Of a stretch of 64,000 nucleotides of DNA, positions 1 to 64,000 are shown piece by piece. Numbering within the stretch: the first letter of the stretch is position 1; each line of letters opens with the position of its first letter. This stretch comes from an uncultured Pelagibacteraceae bacterium (GTDB lineage: Bacteria > Pseudomonadota > Alphaproteobacteria > Pelagibacterales > Pelagibacteraceae), in NCBI GenBank assembly GCA_902573865.1, contig CACGLI010000001.1, positions 1 to 64,000 of the forward strand, given 5' to 3'. The notes below the pieces were generated by a model. That model did no database searches, was not told the origin of the DNA, and saw only the letters and a program-made list of their open reading frames with translations. The position numbers were made by a program, and so were the translations under genes.

Positions 1-292
1 AATAGCAGATGAAAATGGAAATGTCATTTCATGGTCATCTGCAGGTGCAAAAGGTTTTAAAGGATCAAGAAAATCTACTCCTTACGCTGCACAGGTAGCA
101 GCAGATGATGCTGGTGCGAAAGCTTATGATTTGGGATTAAGAACTTTAACAGTTCAAGTCAAAGGCCCTGGATCTGGTAGAGAAACTGCATTAAGATCTT
201 TGCAATCAAGAGGTTTTAAAATTTTATCAATTAAAGATACAACTCCAATGCCACATAATGGAGTTAGACCACCAAAAAAAAGGAGAGTGTAA
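1..292 (+). CDS. rpsK: 30S ribosomal protein S11, 3' part (5' end outside window)
   Basis: Frame 2 reads [31 protein letters not shown]...[10 protein letters not shown], a typical S11 C-terminus; stop overlaps rpoA ATG (TAATG). Confidence 0.95.
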
Positions 293-1326
293 TGGAAAAT
301 ACAGCGAATATTATTGACAAGAACTGGAAAGCTTTAATAAAGCCGAATAAATTAGATATTACTAGTAACGATGATAAATCAGTTGCGAAAGTAATAGCTG
401 AGCCATTAGAAAAAGGATTTGGACAAACAATTGGTAATGCTCTCAGAAGAATACTTCTATCATCGATACAGGGTGCTGCTGTTACAGCAATTCAGATAGA
501 CGGTGTTCTTCACGAATTTTCTTCAATACAGGGAGTAAGAGAAGATGTTACAGATATAGTTTTAAACGTAAAAAATTTGGCAATAAAATCATCTTCACCT
601 GGATCAAAAAAAATTATACTAGATATCAAAGGACCAAAGGAAGTAAAAGCAAGTGATATTACTTTAGTTCCAGACATTGAAATTTTAAATCCTGATTTAA
701 CGATTTGTAATTTAGATGAAAAAACTCATTTTCACATGGAATTAATAATCAATACAGGAAAAGGATATGTACCAGCTCCAAAAAATAAGTCTGAAGATAG
801 TCCTCTTGGATTGATATCGATCGACTCACTTTTTAGTCCCGTAAAAAAGGTTTCATTTTCAATTGAAAACACTAGAGCTGGAAGTGCCCTTGACTATGAT
901 AAATTGGTAATGACTGTTGAAACTAATGGGACAGTAGCAGCAGAAGATGCAGTAGCTTATTCGGCTAGAATATTTCAAGATCAACTTTCAATGTTTGTAA
1001 ACTTTGAGGACCCTAAAGAAACTATTAAAGAACCAAAAAGTGTTGAGCCAGAATTTAACAAAAACTTACTAAAAAGAGTTGAGGAATTAGAATTATCAGT
1101 AAGATCAATGAATTGCTTAAAAAATGATAACATTATATATATTGGAGACTTAGTTCAAAAAACTGAACCAGAAATGCTAAGAACACCAAATTTTGGAAGA
1201 AAGTCATTAAATGAAATAAAAGAAGTTCTAAATACTATGTCGCTTTATCTAGGTATGGAAATTCCCAATTGGCCGCCTGATAACATTTCAGAACTATCAA
1301 AAAAACTAGAGGAAAATAACTATTAA
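292..1326 (+). CDS. rpoA: DNA-directed RNA polymerase subunit alpha
   Basis: ORF 344 aa; [45 protein letters not shown]; follows rpsK, precedes rplQ. Confidence 0.98.
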
Positions 1327-1772
1327 TGAGACACGCTTTAGGCTATAGAAAACTAAATAAAACGAGCGAACATAGAAAAGCACTATTTAAAAATATGCTT
1401 AATTCATTAATTAAGTATGAGCAAATTATAACAACATTACCAAAGGCAAAAGAACTTAAACCGCAAATAGATAAAGTAATAACATTAGGTAAGAGAAACA
1501 AACTTAGCTGTAAGAAAAAACTTTTTTCTGAGTTACAAGATGAGAAATCAGTAAAAAAAGTTTTTGAAGAATTATCTAAAAGATATAGTAAAAGAAATGG
1601 CGGTTATTCTAGAGTATTAAAAGCAGGCTTTAGAACTGGTGATGATGCTCCAATGGCTGTAATAGAATTAGTTGATAGAAACACTGAAGCTAAAAAAGCT
1701 GATAAACCAAAAAAAGTTGAAGAAAAGAAAAAAGATCTAGAAGTAAAAACTGATCAAAAATCAAAAAAATAA
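1326..1772 (+). CDS. rplQ: 50S ribosomal protein L17
   Basis: [24 protein letters not shown]; lysine-rich C-terminal extension. Confidence 0.97.
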
Positions 1773-1781
1773 ATTTCATTA

Positions 1782-2684
1782 ATGAAAAAAATCTTTAAAG
1801 TAAATAAAGATTTTAACAATAGTAGATTTGACAAATGGTTTAAGTCAAAAATTTTAGATGTTCCTCATTCATTAATAGAAAAACTTATTAGAAAAAGAAG
1901 CATCAAAGTAAATCACAAAAGAACTAAAACATCATATCGTGTGCAGACTAATGATTTAGTTGAAATATATGGTTTAGAGGTTCTTAAAAAGAATATTAAA
2001 AAAAAAAGATCTATTTATAAAGTATCAGCGATAGATAAAAAAAGATATGACAGTTTTGTTATAGAAAATAATGAAAATTTTTTGGTAATAAACAAACCTG
2101 CCGGGATACCGATACAACCTGGCACTAAATCGCACAAAAATATTTTAGATTTACTTAAAGGAACAAAATATTTTACTGATAAATCTCCGTTTATAGTTCA
2201 CAGATTAGATAAAGAAACATCAGGAATTTTAATTATAGCAAAAAATCGAGAGTATGCTCAGTTGTTGACATCCTTATTTAGAATAAGAAAAATACATAAA
2301 ACCTATCACGCTATCGTAAATGGAAAAGTTTCATTCAATAAAAAAACTTTGATTGACAATTTAATTTATTTTGAAAATAATAAAAAAATTACTCAAAAAG
2401 CAATATCTCATATTAAGTTAATAAAATCCCAAAATGATTTTTCTTTCTTAGAACTAAATCCTATATCTGGTAGAAAACACCAACTAAGAAAACAATTGTT
2501 AAATATTGGTTTCCCAATAGTTGGCGATAGAAAATACTCTATAGAAAAATTAAACAAAAAAGTAAATCTAATGCTTCATGCAAGAAAAATTAAATTTATG
2601 ATAAATAATATTAAATATAATTTTGAAGCAGACTACCCAAACGAATTTTTAAATTTTTTAAATACAAAAATTAAATCTCACTAA
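1782..2684 (+). CDS. rluC: RluA-family 23S rRNA pseudouridine synthase (RluC-like)
   Basis: S4-like N-terminus and catalytic motif VHRLDKETSGILI. Confidence 0.85.
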   Translation: MKKIFKVNKDFNNSRFDKWFKSKILDVPHSLIEKLIRKRSIKVNHKRTKTSYRVQTNDLVEIYGLEVLKKNIKKKRSIYKVSAIDKKRYDSFVIENNENFLVINKPAGIPIQPGTKSHKNILDLLKGTKYFTDKSPFIVHRLDKETSGILIIAKNREYAQLLTSLFRIRKIHKTYHAIVNGKVSFNKKTLIDNLIYFENNKKITQKAISHIKLIKSQNDFSFLELNPISGRKHQLRKQLLNIGFPIVGDRKYSIEKLNKKVNLMLHARKIKFMINNIKYNFEADYPNEFLNFLNTKIKSH

Positions 2685-3282
2685 AATTTTTAAGAAAAAT
2701 TTTCTTCAAAGTATTATTAACATCAATATTTATATCTTTATTTTCATTTTTTATGGATGTAATCTTATCATTTTTTAATCCACATGGATTAATTTTTTTA
2801 TAATCTTCAAGATTGTTATTTATATTGATTGAGCATCCATGATAAGCAATCCATCTTGAAACACGAATACCTATTGCAGCAATTTTCTTATCTTTAACCC
2901 ATATTCCAATATTTTTTCTGTCACTTTTGGAGTTAATATCAAATAGTTGAAGAAATTCTATTATTGAATTTTCTATATAATTTATAAATTTTCTAATGTC
3001 TTTTTCCCTTTTATTTAGATTGACTACAAAATAAATAATTTTTTGACCGGGGTTATGAAGAGTGATTTTACCGCCTCTCTTAGTTTTTATCACATTTATA
3101 TTTTTATCTAATATGTCAATATCATTTGAACTTATTCCCCCAGTAAATATTAAAGGATGCTCTAATATCCAAATTAAATCTCTCTTTTTTCCTAATTTTA
3201 CATCATTTACTCTTTTTTCAAGATATTTTAATGATGATTTATAAGGTATTTTTCTATTAGAAATTTTTATTTCAACATTCAT
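2671..3282 (-). CDS. lipB: Lipoyl(octanoyl) transferase
   Basis: LIWILEHPLIFTGG, RGGKITLHNPGQ, IAYHGCSININ, NPCGLKN motifs. Confidence 0.9.
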   Translation of the reverse strand: MNVEIKISNRKIPYKSSLKYLEKRVNDVKLGKKRDLIWILEHPLIFTGGISSNDIDILDKNINVIKTKRGGKITLHNPGQKIIYFVVNLNKREKDIRKFINYIENSIIEFLQLFDINSKSDRKNIGIWVKDKKIAAIGIRVSRWIAYHGCSININNNLEDYKKINPCGLKNDKITSIKNENKDINIDVNNTLKKIFLKNFSEI

Positions 3283-3344
3283 TTTAATTGAATTTTATCA
3301 CCTTATAAACTAATAGTCTCAAAAAATAACACAAAGATTTAATT

Positions 3345-4724
3345 ATGAATTTAGTAAAAACAGTAGGAAGTAAAAAAGTCAATCTTGAATTTAACAAGGA
3401 TTTTATAAATCTTTTTAGCGATAAAATTAAAAGTACAGATATATCGTTTATTAATCAAACACTTAAGGATTTACACCCATCTGACACAGCTAATCTTATT
3501 GAAAATCTAGCAAAAGACACAAGGGAAAAATTAATTGAAATTGAGGGTTTCAATATAGGTCCAGAAATATTTATAGAAATTAATGAGTCAATACAAAGTG
3601 AAGTTCTTCAACTGTTATCCGATGACTCTATAGCCAACATTATAAAAAGACTTGAAAGTGATAATTCAATAAAGATTCTAGAAAATTTAGAACCTAGTAA
3701 AAAAAATTCAATATTAGATAAGCTTCCCCCAAAAGATAGGTTTTTATTGGAGGAAGGATTAAGTTTCCCAGAGGACTCTGCTGCTAGAATTATGCAAAGA
3801 GAGTTTACAGCTGTGCCAAGTGATTGGACTGTTGGGCAAACAATAGATTACCTAAGAGAAAATAAAGATCTACCTAAAGAATTTTTAGAAATTTTCATAG
3901 TTGATAATGAATTTAAACCAATAGGTACAGTGCCATCATCAAGAGTTTTAAGAACACCTAGAGATAATAAGATGAATTCAATCATGAGAGAAGTTCCAGT
4001 TTTAATACCTGTTAATATGGATAAAGAAGAAGTCGGTCATACTTTTGAAAATTATAATTTAGTTTCTGCAGGCGTTGTTAATAAAAACAACAAATTAGTC
4101 GGTATGATTACTGCAGACGACATTGTAACTGTTGTTCAAGAAGAAGCAGAAGAGGATGTATTGAGATTAGCTGGTGTTGGTGACGAAGAAATTACTGATA
4201 GTGTTTTTATTAAAACAAAAAGAAGATTTAGTTGGCTGTTATTAAATTTATTTACAGCTTTATTAGCAACATGGGTAATAAGTATATTTGGTGCAACCAT
4301 AGAGCAAATGGTAGCTTTAGCTTTCCTTATGCCAATAGTAGCTTCTATGGGTGGAAATGCAGGAATGCAAACTTTAGCAGTTACAATTAGGGCTATTGCT
4401 ACAAAAGAATTATCGTCTGGAAATTTTAATAATATTGTTATGAAAGAATTTTTAATTGGAATACTTAATGGTATAATTTTTGCAATTATTACAGCTGCGA
4501 TTGTTCAATTATGGTTTGAGAATTTGAATTTAACTTTAATCATCAGTATTTCAATGATTTTAAATATGATAGTGGCAGGACTTTTCGGCATAATGGTTCC
4601 TGTTTCACTTAAAAAATTTAATATAGATCCAGCACTAGCATCAAGTGTTTTTGTGACAACGATTACCGATGTAATAGGATTTTTATCATTTTTAGGTATT
4701 GGATCGTACTTTTTTTTAGGTTAA
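3345..4724 (+). CDS. mgtE: Magnesium transporter MgtE
   Basis: N-domain, CBS domains and C-terminal membrane domain with MPIVASMGGNAGMQTLAV. Confidence 0.95.
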   Translation: MNLVKTVGSKKVNLEFNKDFINLFSDKIKSTDISFINQTLKDLHPSDTANLIENLAKDTREKLIEIEGFNIGPEIFIEINESIQSEVLQLLSDDSIANIIKRLESDNSIKILENLEPSKKNSILDKLPPKDRFLLEEGLSFPEDSAARIMQREFTAVPSDWTVGQTIDYLRENKDLPKEFLEIFIVDNEFKPIGTVPSSRVLRTPRDNKMNSIMREVPVLIPVNMDKEEVGHTFENYNLVSAGVVNKNNKLVGMITADDIVTVVQEEAEEDVLRLAGVGDEEITDSVFIKTKRRFSWLLLNLFTALLATWVISIFGATIEQMVALAFLMPIVASMGGNAGMQTLAVTIRAIATKELSSGNFNNIVMKEFLIGILNGIIFAIITAAIVQLWFENLNLTLIISISMILNMIVAGLFGIMVPVSLKKFNIDPALASSVFVTTITDVIGFLSFLGIGSYFFLG

Positions 4725-5533
4725 ACATTATCTATCAATCTTGTCTTTCCTAAATAGTAAGCAATAAAAATATTAAAATTTTCATTAATTTTTGGATATT
4801 TTAATGTTTTTAAATTTAAAAGCTTTAGATATTCTATCTTATTTAATCCAAGAGATATAATTTGCCTCTTTAAATTATTTAATTTGTAATTTTGAAAATT
4901 ACGCTTAATAATTATTTTATTTTTTTTTAAAATTTGAGGCACCTTTCTAGCGATATTTAACTGGATTTTACTTAAACTTTTATTTCTTGAAGACTCTGCT
5001 AAACCAAAAGAGTCTCGATGTGTATTACACTCAATTATTTTAATCTTAATATTATTTTTAGAAAAATGTTTTCTTATTAATATAATTTGTTGATAATCTT
5101 TCTTCCCTAGATAAATTTTCTTTGGATTAATTATCTCAACGAGCCTGTTGACTACATCTATAACACCTTTGAAGTGACCAGGTCTATATTTGCCGCATAA
5201 ATTTTTGCTAAATTTATCAAGAAAAATATTATTTTTAGTTTTAAACGAATAAATATCTTTGACACTAGGTAAAAAAACAAAATTTATTTTATGTCTTTTC
5301 AGTAAATTAAGGTCTTTATGGATATTTCTCGGGTAAGATTTATAATCTTTATTGTTTTTAAATTGTTTTGGATTAACAAAAATACTGACTATTATTTTAT
5401 TTTTATCTCTTTTTGCTTTTTTTATTAAACTTATGTGACCATTGTGTAATGACCCCATAGTTGGTATAAATGAAAGCGATTTAGAACCTCTTAAAATTCT
5501 TTCAATTTTTTTTCTATTTTTAATTACTTTCAT
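4721..5533 (-). CDS. panC: Pantoate--beta-alanine ligase
   Basis: SFIPTMGSLHNGHISLIKKAK, FVNPKQF, SSRNKSLS motifs. Confidence 0.93.
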   Translation of the reverse strand: MKVIKNRKKIERILRGSKSLSFIPTMGSLHNGHISLIKKAKRDKNKIIVSIFVNPKQFKNNKDYKSYPRNIHKDLNLLKRHKINFVFLPSVKDIYSFKTKNNIFLDKFSKNLCGKYRPGHFKGVIDVVNRLVEIINPKKIYLGKKDYQQIILIRKHFSKNNIKIKIIECNTHRDSFGLAESSRNKSLSKIQLNIARKVPQILKKNKIIIKRNFQNYKLNNLKRQIISLGLNKIEYLKLLNLKTLKYPKINENFNIFIAYYLGKTRLIDNV

Positions 5534-5575
5534 TTATTTTATGTGATGATATTAATTATTAATAAAAAGAATCAT

Positions 5576-6394
5576 ATGATAAAACAAGCAATAATTCCAC
5601 TGGCAGGATTAGGGACCAGGATGCTTCCATTAACAAGTGTTATGCCAAAGGAACTAATGCCTATCAATGGTAAACCAAATTTACAATATATTTTAGATGA
5701 ATGTATTGATGCAGGTATCAAGGAATTCATATTTATAATTTCAAAAAAAAAATTATCAATAAAAAAATATTTTTTTAATGACAATTTTTATAAAAAAATA
5801 TTAAAAAAAAAGAAAGATAAAAAAATATTTGAGGAATTTAAAAGAATAAAAAGATATAAAAAAATGATAAAATTTGTTTATCAAAATACGCCAAAAGGTA
5901 CTGGAGATGCAGTTTTAAAATGCCAAAAGTTAATAAAAAATAAATACTTTTTAATGCTTCTACCTGACGATTTAATAATAAAAAAAAATTGTTCGAAAGA
6001 AATGATAAGATTACATAAAAAAACAAATGCTTCTATAATTGCCACTAAAAGAGTAGAAAGAAAAACACTATCAAGATGGGGAATTTTATCAATAAAAAAT
6101 AAAAAAAAAAATTATTTTCAAATTAAAGATGTTGTAGAAAAACCCAGCATCAAAAAAGCGCCATCAAATTTTGCAATTATTGGAAGATATATATTGCCTA
6201 CTAAAATATTTAGCGAAATAAAAAAATTAAAACCTGGTCAAGGTGGAGAGATACATATTACTGACGCAATTAAAAGTTTAATTAAGAAGGAAAATAAATT
6301 TTACGGAAATATTTTTACAGGTAAATATTTAGATTGTGGAACTTTAAGTGGATACATTAATTCAGGTATTCAAATATTTAAGGAAAAAAAATGA
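5576..6394 (+). CDS. galU: UTP--glucose-1-phosphate uridylyltransferase
   Basis: MIKQAIIPLAGLGTRMLPLTSVMPKELMPI; start placed at internal Met of ORF 5543..6394. Confidence 0.9.
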   Translation: MIKQAIIPLAGLGTRMLPLTSVMPKELMPINGKPNLQYILDECIDAGIKEFIFIISKKKLSIKKYFFNDNFYKKILKKKKDKKIFEEFKRIKRYKKMIKFVYQNTPKGTGDAVLKCQKLIKNKYFLMLLPDDLIIKKNCSKEMIRLHKKTNASIIATKRVERKTLSRWGILSIKNKKKNYFQIKDVVEKPSIKKAPSNFAIIGRYILPTKIFSEIKKLKPGQGGEIHITDAIKSLIKKENKFYGNIFTGKYLDCGTLSGYINSGIQIFKEKK

Positions 6395-7695
6395 AACTTT
6401 GTATGATAGGAACTGGTTATGTTGGATTAGTTAGTGGGGCATGCTTTGCTGATATAGGAAACCAAGTTATTTGTGTTGACAAAAATAAAAATAAAATAGA
6501 CAAACTTAACTCGGGTATTTCTCCAATATATGAACCAGGATTAGATGAATTAATAAAAAAAAATTTCATATCTAAACGTCTCTCATTCACTACAAATATC
6601 CAAAAAGCTATAAGCTTATCAGATATAATTTTCATATGCGTGGGAACTCCAACAAAAAAAGGATCCATTAAAGTTGATTTATCTTTTATTAATAAATGCA
6701 CTAAAGAAATATTAAAATATTCAAAAAAGAAAAAAATTGTAGTTACTAAGTCAACAGTCCCAGTAGGAACAGGTGATGAGATTGAAAAAATTTTAAAAAA
6801 AAAGAAAAAACTTTTTACAATAATCTCTAATCCTGAATTCTTACGAGAAGGTGAAGCTATTCATGATTTTAGATATCCTGATAGGATTGTAATAGGATCT
6901 AATGAAAAAAAAATCTTTAATATCATGAGAAAACTTTATGCACCGCTAACCAACAAAGGTTCAAAATTTTTTATTACATCAAGAAGAGGAGCTGAATTAA
7001 TAAAGTACGCATCTAATGCTTTTCTTGCAACCAAAATTACTTTTATTAATGAACTTGCTAACTTGTGTGAAAAATCTGGTGTGAATATAGAAGACATTTC
7101 ATTAGGTATGGGTTCTGATAGTAGAATAGGTGGTAGATTTTTGCGTGCTGGTCCAGCTTATGGGGGCTCATGTTTTCCAAAAGATACTAAAGGTCTCGTA
7201 TCAGCTGCAGATAAATATAAAATAAATCTTTCAGTTGTTAAATCAGTTATTAAATCTAATCATGAAAGAGTAAATTTACTAACTCAAAGAATTCATAAAA
7301 TTTTGGGTTCAAATATAAAAAATAAAAAAATTTCTTTTTTGGGTGTTACATTTAAACCAAATACTGATGATATGAGGGATTCTACCAGTCTTAAAATGAT
7401 TCCTTATCTATGTAAAAAAGGAGCAAAAGTTAGTTACTATGATCCCTCTGGAGAAAAGAGTGAATTTAGAAAAATCAAAAATTGCAATTACAGAAATGAT
7501 ATAATATCTAATTGCAATAACGCGGATTTAGTAATTTTACTCACTGAATGGGATGAATTTAAATCGTTAGACTTCAAAAAAATTGTTAAAAAAAGAAATT
7601 TTAAGGTGTACGACCTAAGAAATCTGTATTCTGCCGATGAAATGAAAAAAAATAAGGTCAATTATTACTCAGTTGGTAGACCTGACATCATTTAA
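6391..7695 (+). CDS. ugd: UDP-glucose 6-dehydrogenase
   Basis: MKLCMIGTGYVGLVSGACFADIG and GPAYGGSCFPKDTKGL catalytic Cys motif. Confidence 0.95.
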   Translation: MKLCMIGTGYVGLVSGACFADIGNQVICVDKNKNKIDKLNSGISPIYEPGLDELIKKNFISKRLSFTTNIQKAISLSDIIFICVGTPTKKGSIKVDLSFINKCTKEILKYSKKKKIVVTKSTVPVGTGDEIEKILKKKKKLFTIISNPEFLREGEAIHDFRYPDRIVIGSNEKKIFNIMRKLYAPLTNKGSKFFITSRRGAELIKYASNAFLATKITFINELANLCEKSGVNIEDISLGMGSDSRIGGRFLRAGPAYGGSCFPKDTKGLVSAADKYKINLSVVKSVIKSNHERVNLLTQRIHKILGSNIKNKKISFLGVTFKPNTDDMRDSTSLKMIPYLCKKGAKVSYYDPSGEKSEFRKIKNCNYRNDIISNCNNADLVILLTEWDEFKSLDFKKIVKKRNFKVYDLRNLYSADEMKKNKVNYYSVGRPDII

Positions 7696-7712
7696 AAGTA
7701 TAGTGTGAAAAA

Positions 7713-8177
7713 TTAATTAAGTTCAAAAATAGCATCAACTTCAACAGCAACACCTAAAGGTAAACTATTTACACTTACTGCTGCTCTAGTATGTTCGCCT
7801 TTTTTTTCAAATATTTTAGCGATTATATCAGAAGCTCCATTAATAACTTTTGGTTGATCTTTAAAATCATCTGTTGAATTTACATATCCGGTCAATTTTA
7901 TACAAGATTTAATTTTATCTAAATCACCCTGACATGTTTTTTGGGCATGTGCAATTATGGAAAGCCCACATCGTTCAGCGGCTTTGTATCCTTCATTTAA
8001 ATTTAAATCTTTTCCAATTTTTCCAGTTATCAATTTTGCATTTTCATTTATAGATATTTGACCTGATATAAATAATAATTTTCCTGTAATCTTAGTTGCT
8101 ACATAAGCTCCAACTGGTGATTTAGGTTCTGGTAATTTAATATTCAAACTTTTGATTTTTTCATTGATCGAACTCAT
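7713..8177 (-). CDS. RidA/YjgF-family protein
   Basis: LFISGQISI...HTRAAVSVNSLPLGVAVEVDAIFEL. Confidence 0.88.
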   Translation of the reverse strand: MSSINEKIKSLNIKLPEPKSPVGAYVATKITGKLLFISGQISINENAKLITGKIGKDLNLNEGYKAAERCGLSIIAHAQKTCQGDLDKIKSCIKLTGYVNSTDDFKDQPKVINGASDIIAKIFEKKGEHTRAAVSVNSLPLGVAVEVDAIFELN

Positions 8178-10741
8178 TTTCTTTTACCTTTCTTTTTTGT
8201 TTTATCGTACTCCTTTCTTTTTTCTATTAATATTAATGCTTCATCCATGGTTAGTTCATTAGGATCTTTATCTTCTGGGATAGTTGCATTAAGAGATTTG
8301 TATTTAATGTAAGGTCCATATTGTCCTTTCATGACTTTAACAGGTTTTTTATCCTCTGGATGTTCACCTAAGTTTTTAATTTCAGAAGAGGAAATTCTAC
8401 CTGGTTTAGCTTCGGAGATAAGAGTAATAGCTCGATTTAGTCCTATGGTGAATAGATCTTCTACTGTTTCTAGTCTAGCTGATTTATTAGAGCATTTTAA
8501 ATATGGTCCAAATCTTCCAATATTAACCGTAATATTTTCTTTTAGGTCAGGATGCTCTCCTAAAATTTTTGGTAATGAGCACAAATATTTTGCTTTTTCT
8601 AAATCTACATCTTCGATATTTAATCCCTTTGGAATAGAAACATTTTTTAAATTTTCGTTTTCTTTTTTCTTTTTTGATTTTTTCTTAGGTTTTTCATCTT
8701 TTTCATTTATTTCGATTTCAAATTGTAAATAGGGTCCAAATCTACCATTCTTTAAAAAAATATTTTTGCCGAAAGAATTTTGACCTATTAATTTTGGTTC
8801 TGACAAATTTATCATCTGCGAAGCTTTAGTTTTTGATAAAGGTCTTGTAAACTTGCAATCAGGATAATTAGAGCAACCAATAAACGCACCTCCTCTAAAA
8901 CTATTTTTTAAACTTAATTTGCCGTTTCCACAAGCTTTACAATCTCTATCAATTTCATCATTCTTATCTTTTTCAAAAACTAAATCACCTAAGCTTTCAT
9001 TTAACATGTCTAAAACCTCTCGTGTTCTTATTTCTTTGACAGAACCCACATTAGAGTAAAAATCTTTCCAAAAATTTTCTAAAACTTTGATATAATCTGC
9101 TTTCCCACTGGTAATATCGTCTAATTGATCTTCTAAATCAGCTGTAAAATTATAATCAACATATTTTGCAAAAAGTTTTTCTAGAAATGCAGATAATAAT
9201 TTCCCTCTATCTGTTGGATGAAACCTTTTATTCATTAGTTCTACATAATTTCTTGTAGATAATACAGAAATTATGCTGGCATATGTTGATGGTCTACCAA
9301 TACCAAGTTCTTCTAACTTTTTGACTAAGCTTGCCTCAGAATATCTCGGAGGTGGATTTGTAAAATGTTGTTCATCAATTATCTCCTTTATATTTACACT
9401 ATCACCAATATTTACAATGGGTAAAATATTTTTTGCATCATCGTCATTTTCAGGAGCTGAATATATTTTAAGAAAACCATCAAATTTTAGTACTGATCCA
9501 TTAGCATTAAATATAATCGAGTGATCTTCAGAGGCAATCTGTATTGAGTTTCTGTCAAATTCAGCTGGGTTCATTTGAGATGAAAGGGCACGAGACCAAA
9601 TCAAATCATATAATTTCAATTGATCAGAACTCAAATATTTTTTTAAATTGTTTGGTTTTTTTCTAATATCAGTTGGGCGGATAGCCTCGTGAGCCTCTTG
9701 AGCATTTTTAGCTTTTTTTCCAGCATAACTATTTGGTGTTGTAGGTAAATATTTTGCACCGTGATTTTCTTCGATAAAATTTCTGAAATCAGATACAGCT
9801 TCTTTTGATATGTTTGTTCCGTCAGTCCGCATATAGGTGATCAAACCAACCGTGTCTCCCTCTATATCTATACCTTGGTAAAGCTTTTGAGCAATTTGCA
9901 TAGTTCTTGAAGCACCAAAACCATATTTACCTGAAGCTGTTTGTTGTAAAGTAGAAGTAGTAAAAGGTGCCAGAGGATTACGTTTAAAAACTTTGCTTGT
10001 TACATCTTTAATCTTATATTTCTTTTTTTTAATTTCTTCACTAGCTTTGTTAATTGAGTCTTTGTCCCTAAAAGTAAACCGTTCTATCTTATTATTTTTA
10101 AAAATGTTAATTTTAGAGTTAACTAAATTTAATTTTGAGTCTTGAAAGTTAATATTTAAACTCCAATATTCTTCTGGTTTAAAAGACTCTATCTCATGCT
10201 CTCTTTCTGTAATTAACTTTAAAGCTACAGACTGTACACGACCAGCTGATTTAGAGCCAGGGAGCTTCGTCCATAAAATCGGTGAAATATTAAACCCAAC
10301 TAAATAATCAAGTGCTCTTCTCGCAAGATAGGCATTGACTAAAGTATTTTCAATTTCTCTAGGATTGTTTATACCATTAAGTACAGCATTTTTAGTAATT
10401 TCATTAAATACAACTCTTTCTAGTTTTTTTCCCTTAAGTAATTTTTTATCTTCTAATACTTTTTTTACATGCCAAGCTATTGCTTCTCCCTCTCTATCAG
10501 GATCTGTTGCCAATATAATTTTATCACTTTCTTTAGCTGCATCTGTAATTTCTTTTAAGTATTTTTTTGAAAATGCATCTAACTCCCATTGCATCTCAAA
10601 ATTTTTTTCAGGGTCAACAGATCCGTTTTTAGAGGGTAAGTCTCTTATATGACCATAACTTGCTAAAACTATATAATCTTTACCTAAGTACTTATTTATC
10701 GTTTTAGCTTTTGCAGGACTTTCGACGACTACTAGATTCAT
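8174..10741 (-). CDS. topA: DNA topoisomerase I
   Basis: MNLVVVESPAKAKTINKYLGKDY; TYMRTDGTNIS active site; C-terminal CxxC zinc repeats. Confidence 0.98.
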   Translation of the reverse strand: MNLVVVESPAKAKTINKYLGKDYIVLASYGHIRDLPSKNGSVDPEKNFEMQWELDAFSKKYLKEITDAAKESDKIILATDPDREGEAIAWHVKKVLEDKKLLKGKKLERVVFNEITKNAVLNGINNPREIENTLVNAYLARRALDYLVGFNISPILWTKLPGSKSAGRVQSVALKLITEREHEIESFKPEEYWSLNINFQDSKLNLVNSKINIFKNNKIERFTFRDKDSINKASEEIKKKKYKIKDVTSKVFKRNPLAPFTTSTLQQTASGKYGFGASRTMQIAQKLYQGIDIEGDTVGLITYMRTDGTNISKEAVSDFRNFIEENHGAKYLPTTPNSYAGKKAKNAQEAHEAIRPTDIRKKPNNLKKYLSSDQLKLYDLIWSRALSSQMNPAEFDRNSIQIASEDHSIIFNANGSVLKFDGFLKIYSAPENDDDAKNILPIVNIGDSVNIKEIIDEQHFTNPPPRYSEASLVKKLEELGIGRPSTYASIISVLSTRNYVELMNKRFHPTDRGKLLSAFLEKLFAKYVDYNFTADLEDQLDDITSGKADYIKVLENFWKDFYSNVGSVKEIRTREVLDMLNESLGDLVFEKDKNDEIDRDCKACGNGKLSLKNSFRGGAFIGCSNYPDCKFTRPLSKTKASQMINLSEPKLIGQNSFGKNIFLKNGRFGPYLQFEIEINEKDEKPKKKSKKKKENENLKNVSIPKGLNIEDVDLEKAKYLCSLPKILGEHPDLKENITVNIGRFGPYLKCSNKSARLETVEDLFTIGLNRAITLISEAKPGRISSSEIKNLGEHPEDKKPVKVMKGQYGPYIKYKSLNATIPEDKDPNELTMDEALILIEKRKEYDKTKKKGKRK

Positions 10742-10814
10742 GATTTATATCTTTATTTGAATAAACCAAGATTTGTCAAATAAATTTAATTGAATGTATA
10801 AAAAAACCTTGAAT

Positions 10815-11393
10815 TTAAAGATTAATTTTATTTTCAGTACCTGATTTCAATCGTCCAATATTAGTTCTATGACTGTAAATAATAAGTACTAAAAAAAAAA
10901 ATAACATAATTGACTCATTGAATCCTTCAAAATAAACATTTAGCAATAGAACTATCAATGAAGAAACTAAAGAACCTAGCGAGACATATTTAGTCATAAA
11001 TATTATAGTCAACCAACTTAAAATGAATACTAGTGCATAAAAAAAGTTTAGACCAAATAAAATTCCTAAATAAGTAGCAACACCCTTGCCGCCTCTAAAT
11101 TTTAACCATATTGGAAATAAATGACCGAGAAATACTAATACAGCTGATAAAAAGAAATAATCTGAAAAAAATCTGATCGTAATCATAACTGCTAAATAAC
11201 TTTTTAGACCATCCATTATTAAAGTTAAGAAACCTAAGACCTTACCACCAGATCTTAAGACATTAGTAGCTCCAATATTCCCTGAGCCAGACTTTCTAAT
11301 ATCTTTTTTAAGAAATGTATTTGTAAGAATTAATCCAAAAGGAATAGATCCTAATAAATAAGAGTAAATGCTGATAAAAAAAATCTCTTGCAT
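10815..11393 (-). CDS. plsY: Glycerol-3-phosphate acyltransferase PlsY
   Basis: YLLGSIPFGLIL, SGNIGATNVLRSGGK, RGGKGVAT motifs. Confidence 0.95.
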   Translation of the reverse strand: MQEIFFISIYSYLLGSIPFGLILTNTFLKKDIRKSGSGNIGATNVLRSGGKVLGFLTLIMDGLKSYLAVMITIRFFSDYFFLSAVLVFLGHLFPIWLKFRGGKGVATYLGILFGLNFFYALVFILSWLTIIFMTKYVSLGSLVSSLIVLLLNVYFEGFNESIMLFFFLVLIIYSHRTNIGRLKSGTENKINL

Positions 11394-12680
11394 TTAGCTA
11401 TATACTAACTGACCTTTTAAAAATGTCATTAATACTTTACCTTGAAGAGATTTATTCTCAATGGCTGCATTTTTTGATTTTGATTTCAGCTTATTAGCAT
11501 CCACTTTCCACGGTTTATCAGGGTCAAAAATACATATATCTGCATCGGATCCAACTTTTAAGGTTCCTTTATCAATTTTAAGTATCTTAGCAGGATTGAT
11601 TGTTAACAACTCTATCAATTTTAAAAGATCAACAGACTTATTATGATAAAGCTCAAGAGCTAAAGGCAACAATGTTTCTACCCCAATTGAGCCTGAGGCT
11701 GCTTGAGCAAAAGGAAGTCGTTTACTTTCCTCATCCTCAGGTTTATGAGCAGATACAATAACATCGATAAGATCAGAGTTTATTGCAGTGATTAAAGATT
11801 TTCTATCATTTTCAGATCTAAGGGGAGGTGCAAACTTTAAGAAAGTTTTAAAGTCACCAATATCGTTATCATTCAAGGATAAATGGTTAATGGATACTCC
11901 AGTGGTAAATTTTTTTCCATTTTTTTTATTTTTTTTTATTACCTCAACAGATTTCTGAGATGAAATTTGATTTATGTGATATCTGCAAGGAAATTCCTCA
12001 AGTAAAGTAAGATCTCTTTCAATAATTATTTTTTCTGCAATCGATGGAATACTTTGTAACCCTAATCTAGTAGCTATTTCTCCTTCATTAATACATCCAT
12101 TCTTTGATAGTTCATAATCTTCAACATGTTGCATTATAAGGACACCCATATCAGATGCGTAGTCCATAATTCGGGACATAATTTCTGTATTTTGTATTGC
12201 TTGATAAGGATCTGTGAAAGCAATAATTCCTCTAGAATTTAGCAATCCGAATTCAACCATTTCTCTTCCAGCCATTTCTCTTGTTAAACAAGCTGCTGGA
12301 AAAATGTTTAGGTTTGACTTATCCCTTCCTCTCCTAATAATAAAGTCCACCATAGATACATTGTCAATTAAGGGCTTTGTATTAGGCATGGTAACAACAG
12401 AAGTTACTCCTCCGGCCAAAGCTGCTTGAGTTAACGTTCTAAAATTCTCTTTATATTCAAATCCAGGCTCTCCAACAAAAACATTCATGTCAATTATTCC
12501 AGGTATTGCAATTCTTTTATCACAATCAAATTCTTCGGTTTTATTTGATGATTTTGAAATTTTAACATTTTTTCCTAAATCTTTTATTTTACCATTATCA
12601 TCGATAAGAATACTGCCTATCTCATTAATCTTTTGTGATGGATCAATTATTCTGCAATTTTTTAATATTTTTTCTTTCAT
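11394..12680 (-). CDS. pyrC: Dihydroorotase-like protein, probably non-catalytic (PyrC')
   Basis: Full-length DHOase fold similarity but metal-binding HxH replaced ([15 protein letters not shown]) and TDHAPH replaced by SAHKPE; adjacent to pyrB. Confidence 0.85.
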
Positions 12681-13630
12681 TTACAATATAATTTGAGGCA
12701 AGCCATTCTAACTGCCACTCCAAGTTCGACTTGTTCTTTAACTAAACTAACATTTATATCGTCAGCTAATTTAGTATCTATTTCTACACCTCTATTCATA
12801 GGACCAGGGTGCATTACTAACGCATCTTTGCTTGCAAATTTTAATTTTTCAGGAGTAAGTCCAAAATACTCGTAGTACTCCCTTTTGGACGGCAAAAAGG
12901 ATCCCTGCATTCTTTCATTTTGTAATCTTAACATCATAACAATATCACATGACTCCAACCCTTTTTTCATACTCGTAAACGCTTTAACTCCAAGCTGTTC
13001 GATTGAATCTGGCATTAAAGTTTTCGGGGCAATAACATTTACTTCTGCCCCTAACATATTCATTAAGTAAACATTTGATCTGGCAACTCTAGAGTGTTTT
13101 ATGTCACCGCAAATTGCAATTTTAAGTCCCTCAATTTTCCCTTTTCGATTTATAATTGTTAGAGCATCAAGTAATGCTTGAGTAGGGTGTTCTCTTCTTC
13201 CATCTCCTGCGTTTATCACAGAACAATTAACTTTTTGTGAAAGAAGATTTGGTGCACCAGAGTCTTGATGCCTAACAACAATTAAATCTGGATGCATAGC
13301 ATTAAGTGTCATTGCAGTATCAATAAGTGTTTCACCCTTTTTTAACGCAGAGTTATTCATATTCATGGTCATAACATCAGCACCTAATCTTTTGCCGGCT
13401 AAGTCAAAAGAACTTTGTGTTCTAGTTGACGGTTCAAAAAATAAATTGATTTGAGTTTTTCCTCTTAAAGTATCCAATTTCTTGGTATTACTCCTATTTA
13501 ATTTAATAAAAGCTTTTGCCTCATTAAGAATTTTTTGTGCTTCTAAAATTGATAAATTTTGGATACCTAAAAGATGTTTGGGTGAGTTTTTAATAGCTGA
13601 AGTCTTTTTTATTACTGCCATTAAAATCAA
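12677..13630 (-). CDS. pyrB: Aspartate carbamoyltransferase catalytic subunit
   Basis: [47 protein letters not shown]. Confidence 0.96.
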
Positions 13631-13656
13631 CTCTATAGGCCTTTTGCAAGATCATA

Positions 13657-14121
13657 TCAAGTATTATTTTTAGATAGATAATCTAAAGCACCTTGCAGAA
13701 TGAATTGTGCTGCATTTTGGTCCAATTTTTGCACCTTTTTACTTACATTTATATCTAAATTACTAGATAAATTAAAAGCACCCTCGCTTGAGAGTCTTTC
13801 ATCCCACATAGTGATATTTTGTGTAACATCTTTTGATAGGTTTAAAGCTAAATCTTTTGCCGATTGAGACGAGGGACTTACGGATCCGTCCATATTTACT
13901 GGATTACCAACTATGATACCTTTTATTTTATTTTCAAGGACTATTTTCTTAATTTCAGCCAAAAAATTAGAATAATCTTTTTTAATAATCGTTTTGTATG
14001 GTGTGGCAACTATTTTATCTTCATCCGAAATAGCTATTCCCACACGCTTTTTTCCAGGATCAATGCCTATAAGCCTTGATTTTTTGTCTAATTTTTTCTT
14101 AAATTCCTCTATATCCAACAT
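13657..14121 (-). CDS. ruvX: Holliday junction resolvase-like protein (YqgF/RuvX)
   Basis: LIGIDPGKKRVGIAISD; GIIVGNPVNMDGS; WDERLSS. Confidence 0.92.
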   Translation of the reverse strand: MLDIEEFKKKLDKKSRLIGIDPGKKRVGIAISDEDKIVATPYKTIIKKDYSNFLAEIKKIVLENKIKGIIVGNPVNMDGSVSPSSQSAKDLALNLSKDVTQNITMWDERLSSEGAFNLSSNLDINVSKKVQKLDQNAAQFILQGALDYLSKNNT

Positions 14122-14175
14122 CTATTTTTTATATTTTATGATATTAATTTCCTATATAAATAACATAAATCACAA

Positions 14176-14463
14176 ATGTCCATAGATAAAGATAAAATTA
14201 AACATATAAGTAAGTTAGCTAGAATATCTTTAGATTCAAAAAAATCTGACTCTTTAGCCAAAGATTTATCATCTATATTTAAATTTATAGAGCAATTAAA
14301 TGAATTAAATACAGACAAGGTAGAGCCATTATCTTCAATTATAAATTCACCGCTCAGGTCAAGAGAAGATAAAATAGATGATGGTAAAATAAGAGATAAA
14401 ATTCTTGAGAATTCACCAAAAAAAAATGAGGAATTTTTTGTTGTTCCAAAGGTAATTGAATAA
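14176..14463 (+). CDS. gatC: Asp/Glu-tRNA amidotransferase subunit C
   Basis: [12 protein letters not shown]...; immediately upstream of gatA with stop/start overlap. Confidence 0.93.
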
Positions 14464-15920
14464 TGTCAGAAGTAGTCAATAAGAATTTATCTGAAATAAT
14501 AGAGTTAATAAAAAAAAAAGAAATTAAATCCGAGGAGCTTACAAATCTTTATATAGATAGAGCAAATAAAAGTAAAAAGCTTAATTCTTATATAACAACC
14601 TGTTTTGAATATACCACTCAAAAAGCAAAAGAATTTGATAAAAAACCGAATTTTAATTCTTTGCTCCCAGGAGTTCCATTAGCAGTAAAGGATCTTTTCT
14701 GCACTAATGGATTTAAAACTACCGCTGGAAGTAAAATGCTTGAAAATTTTGTGCCTAAATATGAGTCCACTGTTACAGAAAATTTATGGAAAGAGGGAGC
14801 AATTTTACTTGGTAAATTAAATTGTGATGAATATGCAATGGGATCATCAAATGAAACAAGTTATTTTGGAAATGTTATAAATCCAATAGCTAGGGACACT
14901 GTCCCTGGCGGATCATCTGGAGGATCTGCATCTGCACTTGCAGCCGATTTAACTCCCGCAACGATTGGAACAGATACAGGTGGGTCAATAAGACAACCCG
15001 CATCCTTCACTGGTACTGTCGGTTTAAAACCAACTTATGGACTATGTTCACGCTGGGGAATAGTTGCGTTTGCCTCATCACTTGATCAAGCTGGTCCGAT
15101 GACTAAATCTGTCAAAGACTGTTCAATTATGTTAGAGGCTATGGCCGGATTTGATAAAAAAGACTCTACATCTATAGATAAAAAAAAAGAAAACTATTCA
15201 AAAAATTTAAAAACTAACATCAAAGGAATCAAAATTGGAATTCCAAAAGAATATAGAGTTGAAAAAATGCCAAAAGAAATTGATGAATTATGGAACAAGG
15301 GAAAAAGTATTTTGAAAGACTTAGGTGCTGATATTGTTGATATTTCTCTTCCACATACAAAGTATGCACTTCCGACATATTATATAGTTGCACCTGCCGA
15401 AGCATCATCAAATTTGGCTAGATATGATGGAGTAAAGTATGGTTATAGATCATCCAGAGGAAATGATTTAATCGAGATGTATGAGAATACAAGATCCGAA
15501 GGATTTGGAGACGAGGTTAAAAGAAGAATCTTAATTGGCACTTATGTTTTATCATCAGGATACTATGACGCTTATTATCTTAAAGCTCAAAAAGTTAGAC
15601 AGCTTATTAAAAAAGATTTTGATGAAAATTTTGGTAAGGTAGATGCTATTTTGACACCTTCAACACCAAGTTCTGCATTTAAAATTGGTGAAAAGACCGA
15701 TAACCCTATATCCATGTATCTCAATGATATATTTACAGTACCAGTAAATTTAGCTGGTTTACCTGCAATATCGATACCCGCAGGCTTAGATAAAAAGGGT
15801 TATCCACTAGGTTTACAGTTAATTGGAAAGACTTTAGATGAACAAAATATATTGAATGTGGCCTATGCTTTTGAAAAAAATTGTAATTTTAAAAATGAAA
15901 TAAAAAATTGGTGGTTATGA
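14463..15920 (+). CDS. gatA: Asp/Glu-tRNA amidotransferase subunit A
   Basis: [33 protein letters not shown] amidase signature. Confidence 0.97.
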
Positions 15921-17386
15921 GCAAAGATAAATTTGATTATTTTATAAAAGGAGAGAGAAACAAGTATGAGGTAATAATTGGCTTGGAAGTTCATGCTCAA
16001 GTATCTTCAAAATCAAAACTTTTCTCTGGTTCTGCAACTAAATTTGGAGCTGAACCTAATAGCCAAGTAAGTCTTATAGATTCAGCTTTTCCTGGTATGC
16101 TTCCAGTTATAAATAAAGAGTGCATAAATCAAGCCATTAGGACTGGTTTAGGACTAAATGCTAAAATTAATAATAATTCTGTGTTTGATAGAAAAAACTA
16201 TTTTTATGCAGACCTTCCTCAAGGTTATCAGATCTCGCAGTATAAAAATCCTATCGTTGGTGAAGGTAAAGTTTTATTAGATATGCCATATGGTTCAAAG
16301 GAGATTGGTATTGAAAGACTTCATCTAGAACAAGATGCAGGTAAAAGTATTCACGATATGGATCCATCAAGTACTTATGTAGATTTAAATCGCTCTGGTA
16401 TTGCACTAATGGAAATTGTAAGTAAACCAGATCTTCGATCTCCAGAAGAAGTTAATGCTTACATAAAAAAACTTAGAACTATAATGAGATATCTAGGAAC
16501 TTGTGACGGTAATATGCAGGAGGGCTCATTAAGAGCTGATGTAAATGTATCAGTAAGACAATTAGGAGATAAAAAATTTGGAACAAGATGTGAGATAAAA
16601 AATGTAAATTCAATAAAATTTATGCAAATGGCAATAGAATACGAAGCTAAAAGGCAAGTTGAGTTATTAGATGAAGGAAAAAAAATTGAGCAAGAAACTA
16701 GACTTTTTGATACAAAAAAAAATGAGACAAGATCAATGAGATCAAAAGAGAATGCTCATGATTATAGGTATTTTCCAGATCCTGATCTTTTGCCTCTCAA
16801 AATTGAACAAAAATTAATAGATGATTTAAAAAAATCTTTACCAGAGTTACCTGATAATAAAAAAGAGAGATTTATGAGAGATTACGGACTAAATTCATAT
16901 GAGGCGAATGTACTAGTTTCTGAAAAAGAAATTTCAAATTATTATGAAGAAGTTGCAAAATTATCTGATAAAAAACTTGCAGCCACATGGATGATGGGAG
17001 ATCTATTTGCAATGCTAAATGATAAAGGACTTAATATATCTAAATCGCCTATCTCTGCTAAAAATTTTGCAGAATTAGTTCAATCAATAAAAACAGGGGA
17101 AATTTCTGGAAGAATAGCAAAAGAAGTTTTTGAGTTAATGGTAGAGAGCGGAGATAACCCTAAAAAAATTATCGAGTCAAAAGGCATGAAACAACAAAGT
17201 GACCCCAAAGAATTAGAAAAAATTATTAATGAAATATTAACTAAGAACAAAGATAAAGTTGATCAGTATAAGTCTGGTAAAGAAAAATTATTTGGTTTTT
17301 TTGTTGGTCAAGTTATGAAAAAATCAGGGGGAAAAGCCAATCCTCAATTAACAAACGAAATCTTAAAAAAACTCTTAAAAGGCTAA
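15908..17386 (+). CDS. gatB: Asp/Glu-tRNA amidotransferase subunit B
   Basis: [43 protein letters not shown]. Confidence 0.97.
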
Positions 17387-17388
17387 CT

Positions 17389-18042
17389 ATGCCTAAAAAA
17401 TTGGATTTAACTGATAATCTTGAAAAATATATTATTGATCACTCAGAAAAATTATCTAATATTCAGAATGAAATCATTCAGCATAATATTAGTTTAGGAG
17501 ATCAGCAAAGATTACAAATATCTATATCACAAGCTCAATTTCTACAAACATTAATAAAAGTTTCAAATGTAAAAAGAATTTTAGAGATTGGTAGTTTTAC
17601 TGGATTTAGCGCTTTATCTATGGCTATGGCACTTCCTGCTGATGGAATTTTAATTAGTTTAGATAGAAATCATAAATTTAGCAACAAGGCTAAATACTTT
17701 TATGATAAAGCCAAAGAAAAAAGGATCAAACAAATTATCAAACCAGCTTTAGAGAGTTTGAAAGAATTAAAAATTACAAAAAAATTATTCGATTTAATTT
17801 TTATCGACGCTGATAAAGAAAATTACCTAAATTATTATGAGTCTTGTATGGATTTGATAGATAAAAAAGGTCTTATAATTATTGATAATGTATTATGGCA
17901 CGGTGAAGTTGCCGAGGACTCAAATAATGACAAATTTACAAATATTATAAGGGATTTTAATAATCATGTTAAAAAAGATAAAAGGATTACAAAGAACATA
18001 ATTCCTATTGGTGATGGGTTAACTATTTGTATTAAAAAATAA
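17389..18042 (+). CDS. SAM-dependent O-methyltransferase (family 3)
   Basis: ILEIGSFTGFSALSMAMALPADG; IFIDADKENY. Confidence 0.85.
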   Translation: MPKKLDLTDNLEKYIIDHSEKLSNIQNEIIQHNISLGDQQRLQISISQAQFLQTLIKVSNVKRILEIGSFTGFSALSMAMALPADGILISLDRNHKFSNKAKYFYDKAKEKRIKQIIKPALESLKELKITKKLFDLIFIDADKENYLNYYESCMDLIDKKGLIIIDNVLWHGEVAEDSNNDKFTNIIRDFNNHVKKDKRITKNIIPIGDGLTICIKK

Positions 18043-18947
18043 TGTTCACTATTTCTGGATTTTACAAGTTTAAAAAGCTTAATTTCTTAAAAAAATTCAA
18101 AATTTATCTAGAAAGCGAAATATCAAATACTAGCATTAGAGGATCAATTATAATCTCGTCCGAAGGTATTAATGGGTCTATTGCAGGCAATAGCAAAGAT
18201 ATTTTAAAAATTTTAAAATTAATAAAAAAAGAATTTAAATTCACAGAATTTGATAGTAGCAATATTTCTACAAGCCGTTTTCAACCATTTCACAAAGCAA
18301 AAGTAAAGGTAAAAAAAGAAGTTGTACCACTTGGGTTAAAAATTAAGTGTGAAAGCATAAGACATAATAGGTACTTGTCTGGAAAATCTTGGAATAAACT
18401 AATTACAAAAAAAAAAACTCTTGTGATTGATGTAAGAAAACCCTTTGAATATAATGTTGGCACTTTTAAAAATGCAGTGAATCCAAATATACAGAACTTT
18501 CGAGATTTTCCTAAATTTTTAAATAAAGTCAATAAAACTAAACCTGTTGCTATGTTCTGTACTGGAGGTATAAGATGTGAAAAGGCATCAATTTTTTTAA
18601 AAAAAAAGGGTTTCAAAAATGTGTTTCAATTAAAAGGTGGAATAATTAATTATCTTAACAAAACAAAAAAAAAAGATAGCTTATGGAAAGGCGAATGTTT
18701 TGTTTTTGATAATAGAGTTTCTTTAAAGCATAAATTAAAACAAGGAACTTTTTCAATTTGTGGGGGTTGTCGGAAACCTATATCAACAAACGATAAGAGA
18801 TCAAAAAAATATGAAGAGGGTGTTTCTTGTGAAAGGTGTTATGACACACTATCAAGTTTGCAAAAATCAAGATTTCGAATGAGACAAAATCAAATTAATC
18901 TTGCCAAAAAAGCGGGAAAGAAGCATAAGTTTCAAAAGGAATATTAA
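18042..18947 (+). CDS. trhO: Rhodanese-domain tRNA uridine 5-hydroxylase TrhO-like (YceA)
   Basis: SSEGINGSIAG N-domain, MFCTGGIRCEKAS rhodanese active-site loop, C-terminal Cys-rich region. Confidence 0.87.
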   Translation: MFTISGFYKFKKLNFLKKFKIYLESEISNTSIRGSIIISSEGINGSIAGNSKDILKILKLIKKEFKFTEFDSSNISTSRFQPFHKAKVKVKKEVVPLGLKIKCESIRHNRYLSGKSWNKLITKKKTLVIDVRKPFEYNVGTFKNAVNPNIQNFRDFPKFLNKVNKTKPVAMFCTGGIRCEKASIFLKKKGFKNVFQLKGGIINYLNKTKKKDSLWKGECFVFDNRVSLKHKLKQGTFSICGGCRKPISTNDKRSKKYEEGVSCERCYDTLSSLQKSRFRMRQNQINLAKKAGKKHKFQKEY

Positions 18948-18949
18948 AT

Positions 18950-20311
18950 ATGGATTTAACAAAAGGTTCAATTTGGCAACTTTTAAGAAAAGTAACTATA
19001 CCTGCTAGTACTGGATCTCTTTTTCAAACTTTTTATAATCTAGTTGATACTTATTTTGCTGGAAGAATTTCTCCAGAAGCATTAGCAGCAATAGCAAAAT
19101 CTTGGCCAATTTATTTTATAGCAATAGCAGTAGCTGTTGGTATTGGAGCCGGCACCACAGCTTTAATAAGTAATTCTATAGGAGCCAAAGAAGACAAAAA
19201 AGCTTCTATGTATGTTGCGCAGTCTATAGTACTAGCAATTGTTATCTCGATTTTTGTAACTTTATTTGGTTTAAATTTTTCCGATGAACTTTTAAGAATT
19301 ATGGGTTCTACTGAAGAAAGTATAATTTTAACTCGCGAATACTTAGACATAATATTTTTTGGAGCCATAATTGTGTTAGTTCAGTTGTCTTTAAATGGTA
19401 CTTTGAATGCGCAAGGTGATACAAAAAGTTATAGAAATGTATTAATATTTACCTTCTTCTTAAATATTTTTCTTAATCCCTTATTTATTTTTGGTTATGG
19501 ATTCATACCTGCATTTGGTATAGCTGGTTTAGCTATTGCTACACTAGTTTCTCAGTGTGTTGGTTTAATATATTTAGCCAATAAAGTTTATTGTTGTAAA
19601 CTAAAAAAATTTCTTTACTCAGAATGTTTTAAACCAAAAATTGATTATTTAAGCACGCTATTCAAACAATCAGTGCCAATAATGTTTACAATGCTGATGA
19701 TAATGTTTGGAGTATTTAATATTTTTTATTTTGTTGGGCAATTTGGAGAATTAGCGACAGCAGGTTATGGTACTGCTGTAAGAATTGAGCAAGTTTTACT
19801 ACTTCCAGTCATAGGATTAAACACTGCTGTTCTGTCAATTGCCGGTCAAAATTTTGGTGCTAAAATGCATTTTAGAGTTAAAGAGGTTTACGGAAAAGCT
19901 TTAATGTTTGGTTCAGGATTCATGGTGTTAGCGGGTATTTTTGTTTATTTAACATCAGAAATCATTATTTCTTTTTTTACTAACGACTTAGAAGTTATCC
20001 AAAGAGGAGCACTTTATTTACAAGTTGCAGCTTTAATTGGACCTGTGTATCCAGTATTTTTTATAACCTCAGCTTTATTTCAGGCACTTAAAAGACCAAT
20101 TTATAGTTTATACATGACGATACTTAGACTTACTCTAATACCATTTATGTCACTTTGGTATGTCATAAACATTAGAAATGGTGAATACCAAGATATTTTT
20201 TATACAATTTTGGTAACAAACTGGATGATGGGATTAGTTGTATTAACTTTTGTACCGTTTTTTTTGAAGAGAATATTTAAGATTTCCTTAAAAAAATTAT
20301 TTGTATTTTAG
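18950..20311 (+). CDS. MATE family efflux transporter
   Basis: Twelve-TM pattern; IPASTGSLFQTFYNLVDTYFAGRIS; AVLSIAGQNFGA. Confidence 0.9.
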   Translation: MDLTKGSIWQLLRKVTIPASTGSLFQTFYNLVDTYFAGRISPEALAAIAKSWPIYFIAIAVAVGIGAGTTALISNSIGAKEDKKASMYVAQSIVLAIVISIFVTLFGLNFSDELLRIMGSTEESIILTREYLDIIFFGAIIVLVQLSLNGTLNAQGDTKSYRNVLIFTFFLNIFLNPLFIFGYGFIPAFGIAGLAIATLVSQCVGLIYLANKVYCCKLKKFLYSECFKPKIDYLSTLFKQSVPIMFTMLMIMFGVFNIFYFVGQFGELATAGYGTAVRIEQVLLLPVIGLNTAVLSIAGQNFGAKMHFRVKEVYGKALMFGSGFMVLAGIFVYLTSEIIISFFTNDLEVIQRGALYLQVAALIGPVYPVFFITSALFQALKRPIYSLYMTILRLTLIPFMSLWYVINIRNGEYQDIFYTILVTNWMMGLVVLTFVPFFLKRIFKISLKKLFVF

Positions 20312-21031
20312 TTTATTTTCCAATTTCCTGACAAAATAAGACACAAGCAAGATCAACACTAAGTATTCTAAAATTAAAAAAGTATATATTTCGAGAGGCC
20401 TGTAGGTAGTTGTAACTAATTCATTAGCTTTTCTTGTTAAGTCTCCTATACCGATAATTGATACCAACGAAGACATTTTTAAAACATACACAAATTGATT
20501 TCCCATAGCTGGTAACACAACTTTAATTGCTTGTGGTAGAATTACTAATCTCATTTTTTTCCAAAAATTCATTCCTAGTGAGTCAGATACCTCGTGTTGA
20601 CCTTTAGAAATTGAATTTATCCCTGCTCTAAAGATCTCTGCTTGAAAAGCACTTTCACTTATTGTTAAAGCAATTATACCAGATACAAATGGCGAGAAAC
20701 TTAACCCAATCATTATTGGAAGGCCATAATAAATCCAAAGAATTAAAACTAATAAAGGAATTGCTCTAATGATTTCGACATAAGCTATGTTAAAATAACT
20801 TAAAAATTTATTATTTGAAAGCGATGGTAGGGCAACAACCAAGCCTATAATCATTGCCAAAATTATTGATACTACCGATATATATATAGTAGTGGTTATT
20901 CCACTGATTAAAAATTTAAGATTTGTTAATCCCTCTATATTTTCAGGACTAAGAATATACCATCCCCATTCATAGTTTGAGTTACATCCCTGTAACAAAA
21001 TAAACAATGAGACTAGTTTTAAAATCTTCAC
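20297..21031 (-). CDS. Amino-acid-type ABC transporter permease
   Basis: HisM/GlnP-like: ITTTIYISVVSIILAMIIGLV; EIIRAIPLLVLILWIYYGLP; SAFQAEIFRAGINSISKGQHE. Confidence 0.9.
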   Translation of the reverse strand: MKILKLVSLFILLQGCNSNYEWGWYILSPENIEGLTNLKFLISGITTTIYISVVSIILAMIIGLVVALPSLSNNKFLSYFNIAYVEIIRAIPLLVLILWIYYGLPIMIGLSFSPFVSGIIALTISESAFQAEIFRAGINSISKGQHEVSDSLGMNFWKKMRLVILPQAIKVVLPAMGNQFVYVLKMSSLVSIIGIGDLTRKANELVTTTYRPLEIYTFLILEYLVLILLVSYFVRKLENKLKYK

Positions 21032-21072
21032 TAACTGACTATATTTATAAATGGAAGGTATTTAAACTTAAA

Positions 21073-21852
21073 TTATAAACTATTTAAATTATATTTTGCC
21101 TCTAAAGTCATAAAAAAACCAGAGGATTGTTTTCTTTTTATCCAATTACTTACATAATCGTTCCAAATTTTATCGCCTTTTGGAACCATCATAGCTAGAA
21201 ACGCAGGATTTTTTCCACCATCTGGAACAATAGCCAACTGGGGGTATTTGATAATTAATTTATTAGCCTCCAATGAACTAGTTATATTTCCATCTGCTCT
21301 TCCTGCTAAGACCTCTTGGAAATCTCTAGCTGGTGCTTCTATTGATCTTAACTTGGATTTTGGAAAAAATTCTTTAGCTTTTTCCTCTTGTGATGTGCCA
21401 AGTGTAGTCGCTATCGTAACCTTTTTATTATTTAACGACTCCCATGTTTGGAATTTTTTAAGATTTTTTTTAAGTACTAAAGGAACTGTACCATATTTAA
21501 AATAAGTAGCTGTAAAACCAGCAACTTCAGCTCTTTTAGGAGTTTTGGTTACGCTTGTTGAAATATCGTATCTATCAGCAGTAATTCCTGCCACTATTGT
21601 TTTCCATTCAGCAGGTACAAATTTTACTTTCACGCCCATGTCTTTTGCAAGCTCTTTCATAACATCAATATCAAAACCTTTATATTTGTTTGTGGCCGGA
21701 TCTTTCATTGACATCGGATCCCAGTCTCCAGTTGTTCCTACTCTTAACTCTCCACTTTTCTTTATTGCTGCAAGCTTAGAATTTGCGTGGCCATCCGCAT
21801 AGCTTATGGTGGATATTAATGAAATAATTATTGTTGCTATTATTTTTTTCAT
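21073..21852 (-). CDS. Periplasmic amino-acid-type ABC substrate-binding protein (PheC-like family 3 SBP)
   Basis: Signal peptide; [19 protein letters not shown]...[23 protein letters not shown]. Confidence 0.88.
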
Positions 21853-21912
21853 GCTTCTTGTTTATTACAATTTTAATTTTTTATCTTTGTGCATTTTGAC
21901 CCAATTAACATC

Positions 21913-21940
21913 TTGACGTTTAACAACTTTATAATATACA
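21913..21940 (+). promoter_or_regulatory. Candidate promoter of umuDC (TTGACG -35 at 21913-21918, TATACA -10 at 21935-21940, spacer 16)
   Basis: Hexamer match and spacing upstream of umuD ATG; a TATAAT at 21930-21935 is too close to the -35 (11 nt). Confidence 0.4.
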
Positions 21941-21945
21941 TATAA

Positions 21946-21960
21946 GAACAAAACAAGAAC
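21946..21960 (+). promoter_or_regulatory. LexA (SOS) box, alphaproteobacterial type GAAC-N7-GAAC (complement of GTTC-N7-GTTC)
   Basis: Sequence GAACAAAACAAGAAC; exact spacing; 3 nt before umuD start codon at 21964. Confidence 0.75.
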
Positions 21961-21963
21961 ATT

Positions 21964-22359
21964 ATGAAAATAAAAGTCCCATATTATATACATAAAGTAG
22001 GTGCTGGTTTTCCATCGCCAGCAACAGATTATATAGAGGATGATGTAGACTTGAATTCTCATCTAATAAAAAATGCACCAGCAACTTTTATAATAAGAGT
22101 TCAAGGCAAATCCATGAAAGAAGTTGGCATTCACGATGGCGATCTTTTAATAGTAGATAGAAGTTTAGTAGCAAAAAATCTTTCAACAGTAGTGGCTAAC
22201 GTTGGAGAAGAACTAGTAGTAAAAACATTAATAAAAGAGAAAACCGGTAATTATTTAACTTCAGGATCAAAAAATACTTCTGGGAAAATAAAACTTCAGG
22301 AAAATCCTGAGGTAATCGTCTGGGGAGTTGTAACTTATGTCATACATCAATTGCATTAG
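21964..22359 (+). CDS. umuD: UmuD-like autoproteolytic Pol V subunit / LexA-family S24 peptidase
   Basis: VGAGFPSPATDYIEDDVDLNSHLI...RVQGKSMKEVGIHDGDLLIVDRSL...LVVKTL: Ser/Lys dyad and UmuD processing region. Confidence 0.94.
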   Translation: MKIKVPYYIHKVGAGFPSPATDYIEDDVDLNSHLIKNAPATFIIRVQGKSMKEVGIHDGDLLIVDRSLVAKNLSTVVANVGEELVVKTLIKEKTGNYLTSGSKNTSGKIKLQENPEVIVWGVVTYVIHQLH

Positions 22360-23623
22360 AAGAAATAGGAATAAGATAGCACTGGTAGATTGTAATTCAT
22401 TCTATGTTTCTTGTGAAAGATTATTTAATCCCAAGATAGAAAAAAAACCAGTAGTAGTTTTATCAAACAATGACGGTTGTGTTATATCTAGGTCGCAAGA
22501 GGCAAAGTCAATGGGGATAAAAATGGGTGAACCATATTTTAAAGTAAAACATTTAGTAAAAAAAAATAAAATTGAAGTTTTCTCTTCCAATTATGCTTTG
22601 TACGGAGATTTATCAAGAAGAGTAATGAAAGTATTAAAAACATTTTCACCACAAGTTGAAATATACTCAATAGATGAAGCTTTTATTGATCTATCCTTTA
22701 TGGATGAAAAAGGAGTAGAGGAATATGGAAAAGAGATAAGAGAAAAAGTTTTGAAGTGGGTTGGAATACCTACTAGTGTAGGTATAGCATCCACAAAAAC
22801 CCTAAGCAAGGTTGCTAATCATATCGCAAAAAAAGAAAGAAATGGAGTTATGTATTTAGATAAAAACATAGACTTAATTTTAAAAAATTTTCCAATTGAA
22901 GATGTTTGGGGTGTAGGAAAACAATTATCAAAATTTTATAAGAAAAATGATATAAAAACTGCATACGATTTAAAAAATGCATCAAGCACATGGGTTAAAA
23001 AGGGTACAAATGTATTAGGAGCAAAAACTGCAATGGAGTTGAGAGAAGTGCCCTGCATAAATTTACAAATAGACCAAGAAAAAAGAAAAAATTGTTGTGT
23101 ATCCCGTTCATTTGGTAGGAAAGTGGACAACATTAATGAACTAGAGGAGGCAGTTATAACTCACTGTTTAAATGCTGCAGAAAAAATTAGAGCAGACAAT
23201 CAAGTTGCAAAAACAATAACAGTTTTCATAAGAACAAGCCCATTTGATAAAAGTAAAAGATATTATTCGAATTCAAGAACTTTAGATTTTCCAATAGCAA
23301 CTAGCAATAGTATAGAAATGATCAAACAAGCTGTAAGGGCTCTTAATGATATTTATAAATATGGTTATATGTATCAAAAAGCTGGAGTAATACTATCAAA
23401 CTTAAAAGACTCTAAGAACAATCAAGAAAATTTATTAACTCCTTTATTAGAAGATAAATCAAAAACATTAATGAAAGCAATTGACTACACAAACACAAAA
23501 TATGGAAGATACGCGATTAGCATAGCACAAGCAGGACTTAGTAAAGGATGGAAAATGAGAAGGGAGCATTCATCAAAGATTGATACAGCTTCATTTGACT
23601 CATTACCAACTATTGATATATAG
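22337..23623 (+). CDS. umuC: Y-family translesion DNA polymerase V catalytic subunit UmuC
   Basis: ALVDCNSFYVSCERLFNP; VVVLSNNDGCVISRSQEAK; VEIYSIDEAFIDL. Confidence 0.96.
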   Translation: MSYINCIRRNRNKIALVDCNSFYVSCERLFNPKIEKKPVVVLSNNDGCVISRSQEAKSMGIKMGEPYFKVKHLVKKNKIEVFSSNYALYGDLSRRVMKVLKTFSPQVEIYSIDEAFIDLSFMDEKGVEEYGKEIREKVLKWVGIPTSVGIASTKTLSKVANHIAKKERNGVMYLDKNIDLILKNFPIEDVWGVGKQLSKFYKKNDIKTAYDLKNASSTWVKKGTNVLGAKTAMELREVPCINLQIDQEKRKNCCVSRSFGRKVDNINELEEAVITHCLNAAEKIRADNQVAKTITVFIRTSPFDKSKRYYSNSRTLDFPIATSNSIEMIKQAVRALNDIYKYGYMYQKAGVILSNLKDSKNNQENLLTPLLEDKSKTLMKAIDYTNTKYGRYAISIAQAGLSKGWKMRREHSSKIDTASFDSLPTIDI

Positions 23624-23626
23624 GTA

Positions 23627-23698
23627 TCCATGGGGTGTCTGAACGACTGAGATCATACCCAAAGAACCTGACCGGTAATTCAGTGAGGGATTAATGGA
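23627..23698 (+). ncRNA. TPP riboswitch (THI element), compact
   Basis: GGGGTGT...CTGAGATCATACCC...GAACCTGACCGGTAATTCAGTGAGGGA matches the THI-box core order; flanked by TCCAT/ATGGA complementarity (P1). Confidence 0.92.
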
Positions 23699-25142
23699 AA
23701 CAACATACTTAACTTCGCAGACCTCTTTAATGGTAATCCTTCTTGTAGGATTTTTTTTTGTGATATTAGGTTATACAAATTCAAAAAAAAACGCAGATAA
23801 TAATAGTCATATAGTCGGTAATAGAGATGAAAATATTCTTTCTTTAACAGCAAGCTTGTCAGCATCAGCACTAGGTGCATGGATATTATTTGGGCCAGCG
23901 TCAGCAGCAACTTGGGGAGGAATAGGCGCAGTAATAGGTTATTCATGTGGAACAGCGGCACCAATGTTATTTTTGTTAAATTTTGGGCCAAAAATTAGAA
24001 AAGAATTTCCTAAAGGTATGTCAATAACTGATTTTGTAAAAAAAAGATTTGGATTAGATATTTTAAAGATAATTTTAATTCTAATCTTATTTTATTTAAC
24101 GATTTTTTTGATAGCAGAAGTAACAGCAATTGCTTTTTTATTAAACCTAATCTCAAATACACCTTTATGGATAACATCTGGATTAACTTTATTAATCTGT
24201 CTACTTTATATAATAAAAGGAGGTTTTAAGCTCTCAATTATTACTGATAAATATCAATTTTCAATTATTGTTGTATTAATTTTGTTTTCCTTATTTTTAA
24301 TTTTAAAAAATTTAGAAATGAATAGTTTTGAATTAATTAGGAAAAATGCTCCTAAACTTTTAAGTGAAAAATACCTTTTAAATTATACCGCTGGTTTAAC
24401 TTTTTTCATAGCAGTAGCCGCAACCAATTTGTTTCATCAAGGTAATTGGCAAAGAGTATTCGCTGCAAAAGATAATTTAATTTTAAAAAAAAGTTTGATT
24501 TATTCATCAATAATTTCATTCTTAATAGTTTTTTGGATGGGTTATACAGGTTTGATATCATTTTCACTGGATCCTAATGTGAGTCCAGATTTAGCATTTT
24601 TTAACTTAATATTTTCTAATAATAGTTTTGTAATTATTATTATATTGATTTTAGCTTTGGCATTAACACTGAGTACCATTGATACATTAATTAACGCTAT
24701 CTCAAGTTTATTGATTATAAATGGAAAAGAAATAAATGGATATTTTATGGGAGCAGAAATAAAAAATAAAGTTAATAAACTTATATTGGTATTAAGCATT
24801 TTTGTTTTTATCCTATCTTCTAGGGGATATAGTATTTTATATTTATTTTTACTCGCTGATCTTCTTTGTTGTGCTGCAGTTATTACGATATTTTACGGTT
24901 TTATAAATAAAAAATTCAATATTAAACTAGCCAAAATTTCAATTATATCAGGTTTGATATCTGGGTTATTATTTTTTCCAAACCAATCATTTCAATCTAG
25001 CTTATTAGTAGGTAATCTTTTTTCTCTGGATAATTTTAACCAACTTATTTCAACGAATTTGCTTTTTATTTCATTCATGGTAGCGTTGGTTGTGCCCTTA
25101 ATTATTATTATGTGTTATTCTTTACGCAATTCATTAAGATAA
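23694..25142 (+). CDS. thiV: Sodium:solute symporter family protein, candidate thiamin-precursor (HMP) transporter ThiV
   Basis: SSS-type multi-TM protein (LSASALGAWILFGPASAATWGGIGAVIGYSCG) directly downstream of TPP riboswitch, an arrangement described in SAR11. Confidence 0.82.
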   Translation: METTYLTSQTSLMVILLVGFFFVILGYTNSKKNADNNSHIVGNRDENILSLTASLSASALGAWILFGPASAATWGGIGAVIGYSCGTAAPMLFLLNFGPKIRKEFPKGMSITDFVKKRFGLDILKIILILILFYLTIFLIAEVTAIAFLLNLISNTPLWITSGLTLLICLLYIIKGGFKLSIITDKYQFSIIVVLILFSLFLILKNLEMNSFELIRKNAPKLLSEKYLLNYTAGLTFFIAVAATNLFHQGNWQRVFAAKDNLILKKSLIYSSIISFLIVFWMGYTGLISFSLDPNVSPDLAFFNLIFSNNSFVIIIILILALALTLSTIDTLINAISSLLIINGKEINGYFMGAEIKNKVNKLILVLSIFVFILSSRGYSILYLFLLADLLCCAAVITIFYGFINKKFNIKLAKISIISGLISGLLFFPNQSFQSSLLVGNLFSLDNFNQLISTNLLFISFMVALVVPLIIIMCYSLRNSLR

Positions 25143-25990
25143 ATAAAAACAGCAACCCAAATTATTACAAAACCAAAAAATTTTTCCAAAGTTAATATTT
25201 CACCAAAATATGTAATCCCTAATAAAAATTGAGATGTAGGAGTTAAAAATAAAATCATACTTGCTGGACCTATACCAATGATTTTAAAACCGAGAGTGTA
25301 TAAAAACAAAGGAACCAAAGTCATAAACCCAGACCAAAATAAATAGAACGATAAAAGAGGCTCTTTATATGAAAATACATTTATATTTAATTTCATTAAA
25401 TAAATAAATAAGATGACAGCTATTGGTGAAATTAATAAAGTTTCTATTAAAAGACCAATATCAGGTGATACTTTAATTTTTTTTCTAATAAGTCCATATA
25501 AACTAAAGGTAATTGCTACTGTTAGACCAATCCATGGTAGCTCACCTAATTTTAACAAAAAATAAAGTAATGATATGATAACCAAAATTACCGCAATAAA
25601 TTGGTTTTTATTTAACTTTTCTCTCAAAAATATTTTACCTAAAAAAACACTTATTATTGGATAAATATAATAACCTAAACTAGAGTCTAATAGTCTATTA
25701 ACGCTAACAGCGTAAAGCCATGTTCCCCAATTAATACTGACTAATAATCCAGATATAAAAAAAAGAAGAAATTGATTTTTCTTTTTTTTTATAATTTTAA
25801 GAAACTCTGGCCATTTTTTATAAATACTGGTTGTGATTAATAATAGAACAGCAGTCCATATAGTTCTATGAACAGTAAGTTCAATATATGACGCAAATGA
25901 AACAAATTTAAAAAAAATTGTACCTACTACTCCCCACCAAAGTGAAGCAAATGCAGCATAAAAAATTCCAGATAACTGTTTTTGTTGCAT
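25115..25990 (-). CDS. rarD: RarD/EamA-family transporter
   Basis: GIFYAAFASLWWGVVGTIFFKFVSFASYIELTVHRTIWT; NWGTWLYAVSVNRLLDSSLGYYIYPI. Confidence 0.85.
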   Translation of the reverse strand: MQQKQLSGIFYAAFASLWWGVVGTIFFKFVSFASYIELTVHRTIWTAVLLLITTSIYKKWPEFLKIIKKKKNQFLLFFISGLLVSINWGTWLYAVSVNRLLDSSLGYYIYPIISVFLGKIFLREKLNKNQFIAVILVIISLLYFLLKLGELPWIGLTVAITFSLYGLIRKKIKVSPDIGLLIETLLISPIAVILFIYLMKLNINVFSYKEPLLSFYLFWSGFMTLVPLFLYTLGFKIIGIGPASMILFLTPTSQFLLGITYFGEILTLEKFFGFVIIWVAVFIYLNELRKE

Positions 25991-26044
25991 GATAAATTTG
26001 GTGCAATATAGTGAAAATTTTATTATAAAGATATAAATACTTAA

Positions 26045-26139
26045 GGTGAGATGGGTGAGTTGGTTTAAACCATCGGTTTGCTAAACCGACGTACGGTTGA
26101 AAAGCCGTACCGAGGGTTCGAATCCCTCTCTCACCGCCA
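26045..26139 (+). tRNA. tRNA-Ser (anticodon GCT), encoded CCA
   Basis: Acceptor GGTGAGA/TCTCACC, anticodon arm TCGGT-TTGCTAA-ACCGA, long variable arm, T arm GAGGGTTCGAATCCCTC, CCA. Confidence 0.96.
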
Positions 26140-26142
26140 GAA

Positions 26143-28371
26143 TTATCTTAAAAAGCCTTCCATTTTTACTGGTTGTTTGTTTATCATGTATTTGTATACA
26201 TTTACATTTTCTAGAACTCTTTGAACATAGTTTCTCGTCTCTTTAAATCTAATTAACTCGATCCAATCAATATAACTAATCTGACCTTTGGAGGGGTCAC
26301 CATTTACTCTTCTCCATGTTTTGACTCTATTAGGACCAGCATTGTAAGCAGCAATAGCAAAAGGATAAACACCACCATAATCTTCTAATAAAGAATTAAA
26401 ATAATAAGTACCTAGCTTAATATTATATTCAGGATCTTGTGTTAAGCCAGAAATACTGTAAGGAAGTCCAGCTTGCTTTGCTACAGTTTTAGCTGTGTAT
26501 TTCATTAACTGCATCATCCCTCTAGCTCCTGCATAACTATAGGCTTTTCTATCAAATTCACTTTCTTGTCTGATTATTGCTAAGATAAGTTCAGAACGCG
26601 GCATTGTCTTTGAATTAATTGTTCTTGGAGTAGTAATTATTGGGTAATTATAATTTAAATAAAATCTTTTTTCATAGGAAGCTTTTTTTGAAATTTGAAT
26701 CGCAAAATCATATCTTTCAACTTCAACTGCTAATCTTGCGGCTAATACCTCGCTACCTTTTTCTATATCTAGTGAAGCTAAATGTTTAAGAATATCTTTG
26801 GTGTATTTAGTTTGATCTAATTCTTTTAAAATTTTTACAATTTTAATTAATTTATTTTTTTCAAATTCTTTTTCATATTCTTTTGAAAATTTTGTTCCAT
26901 CATTCAACTCTATATCCGGTGATATATTTAATTCTTTTAAGCTTAATTGACCGTAATATGTTGTCAAAAATTGAGAACCCTCTAAAAAATAGTTTTCTGC
27001 TTGTTTATTATTCCCTAAAGCTTTGTATGATTTACCTAACCAATATGCTCCCCTTGAAAGACTTATAGGATAGCTTACATTTTCATAAAAATTTAAAAAA
27101 TGGTTTATAGCATATTCTTGAGAGTTTAAAAAACTATGTGCCACCCAACCAGATAACCATTCTGCCTCTGCAAACGCAGGTCCTGATGTTAAAGAGTGTT
27201 CACTTGCAATTTTATAAGCAGTTTTATATCTTTTTTTATATATTAGCGATCTTACAATACTTTCTCTTTGCTTCCACCATAAATCAGCCCTTTTTAATTC
27301 ATCTTCAGACTTATTTGAATTTTCGTATAAAATTTGCAGCGATGATTCTAATCGACCTCTTCGGTTTCTCCATCTTAATCTGTCATATTGTAATCCAATA
27401 TCATTTTTAAATTTTTCAGGAACTTTTGATATGGCATTATCAACACCATAAGAGTTGCTCATCAATATTTGTCTTGCATTATATAAAGCCTTGTAATCTT
27501 TTGGTAAGTAAATTAAAAGTCGTTTCAAATCCCAATACTTTCTCTCCCAAGCTAGATATTCTGCTCTCTTAATATGATCATCTGATGATAAAATTTTTTT
27601 AAATTTATTTTTATAATATCGCAATTGACTTCTGCTAAGATCTGCCGTCACCCATCCTTCTTTAATTAGTTTATTAACATCACTATTTGCTCTTTTTTTC
27701 AATAAAGCTTCGGCTAATTTTAATTTACCAGTGCCGCTGACGGGAGGATAATTTTCAAACCAATTTATAATAATATTGGGAGTTGAACTTTTTAAATTAA
27801 TTTTTTGTTCAGCTAAATACTGTAATCGTCCTATTCTTGGATAATAAGTGTTTTTTTGAACAAAAGTTGTATAATCATTAAAACTGGCATTATTCCCTGT
27901 TTTAAGCAAATAGAGCCACTGTATAAAATTCTTAAAATCTTTATCTTTCATTCTTGTTGAAGATTTGTAAGCTGTAATCCATTTCTTATTTTTTATGTGT
28001 TCAAATACTATTTTTGCTTTTTCAAAGTCTTTTTGACTCAAATAATTAGATTTTTTTACAGTTTTTGTTTTTCTGTAAGTTTCAGGCTTTTTTTGAGGAA
28101 GAATTAAATTTGTATTTTTTATTTTTTTTTCTATTAGCTTTACATTTTCTTTTTTTTGTAAAGTCTTATCAATCTTTTTCTCTTCTTGATTTTTCTCACT
28201 GATAGTTGGTTTTTTACTAGGTACTATTTGGGTATTTTTGTTAATATTTCTCTCAATCTTCTTAAAAACAGAAGGTTTTTCTTTTGGTAAAATTATTTCA
28301 TTAGAAAAAATAGGTTTAGTAAATATTGAAAATAACAATAATAGTACTAGACTAATTAAACGAATAAGCAT
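26143..28371 (-). CDS. slt: Soluble lytic murein transglycosylase
   Basis: C-terminal SLT domain ILAIIRQESEFDRKAYSYAGARGMMQLM...AYNAGPNRV; N-terminal helical superhelix. Confidence 0.92.
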   Translation of the reverse strand: MLIRLISLVLLLLFSIFTKPIFSNEIILPKEKPSVFKKIERNINKNTQIVPSKKPTISEKNQEEKKIDKTLQKKENVKLIEKKIKNTNLILPQKKPETYRKTKTVKKSNYLSQKDFEKAKIVFEHIKNKKWITAYKSSTRMKDKDFKNFIQWLYLLKTGNNASFNDYTTFVQKNTYYPRIGRLQYLAEQKINLKSSTPNIIINWFENYPPVSGTGKLKLAEALLKKRANSDVNKLIKEGWVTADLSRSQLRYYKNKFKKILSSDDHIKRAEYLAWERKYWDLKRLLIYLPKDYKALYNARQILMSNSYGVDNAISKVPEKFKNDIGLQYDRLRWRNRRGRLESSLQILYENSNKSEDELKRADLWWKQRESIVRSLIYKKRYKTAYKIASEHSLTSGPAFAEAEWLSGWVAHSFLNSQEYAINHFLNFYENVSYPISLSRGAYWLGKSYKALGNNKQAENYFLEGSQFLTTYYGQLSLKELNISPDIELNDGTKFSKEYEKEFEKNKLIKIVKILKELDQTKYTKDILKHLASLDIEKGSEVLAARLAVEVERYDFAIQISKKASYEKRFYLNYNYPIITTPRTINSKTMPRSELILAIIRQESEFDRKAYSYAGARGMMQLMKYTAKTVAKQAGLPYSISGLTQDPEYNIKLGTYYFNSLLEDYGGVYPFAIAAYNAGPNRVKTWRRVNGDPSKGQISYIDWIELIRFKETRNYVQRVLENVNVYKYMINKQPVKMEGFLR

Positions 28372-28402
28372 AATTTATAGATTAGCTATCTTATATTGAT
28401 TT

Positions 28403-29278
28403 ATGTTTAAAGGTTCAATCGTTGCTTTAATTACCCCATTTAAAAATGATAAATTGAATGAGGAAAATTACGTTAAATTGATCCATCATCACATTAAAAA
28501 TGGTACAAATGGTGTTGTACCAGCTGGTACAACGGGTGAGTCTCCAACTTTATCCCACAGTGAACATAATAAAGTAATAGAATTAGCAGTTAAAGAGTGT
28601 AAAGGCAAGATCCCGGTTATAGCGGGTACAGGGTCTAATTCTACGGCAGAGGCCATCGAGTTATCAACTCACGCGGAAAAATCAGGAGCTGATGCTTTGT
28701 TAATTGTAACTCCATATTATAACAAACCTACACAGGAAGGTTTATATCAACATTATAAAAAAATTAACGACAATGTTGGTATACCAATAATAATTTATAA
28801 TATTCCATCTAGATCTGTAATAGATATGTCCGTAGACACAATGGCAAAGTTATTTGAATTAAAAAACATTGTAGGCGTAAAGGATGCGACTGGTGACCTT
28901 AATAGAGTAGATAAACAATTAAAAGCTATGGGTAAGGAATTTATTCAATTGACAGGAGAGGATGGAAATGCATTAGAGTTCAATAAAAGAGGCGGAGTAG
29001 GATGTATCGGTGTAACTGCAAATGTTGCACCTAAACTTTGTTCTGAATTTCAATCAGAATTATCAAAAAATTTAAAAAGTAAAAAAGCTGAAGAAATAAA
29101 CAACCTTTTATTACCGTTGCATAAAGCTTTATTTATAGAAAGCAACCCTTCACCAGTTAAATTCGCTGCATCGTTATTAAAATTGTCATCACCAAATGTA
29201 AGATTACCACTGGTAGAAATTAAAAGCCAAACAAAAGAAGAAGTTATTAAAGCGCTAAAAATCGCAAAATTAATTTAA
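28403..29278 (+). CDS. dapA: 4-hydroxy-tetrahydrodipicolinate synthase
   Basis: [47 protein letters not shown]. Confidence 0.97.
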
Positions 29279-29751
29279 TGAAACATAAAGTTTCATCTGG
29301 AAAAAAAATCATATGTCTAAATAGAAAAGCTTCTTTTAATTATTTTATTCAAGAAATATTTGAAGCAGGAATTAGCTTAAAGGGTTCGGAGGTAAAATCA
29401 TTGAGAGAAGGAAAAGGAAATATTAACGATTCATATGCAGTTGACAAAGGTGGGGAAATTTTTTTAATAAATTCACATATTCCACTTTATAGACAATCCT
29501 CATATAATAATCATAATCCAAAAAATGAGAGAAAACTTCTTTTAAATAAAAAAGAAATTAATAAAATTATAGGAAGCATAAATCGCGATGGACTTACTGT
29601 CATACCTACTAAACTTTATTTCTTTAAAGGAAAAGCAAAAGTCGAAATAGCTGTTGCCAAAGGAAAAAAACTTTACGATAAAAGAGAAACAATTAAAAAA
29701 AGAGACTGGAACAGAGAAAAAGCTAAATTTTTTGCAAAAAAAAACAAATGA
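29278..29751 (+). CDS. smpB: SsrA-binding protein SmpB
   Basis: [35 protein letters not shown]. Confidence 0.97.
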
Positions 29752-30239
29752 TATTTCTAAGCATTGGTTCAAATTTAAAATCTTTTTGGGGAAGTAAAAT
29801 TGATAATATACATAAATGTATTAATCTAATATCTAAATTTTCTAAAATCAAAGATATATCAAAATTTTATAAAACACCCTCTTATCCAAATAAGTTATTT
29901 CCAAATTTTGTGAATGTGATAATTAAAATTGAATTTTATAGCAATCCATATAAACTTTTAAAAAATTTAAAATTAATAGAAAAATATATGGGAAGGCTAA
30001 ATAATACCAAAAACTCACCAAGAGTATGTGACATTGATATAATTGATTTTAACGGTCTTGTTATTAATAATAAAGATCTTTATTTACCACACCCAAATAT
30101 GCATAAAAGAAATTTTGTTTTATATCCTCTGAAAGATGTTTCTCCTGATTGGCATCATCCTGTAACAAATAAAAATATTGATTTTTTAACAAAAAATTTA
30201 AGCCGAAGCTCACATATTGAGATTACAAGAATTCGATAA
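29748..30239 (+). CDS. folK: 2-amino-4-hydroxy-6-hydroxymethyldihydropteridine pyrophosphokinase
   Basis: [10 protein letters not shown]...; [29 protein letters not shown]. Confidence 0.92.
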
Positions 30240-30256
30240 AATGATATAACTAATCT

Positions 30257-32005
30257 ATGTCTGAAAATATTGAACTAATTGATAAAATAAAATCTTATAA
30301 TAAGTTTTTTAATCAAAATACTTTAAGCAAAGCATATGATTTTGCTGTTAGTGCTCATAAAAACCAAAAGAGGAAATCTGGCGATCCTTTTGTAAAACAT
30401 CCTCTTGCTGTTGCGAATATTCTTTCAGATTTAAAATTAGATAGTGCAACTATAGTTACTGGTCTACTTCATGATACAATCGAAGATACAAAAACAACAT
30501 ACGATGTAGTTTTAAAAGAATTTGGCAAAGAAGTTGCAGATTTAGTTGAAGGAGTAACAAAAATTTCAGCTTTAGAAAACAAGGCTGCAGAAAATTATCG
30601 AGCAGAAAATTTTAGAAAACTTATCCTTGCAACTTCAAAAGATATTCGCGTGTTATTAGTAAAACTGGCTGACAGATTGCATAACATGAGGACTATTAAA
30701 GCTTTTGACTCAATTGAAAAACAAAAAAGAATAGCAAGAGAAACTATGGAAGTTTACGCCCCGTTAGCGGATAGAATGGGCATGAATAGAATTCGTGATG
30801 AATTAGAAGATCTGTCATTCGAAATATTAAATAAAGAAGCAAGGACCTTAATTCAAAATAGATTAAAATTTATTAAAAATAACCGTAATGATACATTTAA
30901 ATCAATATCTACAGAGTTAATTTCATTGTTAGAGGCCAATGGAATTAAAGCTAAAATAGCAGGCAGAGAAAAAACTCCTTTTTCAATTTGGCGAAAAGTG
31001 CAAAATAAAAAAATTTCTTTAGAACAATTAACAGACATTGTTGGTTTTAGAATTGTATTAAAAGATATTAACGATTGTTATAAAACTTTAGGAGTTTTTC
31101 ACTCTCATTATTCAGCTATACCTGGTAGATTTAAAGATTATATCTCAACTCCAAAAATCAATCAGTACAAGTCAATTCATACAGCCTTGATCGGTCCAAA
31201 TAATCAAAGAATAGAAATTCAAATTAGAACTTTTGATATGCACGAGTTTGCAGAAAGGGGAATAGCATCCCATTGGAAATATAAATCTTCGGAAAAAATA
31301 TCTGATTTATCTTGGAAGGAATATGACTGGCTTCGAGATTTAGTTGAAATTATTGAACAGGGGAATAGCCCTGAACATTATTATGAGTTCACAAAACTTC
31401 AAATGTTTCAGGAAAATGTTTTTTGTTTTACACCTAAAGGAGCTGTAATCAAATTACCAAAAAATGGCACTTGTATTGATTTTGCATATGCTGTGCATAC
31501 TCATATTGGAGATACTGCCATTGGAAGCGTGGTAAATGGAAAAAATATGCCATTAGAAACAATATTGAAAAATGGGGATATGATTAAGATAATGACATCA
31601 AAAAAAGAATCACCATCTCTGCATTGGCTATCTACATCTAAAACTGGGAAAGCAAGAGCTGCTATTAGAAGATATTGGCAAAATCGAAGTAATGCTGTCT
31701 CGCATAACAAACCAAAAATATACAATAGCACTCTTTTAATTGATTTGCCTCACAAGCCAGGTATGCTTGGAGAAATAAGCACACTAATAGGAATCAACAA
31801 TAGCAATATATTAAATGTGGAATTAATTAAAAGAAAGCAAAATTACTTACAATTTTCTTTTGACATACAAATTAATGATTTAAAAAACTTTACAAACTTG
31901 ATAAGTCAAATAAAGCAAAAAAATTTAAATTTTAAAATAATTCGGCATAAACAGAAAAAAAATGCTTTCTTACGAAGAATCTTTGAAAATTTTAAGAGAA
32001 ACTAA
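30257..32005 (+). CDS. Short bifunctional RelA/SpoT-family (p)ppGpp synthetase/hydrolase
   Basis: HD hydrolase LLHDTIEDT, synthetase domain ending IEIQIRTFDMHEFAERGIASHWKYK, TGS, C-terminal ACT; 582 aa. Confidence 0.95.
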   Translation: MSENIELIDKIKSYNKFFNQNTLSKAYDFAVSAHKNQKRKSGDPFVKHPLAVANILSDLKLDSATIVTGLLHDTIEDTKTTYDVVLKEFGKEVADLVEGVTKISALENKAAENYRAENFRKLILATSKDIRVLLVKLADRLHNMRTIKAFDSIEKQKRIARETMEVYAPLADRMGMNRIRDELEDLSFEILNKEARTLIQNRLKFIKNNRNDTFKSISTELISLLEANGIKAKIAGREKTPFSIWRKVQNKKISLEQLTDIVGFRIVLKDINDCYKTLGVFHSHYSAIPGRFKDYISTPKINQYKSIHTALIGPNNQRIEIQIRTFDMHEFAERGIASHWKYKSSEKISDLSWKEYDWLRDLVEIIEQGNSPEHYYEFTKLQMFQENVFCFTPKGAVIKLPKNGTCIDFAYAVHTHIGDTAIGSVVNGKNMPLETILKNGDMIKIMTSKKESPSLHWLSTSKTGKARAAIRRYWQNRSNAVSHNKPKIYNSTLLIDLPHKPGMLGEISTLIGINNSNILNVELIKRKQNYLQFSFDIQINDLKNFTNLISQIKQKNLNFKIIRHKQKKNAFLRRIFENFKRN

Positions 32006-32543
32006 TGCTCTTATAGACGGGCATTTTATACTTTCTTCAGGATTACACAGTTCCCAGTATGTCCAATGTGCTCAATTACTGAGTGAACCTGAAAAAGCTA
32101 AAAAAATATGTGAGTCTTTAGCTGTGAAATTAAAAAATCAATTCAAAAAATTCAATTTAATTTTAACTCCTGCAATAGGGGGTATTATCATTGGATATGA
32201 AATTGGTAGATTGCTTAAAAAAAAAACAATATTTGCTGAAAGGGTAGATAATAAATTTGATTTAAGGAGAAATTTTCTTATAAAAAAAGGTGACAAGGTG
32301 CTAATAATCGAAGATGTAATCACTACTGGCAAATCAAGCAAAGAATGCATGGATTTGGTAAATAAATACGGGGGAGAAACAGTTGGTTACGGTTGTATAA
32401 TTGATAGATCCAATAAGCAATCAGTTTTAAAAGAGAAAATCGTCTCGCAAATTACGCTGAATATCCCAACTTTTAAAAAAGATAATATTCCCAGCTCACT
32501 TTCTAAAATAAAAGCTATAAAACCTGGTAGTAGAAATATTTAA
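31962..32543 (+). CDS. pyrE: Orotate phosphoribosyltransferase
   Basis: GHFILSSGLHSSQYVQCAQLL; VLIIEDVITTGKSSKE. Confidence 0.95.
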   Translation: MLSYEESLKILRETNALIDGHFILSSGLHSSQYVQCAQLLSEPEKAKKICESLAVKLKNQFKKFNLILTPAIGGIIIGYEIGRLLKKKTIFAERVDNKFDLRRNFLIKKGDKVLIIEDVITTGKSSKECMDLVNKYGGETVGYGCIIDRSNKQSVLKEKIVSQITLNIPTFKKDNIPSSLSKIKAIKPGSRNI

Positions 32544-33268
32544 TGAGTAAAATTAAATTAGGAGTGAATATTGATCATGTTGCAACTGTAAGGAATGCTA
32601 GAGGTGAAAACTATCCTGATCCTTTACAAGCAGCTATGTTGGCACAAAAATATGGCGCAGATTCAATTACTATTCATCTTAGAGAAGATAGAAGACACAT
32701 TAATGATAGTGATTTAAAAAAGATAAATTCAAAATTGAAAATACCATTAAATCTTGAAATGGCTCCAACAAAGGAAATGCTAAAAATAGCTCTAAAAGAA
32801 AATCCAGACTATGTATGCCTAGTACCAGAAAATAGAAAGGAAATCACTACGGAGGGTGGTTTAAATCTAGATCATAATAAAGAACTTTTAAAAAATATAA
32901 TTTTTAAATTAAAAAAGAAAAAAATTAGAGTAAGTTTATTCATAGAACCCAATCAAAATGATATTATCAAAGCTAAATTTTTCTATAACTCAGATTGTAT
33001 AGAAATTCATTCTGGTAAAATCTGTCGACTAATTGATAGAAACAAAAAATATAATAAAGAACTTAAGAAAATCAGAAATGCAATTAACATGGCACATATA
33101 ATTGGTCTTGAGGCTCATGTTGGCCATGGGTTAAATTTTAAATCAGCAAAAATTATAAGTAAACTGAAACATATAAAAGAATTTAATATTGGTCATTTTT
33201 TAATTGGAAATTCTATTTTTAATGGATTTCGCTATACAATTAATAAATTTAAAAAAATTATTAAATAA
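32543..33268 (+). CDS. pdxJ: Pyridoxine 5'-phosphate synthase
   Basis: KLGVNIDHVATVRNARGENYPDPLQAA; GLEAHVGHGLN. Confidence 0.97.
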   Translation: MSKIKLGVNIDHVATVRNARGENYPDPLQAAMLAQKYGADSITIHLREDRRHINDSDLKKINSKLKIPLNLEMAPTKEMLKIALKENPDYVCLVPENRKEITTEGGLNLDHNKELLKNIIFKLKKKKIRVSLFIEPNQNDIIKAKFFYNSDCIEIHSGKICRLIDRNKKYNKELKKIRNAINMAHIIGLEAHVGHGLNFKSAKIISKLKHIKEFNIGHFLIGNSIFNGFRYTINKFKKIIK

Positions 33269-33270
33269 TT

Positions 33271-33654
33271 ATGAATATTTATGGTATTGGGATTGATATA
33301 GTAAAAATTTCTAGATTTAGCAAATTGATAAAAAAAAAAAGTTACCTAAAAAGAATATTTTCAAAAAAAGAAATTCAAAAATGTTTAAAAAAAAAAATTA
33401 ATTTAAAAGCATGTTTTGCAAAAAAATTTGCAGCTAAAGAAGCATTTTCAAAAGCTATTGGAACTGGTATTTCTGAGGGACTTAATTTTCATGAAATTGA
33501 GATCGATAACGAAAAAAATGGCAAACCTCTCATAAGATTAAAAAATAAAAGTTCAAAAAAAATTAAATTTATATTAAAAAATAATTATAGCTTAAATTTA
33601 ACTATATCTGATGAAAAAGAATATGCTATTGCAATGGTCCTTATTTCAAAATGA
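33271..33654 (+). CDS. acpS: Holo-[acyl-carrier-protein] synthase
   Basis: IYGIGIDIVKISRF; FAAKEAFSKAIGTGI. Confidence 0.94.
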   Translation: MNIYGIGIDIVKISRFSKLIKKKSYLKRIFSKKEIQKCLKKKINLKACFAKKFAAKEAFSKAIGTGISEGLNFHEIEIDNEKNGKPLIRLKNKSSKKIKFILKNNYSLNLTISDEKEYAIAMVLISK

Positions 33655-34388
33655 AACAAAAACTAATCCACATTATAATAGATAATATAAAAACTTTAAT
33701 CTTTGCTATAATAATAGCTGTTTTAATTAGGTCTTTATTTTTCCAGCCTTTCTACATTCCATCTTCTTCTATGGAGCCAACACTTTTGATTGGTGATCGT
33801 ATTTTTGTAAACAAATATAAGTATGGATACAGTAAACACTCGTTTCCATTTAGTCCTAATTTCTCTGACAAGAGATTTTTTTACAAGACTCCTCAGAGAG
33901 GAGACTTAGTTGTTTTCAAAACACCTGCGGACAATAGAACTGATTATATAAAAAGACTAATTGGATTACCTGGTGAAACTATTCAATTTATTAATGGCAA
34001 TCTTTTCATTAACAATCAAAAAATTTTGAAATCAAAAACGGATTACAATGTTGATGTAAGATGTGGACCTTTTAAATTTAATACAAATATTTTTAAAGAA
34101 ACATTGCCAAATGGAAAAAGTTATTATGTTGCATATAATTCAGAAACTAAAATTGAAAATTCTGACAAATATGTCGTACCAGATAAACATTATTTCTTTA
34201 TTGGAGATAATAGAGACTGTTCTAAAGATAGTAGATTTTTAACTAGTGTCGGATATGTAAATCAAATTAATCTGGTTGGAAGAGCCAGTTTCATATTTTT
34301 CTCCAATGATACTATTACAAGTCCTTTACTAAAATTTTGGAATATTAATGACTCAATAAGAATAAAGAGATTTTTTAAAAAATTATGA
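33651..34388 (+). CDS. lepB: Signal peptidase I
   Basis: IPSSSMEPTLLIGDRIFVNKY; GDLVVFKTP...YIKRLIGLPGE; FIGDNRDCSKDSR. Confidence 0.96.
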   Translation: MKQKLIHIIIDNIKTLIFAIIIAVLIRSLFFQPFYIPSSSMEPTLLIGDRIFVNKYKYGYSKHSFPFSPNFSDKRFFYKTPQRGDLVVFKTPADNRTDYIKRLIGLPGETIQFINGNLFINNQKILKSKTDYNVDVRCGPFKFNTNIFKETLPNGKSYYVAYNSETKIENSDKYVVPDKHYFFIGDNRDCSKDSRFLTSVGYVNQINLVGRASFIFFSNDTITSPLLKFWNINDSIRIKRFFKKL

Positions 34389-35059
34389 TCAAAATTGCTT
34401 CACTAGATTTTTTATCAAAAAATAAGATTAAGTTTAAAGATGAAAATCTTTTAAGAAAATCTTTAACTCATAAAAGTTATGATAATGTAAATAATAATGA
34501 AAAGTTAGAATTCTTAGGCGATAGAGTTTTAGGTTTAATCATATCTAAGCAGCTTATGGAAATGTATCCAGATGAAAAGGAGGGCACGCTTGATAAAAAA
34601 TTTGCAAACTTGGTAAATAAAAAAACCTGCTATCAAATAGCAAAACAATTAAATCTTAAAAAACACATGTTTTTAGGTGAAAGTTATAAAAATAGAAATA
34701 AATCAGATGAAAAAATCACCAGTGACTGTCTCGAAGCATTAATAGGTGCTATTTATATTGATAATGGTTTTAAAATTACCGAAAAGTTTGTTTTGCTAAC
34801 TTGGCGTGAACAAATTGAAAATTCAATTGAGACATATATTGACTCAAAAACAAAACTTCAAGAATATTGCTTAAAAAAGTATAAGGAACTTCCAAAATAT
34901 CTTACTTTCAGTAAAACCGGACCAAATCATGACCCATTTTTTAAAGTAGGTGTTACAATTCCTAATTCCAAAAAAGTAATGGGTGCAGGAAAATCTATAA
35001 AAATCGCTCAACAAAATGCAGCTACAAAGTTATTGGCCATATTGAAAATTACATTATGA
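34385..35059 (+). CDS. rnc: Ribonuclease III
   Basis: NEKLEFLGDRVLGLIIS; SDCLEALIGAIYIDNG; C-terminal dsRBD. Confidence 0.96.
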   Translation: MIKIASLDFLSKNKIKFKDENLLRKSLTHKSYDNVNNNEKLEFLGDRVLGLIISKQLMEMYPDEKEGTLDKKFANLVNKKTCYQIAKQLNLKKHMFLGESYKNRNKSDEKITSDCLEALIGAIYIDNGFKITEKFVLLTWREQIENSIETYIDSKTKLQEYCLKKYKELPKYLTFSKTGPNHDPFFKVGVTIPNSKKVMGAGKSIKIAQQNAATKLLAILKITL

Positions 35060-35733
35060 ATTGGGAAGATGAGGGAATTTTACTTTTAAAAAAAAAATTT
35101 AGAGAAAATGCCAACTTAGTAAATATCTTTACAAAAAATCATGGTAAAACTTCTGGTATTGTATATGGAGGAAACTCTAGAAAAATAAGAAATTATCTTC
35201 AGGTAGGCAATCGTTTATATTTAAATCACAAAGCTAAAAATGATAATAAAATAGGTTACTTTCAAACAGAGCTAATTGAACCGATTTCTCCTAAATATTT
35301 TGATGATAAGATAAGATCGTGTGTATTAGGATGCACCACTTCAATACTCAATTGTTTGTTACCTGATTTGCAAAAAAACACAGATATATACAAAGCATTG
35401 AATATTTTTTTTAAAAATTTAGATAGTGATAGTTTTATTTTTTATTACTTAAAATGGGAAATCGAATTAATTCAACAATTAGGTTATGGTATAAATATAG
35501 GGGATAAAAGTAAATTTAATGAAGATCAAGATGGGTTACTTTCTTTTAAAATTGATGAGTTCTCATATGAAATTCCAAAATTTTTGGTGGGAGGAGAAAT
35601 ACACTCAAATTATTCAAATCAATTAGTAAAAAAGGGATTGATATTTACTAAAAATCTTTTTTTAAATAAAATTTTTAATGTTAATAATATTCAATTTCCT
35701 AGACAAAGAATAATTTTAGAAAAATACTTTTAA
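35056..35733 (+). CDS. recO: DNA repair protein RecO
   Basis: NWEDEGILLLKKKFRENANLVNIFTKNHGKTSGIVYGG. Confidence 0.9.
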   Translation: MNWEDEGILLLKKKFRENANLVNIFTKNHGKTSGIVYGGNSRKIRNYLQVGNRLYLNHKAKNDNKIGYFQTELIEPISPKYFDDKIRSCVLGCTTSILNCLLPDLQKNTDIYKALNIFFKNLDSDSFIFYYLKWEIELIQQLGYGINIGDKSKFNEDQDGLLSFKIDEFSYEIPKFLVGGEIHSNYSNQLVKKGLIFTKNLFLNKIFNVNNIQFPRQRIILEKYF

Positions 35734-36722
35734 TTTTTTTTCAATTGATTTGCAATTTCCTCAGCAAAATAAGTTATTATTGCTGATGAACCAGCGCGTT
35801 TAAAAGATATCAAACTTTCTTTAATTGACCCATTATTCAATATTTTATTTTTAATACCTAATTTTATTAAACTATATTCACCTGATACTTGATAAGCAAA
35901 CACTGGGATTTTAAAATTATCTTTGATTTTCTTTATAATATCTAAATATAACATTCCAGGTTTTACCATTACAAAATCGGCCCCCTCTTTAATATCTAGA
36001 GCTACCTCTCGTAAAGCTTCATCTGAATTCCTAAAATCCATTTGATAGGATTTCTTGTCACCCTGCAGCAATTTTTTTGATCCTACTGCATCTCTAAATG
36101 GTCCGTAAAAATTTGAAGCGTATTTAACTGCGTATGATAATATCTTAGTGTTAATAAAATTATTTTTTTCCAATGATTTTCTTATAAGACCAATTCTTCC
36201 ATCCATCATGTCAGATGGAGCGATAATATCACAATTATTTTTTGCGTATAATAATGCTTGTTGAATTAAAACTTTTATTGTTTCATCATTTACCACTTTA
36301 TTATTTTTAAGTAGTCCGTCATGACCATGATTTGTAAAAGGATCTAAAGCCACATCACACATTACGCCTATTTCAAAGTTTTTTTTAATAGTTTTAAGTG
36401 CTCTACAGATTAAGTTGTTTTCATTTAAAGCTTCGGATCCAAAAACATCTTTTTTGCTAGGTGATATATATGGAAATAAAGCTACAAGTGGTATCTTAAG
36501 TTTTTCTATACGTTTTATAACTGATCCTAATTTATCTAAAGAGTAGCGATAAACTCCAGGCATAGAATGAATTTTCTCAATTTTATTTTTTCCTTCACAT
36601 ATAAAAATGGGCATTATTAAATCATTAATGGATAAATTGTTTTCACTAATTAATCTTCTCACCCAATCTTCATTTCTTCCTCTTCTAAGACGAGTACTGG
36701 GGTATTTTCCATGAAATTTCAT
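35730..36722 (-). CDS. hemB: Delta-aminolevulinic acid dehydratase
   Basis: PSTRLRRGRNEDWVRRL; PSDMMDGRIGLIR; YQMDFRNSDEALREV; MVKPGMLYLDII. Confidence 0.96.
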   Translation of the reverse strand: MKFHGKYPSTRLRRGRNEDWVRRLISENNLSINDLIMPIFICEGKNKIEKIHSMPGVYRYSLDKLGSVIKRIEKLKIPLVALFPYISPSKKDVFGSEALNENNLICRALKTIKKNFEIGVMCDVALDPFTNHGHDGLLKNNKVVNDETIKVLIQQALLYAKNNCDIIAPSDMMDGRIGLIRKSLEKNNFINTKILSYAVKYASNFYGPFRDAVGSKKLLQGDKKSYQMDFRNSDEALREVALDIKEGADFVMVKPGMLYLDIIKKIKDNFKIPVFAYQVSGEYSLIKLGIKNKILNNGSIKESLISFKRAGSSAIITYFAEEIANQLKKN

Positions 36723-36798
36723 AAATTTTTATTTATTAAACTTTTTTTTTGAGTTAAATATATTATTATTAAATATTATACAATTAATATAAAAAACT

Positions 36799-37236
36799 TT
36801 GAAATCATTATTTAAAAAAATTTGTATTGCCTCAGACCATGCCGGTTTTGAAATTAAAGAGCTTATAAAAGATGTCTTAATAAACAATGATATTTCAGTA
36901 ATAGATCTAGGCCCCGTAAACAATAATTCAGTAGATTACCCAGATTATGCAAAAAAAGTGAGAAACAGAATCAAAGCAAAAAGAAGTGATATTGGCATTT
37001 TAGTATGTGGGTCAGGAACTGGAATGGCTATTTCAGCCAATAAGAGCAAGGATATCCGGGCAGCAGTGTGCTATAATAGCAAATCAACATATTTGAGTAG
37101 AGCTCATAATAATGCTAATATAATTTGCTTAGGGGCTAGAATGACAAACAAAAAAACAATAATAAATAATGTGAAAATATTTTTAAAAACTAAGTTTGAA
37201 GGTGGAAGACACTTGAAAAGGATTAACAAATTATAA
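36799..37236 (+). CDS. rpiB: Ribose 5-phosphate isomerase B (TTG start)
   Basis: [26 protein letters not shown]; no ATG available near the N-terminus, TTG at 36799. Confidence 0.92.
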
Positions 37237-37237
37237 T

Positions 37238-38542
37238 ATGTCATCTGTAACTAAAATTAAAACCTATTTCTCAAAATTATTTGATAAAGAGTTAAAATCA
37301 AGTGATAAAGAACTTTATGAGTCGATTAAGCTAGAGCATGAAAGACAATCAAAACACATTGAGCTTATTGCTTCAGAAAATATTGTTTCTAAAGCTGTTT
37401 TACAAGCCCAAGGATCAGTTTTAACAAATAAATATGCCGAAGGTTACTCTGGCAAAAGATACTATGGTGGATGCGAGTACGTCGATATTTCTGAAAACTT
37501 AGCAATAGAAAGAGCAAAAAAACTTTTTAATTGTAAATTTGCCAATGTTCAACCTCACTCTGGTGCTCAAGCTAACGGTGCTGTTTATTTAGCACTACTT
37601 AAGCCTGGAGATACAACACTTGCTATGAGCTTAAACTCAGGTGGGCATCTAACTCATGGAGCAAAACCTGCCCAGTCTGGAAAATGGTTTAACGCTATTC
37701 ATTATGAAATCGATAAAAAAAGTGGTCTCATAGATTATAACAGTGTTGAAAAACTTGCTGTTGAACATAAACCTAAATTAATTATTGCTGGTGGAAGTGC
37801 CTATTCAAGAGCAATTGATTTTAAAAAATTTAGAGAGATTGCAGATAAAGTTGATGCTTACTTGTTAGTTGATATGGCACATTTCTCCGGTCTAGTAGCA
37901 GGTGGTGTTTATCCTAACCCTATAGATTTTGCTGATGTAATAACATCTACAACTCACAAAGTCCTGAGAGGTCCAAGAGGAGGAATTATTTTGACAAATA
38001 GAGAAGATCTTTCTAAAAAATTTAACAGTGCAGTTTTTCCCGGTCTCCAAGGTGGTCCTTTGATGCATGTCGTAGCTGCTAAAGCTGTTTGTTTCAAAGA
38101 AGCTTTGAGTGAAGATTTTAAAACTTATTCTAAAAATGTGATCTTGAATGCCAGAGCACTTTCAGACAAATTAATGAAAAATAACTTTAAAATATTTTCT
38201 GGCGGCACTGATACGCATCTAATGCTTGTAGACTTAAGACCATACGGAATAACAGGAAAAGATGCAGAGGCTAGTTTAGGTAGAGCAAATATTACTTGTA
38301 ACAAAAATGGTATTCCTTTTGATACACAAAGCCCTATGATCACATCAGGTATTAGATTAGGAACTCCTGCTGGAACTACTAGAGGTTTTGGAAAAAAAGA
38401 ATTTGAATTAATTGGGGATTTGATCACTAAAACTTTAAAAGGATTGTCCGAAAATTCAGCTGATAACTCAAAAATTGAGAAAGAAGTTCAAAAAGAGGTC
38501 ATTGATCTTTGTGCATCTTTTCCTATATATAGTATTAACTAA
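37238..38542 (+). CDS. glyA: Serine hydroxymethyltransferase
   Basis: [52 protein letters not shown]. Confidence 0.98.
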
Positions 38543-38555
38543 AATATAAATTACT

Positions 38556-39020
38556 ATGCTTTGTCCCTTTTGTAGAGAAAAAGACACATCAGTTGTAGAC
38601 TCTCGTCCAACAGAAGACGGAACAGCTATTCGAAGAAGAAGATTATGCGGGTGTGAAAGAAAAGAGCGATTTACAACATTTGAAAGAGTTCAATTTCAGG
38701 AATTAACTGTAATAAAAGGATCTAGCAAAAGAGAGCCTTTTGATAGAGATAAAATTTCTAAGTCAATTAGAATCGCAACAAGAAAAAGACCAATAGACAG
38801 TGAAACTATTGAAAAATTTATTTCAAAAATTGTTAGAAATTTAGAGGGTTTGGGCGAAAGTGAGATACCAACTTCCACTATTGGTAAATTTATTATGGAA
38901 GGACTTTCAAATTTAGATCAAGTTGCTTATGTTCGTTTTGCTTCTGTATACAAAAATTTTAAGGAGGCTAAAGATTTTGAACAATTTATTGGCAATTTAG
39001 ATGAGTCAAAATCAAAGTAA
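38556..39020 (+). CDS. nrdR: Transcriptional repressor NrdR
   Basis: [32 protein letters not shown]-cone domain follows. Confidence 0.95.
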
Positions 39021-40077
39021 TTTAATCAAATTAGCGATTGAGAAAGCAAAACAAAATCTTGGAAGCACAGGAGAGAATCCTTCAGTTGGCTGTCTTGTAG
39101 TAAAGAACAATTCGGTTATTTCTTCCGCAATAACCTCTAAAAACGGCAGACCACATGCAGAATTTTTAGCACTTTCAAAAAATAAAAATTTTTATAACGC
39201 TCAACTATATGTATCATTAGAACCTTGCTCACATTATGGTAAAACGCCGCCGTGCACTAATATTATTTTAAAAAAAAAAATTAAGAAAGTTATTTTTCCT
39301 TTTGTTGATAATAATCCAATAACTAGAAGAAAAGCTTTCCATATTTTAAAAAAAAAAAGAATTAAAGTTATTCATTCAAAAAAGAATAACCAATATGAAA
39401 TATATAAGAGTTATTTTAATCAATTTTTAAACAATATACCTTATATTGATGCAAAAATAGCAATTTCAAAAGATCTTTTTACTATTAACAAAAAAAATAG
39501 ATGGATAACAAATATATATTCAAGAAAAAGAGGGCATTTATTAAGATCTAAATATAATTGTATAATTACCAGTTATAAAACAATAAATAAAGATAACCCG
39601 ATGTTTGATTGCCGCATTGAAGGTCTTGAAAATAAATCACCCCATGTAGTTATTTTTGATAGGCATCTCAATTTATCGAAAAATTTAAAAATTATGATAA
39701 ATAAAATACCCAGAAGAAAATTATATATAGTTACTTCTAGTAACGATAAAAATAAAATTAAATACTTTAAAAGAAAAGGTTTTATAATATTATTTTTTAA
39801 ATCTTTGAAAACCGTAGAAGACTATAAGAAAGTTTTGATGTACCTGAAGAATAAAAGTTATCACAGGATACTTCTAGAATCTGGTCTCGGATTATTAAAT
39901 TATTTTTTAAAAAATAATTTCATTAATTCATTATATTTATTTAAATCAAATACTAAATTAAATTCTTATGGTAAAAATAATTATTCTAATAATTTAATTA
40001 AATGTTATAATCGAAGAAAGAAAATAAAAGTCAATCTTTTCGGCGATGAACTTTTTAAACTTACTTTAAAAAAATAA
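39001..40077 (+). CDS. ribD: Bifunctional riboflavin deaminase/reductase RibD
   Basis: [35 protein letters not shown] deaminase motifs. Confidence 0.95.
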
Positions 40078-40661
40078 TGTTTAACGGAATAATTTATAAT
40101 ACTGGTAAAATAAAACAAATATTTAGGACTAAAAATAGTATGATTATTGGTTTAAGAACAGGCTTTAAACTAAATCAAAAAGATTTAGGATCATCTATTT
40201 CATGTAACGGTGTTTGTCTGACCCTTACAAAAATTAAAAATAAATTATTATTTTTTTACTTATCCTCTGAAACTTTAAGTAGAAGTAATTTTTTAAGGGT
40301 TAAAAAAAATGATATCATAAATCTGGAAAAATCAATTAAACATGGTGATTTAATCTCAGGCCATTATAGCTTTGGTCATATTGATTGTTGCGGAAAAATA
40401 AAAAAAATTATTAAAATTGGTCAAACATGGACCGTTGAAATTATGTTAAGAAAAGATATTTTAAAAAAATTAGTCGATAAGGGATCTATTACTATAAATG
40501 GAGTTTCTTTAACTATTTCAAAAGTAAAAATAAAAAGTATCATATTAACAATTATTCCACACACTTTAAAAATGACGAATTTAATTTATTTAAAGAAAAA
40601 CGATTTAGTAAATATAGAAATTGATATGTTAAGTAAATATATTTCAAAATATTTTAAATAA
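40077..40661 (+). CDS. ribE: Riboflavin synthase
   Basis: [33 protein letters not shown]; duplicated lumazine-binding domains. Confidence 0.94.
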   Translation: MFNGIIYNTGKIKQIFRTKNSMIIGLRTGFKLNQKDLGSSISCNGVCLTLTKIKNKLLFFYLSSETLSRSNFLRVKKNDIINLEKSIKHGDLISGHYSFGHIDCCGKIKKIIKIGQTWTVEIMLRKDILKKLVDKGSITINGVSLTISKVKIKSIILTIIPHTLKMTNLIYLKKNDLVNIEIDMLSKYISKYFK

Positions 40662-40663
40662 AA

Positions 40664-41734
40664 ATGAAAAATAATTTTTTATCTCCGATCAAAGATATTA
40701 TAAAAGATGCAAAACTAGGAAAACTATTTATTCTTGTTGATGATAAAAATAGAGAAAACGAGGGTGATTTAGTAGTAGCAGCATCAAAATGTAATTATAA
40801 AAAGATTAATTTCATGATAACCCACGGCAGAGGTCTTGTTTGTTTAGCTTTAACAAAAAAAAAAGTAAATGAATTAGGGCTTCCATTAATGTCTTCGGTA
40901 AATAAATCGAGAATGCAAACTGCATTTACAGTTTCCATAGAGTCAAAAAAAGGTATTACAACTGGTATTTCTGCGTTTGATAGAGCGAAAACGATTAAAA
41001 CAGCGATCAATATTAAGGCTAAAAAAAGTGATATAGTTTCCCCTGGCCATGTTTTTCCATTAGTTTCAAGAAATGGGGGTGTTTTGGAAAGAGCAGGACA
41101 TACAGAAGCATCAGTAGACATAGTTAAATTAGCTAAATTAAATCCTAGTGCTGTAATTTGTGAAGTAATGAATCAAGATGGGAGAATGGCTAGAATAAAA
41201 GACCTTATTAAATTCTCAAAAAAACATAATATTAAGATTGCTAGTATATCAGACTTAATAGCATACAGATTTAAAAATGAAAAACTTATTACTAATACAC
41301 TCAATTCGAAATTTCATACAAAAGAATTTAAAAATTGTGAGATTAAAACCTATAAAAATAACTTTAACAATTTAAATAGCGTAGTTATAAAGAAAGGAAA
41401 TTTAAATAAGTCGTCTGTCGTACCAGTAAGGGTTTTATCAACCAACTTAAATAAAAAAAATTTTATTAATGAGACAAAAATAAAGAAAAGTTTAAAATTT
41501 TTGAATAAAAATAACAAATTTGTTTTAATTCTTATACAGGATAAGAAATCAATCAAAGAGAAAATTGTTGAAGAAACTACTAAAAGTAACATCCTAAGAT
41601 ATTACGGATTTGGCGCGCAAATTATTAAAAATCTTGGACTTAAGAAAATTATTCTAGTATCTAGCTCATTAAAAAAGATTATAGGATTAGAAGGTTTTGG
41701 TATAAAAATTATTAAACAAAAAATATTAAAATGA
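40664..41734 (+). CDS. ribB: 3,4-dihydroxy-2-butanone 4-phosphate synthase with degenerate GTP cyclohydrolase II-like C-terminus (RibBX type)
   Basis: N-terminal DENREGDLVVAA-like (DDKNRENEGDLVVAA) and GHTEASVDI; C-terminal RibA region lacks the zinc-binding Cys cluster. Confidence 0.93.
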   Translation: MKNNFLSPIKDIIKDAKLGKLFILVDDKNRENEGDLVVAASKCNYKKINFMITHGRGLVCLALTKKKVNELGLPLMSSVNKSRMQTAFTVSIESKKGITTGISAFDRAKTIKTAINIKAKKSDIVSPGHVFPLVSRNGGVLERAGHTEASVDIVKLAKLNPSAVICEVMNQDGRMARIKDLIKFSKKHNIKIASISDLIAYRFKNEKLITNTLNSKFHTKEFKNCEIKTYKNNFNNLNSVVIKKGNLNKSSVVPVRVLSTNLNKKNFINETKIKKSLKFLNKNNKFVLILIQDKKSIKEKIVEETTKSNILRYYGFGAQIIKNLGLKKIILVSSSLKKIIGLEGFGIKIIKQKILK

Positions 41735-42120
41735 AAAAAAAGAAAATTCTTATTGTAGCTTCTAAATATTATTCAAATATAATTGATTTAAAGTTGAAAA
41801 TTGTATGTAATTTGTTAAAGAAAAATAGAATATCTTATAATGTTATTAAAGTTTCTGGTTCATTCGAAATACCTCTTGCAATCTCCAAAAACATCAAAAA
41901 ATTCGATGGTTTCATTGCATTAGGCTGTATAATAAAAGGTCAAACCGCACATAATCAATTGATATCTCAAGCAATATTCAATGGTTTAATAAATCTAATG
42001 ATTAAAAATAATAAACCAATAGCCAACGCCATTTTGACAACAGACTCAACAAGTCAAGCAAAACAACGAATTAAGAAAAAGTCGTTGGAGGCTCTTAAAG
42101 CAATTAAAAGTTTTTTATAA
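41731..42120 (+). CDS. ribH: 6,7-dimethyl-8-ribityllumazine synthase
   Basis: VSGSFEIPLAIS; ALGCIIKGQTAHNQLIS. Confidence 0.93.
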   Translation: MKKKKILIVASKYYSNIIDLKLKIVCNLLKKNRISYNVIKVSGSFEIPLAISKNIKKFDGFIALGCIIKGQTAHNQLISQAIFNGLINLMIKNNKPIANAILTTDSTSQAKQRIKKKSLEALKAIKSFL

Positions 42121-42124
42121 CACT

Positions 42125-42517
42125 ATGGCAAACAATAAGATTGTTACACCCCGAGTGAAAATTATTCAAAATTTATATTCTAAAAAATCAAACCCAGATA
42201 TTTCTATAAAATATAACAAAAACCAGTTTAAAAAGTTTATCAAAGATGTCACAGAAGGAACAATAGAACGAGAAGAACTAATCGATGAAATTATAGAAAC
42301 GAACCTTAAAGATGATATTAATATGAATAAAACTGACAAAATACTCTTGATAATTATACGAGCGGCAATATTTGAGCTTTTATTTAAACATAATAACAAA
42401 ATTAGTGTAATAATTAGTGAATATTTGAAAACTGCAGAGTTATTTCTCGAAAAAGGAAAAATAGCTTATTTAAATGCTATTCTGGACAAAATTTCTAAAA
42501 TTCTTAGAAAAAGTTAA
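42125..42517 (+). CDS. nusB: Transcription antitermination factor NusB
   Basis: Position after rib[16 protein letters not shown]...[13 protein letters not shown]. Confidence 0.88.
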
Positions 42518-42597
42518 TATTTTTGTTATTTGTTCGAAAATTTTGTAAGTTTTACTTGCGTTTCATTTATTATTTTGGCAATTATCTTTTTTTTATT

Positions 42598-44700
42598 ATG
42601 AATACTTCATTAGAACTTTTATATTTAATCATATTTACAGGTATTTTAGCGGTTGCTTATAGCTATATACTTTCTGGTCAAATTTTATCTTCAAATAATG
42701 GAAATGCTAAAATGCAGGAAATTGCAACAGCTATCCAAATTGGAGCGAAAGCTTATTTAAATAGGCAATATAAAACTATTGCTGTTGTTGGTTTCATAGT
42801 TCTTGTTATTGTAAGTTATTTTTTTAACATTCTTGTTGGACTTGGATATTTATTGGGAGCAACTTTATCAGGTGTTGCTGGCTATGTAGGAATGCTTATT
42901 TCTGTTGAAGCAAATGTAAGAACTGCAGAGGCCTCTAGAAAAAATTTACAGTCTGGTTTGTCTATAGCCTTTAAATCTGGAGCTATTACTGGTCTATTAG
43001 TTGCTGGTTTAGCATTATTAGCTATTTCAATTTACTATTTAATTTTAATTAATCTAAATGCGGGAGATCGCGAAATTATCAATGCATTAGTTGCGTTAGG
43101 ATTCGGTGCTTCTTTAATATCGATTTTTGCTAGATTGGGTGGTGGTATTTTTACAAAAGGAGCCGATGTAGGAGCTGATTTAGTTGGAAAAGTTGAAGCG
43201 GGTATACCAGAAGATGATCCAAGAAACCCAGCTGTTATCGCAGATAATGTTGGTGACAATGTTGGCGATTGCGCAGGTATGGCAGCAGATTTATTTGAAA
43301 CTTATGCTGTTACGATAGTTGCAACTATGGTGTTAGCTTCAATCTTCTTTCCTAATGACTCTAATATGATGATATATCCTTTAGCGATAGGGGGATCATG
43401 TATAATTACATCAATAATTGGGACTTGGTTTGTAAGATTAGGCAAAAGTCAAAATATTATGGGAGCATTATATAAAGGCTTTATTGCAACAGCAGTTTTG
43501 TCATTATTAATTCTTTACCCAATAACAGACTCTTCTATAGGATTAGAAAAAAATTATAGTTTAAACAATACCTCTTTTAACGGATTAGATTTATACATTT
43601 GTGCAATAGCAGGTTTAGTTGTTACCGGTTTAATAATTTGGGTAACTGAGTATTATACTGGTACAAATTATCGTCCTGTTAAAAGTGTAGCGAAATCATC
43701 TACAACGGGTCATGGAACTAATGTAATTCAAGGGTTAGCGATATCTCTTGAAGCCACGGCTCTACCGGCAATCATTATTGTGATTGGCATACTTTATACA
43801 AATCATTTAGCTGGTTTATACGGTATAGCAATTGCAGTTACTTCGATGCTTGCATTAACTGGTATGGTTGTTGCACTTGATGCTTATGGACCTGTAACTG
43901 ATAACGCCGGTGGGATAGCAGAAATGTCAAAACTTCCAAAAAATGTAAGAAAAACTACAGATGCATTAGATGCAGTAGGAAACACAACCAAAGCTGTCAC
44001 CAAAGGATATGCTATTGGCTCTGCTGGTTTAGGTGCTTTAGTATTATTCGCTGCTTACACGGAAGATATAAAATATTATTCTAAAGATAGTACATCATCT
44101 TTGTATGGTTTAGTGGTTGACTTTGATTTATCAAATCCATTTGTTGTAGTTGGGTTATTATTAGGAGGTTTGTTACCTTATCTTTTTGGGTCTATGGGAA
44201 TGCAAGCGGTCGGTAGAGCAGGAGGTGCTGTTGTTTTAGAAGTAAGGCGTCAATTCAAAAAAATTCCAGGTATTATGAAAGGTAAAAGAAAACCAGACTA
44301 TGGAAGATTAGTTGATTTGTTAACAAAGGCTGCAATTAAAGAAATGGTTATTCCATCTCTTTTACCAGTTTTATCACCTATAGTACTTTATTTCATAATT
44401 TTTTCTATTGGTGGAAAAGTAGCTGCTCTATCAGCTTTAGGAGCTATGTTATTAGGAGTAATCGTAACAGGTTTATTTGTTGCAATCTCAATGACAGCTG
44501 GGGGTGGTGCATGGGATAACGCGAAAAAATATATAGAGGACGGTAACTTTGGTGGAAAAGGTTCAGAGGCACACAAAGCAGCAGTCACTGGTGATACAGT
44601 AGGAGATCCTTATAAAGATACAGCTGGTCCAGCAGTTAATCCAATGATTAAAATCACAAATATTGTAGCTCTATTATTGCTCTCAGTAATTGCTCACTAA
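42598..44700 (+). CDS. hppA: Membrane-bound H+-translocating pyrophosphatase (K+-independent type by motif)
   Basis: [73 protein letters not shown]. Start set at ATG 42598 within ORF 42523..44700. Confidence 0.97.
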
Positions 44701-45146
44701 AATTTGTTTTTTCCGTACATTTTTTGCCTAATACTTCCGAGGAATCTATTAACAAAGCTTTTTTGATTTCTTATATTAGGAGTAACTTTTTTAGTAAATT
44801 TTAAATTTTTCATGTCTGCTTTATTGAGAAATTCTTTTTTTTTTAGAATTCCTCTTTCATTGAAGGTCAATACTACTACATTGTTATCTTTAAGAACTTG
44901 TTGACCAAATTTGTGAAGATTTCCTTTTCCTATAGTTCTTTCAAAATAATACCAGGTATTATCATTATCCAGAGATTTTGAGTGTGGATAGCCTAATAGA
45001 GTTCTAGTATCGTTGATATTGGTGAAATCTACTTTAAGTAAGTTATATCTGTTTTCTAGATAATTAATTCCATGATTTTTTGTGCTCTTTTTTATTTGAC
45101 AATTTTGTAATAATAATAAAATTAAAGATATATATATAATTTTCAT
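44697..45146 (-). CDS. bamE: SmpA/OmlA (BamE)-family outer membrane lipoprotein
   Basis: Lipobox [28 protein letters not shown]; start set at MKIIYIS (45146) within ORF to 45170. Confidence 0.83.
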
Positions 45147-45665
45147 ATGTTTAGTTTCTATAAAACACACTATACCGAACTTTATACCACAATAGCAAAT
45201 CTTTCTCGAGAAAAAATGTTTTACGACGCTTTAAAACTAGATGACAAGCTGGAAACTCGTATTTATCTTATTTTTATACATTTTTCATTAGTCTTTAACA
45301 TATTGAAGAAAAAAAATATTTCTAAAAAAATAACACAGGATATTTTCGATAATTTATTCCAAAATATTGAATACCATTTTAGAGAACTAGGAATGGGCGA
45401 TGTCTCAGTAAACAAAAAAATGAAGGACTTAAATAGAATATTTTACGATATTCTTTTAAAAATTCAAAATCTTGACGATGGTAATAAATCTGGAATTAAT
45501 ATAAGTATAGTAAATAAGTATTTAATTATTAATTCAGAATTGCTAACAAATAATGATGTTTTAAAGAAATATTTTGAAGATTTCTATAATTTCTGCTTTA
45601 ATTTAGACAGTAAAGATATTATAAAAGGTAAAATTAACTATAAATACAAATATGGCCGTACCTAA
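45147..45665 (+). CDS. Ubiquinol-cytochrome c chaperone family protein (CBP3-like)
   Basis: [39 protein letters not shown] and [18 protein letters not shown] match CBP3 family pattern. Confidence 0.83.
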
Positions 45666-45825
45666 ACGTAAAACCACCGTATCGAAAAGAAATAAACGAA
45701 GATCACATCATAGAATAAAAAGTGTGAATATCATAGAAGATAAAAAAAGTGGTGAATATAAATTATCTCATCATATTGATCTTAAGACCGGCTTTTACAA
45801 AGGCAAAAAAATCTTAGATATTTAA
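45652..45825 (+). CDS. rpmF: 50S ribosomal protein L32 (not in the supplied ORF track, 57 aa)
   Basis: Read by eye: [57 protein letters not shown]. Confidence 0.95.
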
Positions 45826-45832
45826 TTAGATT

Positions 45833-46867
45833 ATGAGTAAAAAAATTACTATTGCTATTGATGCAATGGGTGGGGAGGATGCTCCTTCGAAAAATATAGC
45901 TGGTTTAGATTTATTTATAAAAAAAAATAAAAATAAAAAAGATTTTTTTTTTAATATTTTTGGCGATCAAGAAAAAATCAATGATGAATTAAATAAAAAT
46001 AAAACAAGTAAAGAAAATATAAAGATTTTTCACACAACTTCAGTTGTTTCAGATGAGGAAAGCCCATTAAAAGCGATTAAAAATTCTAAAAATAGTAGCA
46101 TGTGGAATGCAGTTAACTCTCAACTAAATGTTGGTTCAGATATAACTGTTTCCGCAGGCAATACAGGGGTATTATTTGTTATTTCTAAAATGATTTTAAA
46201 AAATATCGACAAAATAAGTAGACCAGCTTTAGCAGCGTTATGGCCAAATAAAAAAGGTACTAATGTTGTCTTAGACTTAGGTGCAAATGTAGAATGTGAT
46301 GAAAATAATCTTGTTGAGTTTGCAGAAATGGGGGCAGCTTTATATAAGTCGTTGTTTATAAGTGAGGTTCCTAAAGTTGCACTTCTTAACATAGGTTCAG
46401 AGGAAATAAAAGGAACGGACACAATAAAAAAAGCTTATAATATTTTAAATAAAATTAGTGAAAGAGGTGACTTCCACTTTAATGGATATATTGAAGGTAA
46501 TAAAATTCCAGAAGGAGAGTCAAATGTTATTGTGACAGACGGTTTTACTGGAAACGTTGCTTTAAAAACTGCCGAAGGAACAGCAAAATTTTTAACAGAT
46601 ACTTTAAAAAATGTCGTTTCAGAAAATATTATATCTAAAATTTTAATTTCGTTTTCTTATTTTAGTCTCAAAAAATTTAAAAATAAACTTGATCCGAGAA
46701 AGTTCAATGGTGCAATTTTTTTAGGTTTAAGTGGACCAGTAGTAAAAAGTCATGGTGCTACAGATAAAATAGGTTTCTATTATGCGATAGATTTATGTTA
46801 TAAAATTGTAAAGGGAAATCTTATGAAAGAAATTAAAAATAATCTTTCACATCTAAATGAAAAATAA
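45833..46867 (+). CDS. plsX: Phosphate acyltransferase PlsX
   Basis: ITIAIDAMGGEDAPSKNI; SAGNTGVLFVIS; VTDGFTGNVALKTAEG. Confidence 0.96.
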   Translation: MSKKITIAIDAMGGEDAPSKNIAGLDLFIKKNKNKKDFFFNIFGDQEKINDELNKNKTSKENIKIFHTTSVVSDEESPLKAIKNSKNSSMWNAVNSQLNVGSDITVSAGNTGVLFVISKMILKNIDKISRPALAALWPNKKGTNVVLDLGANVECDENNLVEFAEMGAALYKSLFISEVPKVALLNIGSEEIKGTDTIKKAYNILNKISERGDFHFNGYIEGNKIPEGESNVIVTDGFTGNVALKTAEGTAKFLTDTLKNVVSENIISKILISFSYFSLKKFKNKLDPRKFNGAIFLGLSGPVVKSHGATDKIGFYYAIDLCYKIVKGNLMKEIKNNLSHLNEK

Positions 46868-47156
46868 TTCAAGAAATATAACAAAAAAAGATATTTCTAA
46901 ATCAATATATTCAAAGTTTGGAACCTCTGAAAAAACTATTTCATTATTTGTAGATAATCTTTTCAATATATTAAAAATAATTTTAAAAAAAGAAAAAAAA
47001 TTTAATTTAAAAAATATTGGCACATTTAAAATTTTAAATAAATCACAAAGAATAGGAAGAAATCCCAAAACAGGTGAACATCATGTAATATCCGAAAGAA
47101 AGTCTATCTCTTTCAAAGTTTCTGAAGGTTTGAGAAATAAAATTAATAATGAATAA
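46857..47156 (+). CDS. ihfA: HU/IHF-family DNA-binding protein, IHF alpha-like
   Basis: NIGTFKILNKSQRIGRNPKTGE; position plsX-[ ]-ihfA-merR. Confidence 0.9.
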   Translation: MKNNSRNITKKDISKSIYSKFGTSEKTISLFVDNLFNILKIILKKEKKFNLKNIGTFKILNKSQRIGRNPKTGEHHVISERKSISFKVSEGLRNKINNE

Positions 47157-47535
47157 AAACAATAAATTTCTTAAAATTTCTGAAGTTACAAAAATTTTAG
47201 GCCTAGTTGACAACAATAATAAAAACATGACGCATATTCTTCGTTTTTGGGAAAAAAACTTCAAAGAAATTAATCCATTGAAATTGAATGGCAACACTAG
47301 ATATTATAATCAAGAATTATTAGAAAAATTAAAATTAATTAAACATCTTTTAAAAGAAAAAGGTATGACTATTAAAGGTGTTAAATTAGTTCTAAAAAAA
47401 GGAATTTATTCTCTTGACGATTATCATTCATTTAATGTAAAGGATGATTATTTAAAAAAAAATTTAATTGAAAGAACTAAAAAAATTTTAAATAAGATCA
47501 GAAAGATTAAAAATGGCAAAAAAAACACACATTAA
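47149..47535 (+). CDS. MerR-family transcriptional regulator
   Basis: KISEVTKILGL...HILRFWEKNFKEINPLKLNGNTRYYNQELLEKL. Confidence 0.92.
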   Translation: MNKNNKFLKISEVTKILGLVDNNNKNMTHILRFWEKNFKEINPLKLNGNTRYYNQELLEKLKLIKHLLKEKGMTIKGVKLVLKKGIYSLDDYHSFNVKDDYLKKNLIERTKKILNKIRKIKNGKKNTH

Positions 47536-47704
47536 AGTAAGATTGGTTCCAGAAACCAAACCCGATAGTGCATTTATTTATTATGCTAAAAAACCAACAA
47601 AGGGTGAAAAAGCAAAGAATAAATTAAAACTTAGAAAGTATAACCCAAATACAAAAAAACACGAAATTTTCGTTGAAAAAAAATTACCACCTCATAGTAA
47701 GTAA
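47513..47704 (+). CDS. rpmG: 50S ribosomal protein L33
   Basis: KTHIKVRLVPETKPDSAFIYYAKKPTKGEKAKNKLKLRKYNPNTKKHEIFVEKK. Confidence 0.92.
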   Translation: MAKKTHIKVRLVPETKPDSAFIYYAKKPTKGEKAKNKLKLRKYNPNTKKHEIFVEKKLPPHSK

Positions 47705-47986
47705 TTATCTCTTTTTAAAATTTTTAAACTCATACTCTATAAAACCTCTAATCATAGATTTCCATATTCTTAGAGTTATATTAGTATCGATCTTCATTTT
47801 TTTCGATTTTTTTTTAATTCTTAGTAAAATTATTTTAATTCTTTTTTTATCAACAATGTCCTTTTTAAATCTTTTATTTTTAATTATTTGATCAACTAAA
47901 TTTGATCTCAGTTTTATAATCTTTAATAATTTTATATCTAAATTATCTAATTTTTTTCTTATCTTTCTTATATTTTTATTTTTCAT
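47705..47986 (-). CDS. Chorismate mutase (AroQ type)
   Basis: IRKKLDNLDIKLLKIIKLRSNLVDQIIKNKR; small helical protein. Confidence 0.85.
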   Translation of the reverse strand: MKNKNIRKIRKKLDNLDIKLLKIIKLRSNLVDQIIKNKRFKKDIVDKKRIKIILLRIKKKSKKMKIDTNITLRIWKSMIRGFIEYEFKNFKKR

Positions 47987-48039
47987 AGCGACATTAATTA
48001 TATATCTGATTTTTAATTTTCATTATATAGATATAAAAA

Positions 48040-49041
48040 ATGTATAAAAAAGAATATAATTTAGTCACTTATTGGTTATCAATTTCACTCATATTAGTGT
48101 TATTTATGATTTCTATCGGTGGCCTTACTCGTTTAACAGGTTCTGGACTATCTATAACTGAGTGGGAGATTTTTAAAGGAATTTTTCCACCAATAACTCA
48201 TAATAGATGGAACGAATATTTTTTATTATATAAACAAATTCCACAGTTTAAACTTTTAAATCCTGAAATGAGTTTAAATGAATTTAAAATTATCTTTTAT
48301 TGGGAATATTTTCATAGATTATTAGGAAGATTAATTGGTATATTTTTTTTAATACCATTAATTTATTTTACAATTAAAAAGGTTTTAAAAAAAAATGACT
48401 TAATTACATTTTATTTTATATTTCTTTTAATTTGTTTACAGGGTTTGATTGGATGGTATATGGTTCAAAGCGGTTTAGTAAATAATGTAACTGTGAGCCA
48501 TTATAGATTGTCAGCACATTTATTAATGGCCTTTATAATAATCGGATTAATTTTCTGGTCTTTATTAAATTATTTATACTTAAGAAAAGATAATAACCAA
48601 GTTGAAAAAGATAAAACTTTTTTTAACTTATTGATATCTTTAATATTTTTACAAATATTTTTTGGTGCATTAGTTTCGGGATTAGATGCTGGAAGAATTT
48701 ATCAAACTTGGCCACTTATGAATGACAACTATTATCCTGATGACATTAAAATCATAAATTTATTCGATTTAGATAATCGAAGTTCAGTTCAATTTATACA
48801 TAGAAATTTAGCTTATTTTTTATTTATATATACACTGTTTCTAGGGGTACTAATTTTCTACAAGCACAAATATTTGATTAATTGCTATTTGATTGTTTTT
48901 GCATTTATTTTAATTCAAATATTTTTAGGAATTATTACTTTATTATCAGGCATTAATAATTATATCGCATTACTTCACCAATTAAGTGGTGTAGCTTTAT
49001 TTTTAAGTTCTATATTTCTTAGATTTAAATTGACATTATAA
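48040..49041 (+). CDS. ctaA: Heme A synthase (COX15/CtaA)
   Basis: GGLTRLTGSGLSITEWEIFKGIFPP; EYFHRLLGRLIG; ALVSGLDAGRIYQTWPLM. Confidence 0.96.
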   Translation: MYKKEYNLVTYWLSISLILVLFMISIGGLTRLTGSGLSITEWEIFKGIFPPITHNRWNEYFLLYKQIPQFKLLNPEMSLNEFKIIFYWEYFHRLLGRLIGIFFLIPLIYFTIKKVLKKNDLITFYFIFLLICLQGLIGWYMVQSGLVNNVTVSHYRLSAHLLMAFIIIGLIFWSLLNYLYLRKDNNQVEKDKTFFNLLISLIFLQIFFGALVSGLDAGRIYQTWPLMNDNYYPDDIKIINLFDLDNRSSVQFIHRNLAYFLFIYTLFLGVLIFYKHKYLINCYLIVFAFILIQIFLGIITLLSGINNYIALLHQLSGVALFLSSIFLRFKLTL

Positions 49042-49058
49042 ACTTTACCTTGTAATTA
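49030..49058 (+). promoter_or_regulatory. Possible rplM-rpsI promoter with perfect TTGACA -35 inside the ctaA stop region
   Basis: TTGACA at 49030-49035; AT-rich candidate -10 (TAATTA) after 17 nt, which is a weak match. Confidence 0.35.
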
Positions 49059-49069
49059 TGCGCATCTAA

Positions 49070-49528
49070 ATGACCCCGTTTGTAAAAAAAAAAGAAATAA
49101 AAAATAATTGGTATCTAGTGGATGCTAATAATCTAATTGTTGGAAGATTAGCAGCATTTATATCAAAAGTGTTAAGAGGTAAAAATAAGACAACATACAA
49201 CCCACATATAGATAATGGTGATTATGTTATAGTCACAAATGTTAATAAAATAAAATTTTCAGGTAATAAATTTTCAGATAAAAAATATTATAAGCATACC
49301 GGGTTTCCTGGCGGAATAAAAAATTTCTCACCTCAGGACTTGGAAAAAAAAAATAAAACTAATGAAATTCTTAAACTAGCTGTTAAAAGAATGTTACCAG
49401 GTGGTCCGTTAGCAAAAAAACAACTTTCAAAATTAAAGATTTATCCTGGAGAAAAACATCCTCACGATATTCAGAATCCTACTGTTATAGATTTTAAAAA
49501 AAATAACAAAAAAAATTCAGTTACATAA
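49070..49528 (+). CDS. rplM: 50S ribosomal protein L13
   Basis: NNWYLVDANNLIVGRLAAFISKVLRGKNKTTYNPHIDNGDYVIV. Confidence 0.96.
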   Translation: MTPFVKKKEIKNNWYLVDANNLIVGRLAAFISKVLRGKNKTTYNPHIDNGDYVIVTNVNKIKFSGNKFSDKKYYKHTGFPGGIKNFSPQDLEKKNKTNEILKLAVKRMLPGGPLAKKQLSKLKIYPGEKHPHDIQNPTVIDFKKNNKKNSVT

Positions 49529-49529
49529 G

Positions 49530-49973
49530 ATGGAAAATATCTCTAATAATACAGAAATAAAAAACAAAAAGATTAAATTAGATTTTAAAGATAGCAAATA
49601 TGCAACGGGTAGAAGAAAAAAATCAATTGCAAGAGTTTGGGTGAAAAAGGGTTCAGGGAATATTTATGTTAATGGTTTGGTTCTAAAAGATTATTTCAAG
49701 AGACCAACTCATCAATTATTAGTTTCACGACCACTTGAAGTTTCTAAAGTCTCAACTAATTATGATATCAAGTGCAGTGTGAAAGGCGGCGGAATGTCTG
49801 GCCAAGCTGGAGCAATAATTTTAGGAATTTCAAGAGCTTTAGTAAATCATGACAATGGATTAAAAAAGATACTTAAAAAAGAAAAATTAACAACTAGAGA
49901 CTCCAGAACAGTAGAAAGAAAGAAATACGGCCATAGAAAAGCTCGAAGAAGCTTTCAGTTTTCGAAAAGATAA
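49530..49973 (+). CDS. rpsI: 30S ribosomal protein S9
   Basis: YATGRRKKSIARVWVKKGSG; DSRTVERKKYGHRKARRSFQFSKR. Confidence 0.97.
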   Translation: MENISNNTEIKNKKIKLDFKDSKYATGRRKKSIARVWVKKGSGNIYVNGLVLKDYFKRPTHQLLVSRPLEVSKVSTNYDIKCSVKGGGMSGQAGAIILGISRALVNHDNGLKKILKKEKLTTRDSRTVERKKYGHRKARRSFQFSKR

Positions 49974-50021
49974 ATCATTTAATTTTTATATTTTTATTCT
50001 AAGTGGTATAAGAAAAGTAAT

Positions 50022-51041
50022 ATGCCAAATCAAATTATTAAAGTTGCTGTTATTGGATCAACTGGTTTTGTTGGTTTAGAACTTGTTTATCTATTAACAA
50101 AACATCCAAAAGTCAAAATAGAATATTTGTGTTCTAAAAGCCATCCTGGAAAAAAAATTAATTTATTTGATAAGAGAATTAAAAAAAGATTGCCAAATCT
50201 TATCAATGAGAAAAAAGTTAAATGGAATAATGTTGATGTTGTTTTCCTTTCATTGCCAAATGGAAATGCTCAGATAATAACGAAGAAATTATTTACAAAA
50301 TATAATCATTTAAAATTTATAGATTTATCAGCAGACTTTAGAATAAAAAAACCAAAAATTTTCAAAAAGTGGTACCTAAAGGAACATAAAGCTAAAGGTT
50401 TAATTAAGAATGCAATTTATTCGATACCTGAATTTACTGAAAAAAAAATATCAAAATATAGAATTATTTCAAATCCAGGCTGCTATGCAACATCAATTCA
50501 ATTGGTTTTGAAACCTTTATTAATGAAGAAATTGGTTAAGAAAAATTCAATTACGATTGATTCAAAATCGGGATATTCAGGGGCAGGAAAGAATTTTCTT
50601 AAAAAATTTGACGCAAATAATTTTTTTAATTCCTGTGCATCTTACAGTGTATACAAACACAGACATATGGCTGAGATCGACCAAGAACTTAGAATTTCTA
50701 ATTATTCTTTCAACCCTCATATAATACCAACTTATAGAGGTATTATTTCAAGTATTTATATAGATGTAAAAAATAACAAAATTGCAGGAAAATTTTTTAA
50801 AACACTAAAAAATTTCTACAAAAAAAAAATTTTTGTTCAAATAAAAGGTTTAAATAAAAGCCTAGGTACAAATAATGTTTTAAACACAAACAAGTGTCAA
50901 ATTACAATTAATCAAAGTATAAATTCAAAGAAAATAATTATTTTTTCAGCAATAGATAATTTAGTAAAGGGCGCAGCTGGTCAAGCTATCCAAAATATGA
51001 ATTTACTCTTTAATCTTAAAGAAAATAAGGGATTAAAATGA
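50022..51041 (+). CDS. argC: N-acetyl-gamma-glutamyl-phosphate reductase
   Basis: VAVIGSTGFVGLELVYLL; ISNPGCYATSIQL; KGAAGQAIQNMNL. Confidence 0.96.
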   Translation: MPNQIIKVAVIGSTGFVGLELVYLLTKHPKVKIEYLCSKSHPGKKINLFDKRIKKRLPNLINEKKVKWNNVDVVFLSLPNGNAQIITKKLFTKYNHLKFIDLSADFRIKKPKIFKKWYLKEHKAKGLIKNAIYSIPEFTEKKISKYRIISNPGCYATSIQLVLKPLLMKKLVKKNSITIDSKSGYSGAGKNFLKKFDANNFFNSCASYSVYKHRHMAEIDQELRISNYSFNPHIIPTYRGIISSIYIDVKNNKIAGKFFKTLKNFYKKKIFVQIKGLNKSLGTNNVLNTNKCQITINQSINSKKIIIFSAIDNLVKGAAGQAIQNMNLLFNLKENKGLK

Positions 51042-51595
51042 AATACCTATTAATTTTGTTTATTATTTTAACTTCATGCACCTCTTCAAAAAGAGTATTT
51101 ATTTGTGGTGATCATGAATGCATCAACAAAGAAGAAGCAAAATTATTTTTTGAACAAAATCTATCAATTGAAGTAAAAATTATAAAAAAAAAGAAAGAAA
51201 ATTATTTTAATTTAGTAAAATTAAATACTGAGTCTTCCAATCAAAACCAAAATATTAAGATTGTTAAACATAATGAAAATAAGAAAATTAAAAAATTAAA
51301 TAAAAAAGAAATAGTCGAAAAGAAAAGAGAAATTAAAGAGATAAAAAAAAAATTAAAAAAAGAGAACAAAAAAACAGTAAAAAAATTATCCTCAAAAGAT
51401 AAAGTTGTCCCGAGTATTTCTGAGAAATCAAATGAGATATTAAAAAAATCAAAAAACACGATTGTTAAAAAGAAAATAAATAATAAAGAAAATATTTGTA
51501 ATATTTTAGAAAAATGCGATATAGAGGAAATATCTAGATATTTAATTAAAAAAGGAAAAAATAAAGATTATCCAAATATTTCTTTAATAAATTAA
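51038..51595 (+). CDS. Lysine-rich putative lipoprotein, unknown function
   Basis: Signal peptide with lipobox LTSC (MKYLLILFIILTSCTSSKRVFICGDHECINKEEAK); low-complexity K/E/N middle. Confidence 0.8.
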   Translation: MKYLLILFIILTSCTSSKRVFICGDHECINKEEAKLFFEQNLSIEVKIIKKKKENYFNLVKLNTESSNQNQNIKIVKHNENKKIKKLNKKEIVEKKREIKEIKKKLKKENKKTVKKLSSKDKVVPSISEKSNEILKKSKNTIVKKKINNKENICNILEKCDIEEISRYLIKKGKNKDYPNISLIN

Positions 51596-52884
51596 TGAAA
51601 AAAAAAATTAATATAGCTATTTGTGGTTTAGGTAATATTGGTTCGTATTTATACAAATATTTAATTAAAAATAAGAGACAATTAACTGAAAAAAACAGAT
51701 CGATTCCTAATATACTTTTAGTTTATGCAAAGAATAAAAAAAAGAAAAGAAATTTATCAATTCCAAAAAAAAGATGGGCGAAAAACTTTGATGAAATAAT
51801 TAAAAATAAGCACATCGATCTTATTATAGAATTAATTGGAGGATCCGAAGGGGCAGCAAAGAATTTAGTTTTTAAAGCTTTAAAAAACAAAAAACATGTG
51901 GTCACCGCTAACAAAGCTCTTATAGCAAAATACGGTGATCAACTTGCTAATATTGCTGAAAAAAATAAAGTTAATTTGGAATTCGAAGCATCAGTCTGTG
52001 GAGGAGTTCCAATAATTCGATCTTTAAAAGAGGGACTTATTGCCAATAAGATTCACAAAATTTATGGAATATTTAATGGTACTTCAAATTATATATTATC
52101 GTCTATGGATAAACAAAATAAAAATTTTAAAGAAGTATTAGAAGATGCAAAAAAATTAGGTTACGCTGAAAGTAATCCTCGTGCAGACTTAAATGGTGAT
52201 GATGTTTCTTCGAAATTAAAAATATTATCAGCTTTGTGTTTTAATTCTTTTTTAAATAATAACATTCATGTTGAAGGTATAAAAAATATAGATAAAGATG
52301 ATATCTTGAATGCTAATAAATTAGGATATAAGATAAAACTTTTAGGCTATTCAGAGTTAATAAATAATTCAATTAATCAAAGAGTTCATCCAACATTCAT
52401 TAAAAAGAGTTCTTATATAGCAAGCATAGATGGTGTCCTTAATGCGGTAATTGTTGAGGGTAGTCCTGTAGGTCAAAGTGTAATCCAAGGTGAAGGAGCG
52501 GGACCCGCCGCCACTACTTCAGCTTTAATTTCTGACATTTCATCAATATTAAGAGGGAATATCAAATTTCCTTTTTCAATATCAAACAATCAAAGAAAAA
52601 AATTTAAATTTAAAAATATTAATGAAAGAAATTTTTCAGCTTATTTAAGATTTGAAGTTTTAGATAAACCAGGTGTTTTGTCCAATATAACAAGTGTTTT
52701 CTCTGCTAACAAAGTATCAGTTAAGAGATTAATTCAAAATCCTAATAGGAATAAAGGATCATCCTCAATTATTATTATAACCCACTCTGCGAAGGATAAA
52801 TCACTAAATAAAATATTAAAGTCTGTAGATAAAAAATCTTATATCTTAAAAAAATCAAAACTAATAAGAATTGATGACAACTAA
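51595..52884 (+). CDS. hom: Homoserine dehydrogenase
   Basis: NIAICGLGNIGSYLYKYL; VVTANKALIAKYG; GIFNGTSNYILSSM; C-terminal ACT. Confidence 0.96.
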   Translation: MKKKINIAICGLGNIGSYLYKYLIKNKRQLTEKNRSIPNILLVYAKNKKKKRNLSIPKKRWAKNFDEIIKNKHIDLIIELIGGSEGAAKNLVFKALKNKKHVVTANKALIAKYGDQLANIAEKNKVNLEFEASVCGGVPIIRSLKEGLIANKIHKIYGIFNGTSNYILSSMDKQNKNFKEVLEDAKKLGYAESNPRADLNGDDVSSKLKILSALCFNSFLNNNIHVEGIKNIDKDDILNANKLGYKIKLLGYSELINNSINQRVHPTFIKKSSYIASIDGVLNAVIVEGSPVGQSVIQGEGAGPAATTSALISDISSILRGNIKFPFSISNNQRKKFKFKNINERNFSAYLRFEVLDKPGVLSNITSVFSANKVSVKRLIQNPNRNKGSSSIIIITHSAKDKSLNKILKSVDKKSYILKKSKLIRIDDN

Positions 52885-53826
52885 ATGTCAATTGACTCCA
52901 AATTTTTAAATTTATTTATCAAAGCTACAGAAAAAGCTGCGATTGGTGCATCAAAATTTATTGGAAAAAGAGATAAAATTGGAGCTGATAAAGGAGCTGT
53001 TGATCCAATGAGGAGAGAGTTAAATAAGATAAATATGGAAGGATCTATTGTTATTGGTGAAGGGGAAATGGACGAAGCTCCTATGCTTTATATTGGAGAA
53101 AAGCTTGGAACTTTAACTGGCCCCAAATTTGATATTGCTGTTGACCCTTTAGAGGGAACAAAATTTACTGCAAACAATCAACCAAATGCATTCTCAGTTC
53201 TGGCTGTTTCAAAGAAGGGTGAACTTTTGAAAGCACCAGATGTTTATATGGAGAAAATAGCTATCGGTCCCAATTTACCACCTAATTTGTTAGATTTAGA
53301 TAATGGAGTTGAAAAAAATATTAAACTTTTAGCAGAGGCAAAAAATAAAAAAATTTCAAATTTAAGTGCTTGTGTAATGGATAGACCAAGACACAAAGAT
53401 ATTATTGAAGAACTTATAAGATTAAATGTAAAAATTAATTTTATAACTGATGGTGACATAGCAGGTGTACTAAGTGTTATCGGAAATAACCTGGTAAATG
53501 ATATATATTATAGCACTGGAGGAGCCCCAGAAGGAGTGCTAGCAGCAGCAGCATTGTCATGCTTTGGTGGTCAAATGCAAGGAAGATTAGTGTTAAATGA
53601 GGAAGAAAAAATAAGGGCCAAAAAACTAGGAATTTCAGATTTTAAAAAGAAATACGATATATCAGAAATGATAAAAGGAGATGTCATTTTTTGTGCAACT
53701 GGAGTAACATCTGGTGATTTAGTTAAAGGTGTAAAGGACCTTGGTAATGAATACGAAGTAAATACATACGCTTTACACAGAAGTAAAAAAATAATTAAAA
53801 CAGTTACAAACATATACAATAAATGA
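52885..53826 (+). CDS. glpX: Class II fructose-1,6-bisphosphatase
   Basis: GEGEMDEAPMLYIGEKLG; DPLEGTKFTANNQPNAFSVLA; STGGAPEGVLAAAAL. Confidence 0.96.
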   Translation: MSIDSKFLNLFIKATEKAAIGASKFIGKRDKIGADKGAVDPMRRELNKINMEGSIVIGEGEMDEAPMLYIGEKLGTLTGPKFDIAVDPLEGTKFTANNQPNAFSVLAVSKKGELLKAPDVYMEKIAIGPNLPPNLLDLDNGVEKNIKLLAEAKNKKISNLSACVMDRPRHKDIIEELIRLNVKINFITDGDIAGVLSVIGNNLVNDIYYSTGGAPEGVLAAAALSCFGGQMQGRLVLNEEEKIRAKKLGISDFKKKYDISEMIKGDVIFCATGVTSGDLVKGVKDLGNEYEVNTYALHRSKKIIKTVTNIYNK

Positions 53827-55607
53827 ATTCTATATCCGTAAGTGGTAAAAATTGGAAATATAAAGTTTATAACCAAGAAGAAATTAATTATTTGAAAGAT
53901 AATTATTTTCTAGATGAAATAACAAGTAAACTCATTTCAATTAGAAAAATTAAAAAAGAAGAAATTACAAATTTTTTAAACCCCTCTATCAAAAATTTTT
54001 TGCCTAATCCAGAAGTGCTTAAAGATATGAAAAAAACTACACAGAGAATACTAGAAAGTATTAAAAAAAACGAAAAAATTGGAATATTTGGAGATTACGA
54101 TGTGGATGGTGCATCTTCTGCTGCATTATTAGGAAATTATTTTCATAAATTGAATTTATCTTATGAAACATATATACCTAACAGAATTAAAGAGGGCTAT
54201 GGTCCTTCCAAAGAGTCTTTTGATAATCTTATAAAAAAAGATGTTAATATAATTTTAACTGTAGATTGTGGCTCAATGTCATATGATGCTATTCAATTCG
54301 CAAAAAGTAAAGGAATAGATGTAATAGTAATTGATCATCATCAAACAGAAATAAATCTTCCCGACGCATTTTCAATTATTAATCCAAATCGCTTTGATGA
54401 CAAATCAAATCTTAATTATTTATGTGCAGCTGGAGTAACATTTGTTTTTTTAGTTGCCTTAAATAGAGAATTAAGATTAATAAACTGGTTTAAAAATCAA
54501 AATATCAATGAACCAAATTTACTCGAATTTCTTGATTTGGTATCTTTAGCAACAGTTTGTGATGTAGTGCCACTAATTGGTTTAAATAGAGCTTTAGTCA
54601 CTCAGGGTTTAAAAGTTTTAAGTACAAAAAAAAATTTAGGATTAAAAACCTTGATTGACATATGTAAAATTGAAAATCATCCAAATATTTATCATTTAGG
54701 TTATGTAATAGGTCCAAGAATTAATGCTGGTGGTAGAGTTGGAAAATCTTCTCACGGTGTAGATTTGTTACTTAAATCTGATCCAAAAGAAGTCTTTAAA
54801 ATTGCTTCGGAATTAGATCAATTTAATAGTGAAAGAAGACTACTAGAGGAAAAAATGTATAAAAAGATATTAGTAGAAGCTGACAAATTTAATAATGAAC
54901 CAGTCATTGTTGTGAGTGGTACTAATTGGCATGAAGGAGTTATTGGAATAGTTGCATCAAAAATAAAAGATAAATTCAATAAACCAGTTATTATTATCTC
55001 TATTGAAAATAATACTGGAAAGGCATCAGCAAGATCAGTTGTTGGTTTCGATATTGGTTCTGCAATTATTTCAGGAGTTCAACAAAAATTACTTATAAAA
55101 GGCGGTGGACATAAAATGGCAGGGGGTTTTTCCATAAAATCAGAAAATATTGAAAAATTTAAAGATTTTATAATTCATAAGTACAACAAATTAAATGAAA
55201 ATAATAATGAAAAAAAGTCTCTTTTGCTAGATAGCGTAATTTCTTCCTCAGCACTTAATCTTGACTTCTATCAAAAGATTTATTTGTTAGCACCTTTTGG
55301 ATCGGGCAATCCAGAACCAAAGTTTGCAATTGAAAGCTTAAAAGTTGCTAATAGCAAAATTATTAATAATAAACACATTAAATCTATTCTTGTTGATAAG
55401 GGTGGGTTAAATATTAGCACTATTGCCTTTAACTCTGTTGATAAAGAAATTGCCGCATATTTATTAAAAAAAAGCAATAAAATATTTAATATAGCGGGCA
55501 AATTGTCTCTTAACGAGTGGAGAGGGAAATCAAATGTAGAGTTTATTATCGATGATATTTCTGTTAATAAGAACGACAATAATAAGGTCCCATCGTCTAT
55601 CGGTTAG
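53823..55607 (+). CDS. recJ: Single-stranded-DNA-specific exonuclease RecJ
   Basis: IGIFGDYDVDGASSAALLGNYF; VIVIDHHQTE; INAGGRVGKSSHGVDLLL; stop codon lies inside tRNA-Glu. Confidence 0.96.
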   Translation: MNSISVSGKNWKYKVYNQEEINYLKDNYFLDEITSKLISIRKIKKEEITNFLNPSIKNFLPNPEVLKDMKKTTQRILESIKKNEKIGIFGDYDVDGASSAALLGNYFHKLNLSYETYIPNRIKEGYGPSKESFDNLIKKDVNIILTVDCGSMSYDAIQFAKSKGIDVIVIDHHQTEINLPDAFSIINPNRFDDKSNLNYLCAAGVTFVFLVALNRELRLINWFKNQNINEPNLLEFLDLVSLATVCDVVPLIGLNRALVTQGLKVLSTKKNLGLKTLIDICKIENHPNIYHLGYVIGPRINAGGRVGKSSHGVDLLLKSDPKEVFKIASELDQFNSERRLLEEKMYKKILVEADKFNNEPVIVVSGTNWHEGVIGIVASKIKDKFNKPVIIISIENNTGKASARSVVGFDIGSAIISGVQQKLLIKGGGHKMAGGFSIKSENIEKFKDFIIHKYNKLNENNNEKKSLLLDSVISSSALNLDFYQKIYLLAPFGSGNPEPKFAIESLKVANSKIINNKHIKSILVDKGGLNISTIAFNSVDKEIAAYLLKKSNKIFNIAGKLSLNEWRGKSNVEFIIDDISVNKNDNNKVPSSIG

Positions 55608-55660
55608 GACACATGGTTTTCATCCATGAAAGAGGGGTTCGATTCCCCTTGGGACCGCCA
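55586..55660 (+). tRNA. tRNA-Glu (anticodon TTC), encoded CCA
   Basis: Acceptor GGTCCCA/TGGGACC, anticodon arm CATGG-TTTTCAT-CCATG, T arm GGGGTTCGATTCCCC, CCA. Confidence 0.96.
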
Positions 55661-55675
55661 AATTTATCTCTTCTT

Positions 55676-56494
55676 ATGAATTTAAGATTAATATTGATAA
55701 AACTTTACAAATTTAAGGTTTTTAAAAGATTAATTCCATCTTTGCTAAGGAGGTTTTTTTTCCCAGGTGGAGTAAATATTCAATTAAAAAATTTCAAAAT
55801 AAATTTAAATACAAAATCATCGATAGATAGAGAAATTTTTTTAAAAGGGTCTTATGATAAGAACAAAATTGATTTCATTGAAAATAGTGTTAATTTCAAA
55901 TCACTCGACTATTTTTTAGATATTGGAGCTTATATTGGCTATTATAGCTTGTATTTTAATAGTAAATATAAAAATATTAAAATTTTAACTTTCGAACCAA
56001 TTTTAGAAAGTTTCAATCAAATAAAAGAAAGCCTAGACCATAATTCTGGTCATAATATCACTCTTTTTAATTTAGCATTATCAGACACAAAGGGAGCTGA
56101 TAAATCTTGGGTAACTGATTTGAATAAAAAAAGTGGGTTTTCAATTTTTGACAAAGACGATTTGAATAGAGAGGTAAATTTTAACAATTATTCTTTACAA
56201 AAAATTAAATATCAAGAAATTAAAAAGGATTGTTTAGATAATATTATAAATGTAAAAAATAAAAATTTAGTTTTAAAAATTGATGTTGAGCGTCATGAGC
56301 TTAAAACAATTAAGGGTGCCAAGAATCTTCTATCAACTTCTAATAATAAGATATTTATTCAAGTTGAAATAGTTGATAATCTCAAGGATAAAACAATTAG
56401 TTTGCTAAATGAATATGGTTACAAAGTAATTGGATCTATAAAACCTGATGACAAAAGAGGAGGAACAGATTATTATCTAAAAAATTTTAATTAA
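55676..56494 (+). CDS. FkbM-family methyltransferase
   Basis: YFLDIGAYIGYYSLYFNSKYKNIKILTFEP; VLKIDVERHELKTIKGAKNLL. ORF track start at 55613 lies inside tRNA; ATG at 55676 preferred. Confidence 0.85.
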   Translation: MNLRLILIKLYKFKVFKRLIPSLLRRFFFPGGVNIQLKNFKINLNTKSSIDREIFLKGSYDKNKIDFIENSVNFKSLDYFLDIGAYIGYYSLYFNSKYKNIKILTFEPILESFNQIKESLDHNSGHNITLFNLALSDTKGADKSWVTDLNKKSGFSIFDKDDLNREVNFNNYSLQKIKYQEIKKDCLDNIINVKNKNLVLKIDVERHELKTIKGAKNLLSTSNNKIFIQVEIVDNLKDKTISLLNEYGYKVIGSIKPDDKRGGTDYYLKNFN

Positions 56495-56527
56495 TAAATT
56501 TCTTGTGATGATAATTTTTCTGAACAC

Positions 56528-57484
56528 ATGTATAAAATTGCAATAATAGAGGAAATCCATGAAGATGGTATTAGATTAATTGAAGATAATCCCAAATTTT
56601 CTCATGAAGTAATAACTGATGTATCACCTGAAAATTTAATTAAAAAATTACCAAATTTTGATGGGTGTACTTTAAGAGTTAGCAAACTCAATTCAAATAT
56701 TTTAAAGCATTGTAAGAAATTAAAAGTTATATCAAGACATGGTGTTGGCTATGATAATGTTGATTTAGATTACATAAAACAAAACAATATAAAGTTATTA
56801 ATTACTGCAAAAGCTAATGCAGTAGCTGTAGCAGAACATGTAATGGCATTGCTTTTATCAATTTCAAAAGCTATTAAAAAATATGATAATGAAGTTAGAA
56901 TAGGAAACTTTAAAAAGAACTCAAAATCTATTGACACATTAGAACTATTTAATAAAGAAATTTTAATAGCTGGATTTGGACGTATTGGAAAATCTTTGAT
57001 TAAGAGATGTTTAAATTTTGAGATGAGAGTAAAAGTTTTTGACCCATTTCAAAATAAAGAGATAATTGAAAGACATGGTGGAAAAAAAATAGAAAATTTC
57101 AATGAAGGACTAAGATCATGTGATATTTTATCTTTACATATGCCATTGAATGAAAAAACTAAGGATCTAATGAATTATAAAACAATTAGTTTAATGAAAA
57201 AAAATTCAATTTTGATCAATACAGCAAGAGGCGGTATAGTAAATGAACTTGATCTTGATAAAGCCCTTAAGGAGAATATTATTTTTGGTGCAGGTCTAGA
57301 TGTGTTTCAACATGAACCAATACATAATGATAGTCCATTATTAAAAAATGATAAAGTTGTTTTAAGTCCACACTCAGCAACATTTACAAATGAATGTACC
57401 TCTAGAATGGGTATTGAAACTATAAAAAATGTTATTGATTTTTTTGAAAAAAAAATTGATAAAGATATGATTGTCAAATTATGA
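56528..57484 (+). CDS. D-2-hydroxyacid dehydrogenase (SerA-like)
   Basis: VISRHGVGYDNVDLDYI; GFGRIGKSLIKRC; NTARGGIVNELDLDKAL; SPHSATFTNE. Confidence 0.9.
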   Translation: MYKIAIIEEIHEDGIRLIEDNPKFSHEVITDVSPENLIKKLPNFDGCTLRVSKLNSNILKHCKKLKVISRHGVGYDNVDLDYIKQNNIKLLITAKANAVAVAEHVMALLLSISKAIKKYDNEVRIGNFKKNSKSIDTLELFNKEILIAGFGRIGKSLIKRCLNFEMRVKVFDPFQNKEIIERHGGKKIENFNEGLRSCDILSLHMPLNEKTKDLMNYKTISLMKKNSILINTARGGIVNELDLDKALKENIIFGAGLDVFQHEPIHNDSPLLKNDKVVLSPHSATFTNECTSRMGIETIKNVIDFFEKKIDKDMIVKL

Positions 57485-57990
57485 TTGATTTAAGAAGAAA
57501 GTTCAAAAATTTTGGTCCCTTGGAATTATTAGTCTTATTTTCATTAATTTATGTCATAACAATGTTGATTTGGACAGCATCTACTCGTTCAGCTATTGAG
57601 GAAAATGCTAATTTATTAAAACAAAATCATAAAAATGTAGTTGAATTTATGAACGATCAAGTAAACAAATGTTCTTCTGATGAAAATTTGTTAACCGCAT
57701 GGGGAGAAAAATGTGGAGATGTTTGGTCTTCTCAAAAAATAGTTAAATTTATATTAAATAGTTTAAATTTAAATAATCCTTACTCGATTAAAGATGATCT
57801 AATTCAAACGTCATCAGATCCTAGAATTCAAGCAGAAGGAAAGGCTGGTCAATCAACAGAAAAAGGTATAATTTTTGTTTCTAGCGCTGATTTTTTGTCT
57901 GAAGCTGGATCAGAATGGATTGTAGGAACTTGTATAAAGTCACCTTGTGTGGCGGCAGGTAACAATGAGCTAATTTCAATTTATCGTTAG
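57481..57990 (+). CDS. Uncharacterised single-TM-anchored protein with Cys pairs
   Basis: N-terminal hydrophobic segment FGPLELLVLFSLIYVITMLIW then polar domain with C..C pairs; no confident family. Confidence 0.7.
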   Translation: MIDLRRKFKNFGPLELLVLFSLIYVITMLIWTASTRSAIEENANLLKQNHKNVVEFMNDQVNKCSSDENLLTAWGEKCGDVWSSQKIVKFILNSLNLNNPYSIKDDLIQTSSDPRIQAEGKAGQSTEKGIIFVSSADFLSEAGSEWIVGTCIKSPCVAAGNNELISIYR

Positions 57991-58886
57991 TTGATAATCT
58001 CAAATCCACATTCTTTAGCTACTTTGCTTAAATACTCATAACCTTTCTTTGAATATTCAAAGGGATTTGCTTTAGCAGGATCTTGTTCCGCCTCAACAAC
58101 CAACCAGCCAGAATAATCAGAATTTTTTAAAATTTTAAGAAAAGGTTTATAATCTATACAGCCATCCCCAGGCACAGTAAAAGCACCATTTAAAAATGCC
58201 TTTCTAAAACTAAAATCTTTTTTAATCGACTCATCTAAAACTTTCTTTCTCATATCCTTGCAATGCACATGAAGAATTCTTTGATTTAAGTCTTGAGTAA
58301 TTTTTAAATAATCTCCACCAGCAAACAACATATGCCCAGTATCTATTAATAAATTAACGGTATCATCAGTATTTTCAATTAATCGATATGTGTCCTCTTC
58401 AGATTGTATGACAGTTCCCATATGATGATGATATGCCAATGGCATGCCCTGATCAGACATCATCTTACTTAATTCATTTATTCTTAATATTAACATGTTC
58501 CAGTCTTCTTTTGCTAAAATTGGTCTTTTTGATAAGGGCATATTAGGATCACCTTGAATTGAGTTGGTCACTTCCGCAAATACCATGCAAGGTGCATTAC
58601 AATCTAAAAACAATTTAAATTGATCTTTCATATAACGAAACTCTTCTTTAGCTGATCTTTTTAATAAGTTAGCACCATACCATCCAGAACAAAGCTTTAA
58701 ATTTTCTTTAGCTAATTTAGGAAGTAAAATACTCGAGTCCTTTGAAAATTTTCCCCCAGACTCAATTCCACTAAAGCCTGCTTTACTAGCTTCATGTAAG
58801 CACTGTTCTAAAGAAGTATCACCGCCTAATTCAGGCATGTCATCATTACTCCAAGCTATTGGGGCTACACCTAATTTTATTTTCAT
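57987..58886 (-). CDS. iolE: myo-Inosose-2 dehydratase (IolE-like TIM barrel)
   Basis: LGVAPIAWSNDDMPELGGDTSLEQCLHEASKAGFSGIESGGKF; AYHHHMGTVIQ; LLIDTGHMLFAGGD. Confidence 0.9.
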   Translation of the reverse strand: MKIKLGVAPIAWSNDDMPELGGDTSLEQCLHEASKAGFSGIESGGKFSKDSSILLPKLAKENLKLCSGWYGANLLKRSAKEEFRYMKDQFKLFLDCNAPCMVFAEVTNSIQGDPNMPLSKRPILAKEDWNMLILRINELSKMMSDQGMPLAYHHHMGTVIQSEEDTYRLIENTDDTVNLLIDTGHMLFAGGDYLKITQDLNQRILHVHCKDMRKKVLDESIKKDFSFRKAFLNGAFTVPGDGCIDYKPFLKILKNSDYSGWLVVEAEQDPAKANPFEYSKKGYEYLSKVAKECGFEIIN

Positions 58887-58943
58887 ACAAAGAAATATTT
58901 TTTAGTATACTATTAATTCCTAATCAATTAAATTTTAAGTTAA

Positions 58944-60083
58944 ATGAAAAGAAGATTAAAGCTTGGTATTATTGGAGGGGGACCCGGGTCTTGGATTGGT
59001 CATGTTCATAGAATAGCAGCAAGATTTGACGATAAATTTGAAATTGTAGCTGGAGTATTTTCTCGTAATTTAAGAGTAAATCAAAAATTTGCACAAAAAA
59101 TTGGAATTAAAAAAGACAGATGTTACAAAGATTTTAAAGAGCTTTGTTTAAAAGAAAAAAAGAGAAAAGACTCAATAGATGTAATATCTATTATGACACC
59201 ACCAGGTAGTCATCAAGAAATTGCTGAATTATTTATTAAACATAATTTTCATGTTATTTCCGATAAACCTTTTGCAGGTAATTTTATTCAAGCTAAAAAA
59301 TTATATAAGACCATTAAAAAAAATAAAAAAATAGTTTATGGATTAACTCATAATTATTCTGCTTATCCAATGGTAAGATATGCAAAAAAATTAATAAAAG
59401 AGGGTAAAATCGGAAATATAGAGTATGTAAATGTCGAATATATCCAAGATTGGTCCAATGGAAAAGATATAACTTTAAAAAATGCAAAGAACATTTTTAA
59501 ATGGAAATTAGAAAAAAAATTTGCAGGAATTTCTACTGTATTAAATGAAATAGGATCACATGCATTTCATTTAGCGTACTATCTAACAGGTTTGGAAGGT
59601 AGAAAGTTGTTCGCTGATATAAAACAATATTCTAAAAAGATTAAATTTGATACCAATGCTCAAGTTTTAGTTAATTATGAAAATAAAGGAAAGGGATTAT
59701 TTTGGATTTCTACGACTGCAAGAGGAGAAGTTTATGGTCTAAAGATAAGAGTTTTTGGCAGTAAAGGAAGTATTGAGTGGGTACAAAATAATCCAAATCA
59801 CATAATATATGGAAATTCAAAGGGTGCCACAAAAAAATTAGAAAGAGGATTTAATGAAAGTAGCTACTCAAAGAAATTTTCAAGAATCAAGTATGGACAT
59901 CCAGAAGGATACCTGAGCGCATTTGCCAATTTATACAAAGAAATATCACAAGAAATTACTAATAAAAATCCATCTAGAAAAAAGTTTTTCCCAAATGAAG
60001 ACGATGGATTAATTACTGCAAAATATATTGATGCTTGTGTAAAATCATCTAAGAAAAAAAAATGGGTAAATCTAAATGATTAA
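58944..60083 (+). CDS. Gfo/Idh/MocA-family oxidoreductase
   Basis: KLGIIGGGPGSWIGHVHRIAARF; VISDKPFAGNF; GLTHNYSAYPMVRYAKKLI. Confidence 0.9.
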   Translation: MKRRLKLGIIGGGPGSWIGHVHRIAARFDDKFEIVAGVFSRNLRVNQKFAQKIGIKKDRCYKDFKELCLKEKKRKDSIDVISIMTPPGSHQEIAELFIKHNFHVISDKPFAGNFIQAKKLYKTIKKNKKIVYGLTHNYSAYPMVRYAKKLIKEGKIGNIEYVNVEYIQDWSNGKDITLKNAKNIFKWKLEKKFAGISTVLNEIGSHAFHLAYYLTGLEGRKLFADIKQYSKKIKFDTNAQVLVNYENKGKGLFWISTTARGEVYGLKIRVFGSKGSIEWVQNNPNHIIYGNSKGATKKLERGFNESSYSKKFSRIKYGHPEGYLSAFANLYKEISQEITNKNPSRKKFFPNEDDGLITAKYIDACVKSSKKKKWVNLND

Positions 60084-61065
60084 TGTAGCTTTAATTGGTC
60101 TAGGAAGAATTGGTACGATGCATGCAAAAAATATTTTAGATCATAAATATTTAAATCTACACTCTATCTATGAAAAAAATAAAATTTTGTCAAAAAACGC
60201 AAAAAAGAAATTCAAATGTAATGTTTCAAAAAATTTTATGGATTTATACTTAAATCCAAAAATAGATATAATTTTTATTGCTAGTTCAACATCTTCTCAT
60301 ATAAAATTCATAGATTTGGGTTTAAAATTTAAAAAAACTATTTTTTGTGAAAAACCCCTCGATTTAGACATCAAAAAAATAAAAAAATTATTAAAAAAAA
60401 TAAATATAAAATCTAAATTTCAATTAGGTTTTAATCGTCGTTATGATCCTGGTCATTATTCACTGAAAAAAAAATTAGATTTAAATAAAATTGGAAAATT
60501 GGAAAAAATTATAATTACTAGTAGAGATCCAGCACCGCCAAGCATAGAATATCTTAAATCATCAGGAGGTATCTTTAGAGATATGATGATACATGACTTT
60601 GATTTATGTAGATTTTATCTAAATAAGGATAAGATTATTCAGTTAAATTCGCAAGCTTCATCCTTCGAAAAATTTTATAAAACAATTAAGGATTATGAAA
60701 TTGCAACAGTTTCAATGAAAAGCAAAAATGGAGTGTTATGTTTAATTAATAATTCTAGACATTGTTCTTTTGGTTATGATCAAAGGGTAGAATTATTCGG
60801 TTCAAAAGGTATGTTGATCTCAGACAATAAATATGAAAATAATTCGAAGTTATATATTTCAAAAAATACCTCTGTAAAAAATAATTTTATGCACTTTTTT
60901 ATCGATCGTTATAAAGAAGCTTATAAGTTACAATTAGACGATTTAGTTAAATTACATAAAAAAAATTTTAAACCTAGATCTAGTTTTCTTGACGGTTATG
61001 AAGCACTAAGATTGGCAAATGCAGCGACTTTATCAGTTAAGAAAAAAACCTCTATTTTCATATAA
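60076..61065 (+). CDS. iolG: Inositol 2-dehydrogenase-like Gfo/Idh/MocA oxidoreductase
   Basis: NVALIGLGRIGTMHAKNIL; FCEKPLDLDIKK; LGFNRRYDPGH; GIFRDMMIHDFDLCRFYL. Confidence 0.85.
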   Translation: MINVALIGLGRIGTMHAKNILDHKYLNLHSIYEKNKILSKNAKKKFKCNVSKNFMDLYLNPKIDIIFIASSTSSHIKFIDLGLKFKKTIFCEKPLDLDIKKIKKLLKKINIKSKFQLGFNRRYDPGHYSLKKKLDLNKIGKLEKIIITSRDPAPPSIEYLKSSGGIFRDMMIHDFDLCRFYLNKDKIIQLNSQASSFEKFYKTIKDYEIATVSMKSKNGVLCLINNSRHCSFGYDQRVELFGSKGMLISDNKYENNSKLYISKNTSVKNNFMHFFIDRYKEAYKLQLDDLVKLHKKNFKPRSSFLDGYEALRLANAATLSVKKKTSIFI

Positions 61066-61176
61066 AATTATATATACCTATGGTTGAAATACGAATTATT
61101 TATAAAATTAATTTTGAATTTGAGATAAATTTTTGTTTTAATATTCATCTTTATTAATCAAATTAAGGGATAAATA

Positions 61177-62100
61177 ATGAAAAAAATATACTTAACAATT
61201 GCTGCTCTAATGAGCTGGGCAATGATGTCAGTGGCTGCTTTAGCAGTAGATATTATTGTTGTGTCTCATGGACAAGCAAATGACCCCTTCTGGTCTGTTG
61301 CAAAAAATGGAGTTGATAAAGCTTGTAAGGATATGAAAGTATCTTGCAAATACACGGCTCCAGCAACATTTGACATGGTAGAAATGGCAAAACTAATTGA
61401 TAACGCTGTTTCTCAAAAGCCAAAAGGTATTGTAATAACTCTTCCAGATGCTGCCGCTTTGGGTAAATCTGTTAAAGCCGCAATATCTTCAGGTATTCCA
61501 GTAATCTCTATGAATTCAGGTTCAGATGACTATATGAAACTAGGTATTAGTGCTCACGTAGGTCAAACAGAGTTTGAAGCTGGCGTAGGTGGCGGACAAA
61601 AAATGAAAGCTGCTGGTGGTAAAAAAGCACTATGTGTTAACCACGAAGTAGGTAACGTCGCTTTAGATAGAAGATGTGCTGGTTTCAAAAAAGGTTTTGG
61701 TGGATCCGTAGACATATTAGGTACATCAAATGACCCGACTGAAATTCAAAAAGCTGTAGCTGCTAAATTAGGTGGTGGATACGACACTATTCTTACTTTA
61801 GGAGCTGGTCTTGCAGGAGAAGCTGCTCTAAAAGCATTAGAGTCTGCTGGTAAAGTTGGAAGCGTTAAACTTGGTACATTCGATATGTCGCCAGGGATGC
61901 TAAAAGCTGCTGCTGCTGGAAAAGTTGAGTTCTTAATTGACCAACAACAGTATCTACAGGGTTATTTACCTATAGCTATCTTTTCTCAATATATGAGATA
62001 TGGAACAATGCCAGCTGGTGTTGTTATGACAGGACCTGGTTTTGTTACTCCTAATAATGCAAAGGATGTAATAAAATGGGCTGCTCAAGGTTATAGATAA
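61177..62100 (+). CDS. Sugar-type ABC transporter periplasmic binding protein
   Basis: Signal peptide; VSHGQANDPFWSVAKNGVDKACKDM; periplasmic-binding-protein type 1 fold pattern; followed by permease and ATPase. Confidence 0.92.
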   Translation: MKKIYLTIAALMSWAMMSVAALAVDIIVVSHGQANDPFWSVAKNGVDKACKDMKVSCKYTAPATFDMVEMAKLIDNAVSQKPKGIVITLPDAAALGKSVKAAISSGIPVISMNSGSDDYMKLGISAHVGQTEFEAGVGGGQKMKAAGGKKALCVNHEVGNVALDRRCAGFKKGFGGSVDILGTSNDPTEIQKAVAAKLGGGYDTILTLGAGLAGEAALKALESAGKVGSVKLGTFDMSPGMLKAAAAGKVEFLIDQQQYLQGYLPIAIFSQYMRYGTMPAGVVMTGPGFVTPNNAKDVIKWAAQGYR

Positions 62101-62113
62101 GAATAATATTATT

Positions 62114-62147
62114 AAGGCCTAGTGATAATTCACTAGGCCTTTTTTTA
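62114..62147 (+). terminator. Rho-independent terminator-like hairpin between binding protein and permease genes
   Basis: AAGGCCTAGTGA-TAAT-TCACTAGGCCTT, perfect 12-bp stem, then T-run. Confidence 0.93.
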
Positions 62148-62158
62148 AGTTTTTTTAT

Positions 62159-63286
62159 ATGTCTACAAAGTCTAAAAGTATTGAAACAAAAACTGATTTC
62201 AATCAGGATGAAAGGCTCAAAAAAGTTTCTAAATTAAGGTTACTGTTAAATAGGCCCGAGCTTGGTGCTCTTGGTGGAGCTATACTTGTATTTATATTTT
62301 TTGGTGTAGTTGCTGGGGATACGGGAATGTTTAGTGCGTATGGAGTATTAAACTTCTTAGATGTCTCAGCTAATCTAGGAATAATAGCTATTGCTGCTGC
62401 TATGTTAATGATAGGAGGAGAATTCGATCTATCTATTGGATCAATGATTGGATTTGCAGGTATATGTATAGCTATCCCAGCAATTTATTGGGGGTGGCCA
62501 CTATGGATGAGTATTATTTTTGCATTCTCAATGGCAGTACTAGTAGGATATTTCAATGGAATATTAGTGGTAAGAACAGGCTTACCATCATTTATCGTTA
62601 CTCTTGCAATGCTTTTTATTTTAAGAGGTGCAACTTTAGCTATAACAAGATTGATTACTGGTCGAACTCAGGTTCCAGGCCTAAGAGTTTTAATCGAAGA
62701 TGATCCATTGGCATGGATATTTGCAACTGATACTTTTAAATGGGTTTTTACTTGGTTAGGTTCGATGAATCTAATTGCATTAAGAACTGATGGATCTCCA
62801 CTCGCCACAGGTATACCTCCATCAGTTATATGGTTCATAGCTTTAGCAATCATTACAACATGGATACTAATGAAAACAAGATACGGAAATTGGATATTTG
62901 CATCTGGAGGAGATAAAAATGGCGCTAATAATGTTGGAGTACCAGTTGGTAGAGTAAAAATAAGTTTATTTATAGGTACTGCAGTAGCAGCAACTATTTT
63001 TGCTACTATTCAGGTTTTAGATGCTGGATCAGCTGATACAATGCGTGGAACATTAAAGGAATTGGAGGCAATTGCAGCCGCAGTTGTTGGAGGCTGTTTA
63101 TTAACTGGCGGATATGGTTCTGCTATTGGTGCAGCATTTGGTGCTTTAATATTTGGTACAGTTTCAATGGGAATATTTTATACTGATGTGGATACAGACT
63201 GGTTTAAAGTTTTTTTAGGAGCAATGATGTTGATTGCTGTGATCTTTAATAATTATATAAGAAAAAAGGTAACAGAGAGCAAATAA
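62159..63286 (+). CDS. Sugar ABC transporter permease (RbsC/FrcC type)
   Basis: [51 protein letters not shown]. Confidence 0.92.
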
Positions 63287-64000
63287 TGTCTGACTATTTA
63301 GTTCAATTTAATAATATTAGTAAATTTTTTGGAAAAGTTATAGCCTTGAAAGATGTAACTATGAAATTAAAAAAAGGTGAAATCATGTGCCTACTAGGCG
63401 ATAATGGTGCAGGTAAATCAACATTAATAAAAACATTAGCCGGAGTTCATAGGCCTGATGAAGGTGAAATTATTGTAGAGGGAAAAAAAACAATATTTGA
63501 TAGCCCCAAAGATGCATTAGATATGGGTATAGCTACAGTGTATCAAGATCTAGCTTTAGTATCTTTAATGAGCGTAACAAGAAATTTTTTCATGGGAAGA
63601 GAGCCTTTGAAAGGACCTCCTTTTTTTAAAACTTTCGATATAGAAAAAGCTAATAAAATAGCTGCAGAGAGAATGGGTCAGATAGGTATAGATGTTAGAG
63701 ATCCCTCTCAGGCTGTTGGCACAATGTCTGGCGGTGAAAGACAATGTTTGGCAATTAGCAGAGCTATATATTTCGGTGCAAAAGTTTTAGTTTTAGACGA
63801 GCCAACTTCAGCTTTAGGCGTTCATCAAGCGTCAGTTGTTTTAAAATATATAGTTAAAGCTGCTTCTCAGGGATTAGCAGTCATATTAATCACTCATAAT
63901 GTTCATCACGCTTATCCTGTTGGAAATAGTTTTACAGTTTTAAACAGAGGTAAAAGTTTAGGTACCTATAAAAAAAAAGATATTAGTAGAGAAAAACTGT
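63286..64000 (+). CDS. Sugar ABC transporter ATP-binding protein, 5' part (runs off window)
   Basis: Translated by eye: [21 protein letters not shown]...[18 protein letters not shown]...[15 protein letters not shown]...[11 protein letters not shown]. Confidence 0.93.

Follow-up and report, generated by a model that had tools for sequence, protein, structure and literature searches.

A pared-down THI-element variant lacking a conserved P1 helix upstream of thiV in SAR11 bacteria

Introduction

A TPP riboswitch located before thiV was reported in 2009 in 'Candidatus Pelagibacter ubique' (SAR11_0811), as told in passages of Meyer et al. (PMC2704228), and the first-pass annotation of the locus studied here likewise treated such control as already described in SAR11. 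As far as those passages go, the thiV regulator itself is already known in SAR11, and the locus analyzed in this work carries the same gene and the same element. A further source on this riboswitch is reportedly Carini et al. 2014. SAR11 bacteria rely on imported HMP for vitamin B1, with thiV as the likely importer, and the regulation of thiV is therefore relevant for marine vitamin cycling. In excerpts of PMC11452348, ThiV has been proposed as the HMP importer of SAR11. Direct translation attenuation is a known mode of action of TPP riboswitches, and sequestration of the ribosome-binding site within the aptamer core is most common for this riboswitch class, according to sections of PMC2258182. 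In the J4/5 junction of the aptamer, G60, C77 and G78 are more than 95% conserved in the Rfam seed (PMC3764141), and two of them, C77 and G78, are in contact with the pyrophosphate in the structure of the E. coli aptamer (PMC3764141, PMC7824784). The main-text passages of the papers on the SAR11 thiV riboswitch make no mention of a lost P1, a contracted J4/5 or a promoter inside umuC.

Materials and methods

The window, that is, the whole stretch of 64,000 nucleotides analyzed, was searched with Rfam at the default threshold and with an E-value threshold; the gathering cut-off of the TPP model (RF00059) is 54.3 bits. Leaders were gathered by genome searches, many of the genomes being single-cell assemblies, and up to 256 of them were parsed and sorted by aptamer type into g1-type (window-like), g4-type (sister genus) and a further set with canonical J4/5. 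The names g1, g3, g4 and g5 and the L numbers are labels coined in this analysis. Since the leader parser requires CTGAGA and [GA]AACC, more divergent forms and variation in those motifs are not counted. Aptamer homology, the pairing of P2, P3 and P5, the absence of P1 covariation and the constraint on the promoter were all established by comparison. All features described lie on the forward (+) strand.

Results

The search with an E-value threshold has revealed an RF00059 match at 23621-23707 (+) with 38.1 bits (E 2.2e-6), which is the sole one in the source genome. The THI-element core noticed in the first-pass annotation is thus present, and the check with RF00059 that had been proposed there gave a match, although below the 54.3-bit cut-off. 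Because of this low score a default Rfam search misses the element, and no TPP riboswitch was reported when the window was searched at the default threshold. A match was found in 323 of 397 Pelagibacteraceae genomes, and the default cut-off misses nearly all such elements in the family (16/397 genomes pass). Of the 99 genomes with a match in a sample spanning the class Alphaproteobacteria, 94 reached the cut-off, and the window score was the lowest among the matches listed in that search. With nearly the whole family below the cut-off, the element might be the remains of a TPP riboswitch that has lost its function and is decaying, but the wide retention of the match, a P4 strand and AGGGA that are almost invariant and the compensatory changes in P2, P3 and P5 make this reading improbable in the extreme. 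Judging by the model match, the element is a THI-element homologue of the TPP riboswitch lineage upstream of thiV, real but heavily pared down. As P1, the C77-G78 residues and a score at the cut-off were all tested for and none was found, it is classified on these comparisons as a divergent THI-element variant and not as a certified member of the TPP-sensing family.

Among the RF00059 features, the P2 helix, the J3/2 CUGAGA pyrimidine motif and P4 (CCU:AGG, with GAACCU and AGGGA) were found in the window. P2 covers positions 23631-23661, including the parts that it encloses, with the pairs U23631-A23661, G23632-C23660, G23633-C23659, G23634-C23658 and U23636-A23657. In 157 distinct sequences, the base 5' of GGGG covaried with the base 3' of the P2 CCC, the first J2/4 base (49 T-A, 41 A-T and 26 C-G), and the positions equivalent to T23631 and A23661 were paired in 78% as compared with 44% (sd 3.6) after permutation (z about 9). 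No partner was found in this covariation test for the next position outward from the T23631 equivalent. As identified by covariation, T23631 is paired with A23661 in the outermost pair of P2, and it is therefore unavailable to the start codon. The minimal P3 (23637-23647; G23637-C23647, U23638-A23646, C23639-G23645 and a UGAAC loop) was paired in every one of 116 distinct aptamers, U-A and C-G replacing each other. The pyrimidine-binding motif CUGAGA of J3/2 (23647-23652) was intact in the window and in the parsed homologues, the parser being anchored on this motif. P4 and P5 occupy positions 23667-23688, P4 consisting of C23667-G23688, C23668-G23687 and U23669-A23686, and P5 of A23671-U23684, C23672-G23683, a C.A mismatch, G23674-C23681 and G23675-U23680. 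The A-U/U-A pair of P5 covaried (63/50 of 116 distinct aptamers), and the C.A mismatch was present in 110 of the 116.

The Shine-Dalgarno sequence GAGGGA (23685-23690) is part of P4 and of its 3' junction, so that the earlier placement of the ribosome-binding sequence in the conserved 3' strand of the riboswitch was correct. AGGGA was found in 114 of the 116 distinct aptamers and AGGAA in the other two. The thiV gene (23694-25142) codes for a sodium:solute symporter (HMP transporter; PF00474, 29.3 bits), and its ATG is located 3 nt after AGGGA. No other usable start exists near this ATG (23694), and homologues begin at the equivalent ATG, with a conserved N-terminus. Wherever a start was identified in a homologue, the AUG follows AGG[GA]A at a distance of 2-8 nt, an arrangement of the direct translation attenuation type that agrees with the lack of a separate expression platform noted before. 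In a sublineage of the sister genus (L165, L166, L197, L244, L246, L253) the thiV start is apparently TTG, 5 nt after AGGGA.

The first-pass annotation had also proposed that TCCAT (23627-23631) pairs with ATGGA (23694-23698) as a P1 helix containing the thiV AUG, so that ligand binding would occlude both the Shine-Dalgarno sequence and the start codon. Letters and coordinates were right, and the two segments are exact reverse complements over 5 bp; in addition, the pairing is kept with one G-U in the closest relative (L032), six bases pair with the AUG in the sister-genus leaders L129, L162, L163, L196 and L205, and the helix adds 2.3 kcal/mol to the aptamer fold. Nevertheless, when the 12 nt preceding GGGG and the 14 nt following AGGGA are shuffled, the two strands still match in a run of at least five Watson-Crick pairs in 10% of cases. 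The fold prediction that had been suggested as a check leaves the helix unformed in the minimum-energy structure, and its pairs have a probability of 0.09-0.11; minimum-energy folding of the longer RNA was uninformative (z = -0.28). Pairing in the AUG register was the same in own and permuted leaders (0.47 vs 0.47 in the window's group, 0.62 vs 0.64 in the sister genus), and all five pairs were found in only 2/68 distinct g1-type leaders, namely the window and its nearest relative L032, and in 9/75 of the sister genus. The register is shifted by 3 nt from the canonical P1, T23631 belongs to P2, and the TCCAT strand is located at or before the predicted transcription start. The covariation whose lack had been named beforehand as a ground for refutation is indeed lacking in the homologues, ATGGA is unsupported as a helix partner, and by these measures the complementarity is a coincidence, no more than expected by chance. 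A P1 built on the start codon is consequently considered very improbable. One sublineage of the sister genus has YAT before GGGG, and its potential start-codon pairing, promising at first, showed no excess over permutation.

In the Rfam alignment of the window, P1 would be nearer by 3 nt on its 3' side, with 2/5 pairs broken. This canonical register, 3/5 paired in the window, is 45% paired in the window's group, which pairs no better than permuted leaders, as compared with 84% in the canonical J4/5 leaders from basal SAR11 genera. In this canonical set the P1 duplex energy averaged -5.41 kcal/mol in true leaders and -4.28 kcal/mol in permuted ones (p=0.0035, permutation p-values being optimistic and overstating independence because the sequences share ancestry). 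A P1 signal was absent in the g1-type (own -0.30, permuted -0.45 kcal/mol) and in the g4-type (-1.47 and -1.60 kcal/mol) leaders. As judged from these energies, a normal P1 is kept in basal SAR11 genera and has been lost in the two main genera. For the window, the canonical P1 and an alternative AUCC:GGAU helix were both considered, and neither is conserved.

The umuC gene (22337-23623; NF002955, 403 bits; Pfam IMS) ends with the stop codon TAG at 23621-23623, 8 nt before the aptamer, and in most genomes of the window's genus this distance is 8-11 nt. In the window, the umuD-umuC genes of the error-prone polymerase V (21964-23623) end 8 nt before the thiV aptamer. A -35 element, TTGACT (23595-23600), was located within the umuC coding sequence on the Phe-Asp codons TTT GAC. 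The Phe codon was TTT in 61/61 distinct umuC 3' ends, and the Asp codon was GAC in 60/61. Among the remaining Asp codons of the gene only 18% (210/1151) are GAC, and the runner-up site in conservation reaches 51%. The TTGAC box keeps a near-fixed distance to the aptamer and is followed 16-18 nt downstream by a 5/6 or 6/6 match to TATAAT in 55/61 TTGAC-bearing relatives. The -10 element of the window, TATATA (23617-23622), overlaps the umuC stop codon and matches 4/6, most relatives having TATAAT or TATAAA. In the sister genus, where umuC does not adjoin thiV, this site reads Phe-Tyr (TTTTAT) and the box is absent, and L104 and L105, which have lost umuC upstream, retain TTGACT-N16-18-TATA. The TATATAA before the aptamer was rejected as promoter proof on its own because it is confounded by the Ile-stop codons of umuC, and the evidence was sought in the codons at the -35 site and in the genomes lacking umuC. 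A sigma-70 promoter scan of the window found nothing, since the scan demands a fixed T at position 6. Taken from codon usage, the promoter at the end of umuC is under synonymous constraint.

The UmuC C-terminus is FDSLP in the window's genus and FYCLP in the sister genus, a change from FYCLP to FDSLP that apparently occurred because these codons double as the -35 box. The sole exception to the TTGAC box is L030 (G167), a member of the window's genus with the canonical CG in J4/5, located downstream of umuC with a 26-nt gap and with GAT at the promoter site, which suggests that riboswitch and promoter were replaced together.

From the promoter boxes, transcription is predicted to start at about 23629 +/- 2 (23627-23631), a zone that overlaps TCCAT. 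In 40/61 relatives the predicted +1 lies at position -2 counted from the first aptamer G, with a range from -4 to +1. The 5' end of the thiV transcript is thus probably no more than about 2 nt away from the aptamer, in which case the 5' strand of P1 would hardly be transcribed. No SAR11 transcription-start map was found in the open-access literature. RNA from 23630 folds into P2 and P4-P5 by itself, whereas RNA from 23621 prefers another fold, and in the window's group P4 was formed in 92% with 1-4 upstream nucleotides versus 29% with 40; this preference for the short RNA was not seen in the sister genus. If transcription started at A23630, the RNA would open with a six-codon leaderless frame (AUG GGG UGU CUG AAC GAC UGA, 23630-23650), which is not conserved and is probably due to chance.

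An ordinary P1, in the canonical register or as AUCC:GGAU, could still form in a longer transcript coming from umuC or from an upstream promoter, as umuC, on the same strand, terminates 8 nt before the aptamer and may be read through, and as a canonical P1 exists in basal SAR11. The poor pairing of the canonical register in the window and its group, the loss of a G from P4 that AUCC:GGAU would cause, the terminating umuC ribosome, which would presumably cover the aptamer, and the constraint on a dedicated promoter render this explanation unlikely.

The J4/5 junction of the window (23670-23685) is contracted, with only G23670 opposite G23685 and without equivalents of E. coli C77 and G78; G60 is kept and the CG is missing. 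The distance from CCU to AGG is 20 nt in canonical aptamers and 16 nt in the g1-, g3- and g4-type ones. In 116/116 distinct aptamers only one base faces G60 before P5 resumes (A in 83+1, G in 32) and counterparts of C77 and G78 are lacking, and in one of the 116 the G60 equivalent is A. The CG was kept in 45/45 other parsed alphaproteobacterial aptamers, including 15 weak ones. In the sampled SAR11, the two main genera are devoid of both P1 and the CG contacts, g5 keeps P1 without CG, and canonical forms with P1 and CG precede apparent thiV homologues in other genera of the family. Contracted aptamers in another genus of the family (L113, L115, L119, L120, L145-L147) precede not thiV but a gene starting MKIKLALEWFINPDHLPFIVG, whose product resembles pyrimidine-precursor binding proteins of the ThiY/THI5 type, and canonical-type aptamers with P1 in L004 and L010 precede a dehydrogenase-like gene starting MNLPINKQTILITGAGRGLGSE instead of thiV.

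As the two bases that contact the pyrophosphate are missing, TPP binding is not assured, although TPP may still be the ligand. After the loss of the C77/G78 pocket, the RNA could sense HMP, HMP-P, HMP-PP or thiamin (mono)phosphate in place of TPP, a reading that overlaps the preferred one. J4/5 is contracted in the g1, g3 and g4 types while the CUGAGA pyrimidine motif is kept, the lost residues are those in contact with pyrophosphate (PMC7824784, PMC3764141), and the target genes are for pyrimidine uptake, either thiV or a gene starting MKIKLALEWFINPDH that resembles ThiY/THI5. On the other hand, known TPP aptamers need the pyrophosphate for affinity, a rearranged pocket could still bind it via Mg2+, and TPP feedback on HMP uptake would also be sensible, so that a change of ligand is regarded as doubtful. 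The fuller proposal, in which the THI-element variant of the main SAR11 genera is devoid of both P1 and the pyrophosphate pocket, starts at the first aptamer nucleotides and senses HMP-P/HMP-PP or thiamin monophosphate rather than TPP, is likewise doubtful. If it is true, some of the most abundant marine bacteria would possess a variant class of riboswitch. The open-access literature yielded no description of a variant TPP aptamer in SAR11.

The explanation considered likely, on sequence grounds, is a P1-less, SAR11-specific THI-element variant in which the RNA starts at the aptamer and the Shine-Dalgarno sequence is hidden in P4 to control thiV translation. We infer the start site, the ligand (TPP or a relative) and the switching. 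According to this model, a dedicated thiV promoter would lie in the final 30 nt of umuC and the mRNA would start no more than about 2 nt from the aptamer; the RNA would thus open directly with P2. Ligand binding at the three-way core would stabilize P4 (CCU:AGG), and the stabilized P4 would hide GAGGGA, formed by the P4 3' strand and the junction, from the ribosome. When the ligand is scarce, the Shine-Dalgarno sequence would open and the AUG 3 nt downstream would be used; P1, a start-codon helix and a separate expression platform would all be unnecessary. Against this model, read-through from umuC could yield a longer transcript, and the -10 element of the window matches only 4/6.

Discussion

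The element described here would be a case of riboswitch minimization, with neither P1 nor expression platform, a predicted transcription start at the aptamer and a promoter inside the neighbor gene. Its pocket is devoid of residues regarded as essential, and TPP is only assumed as the ligand in this system.

The thiV element resembles the TPP riboswitch (RF00059) of the direct translation attenuation type in P2, P3, CUGAGA, GAACCU, P4 and AGGGA as Shine-Dalgarno sequence, and in the thiamin-pathway gene located downstream, but it differs in having no conserved P1, a contracted J4/5 without C77-G78 and a P3 of three pairs. The SAM-V and SAM-II riboswitches of Pelagibacter are likewise compact SAR11 aptamers a few nucleotides from the start codon, although with an unrelated pseudoknot fold and another ligand. 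The thiS motif (HMP-PP riboswitch, PMC6478431) senses a thiamin pyrimidine precursor, which is a possible ligand of the window element, whereas its structure is different and embedded in a terminator, with no sequence relation seen between the two.
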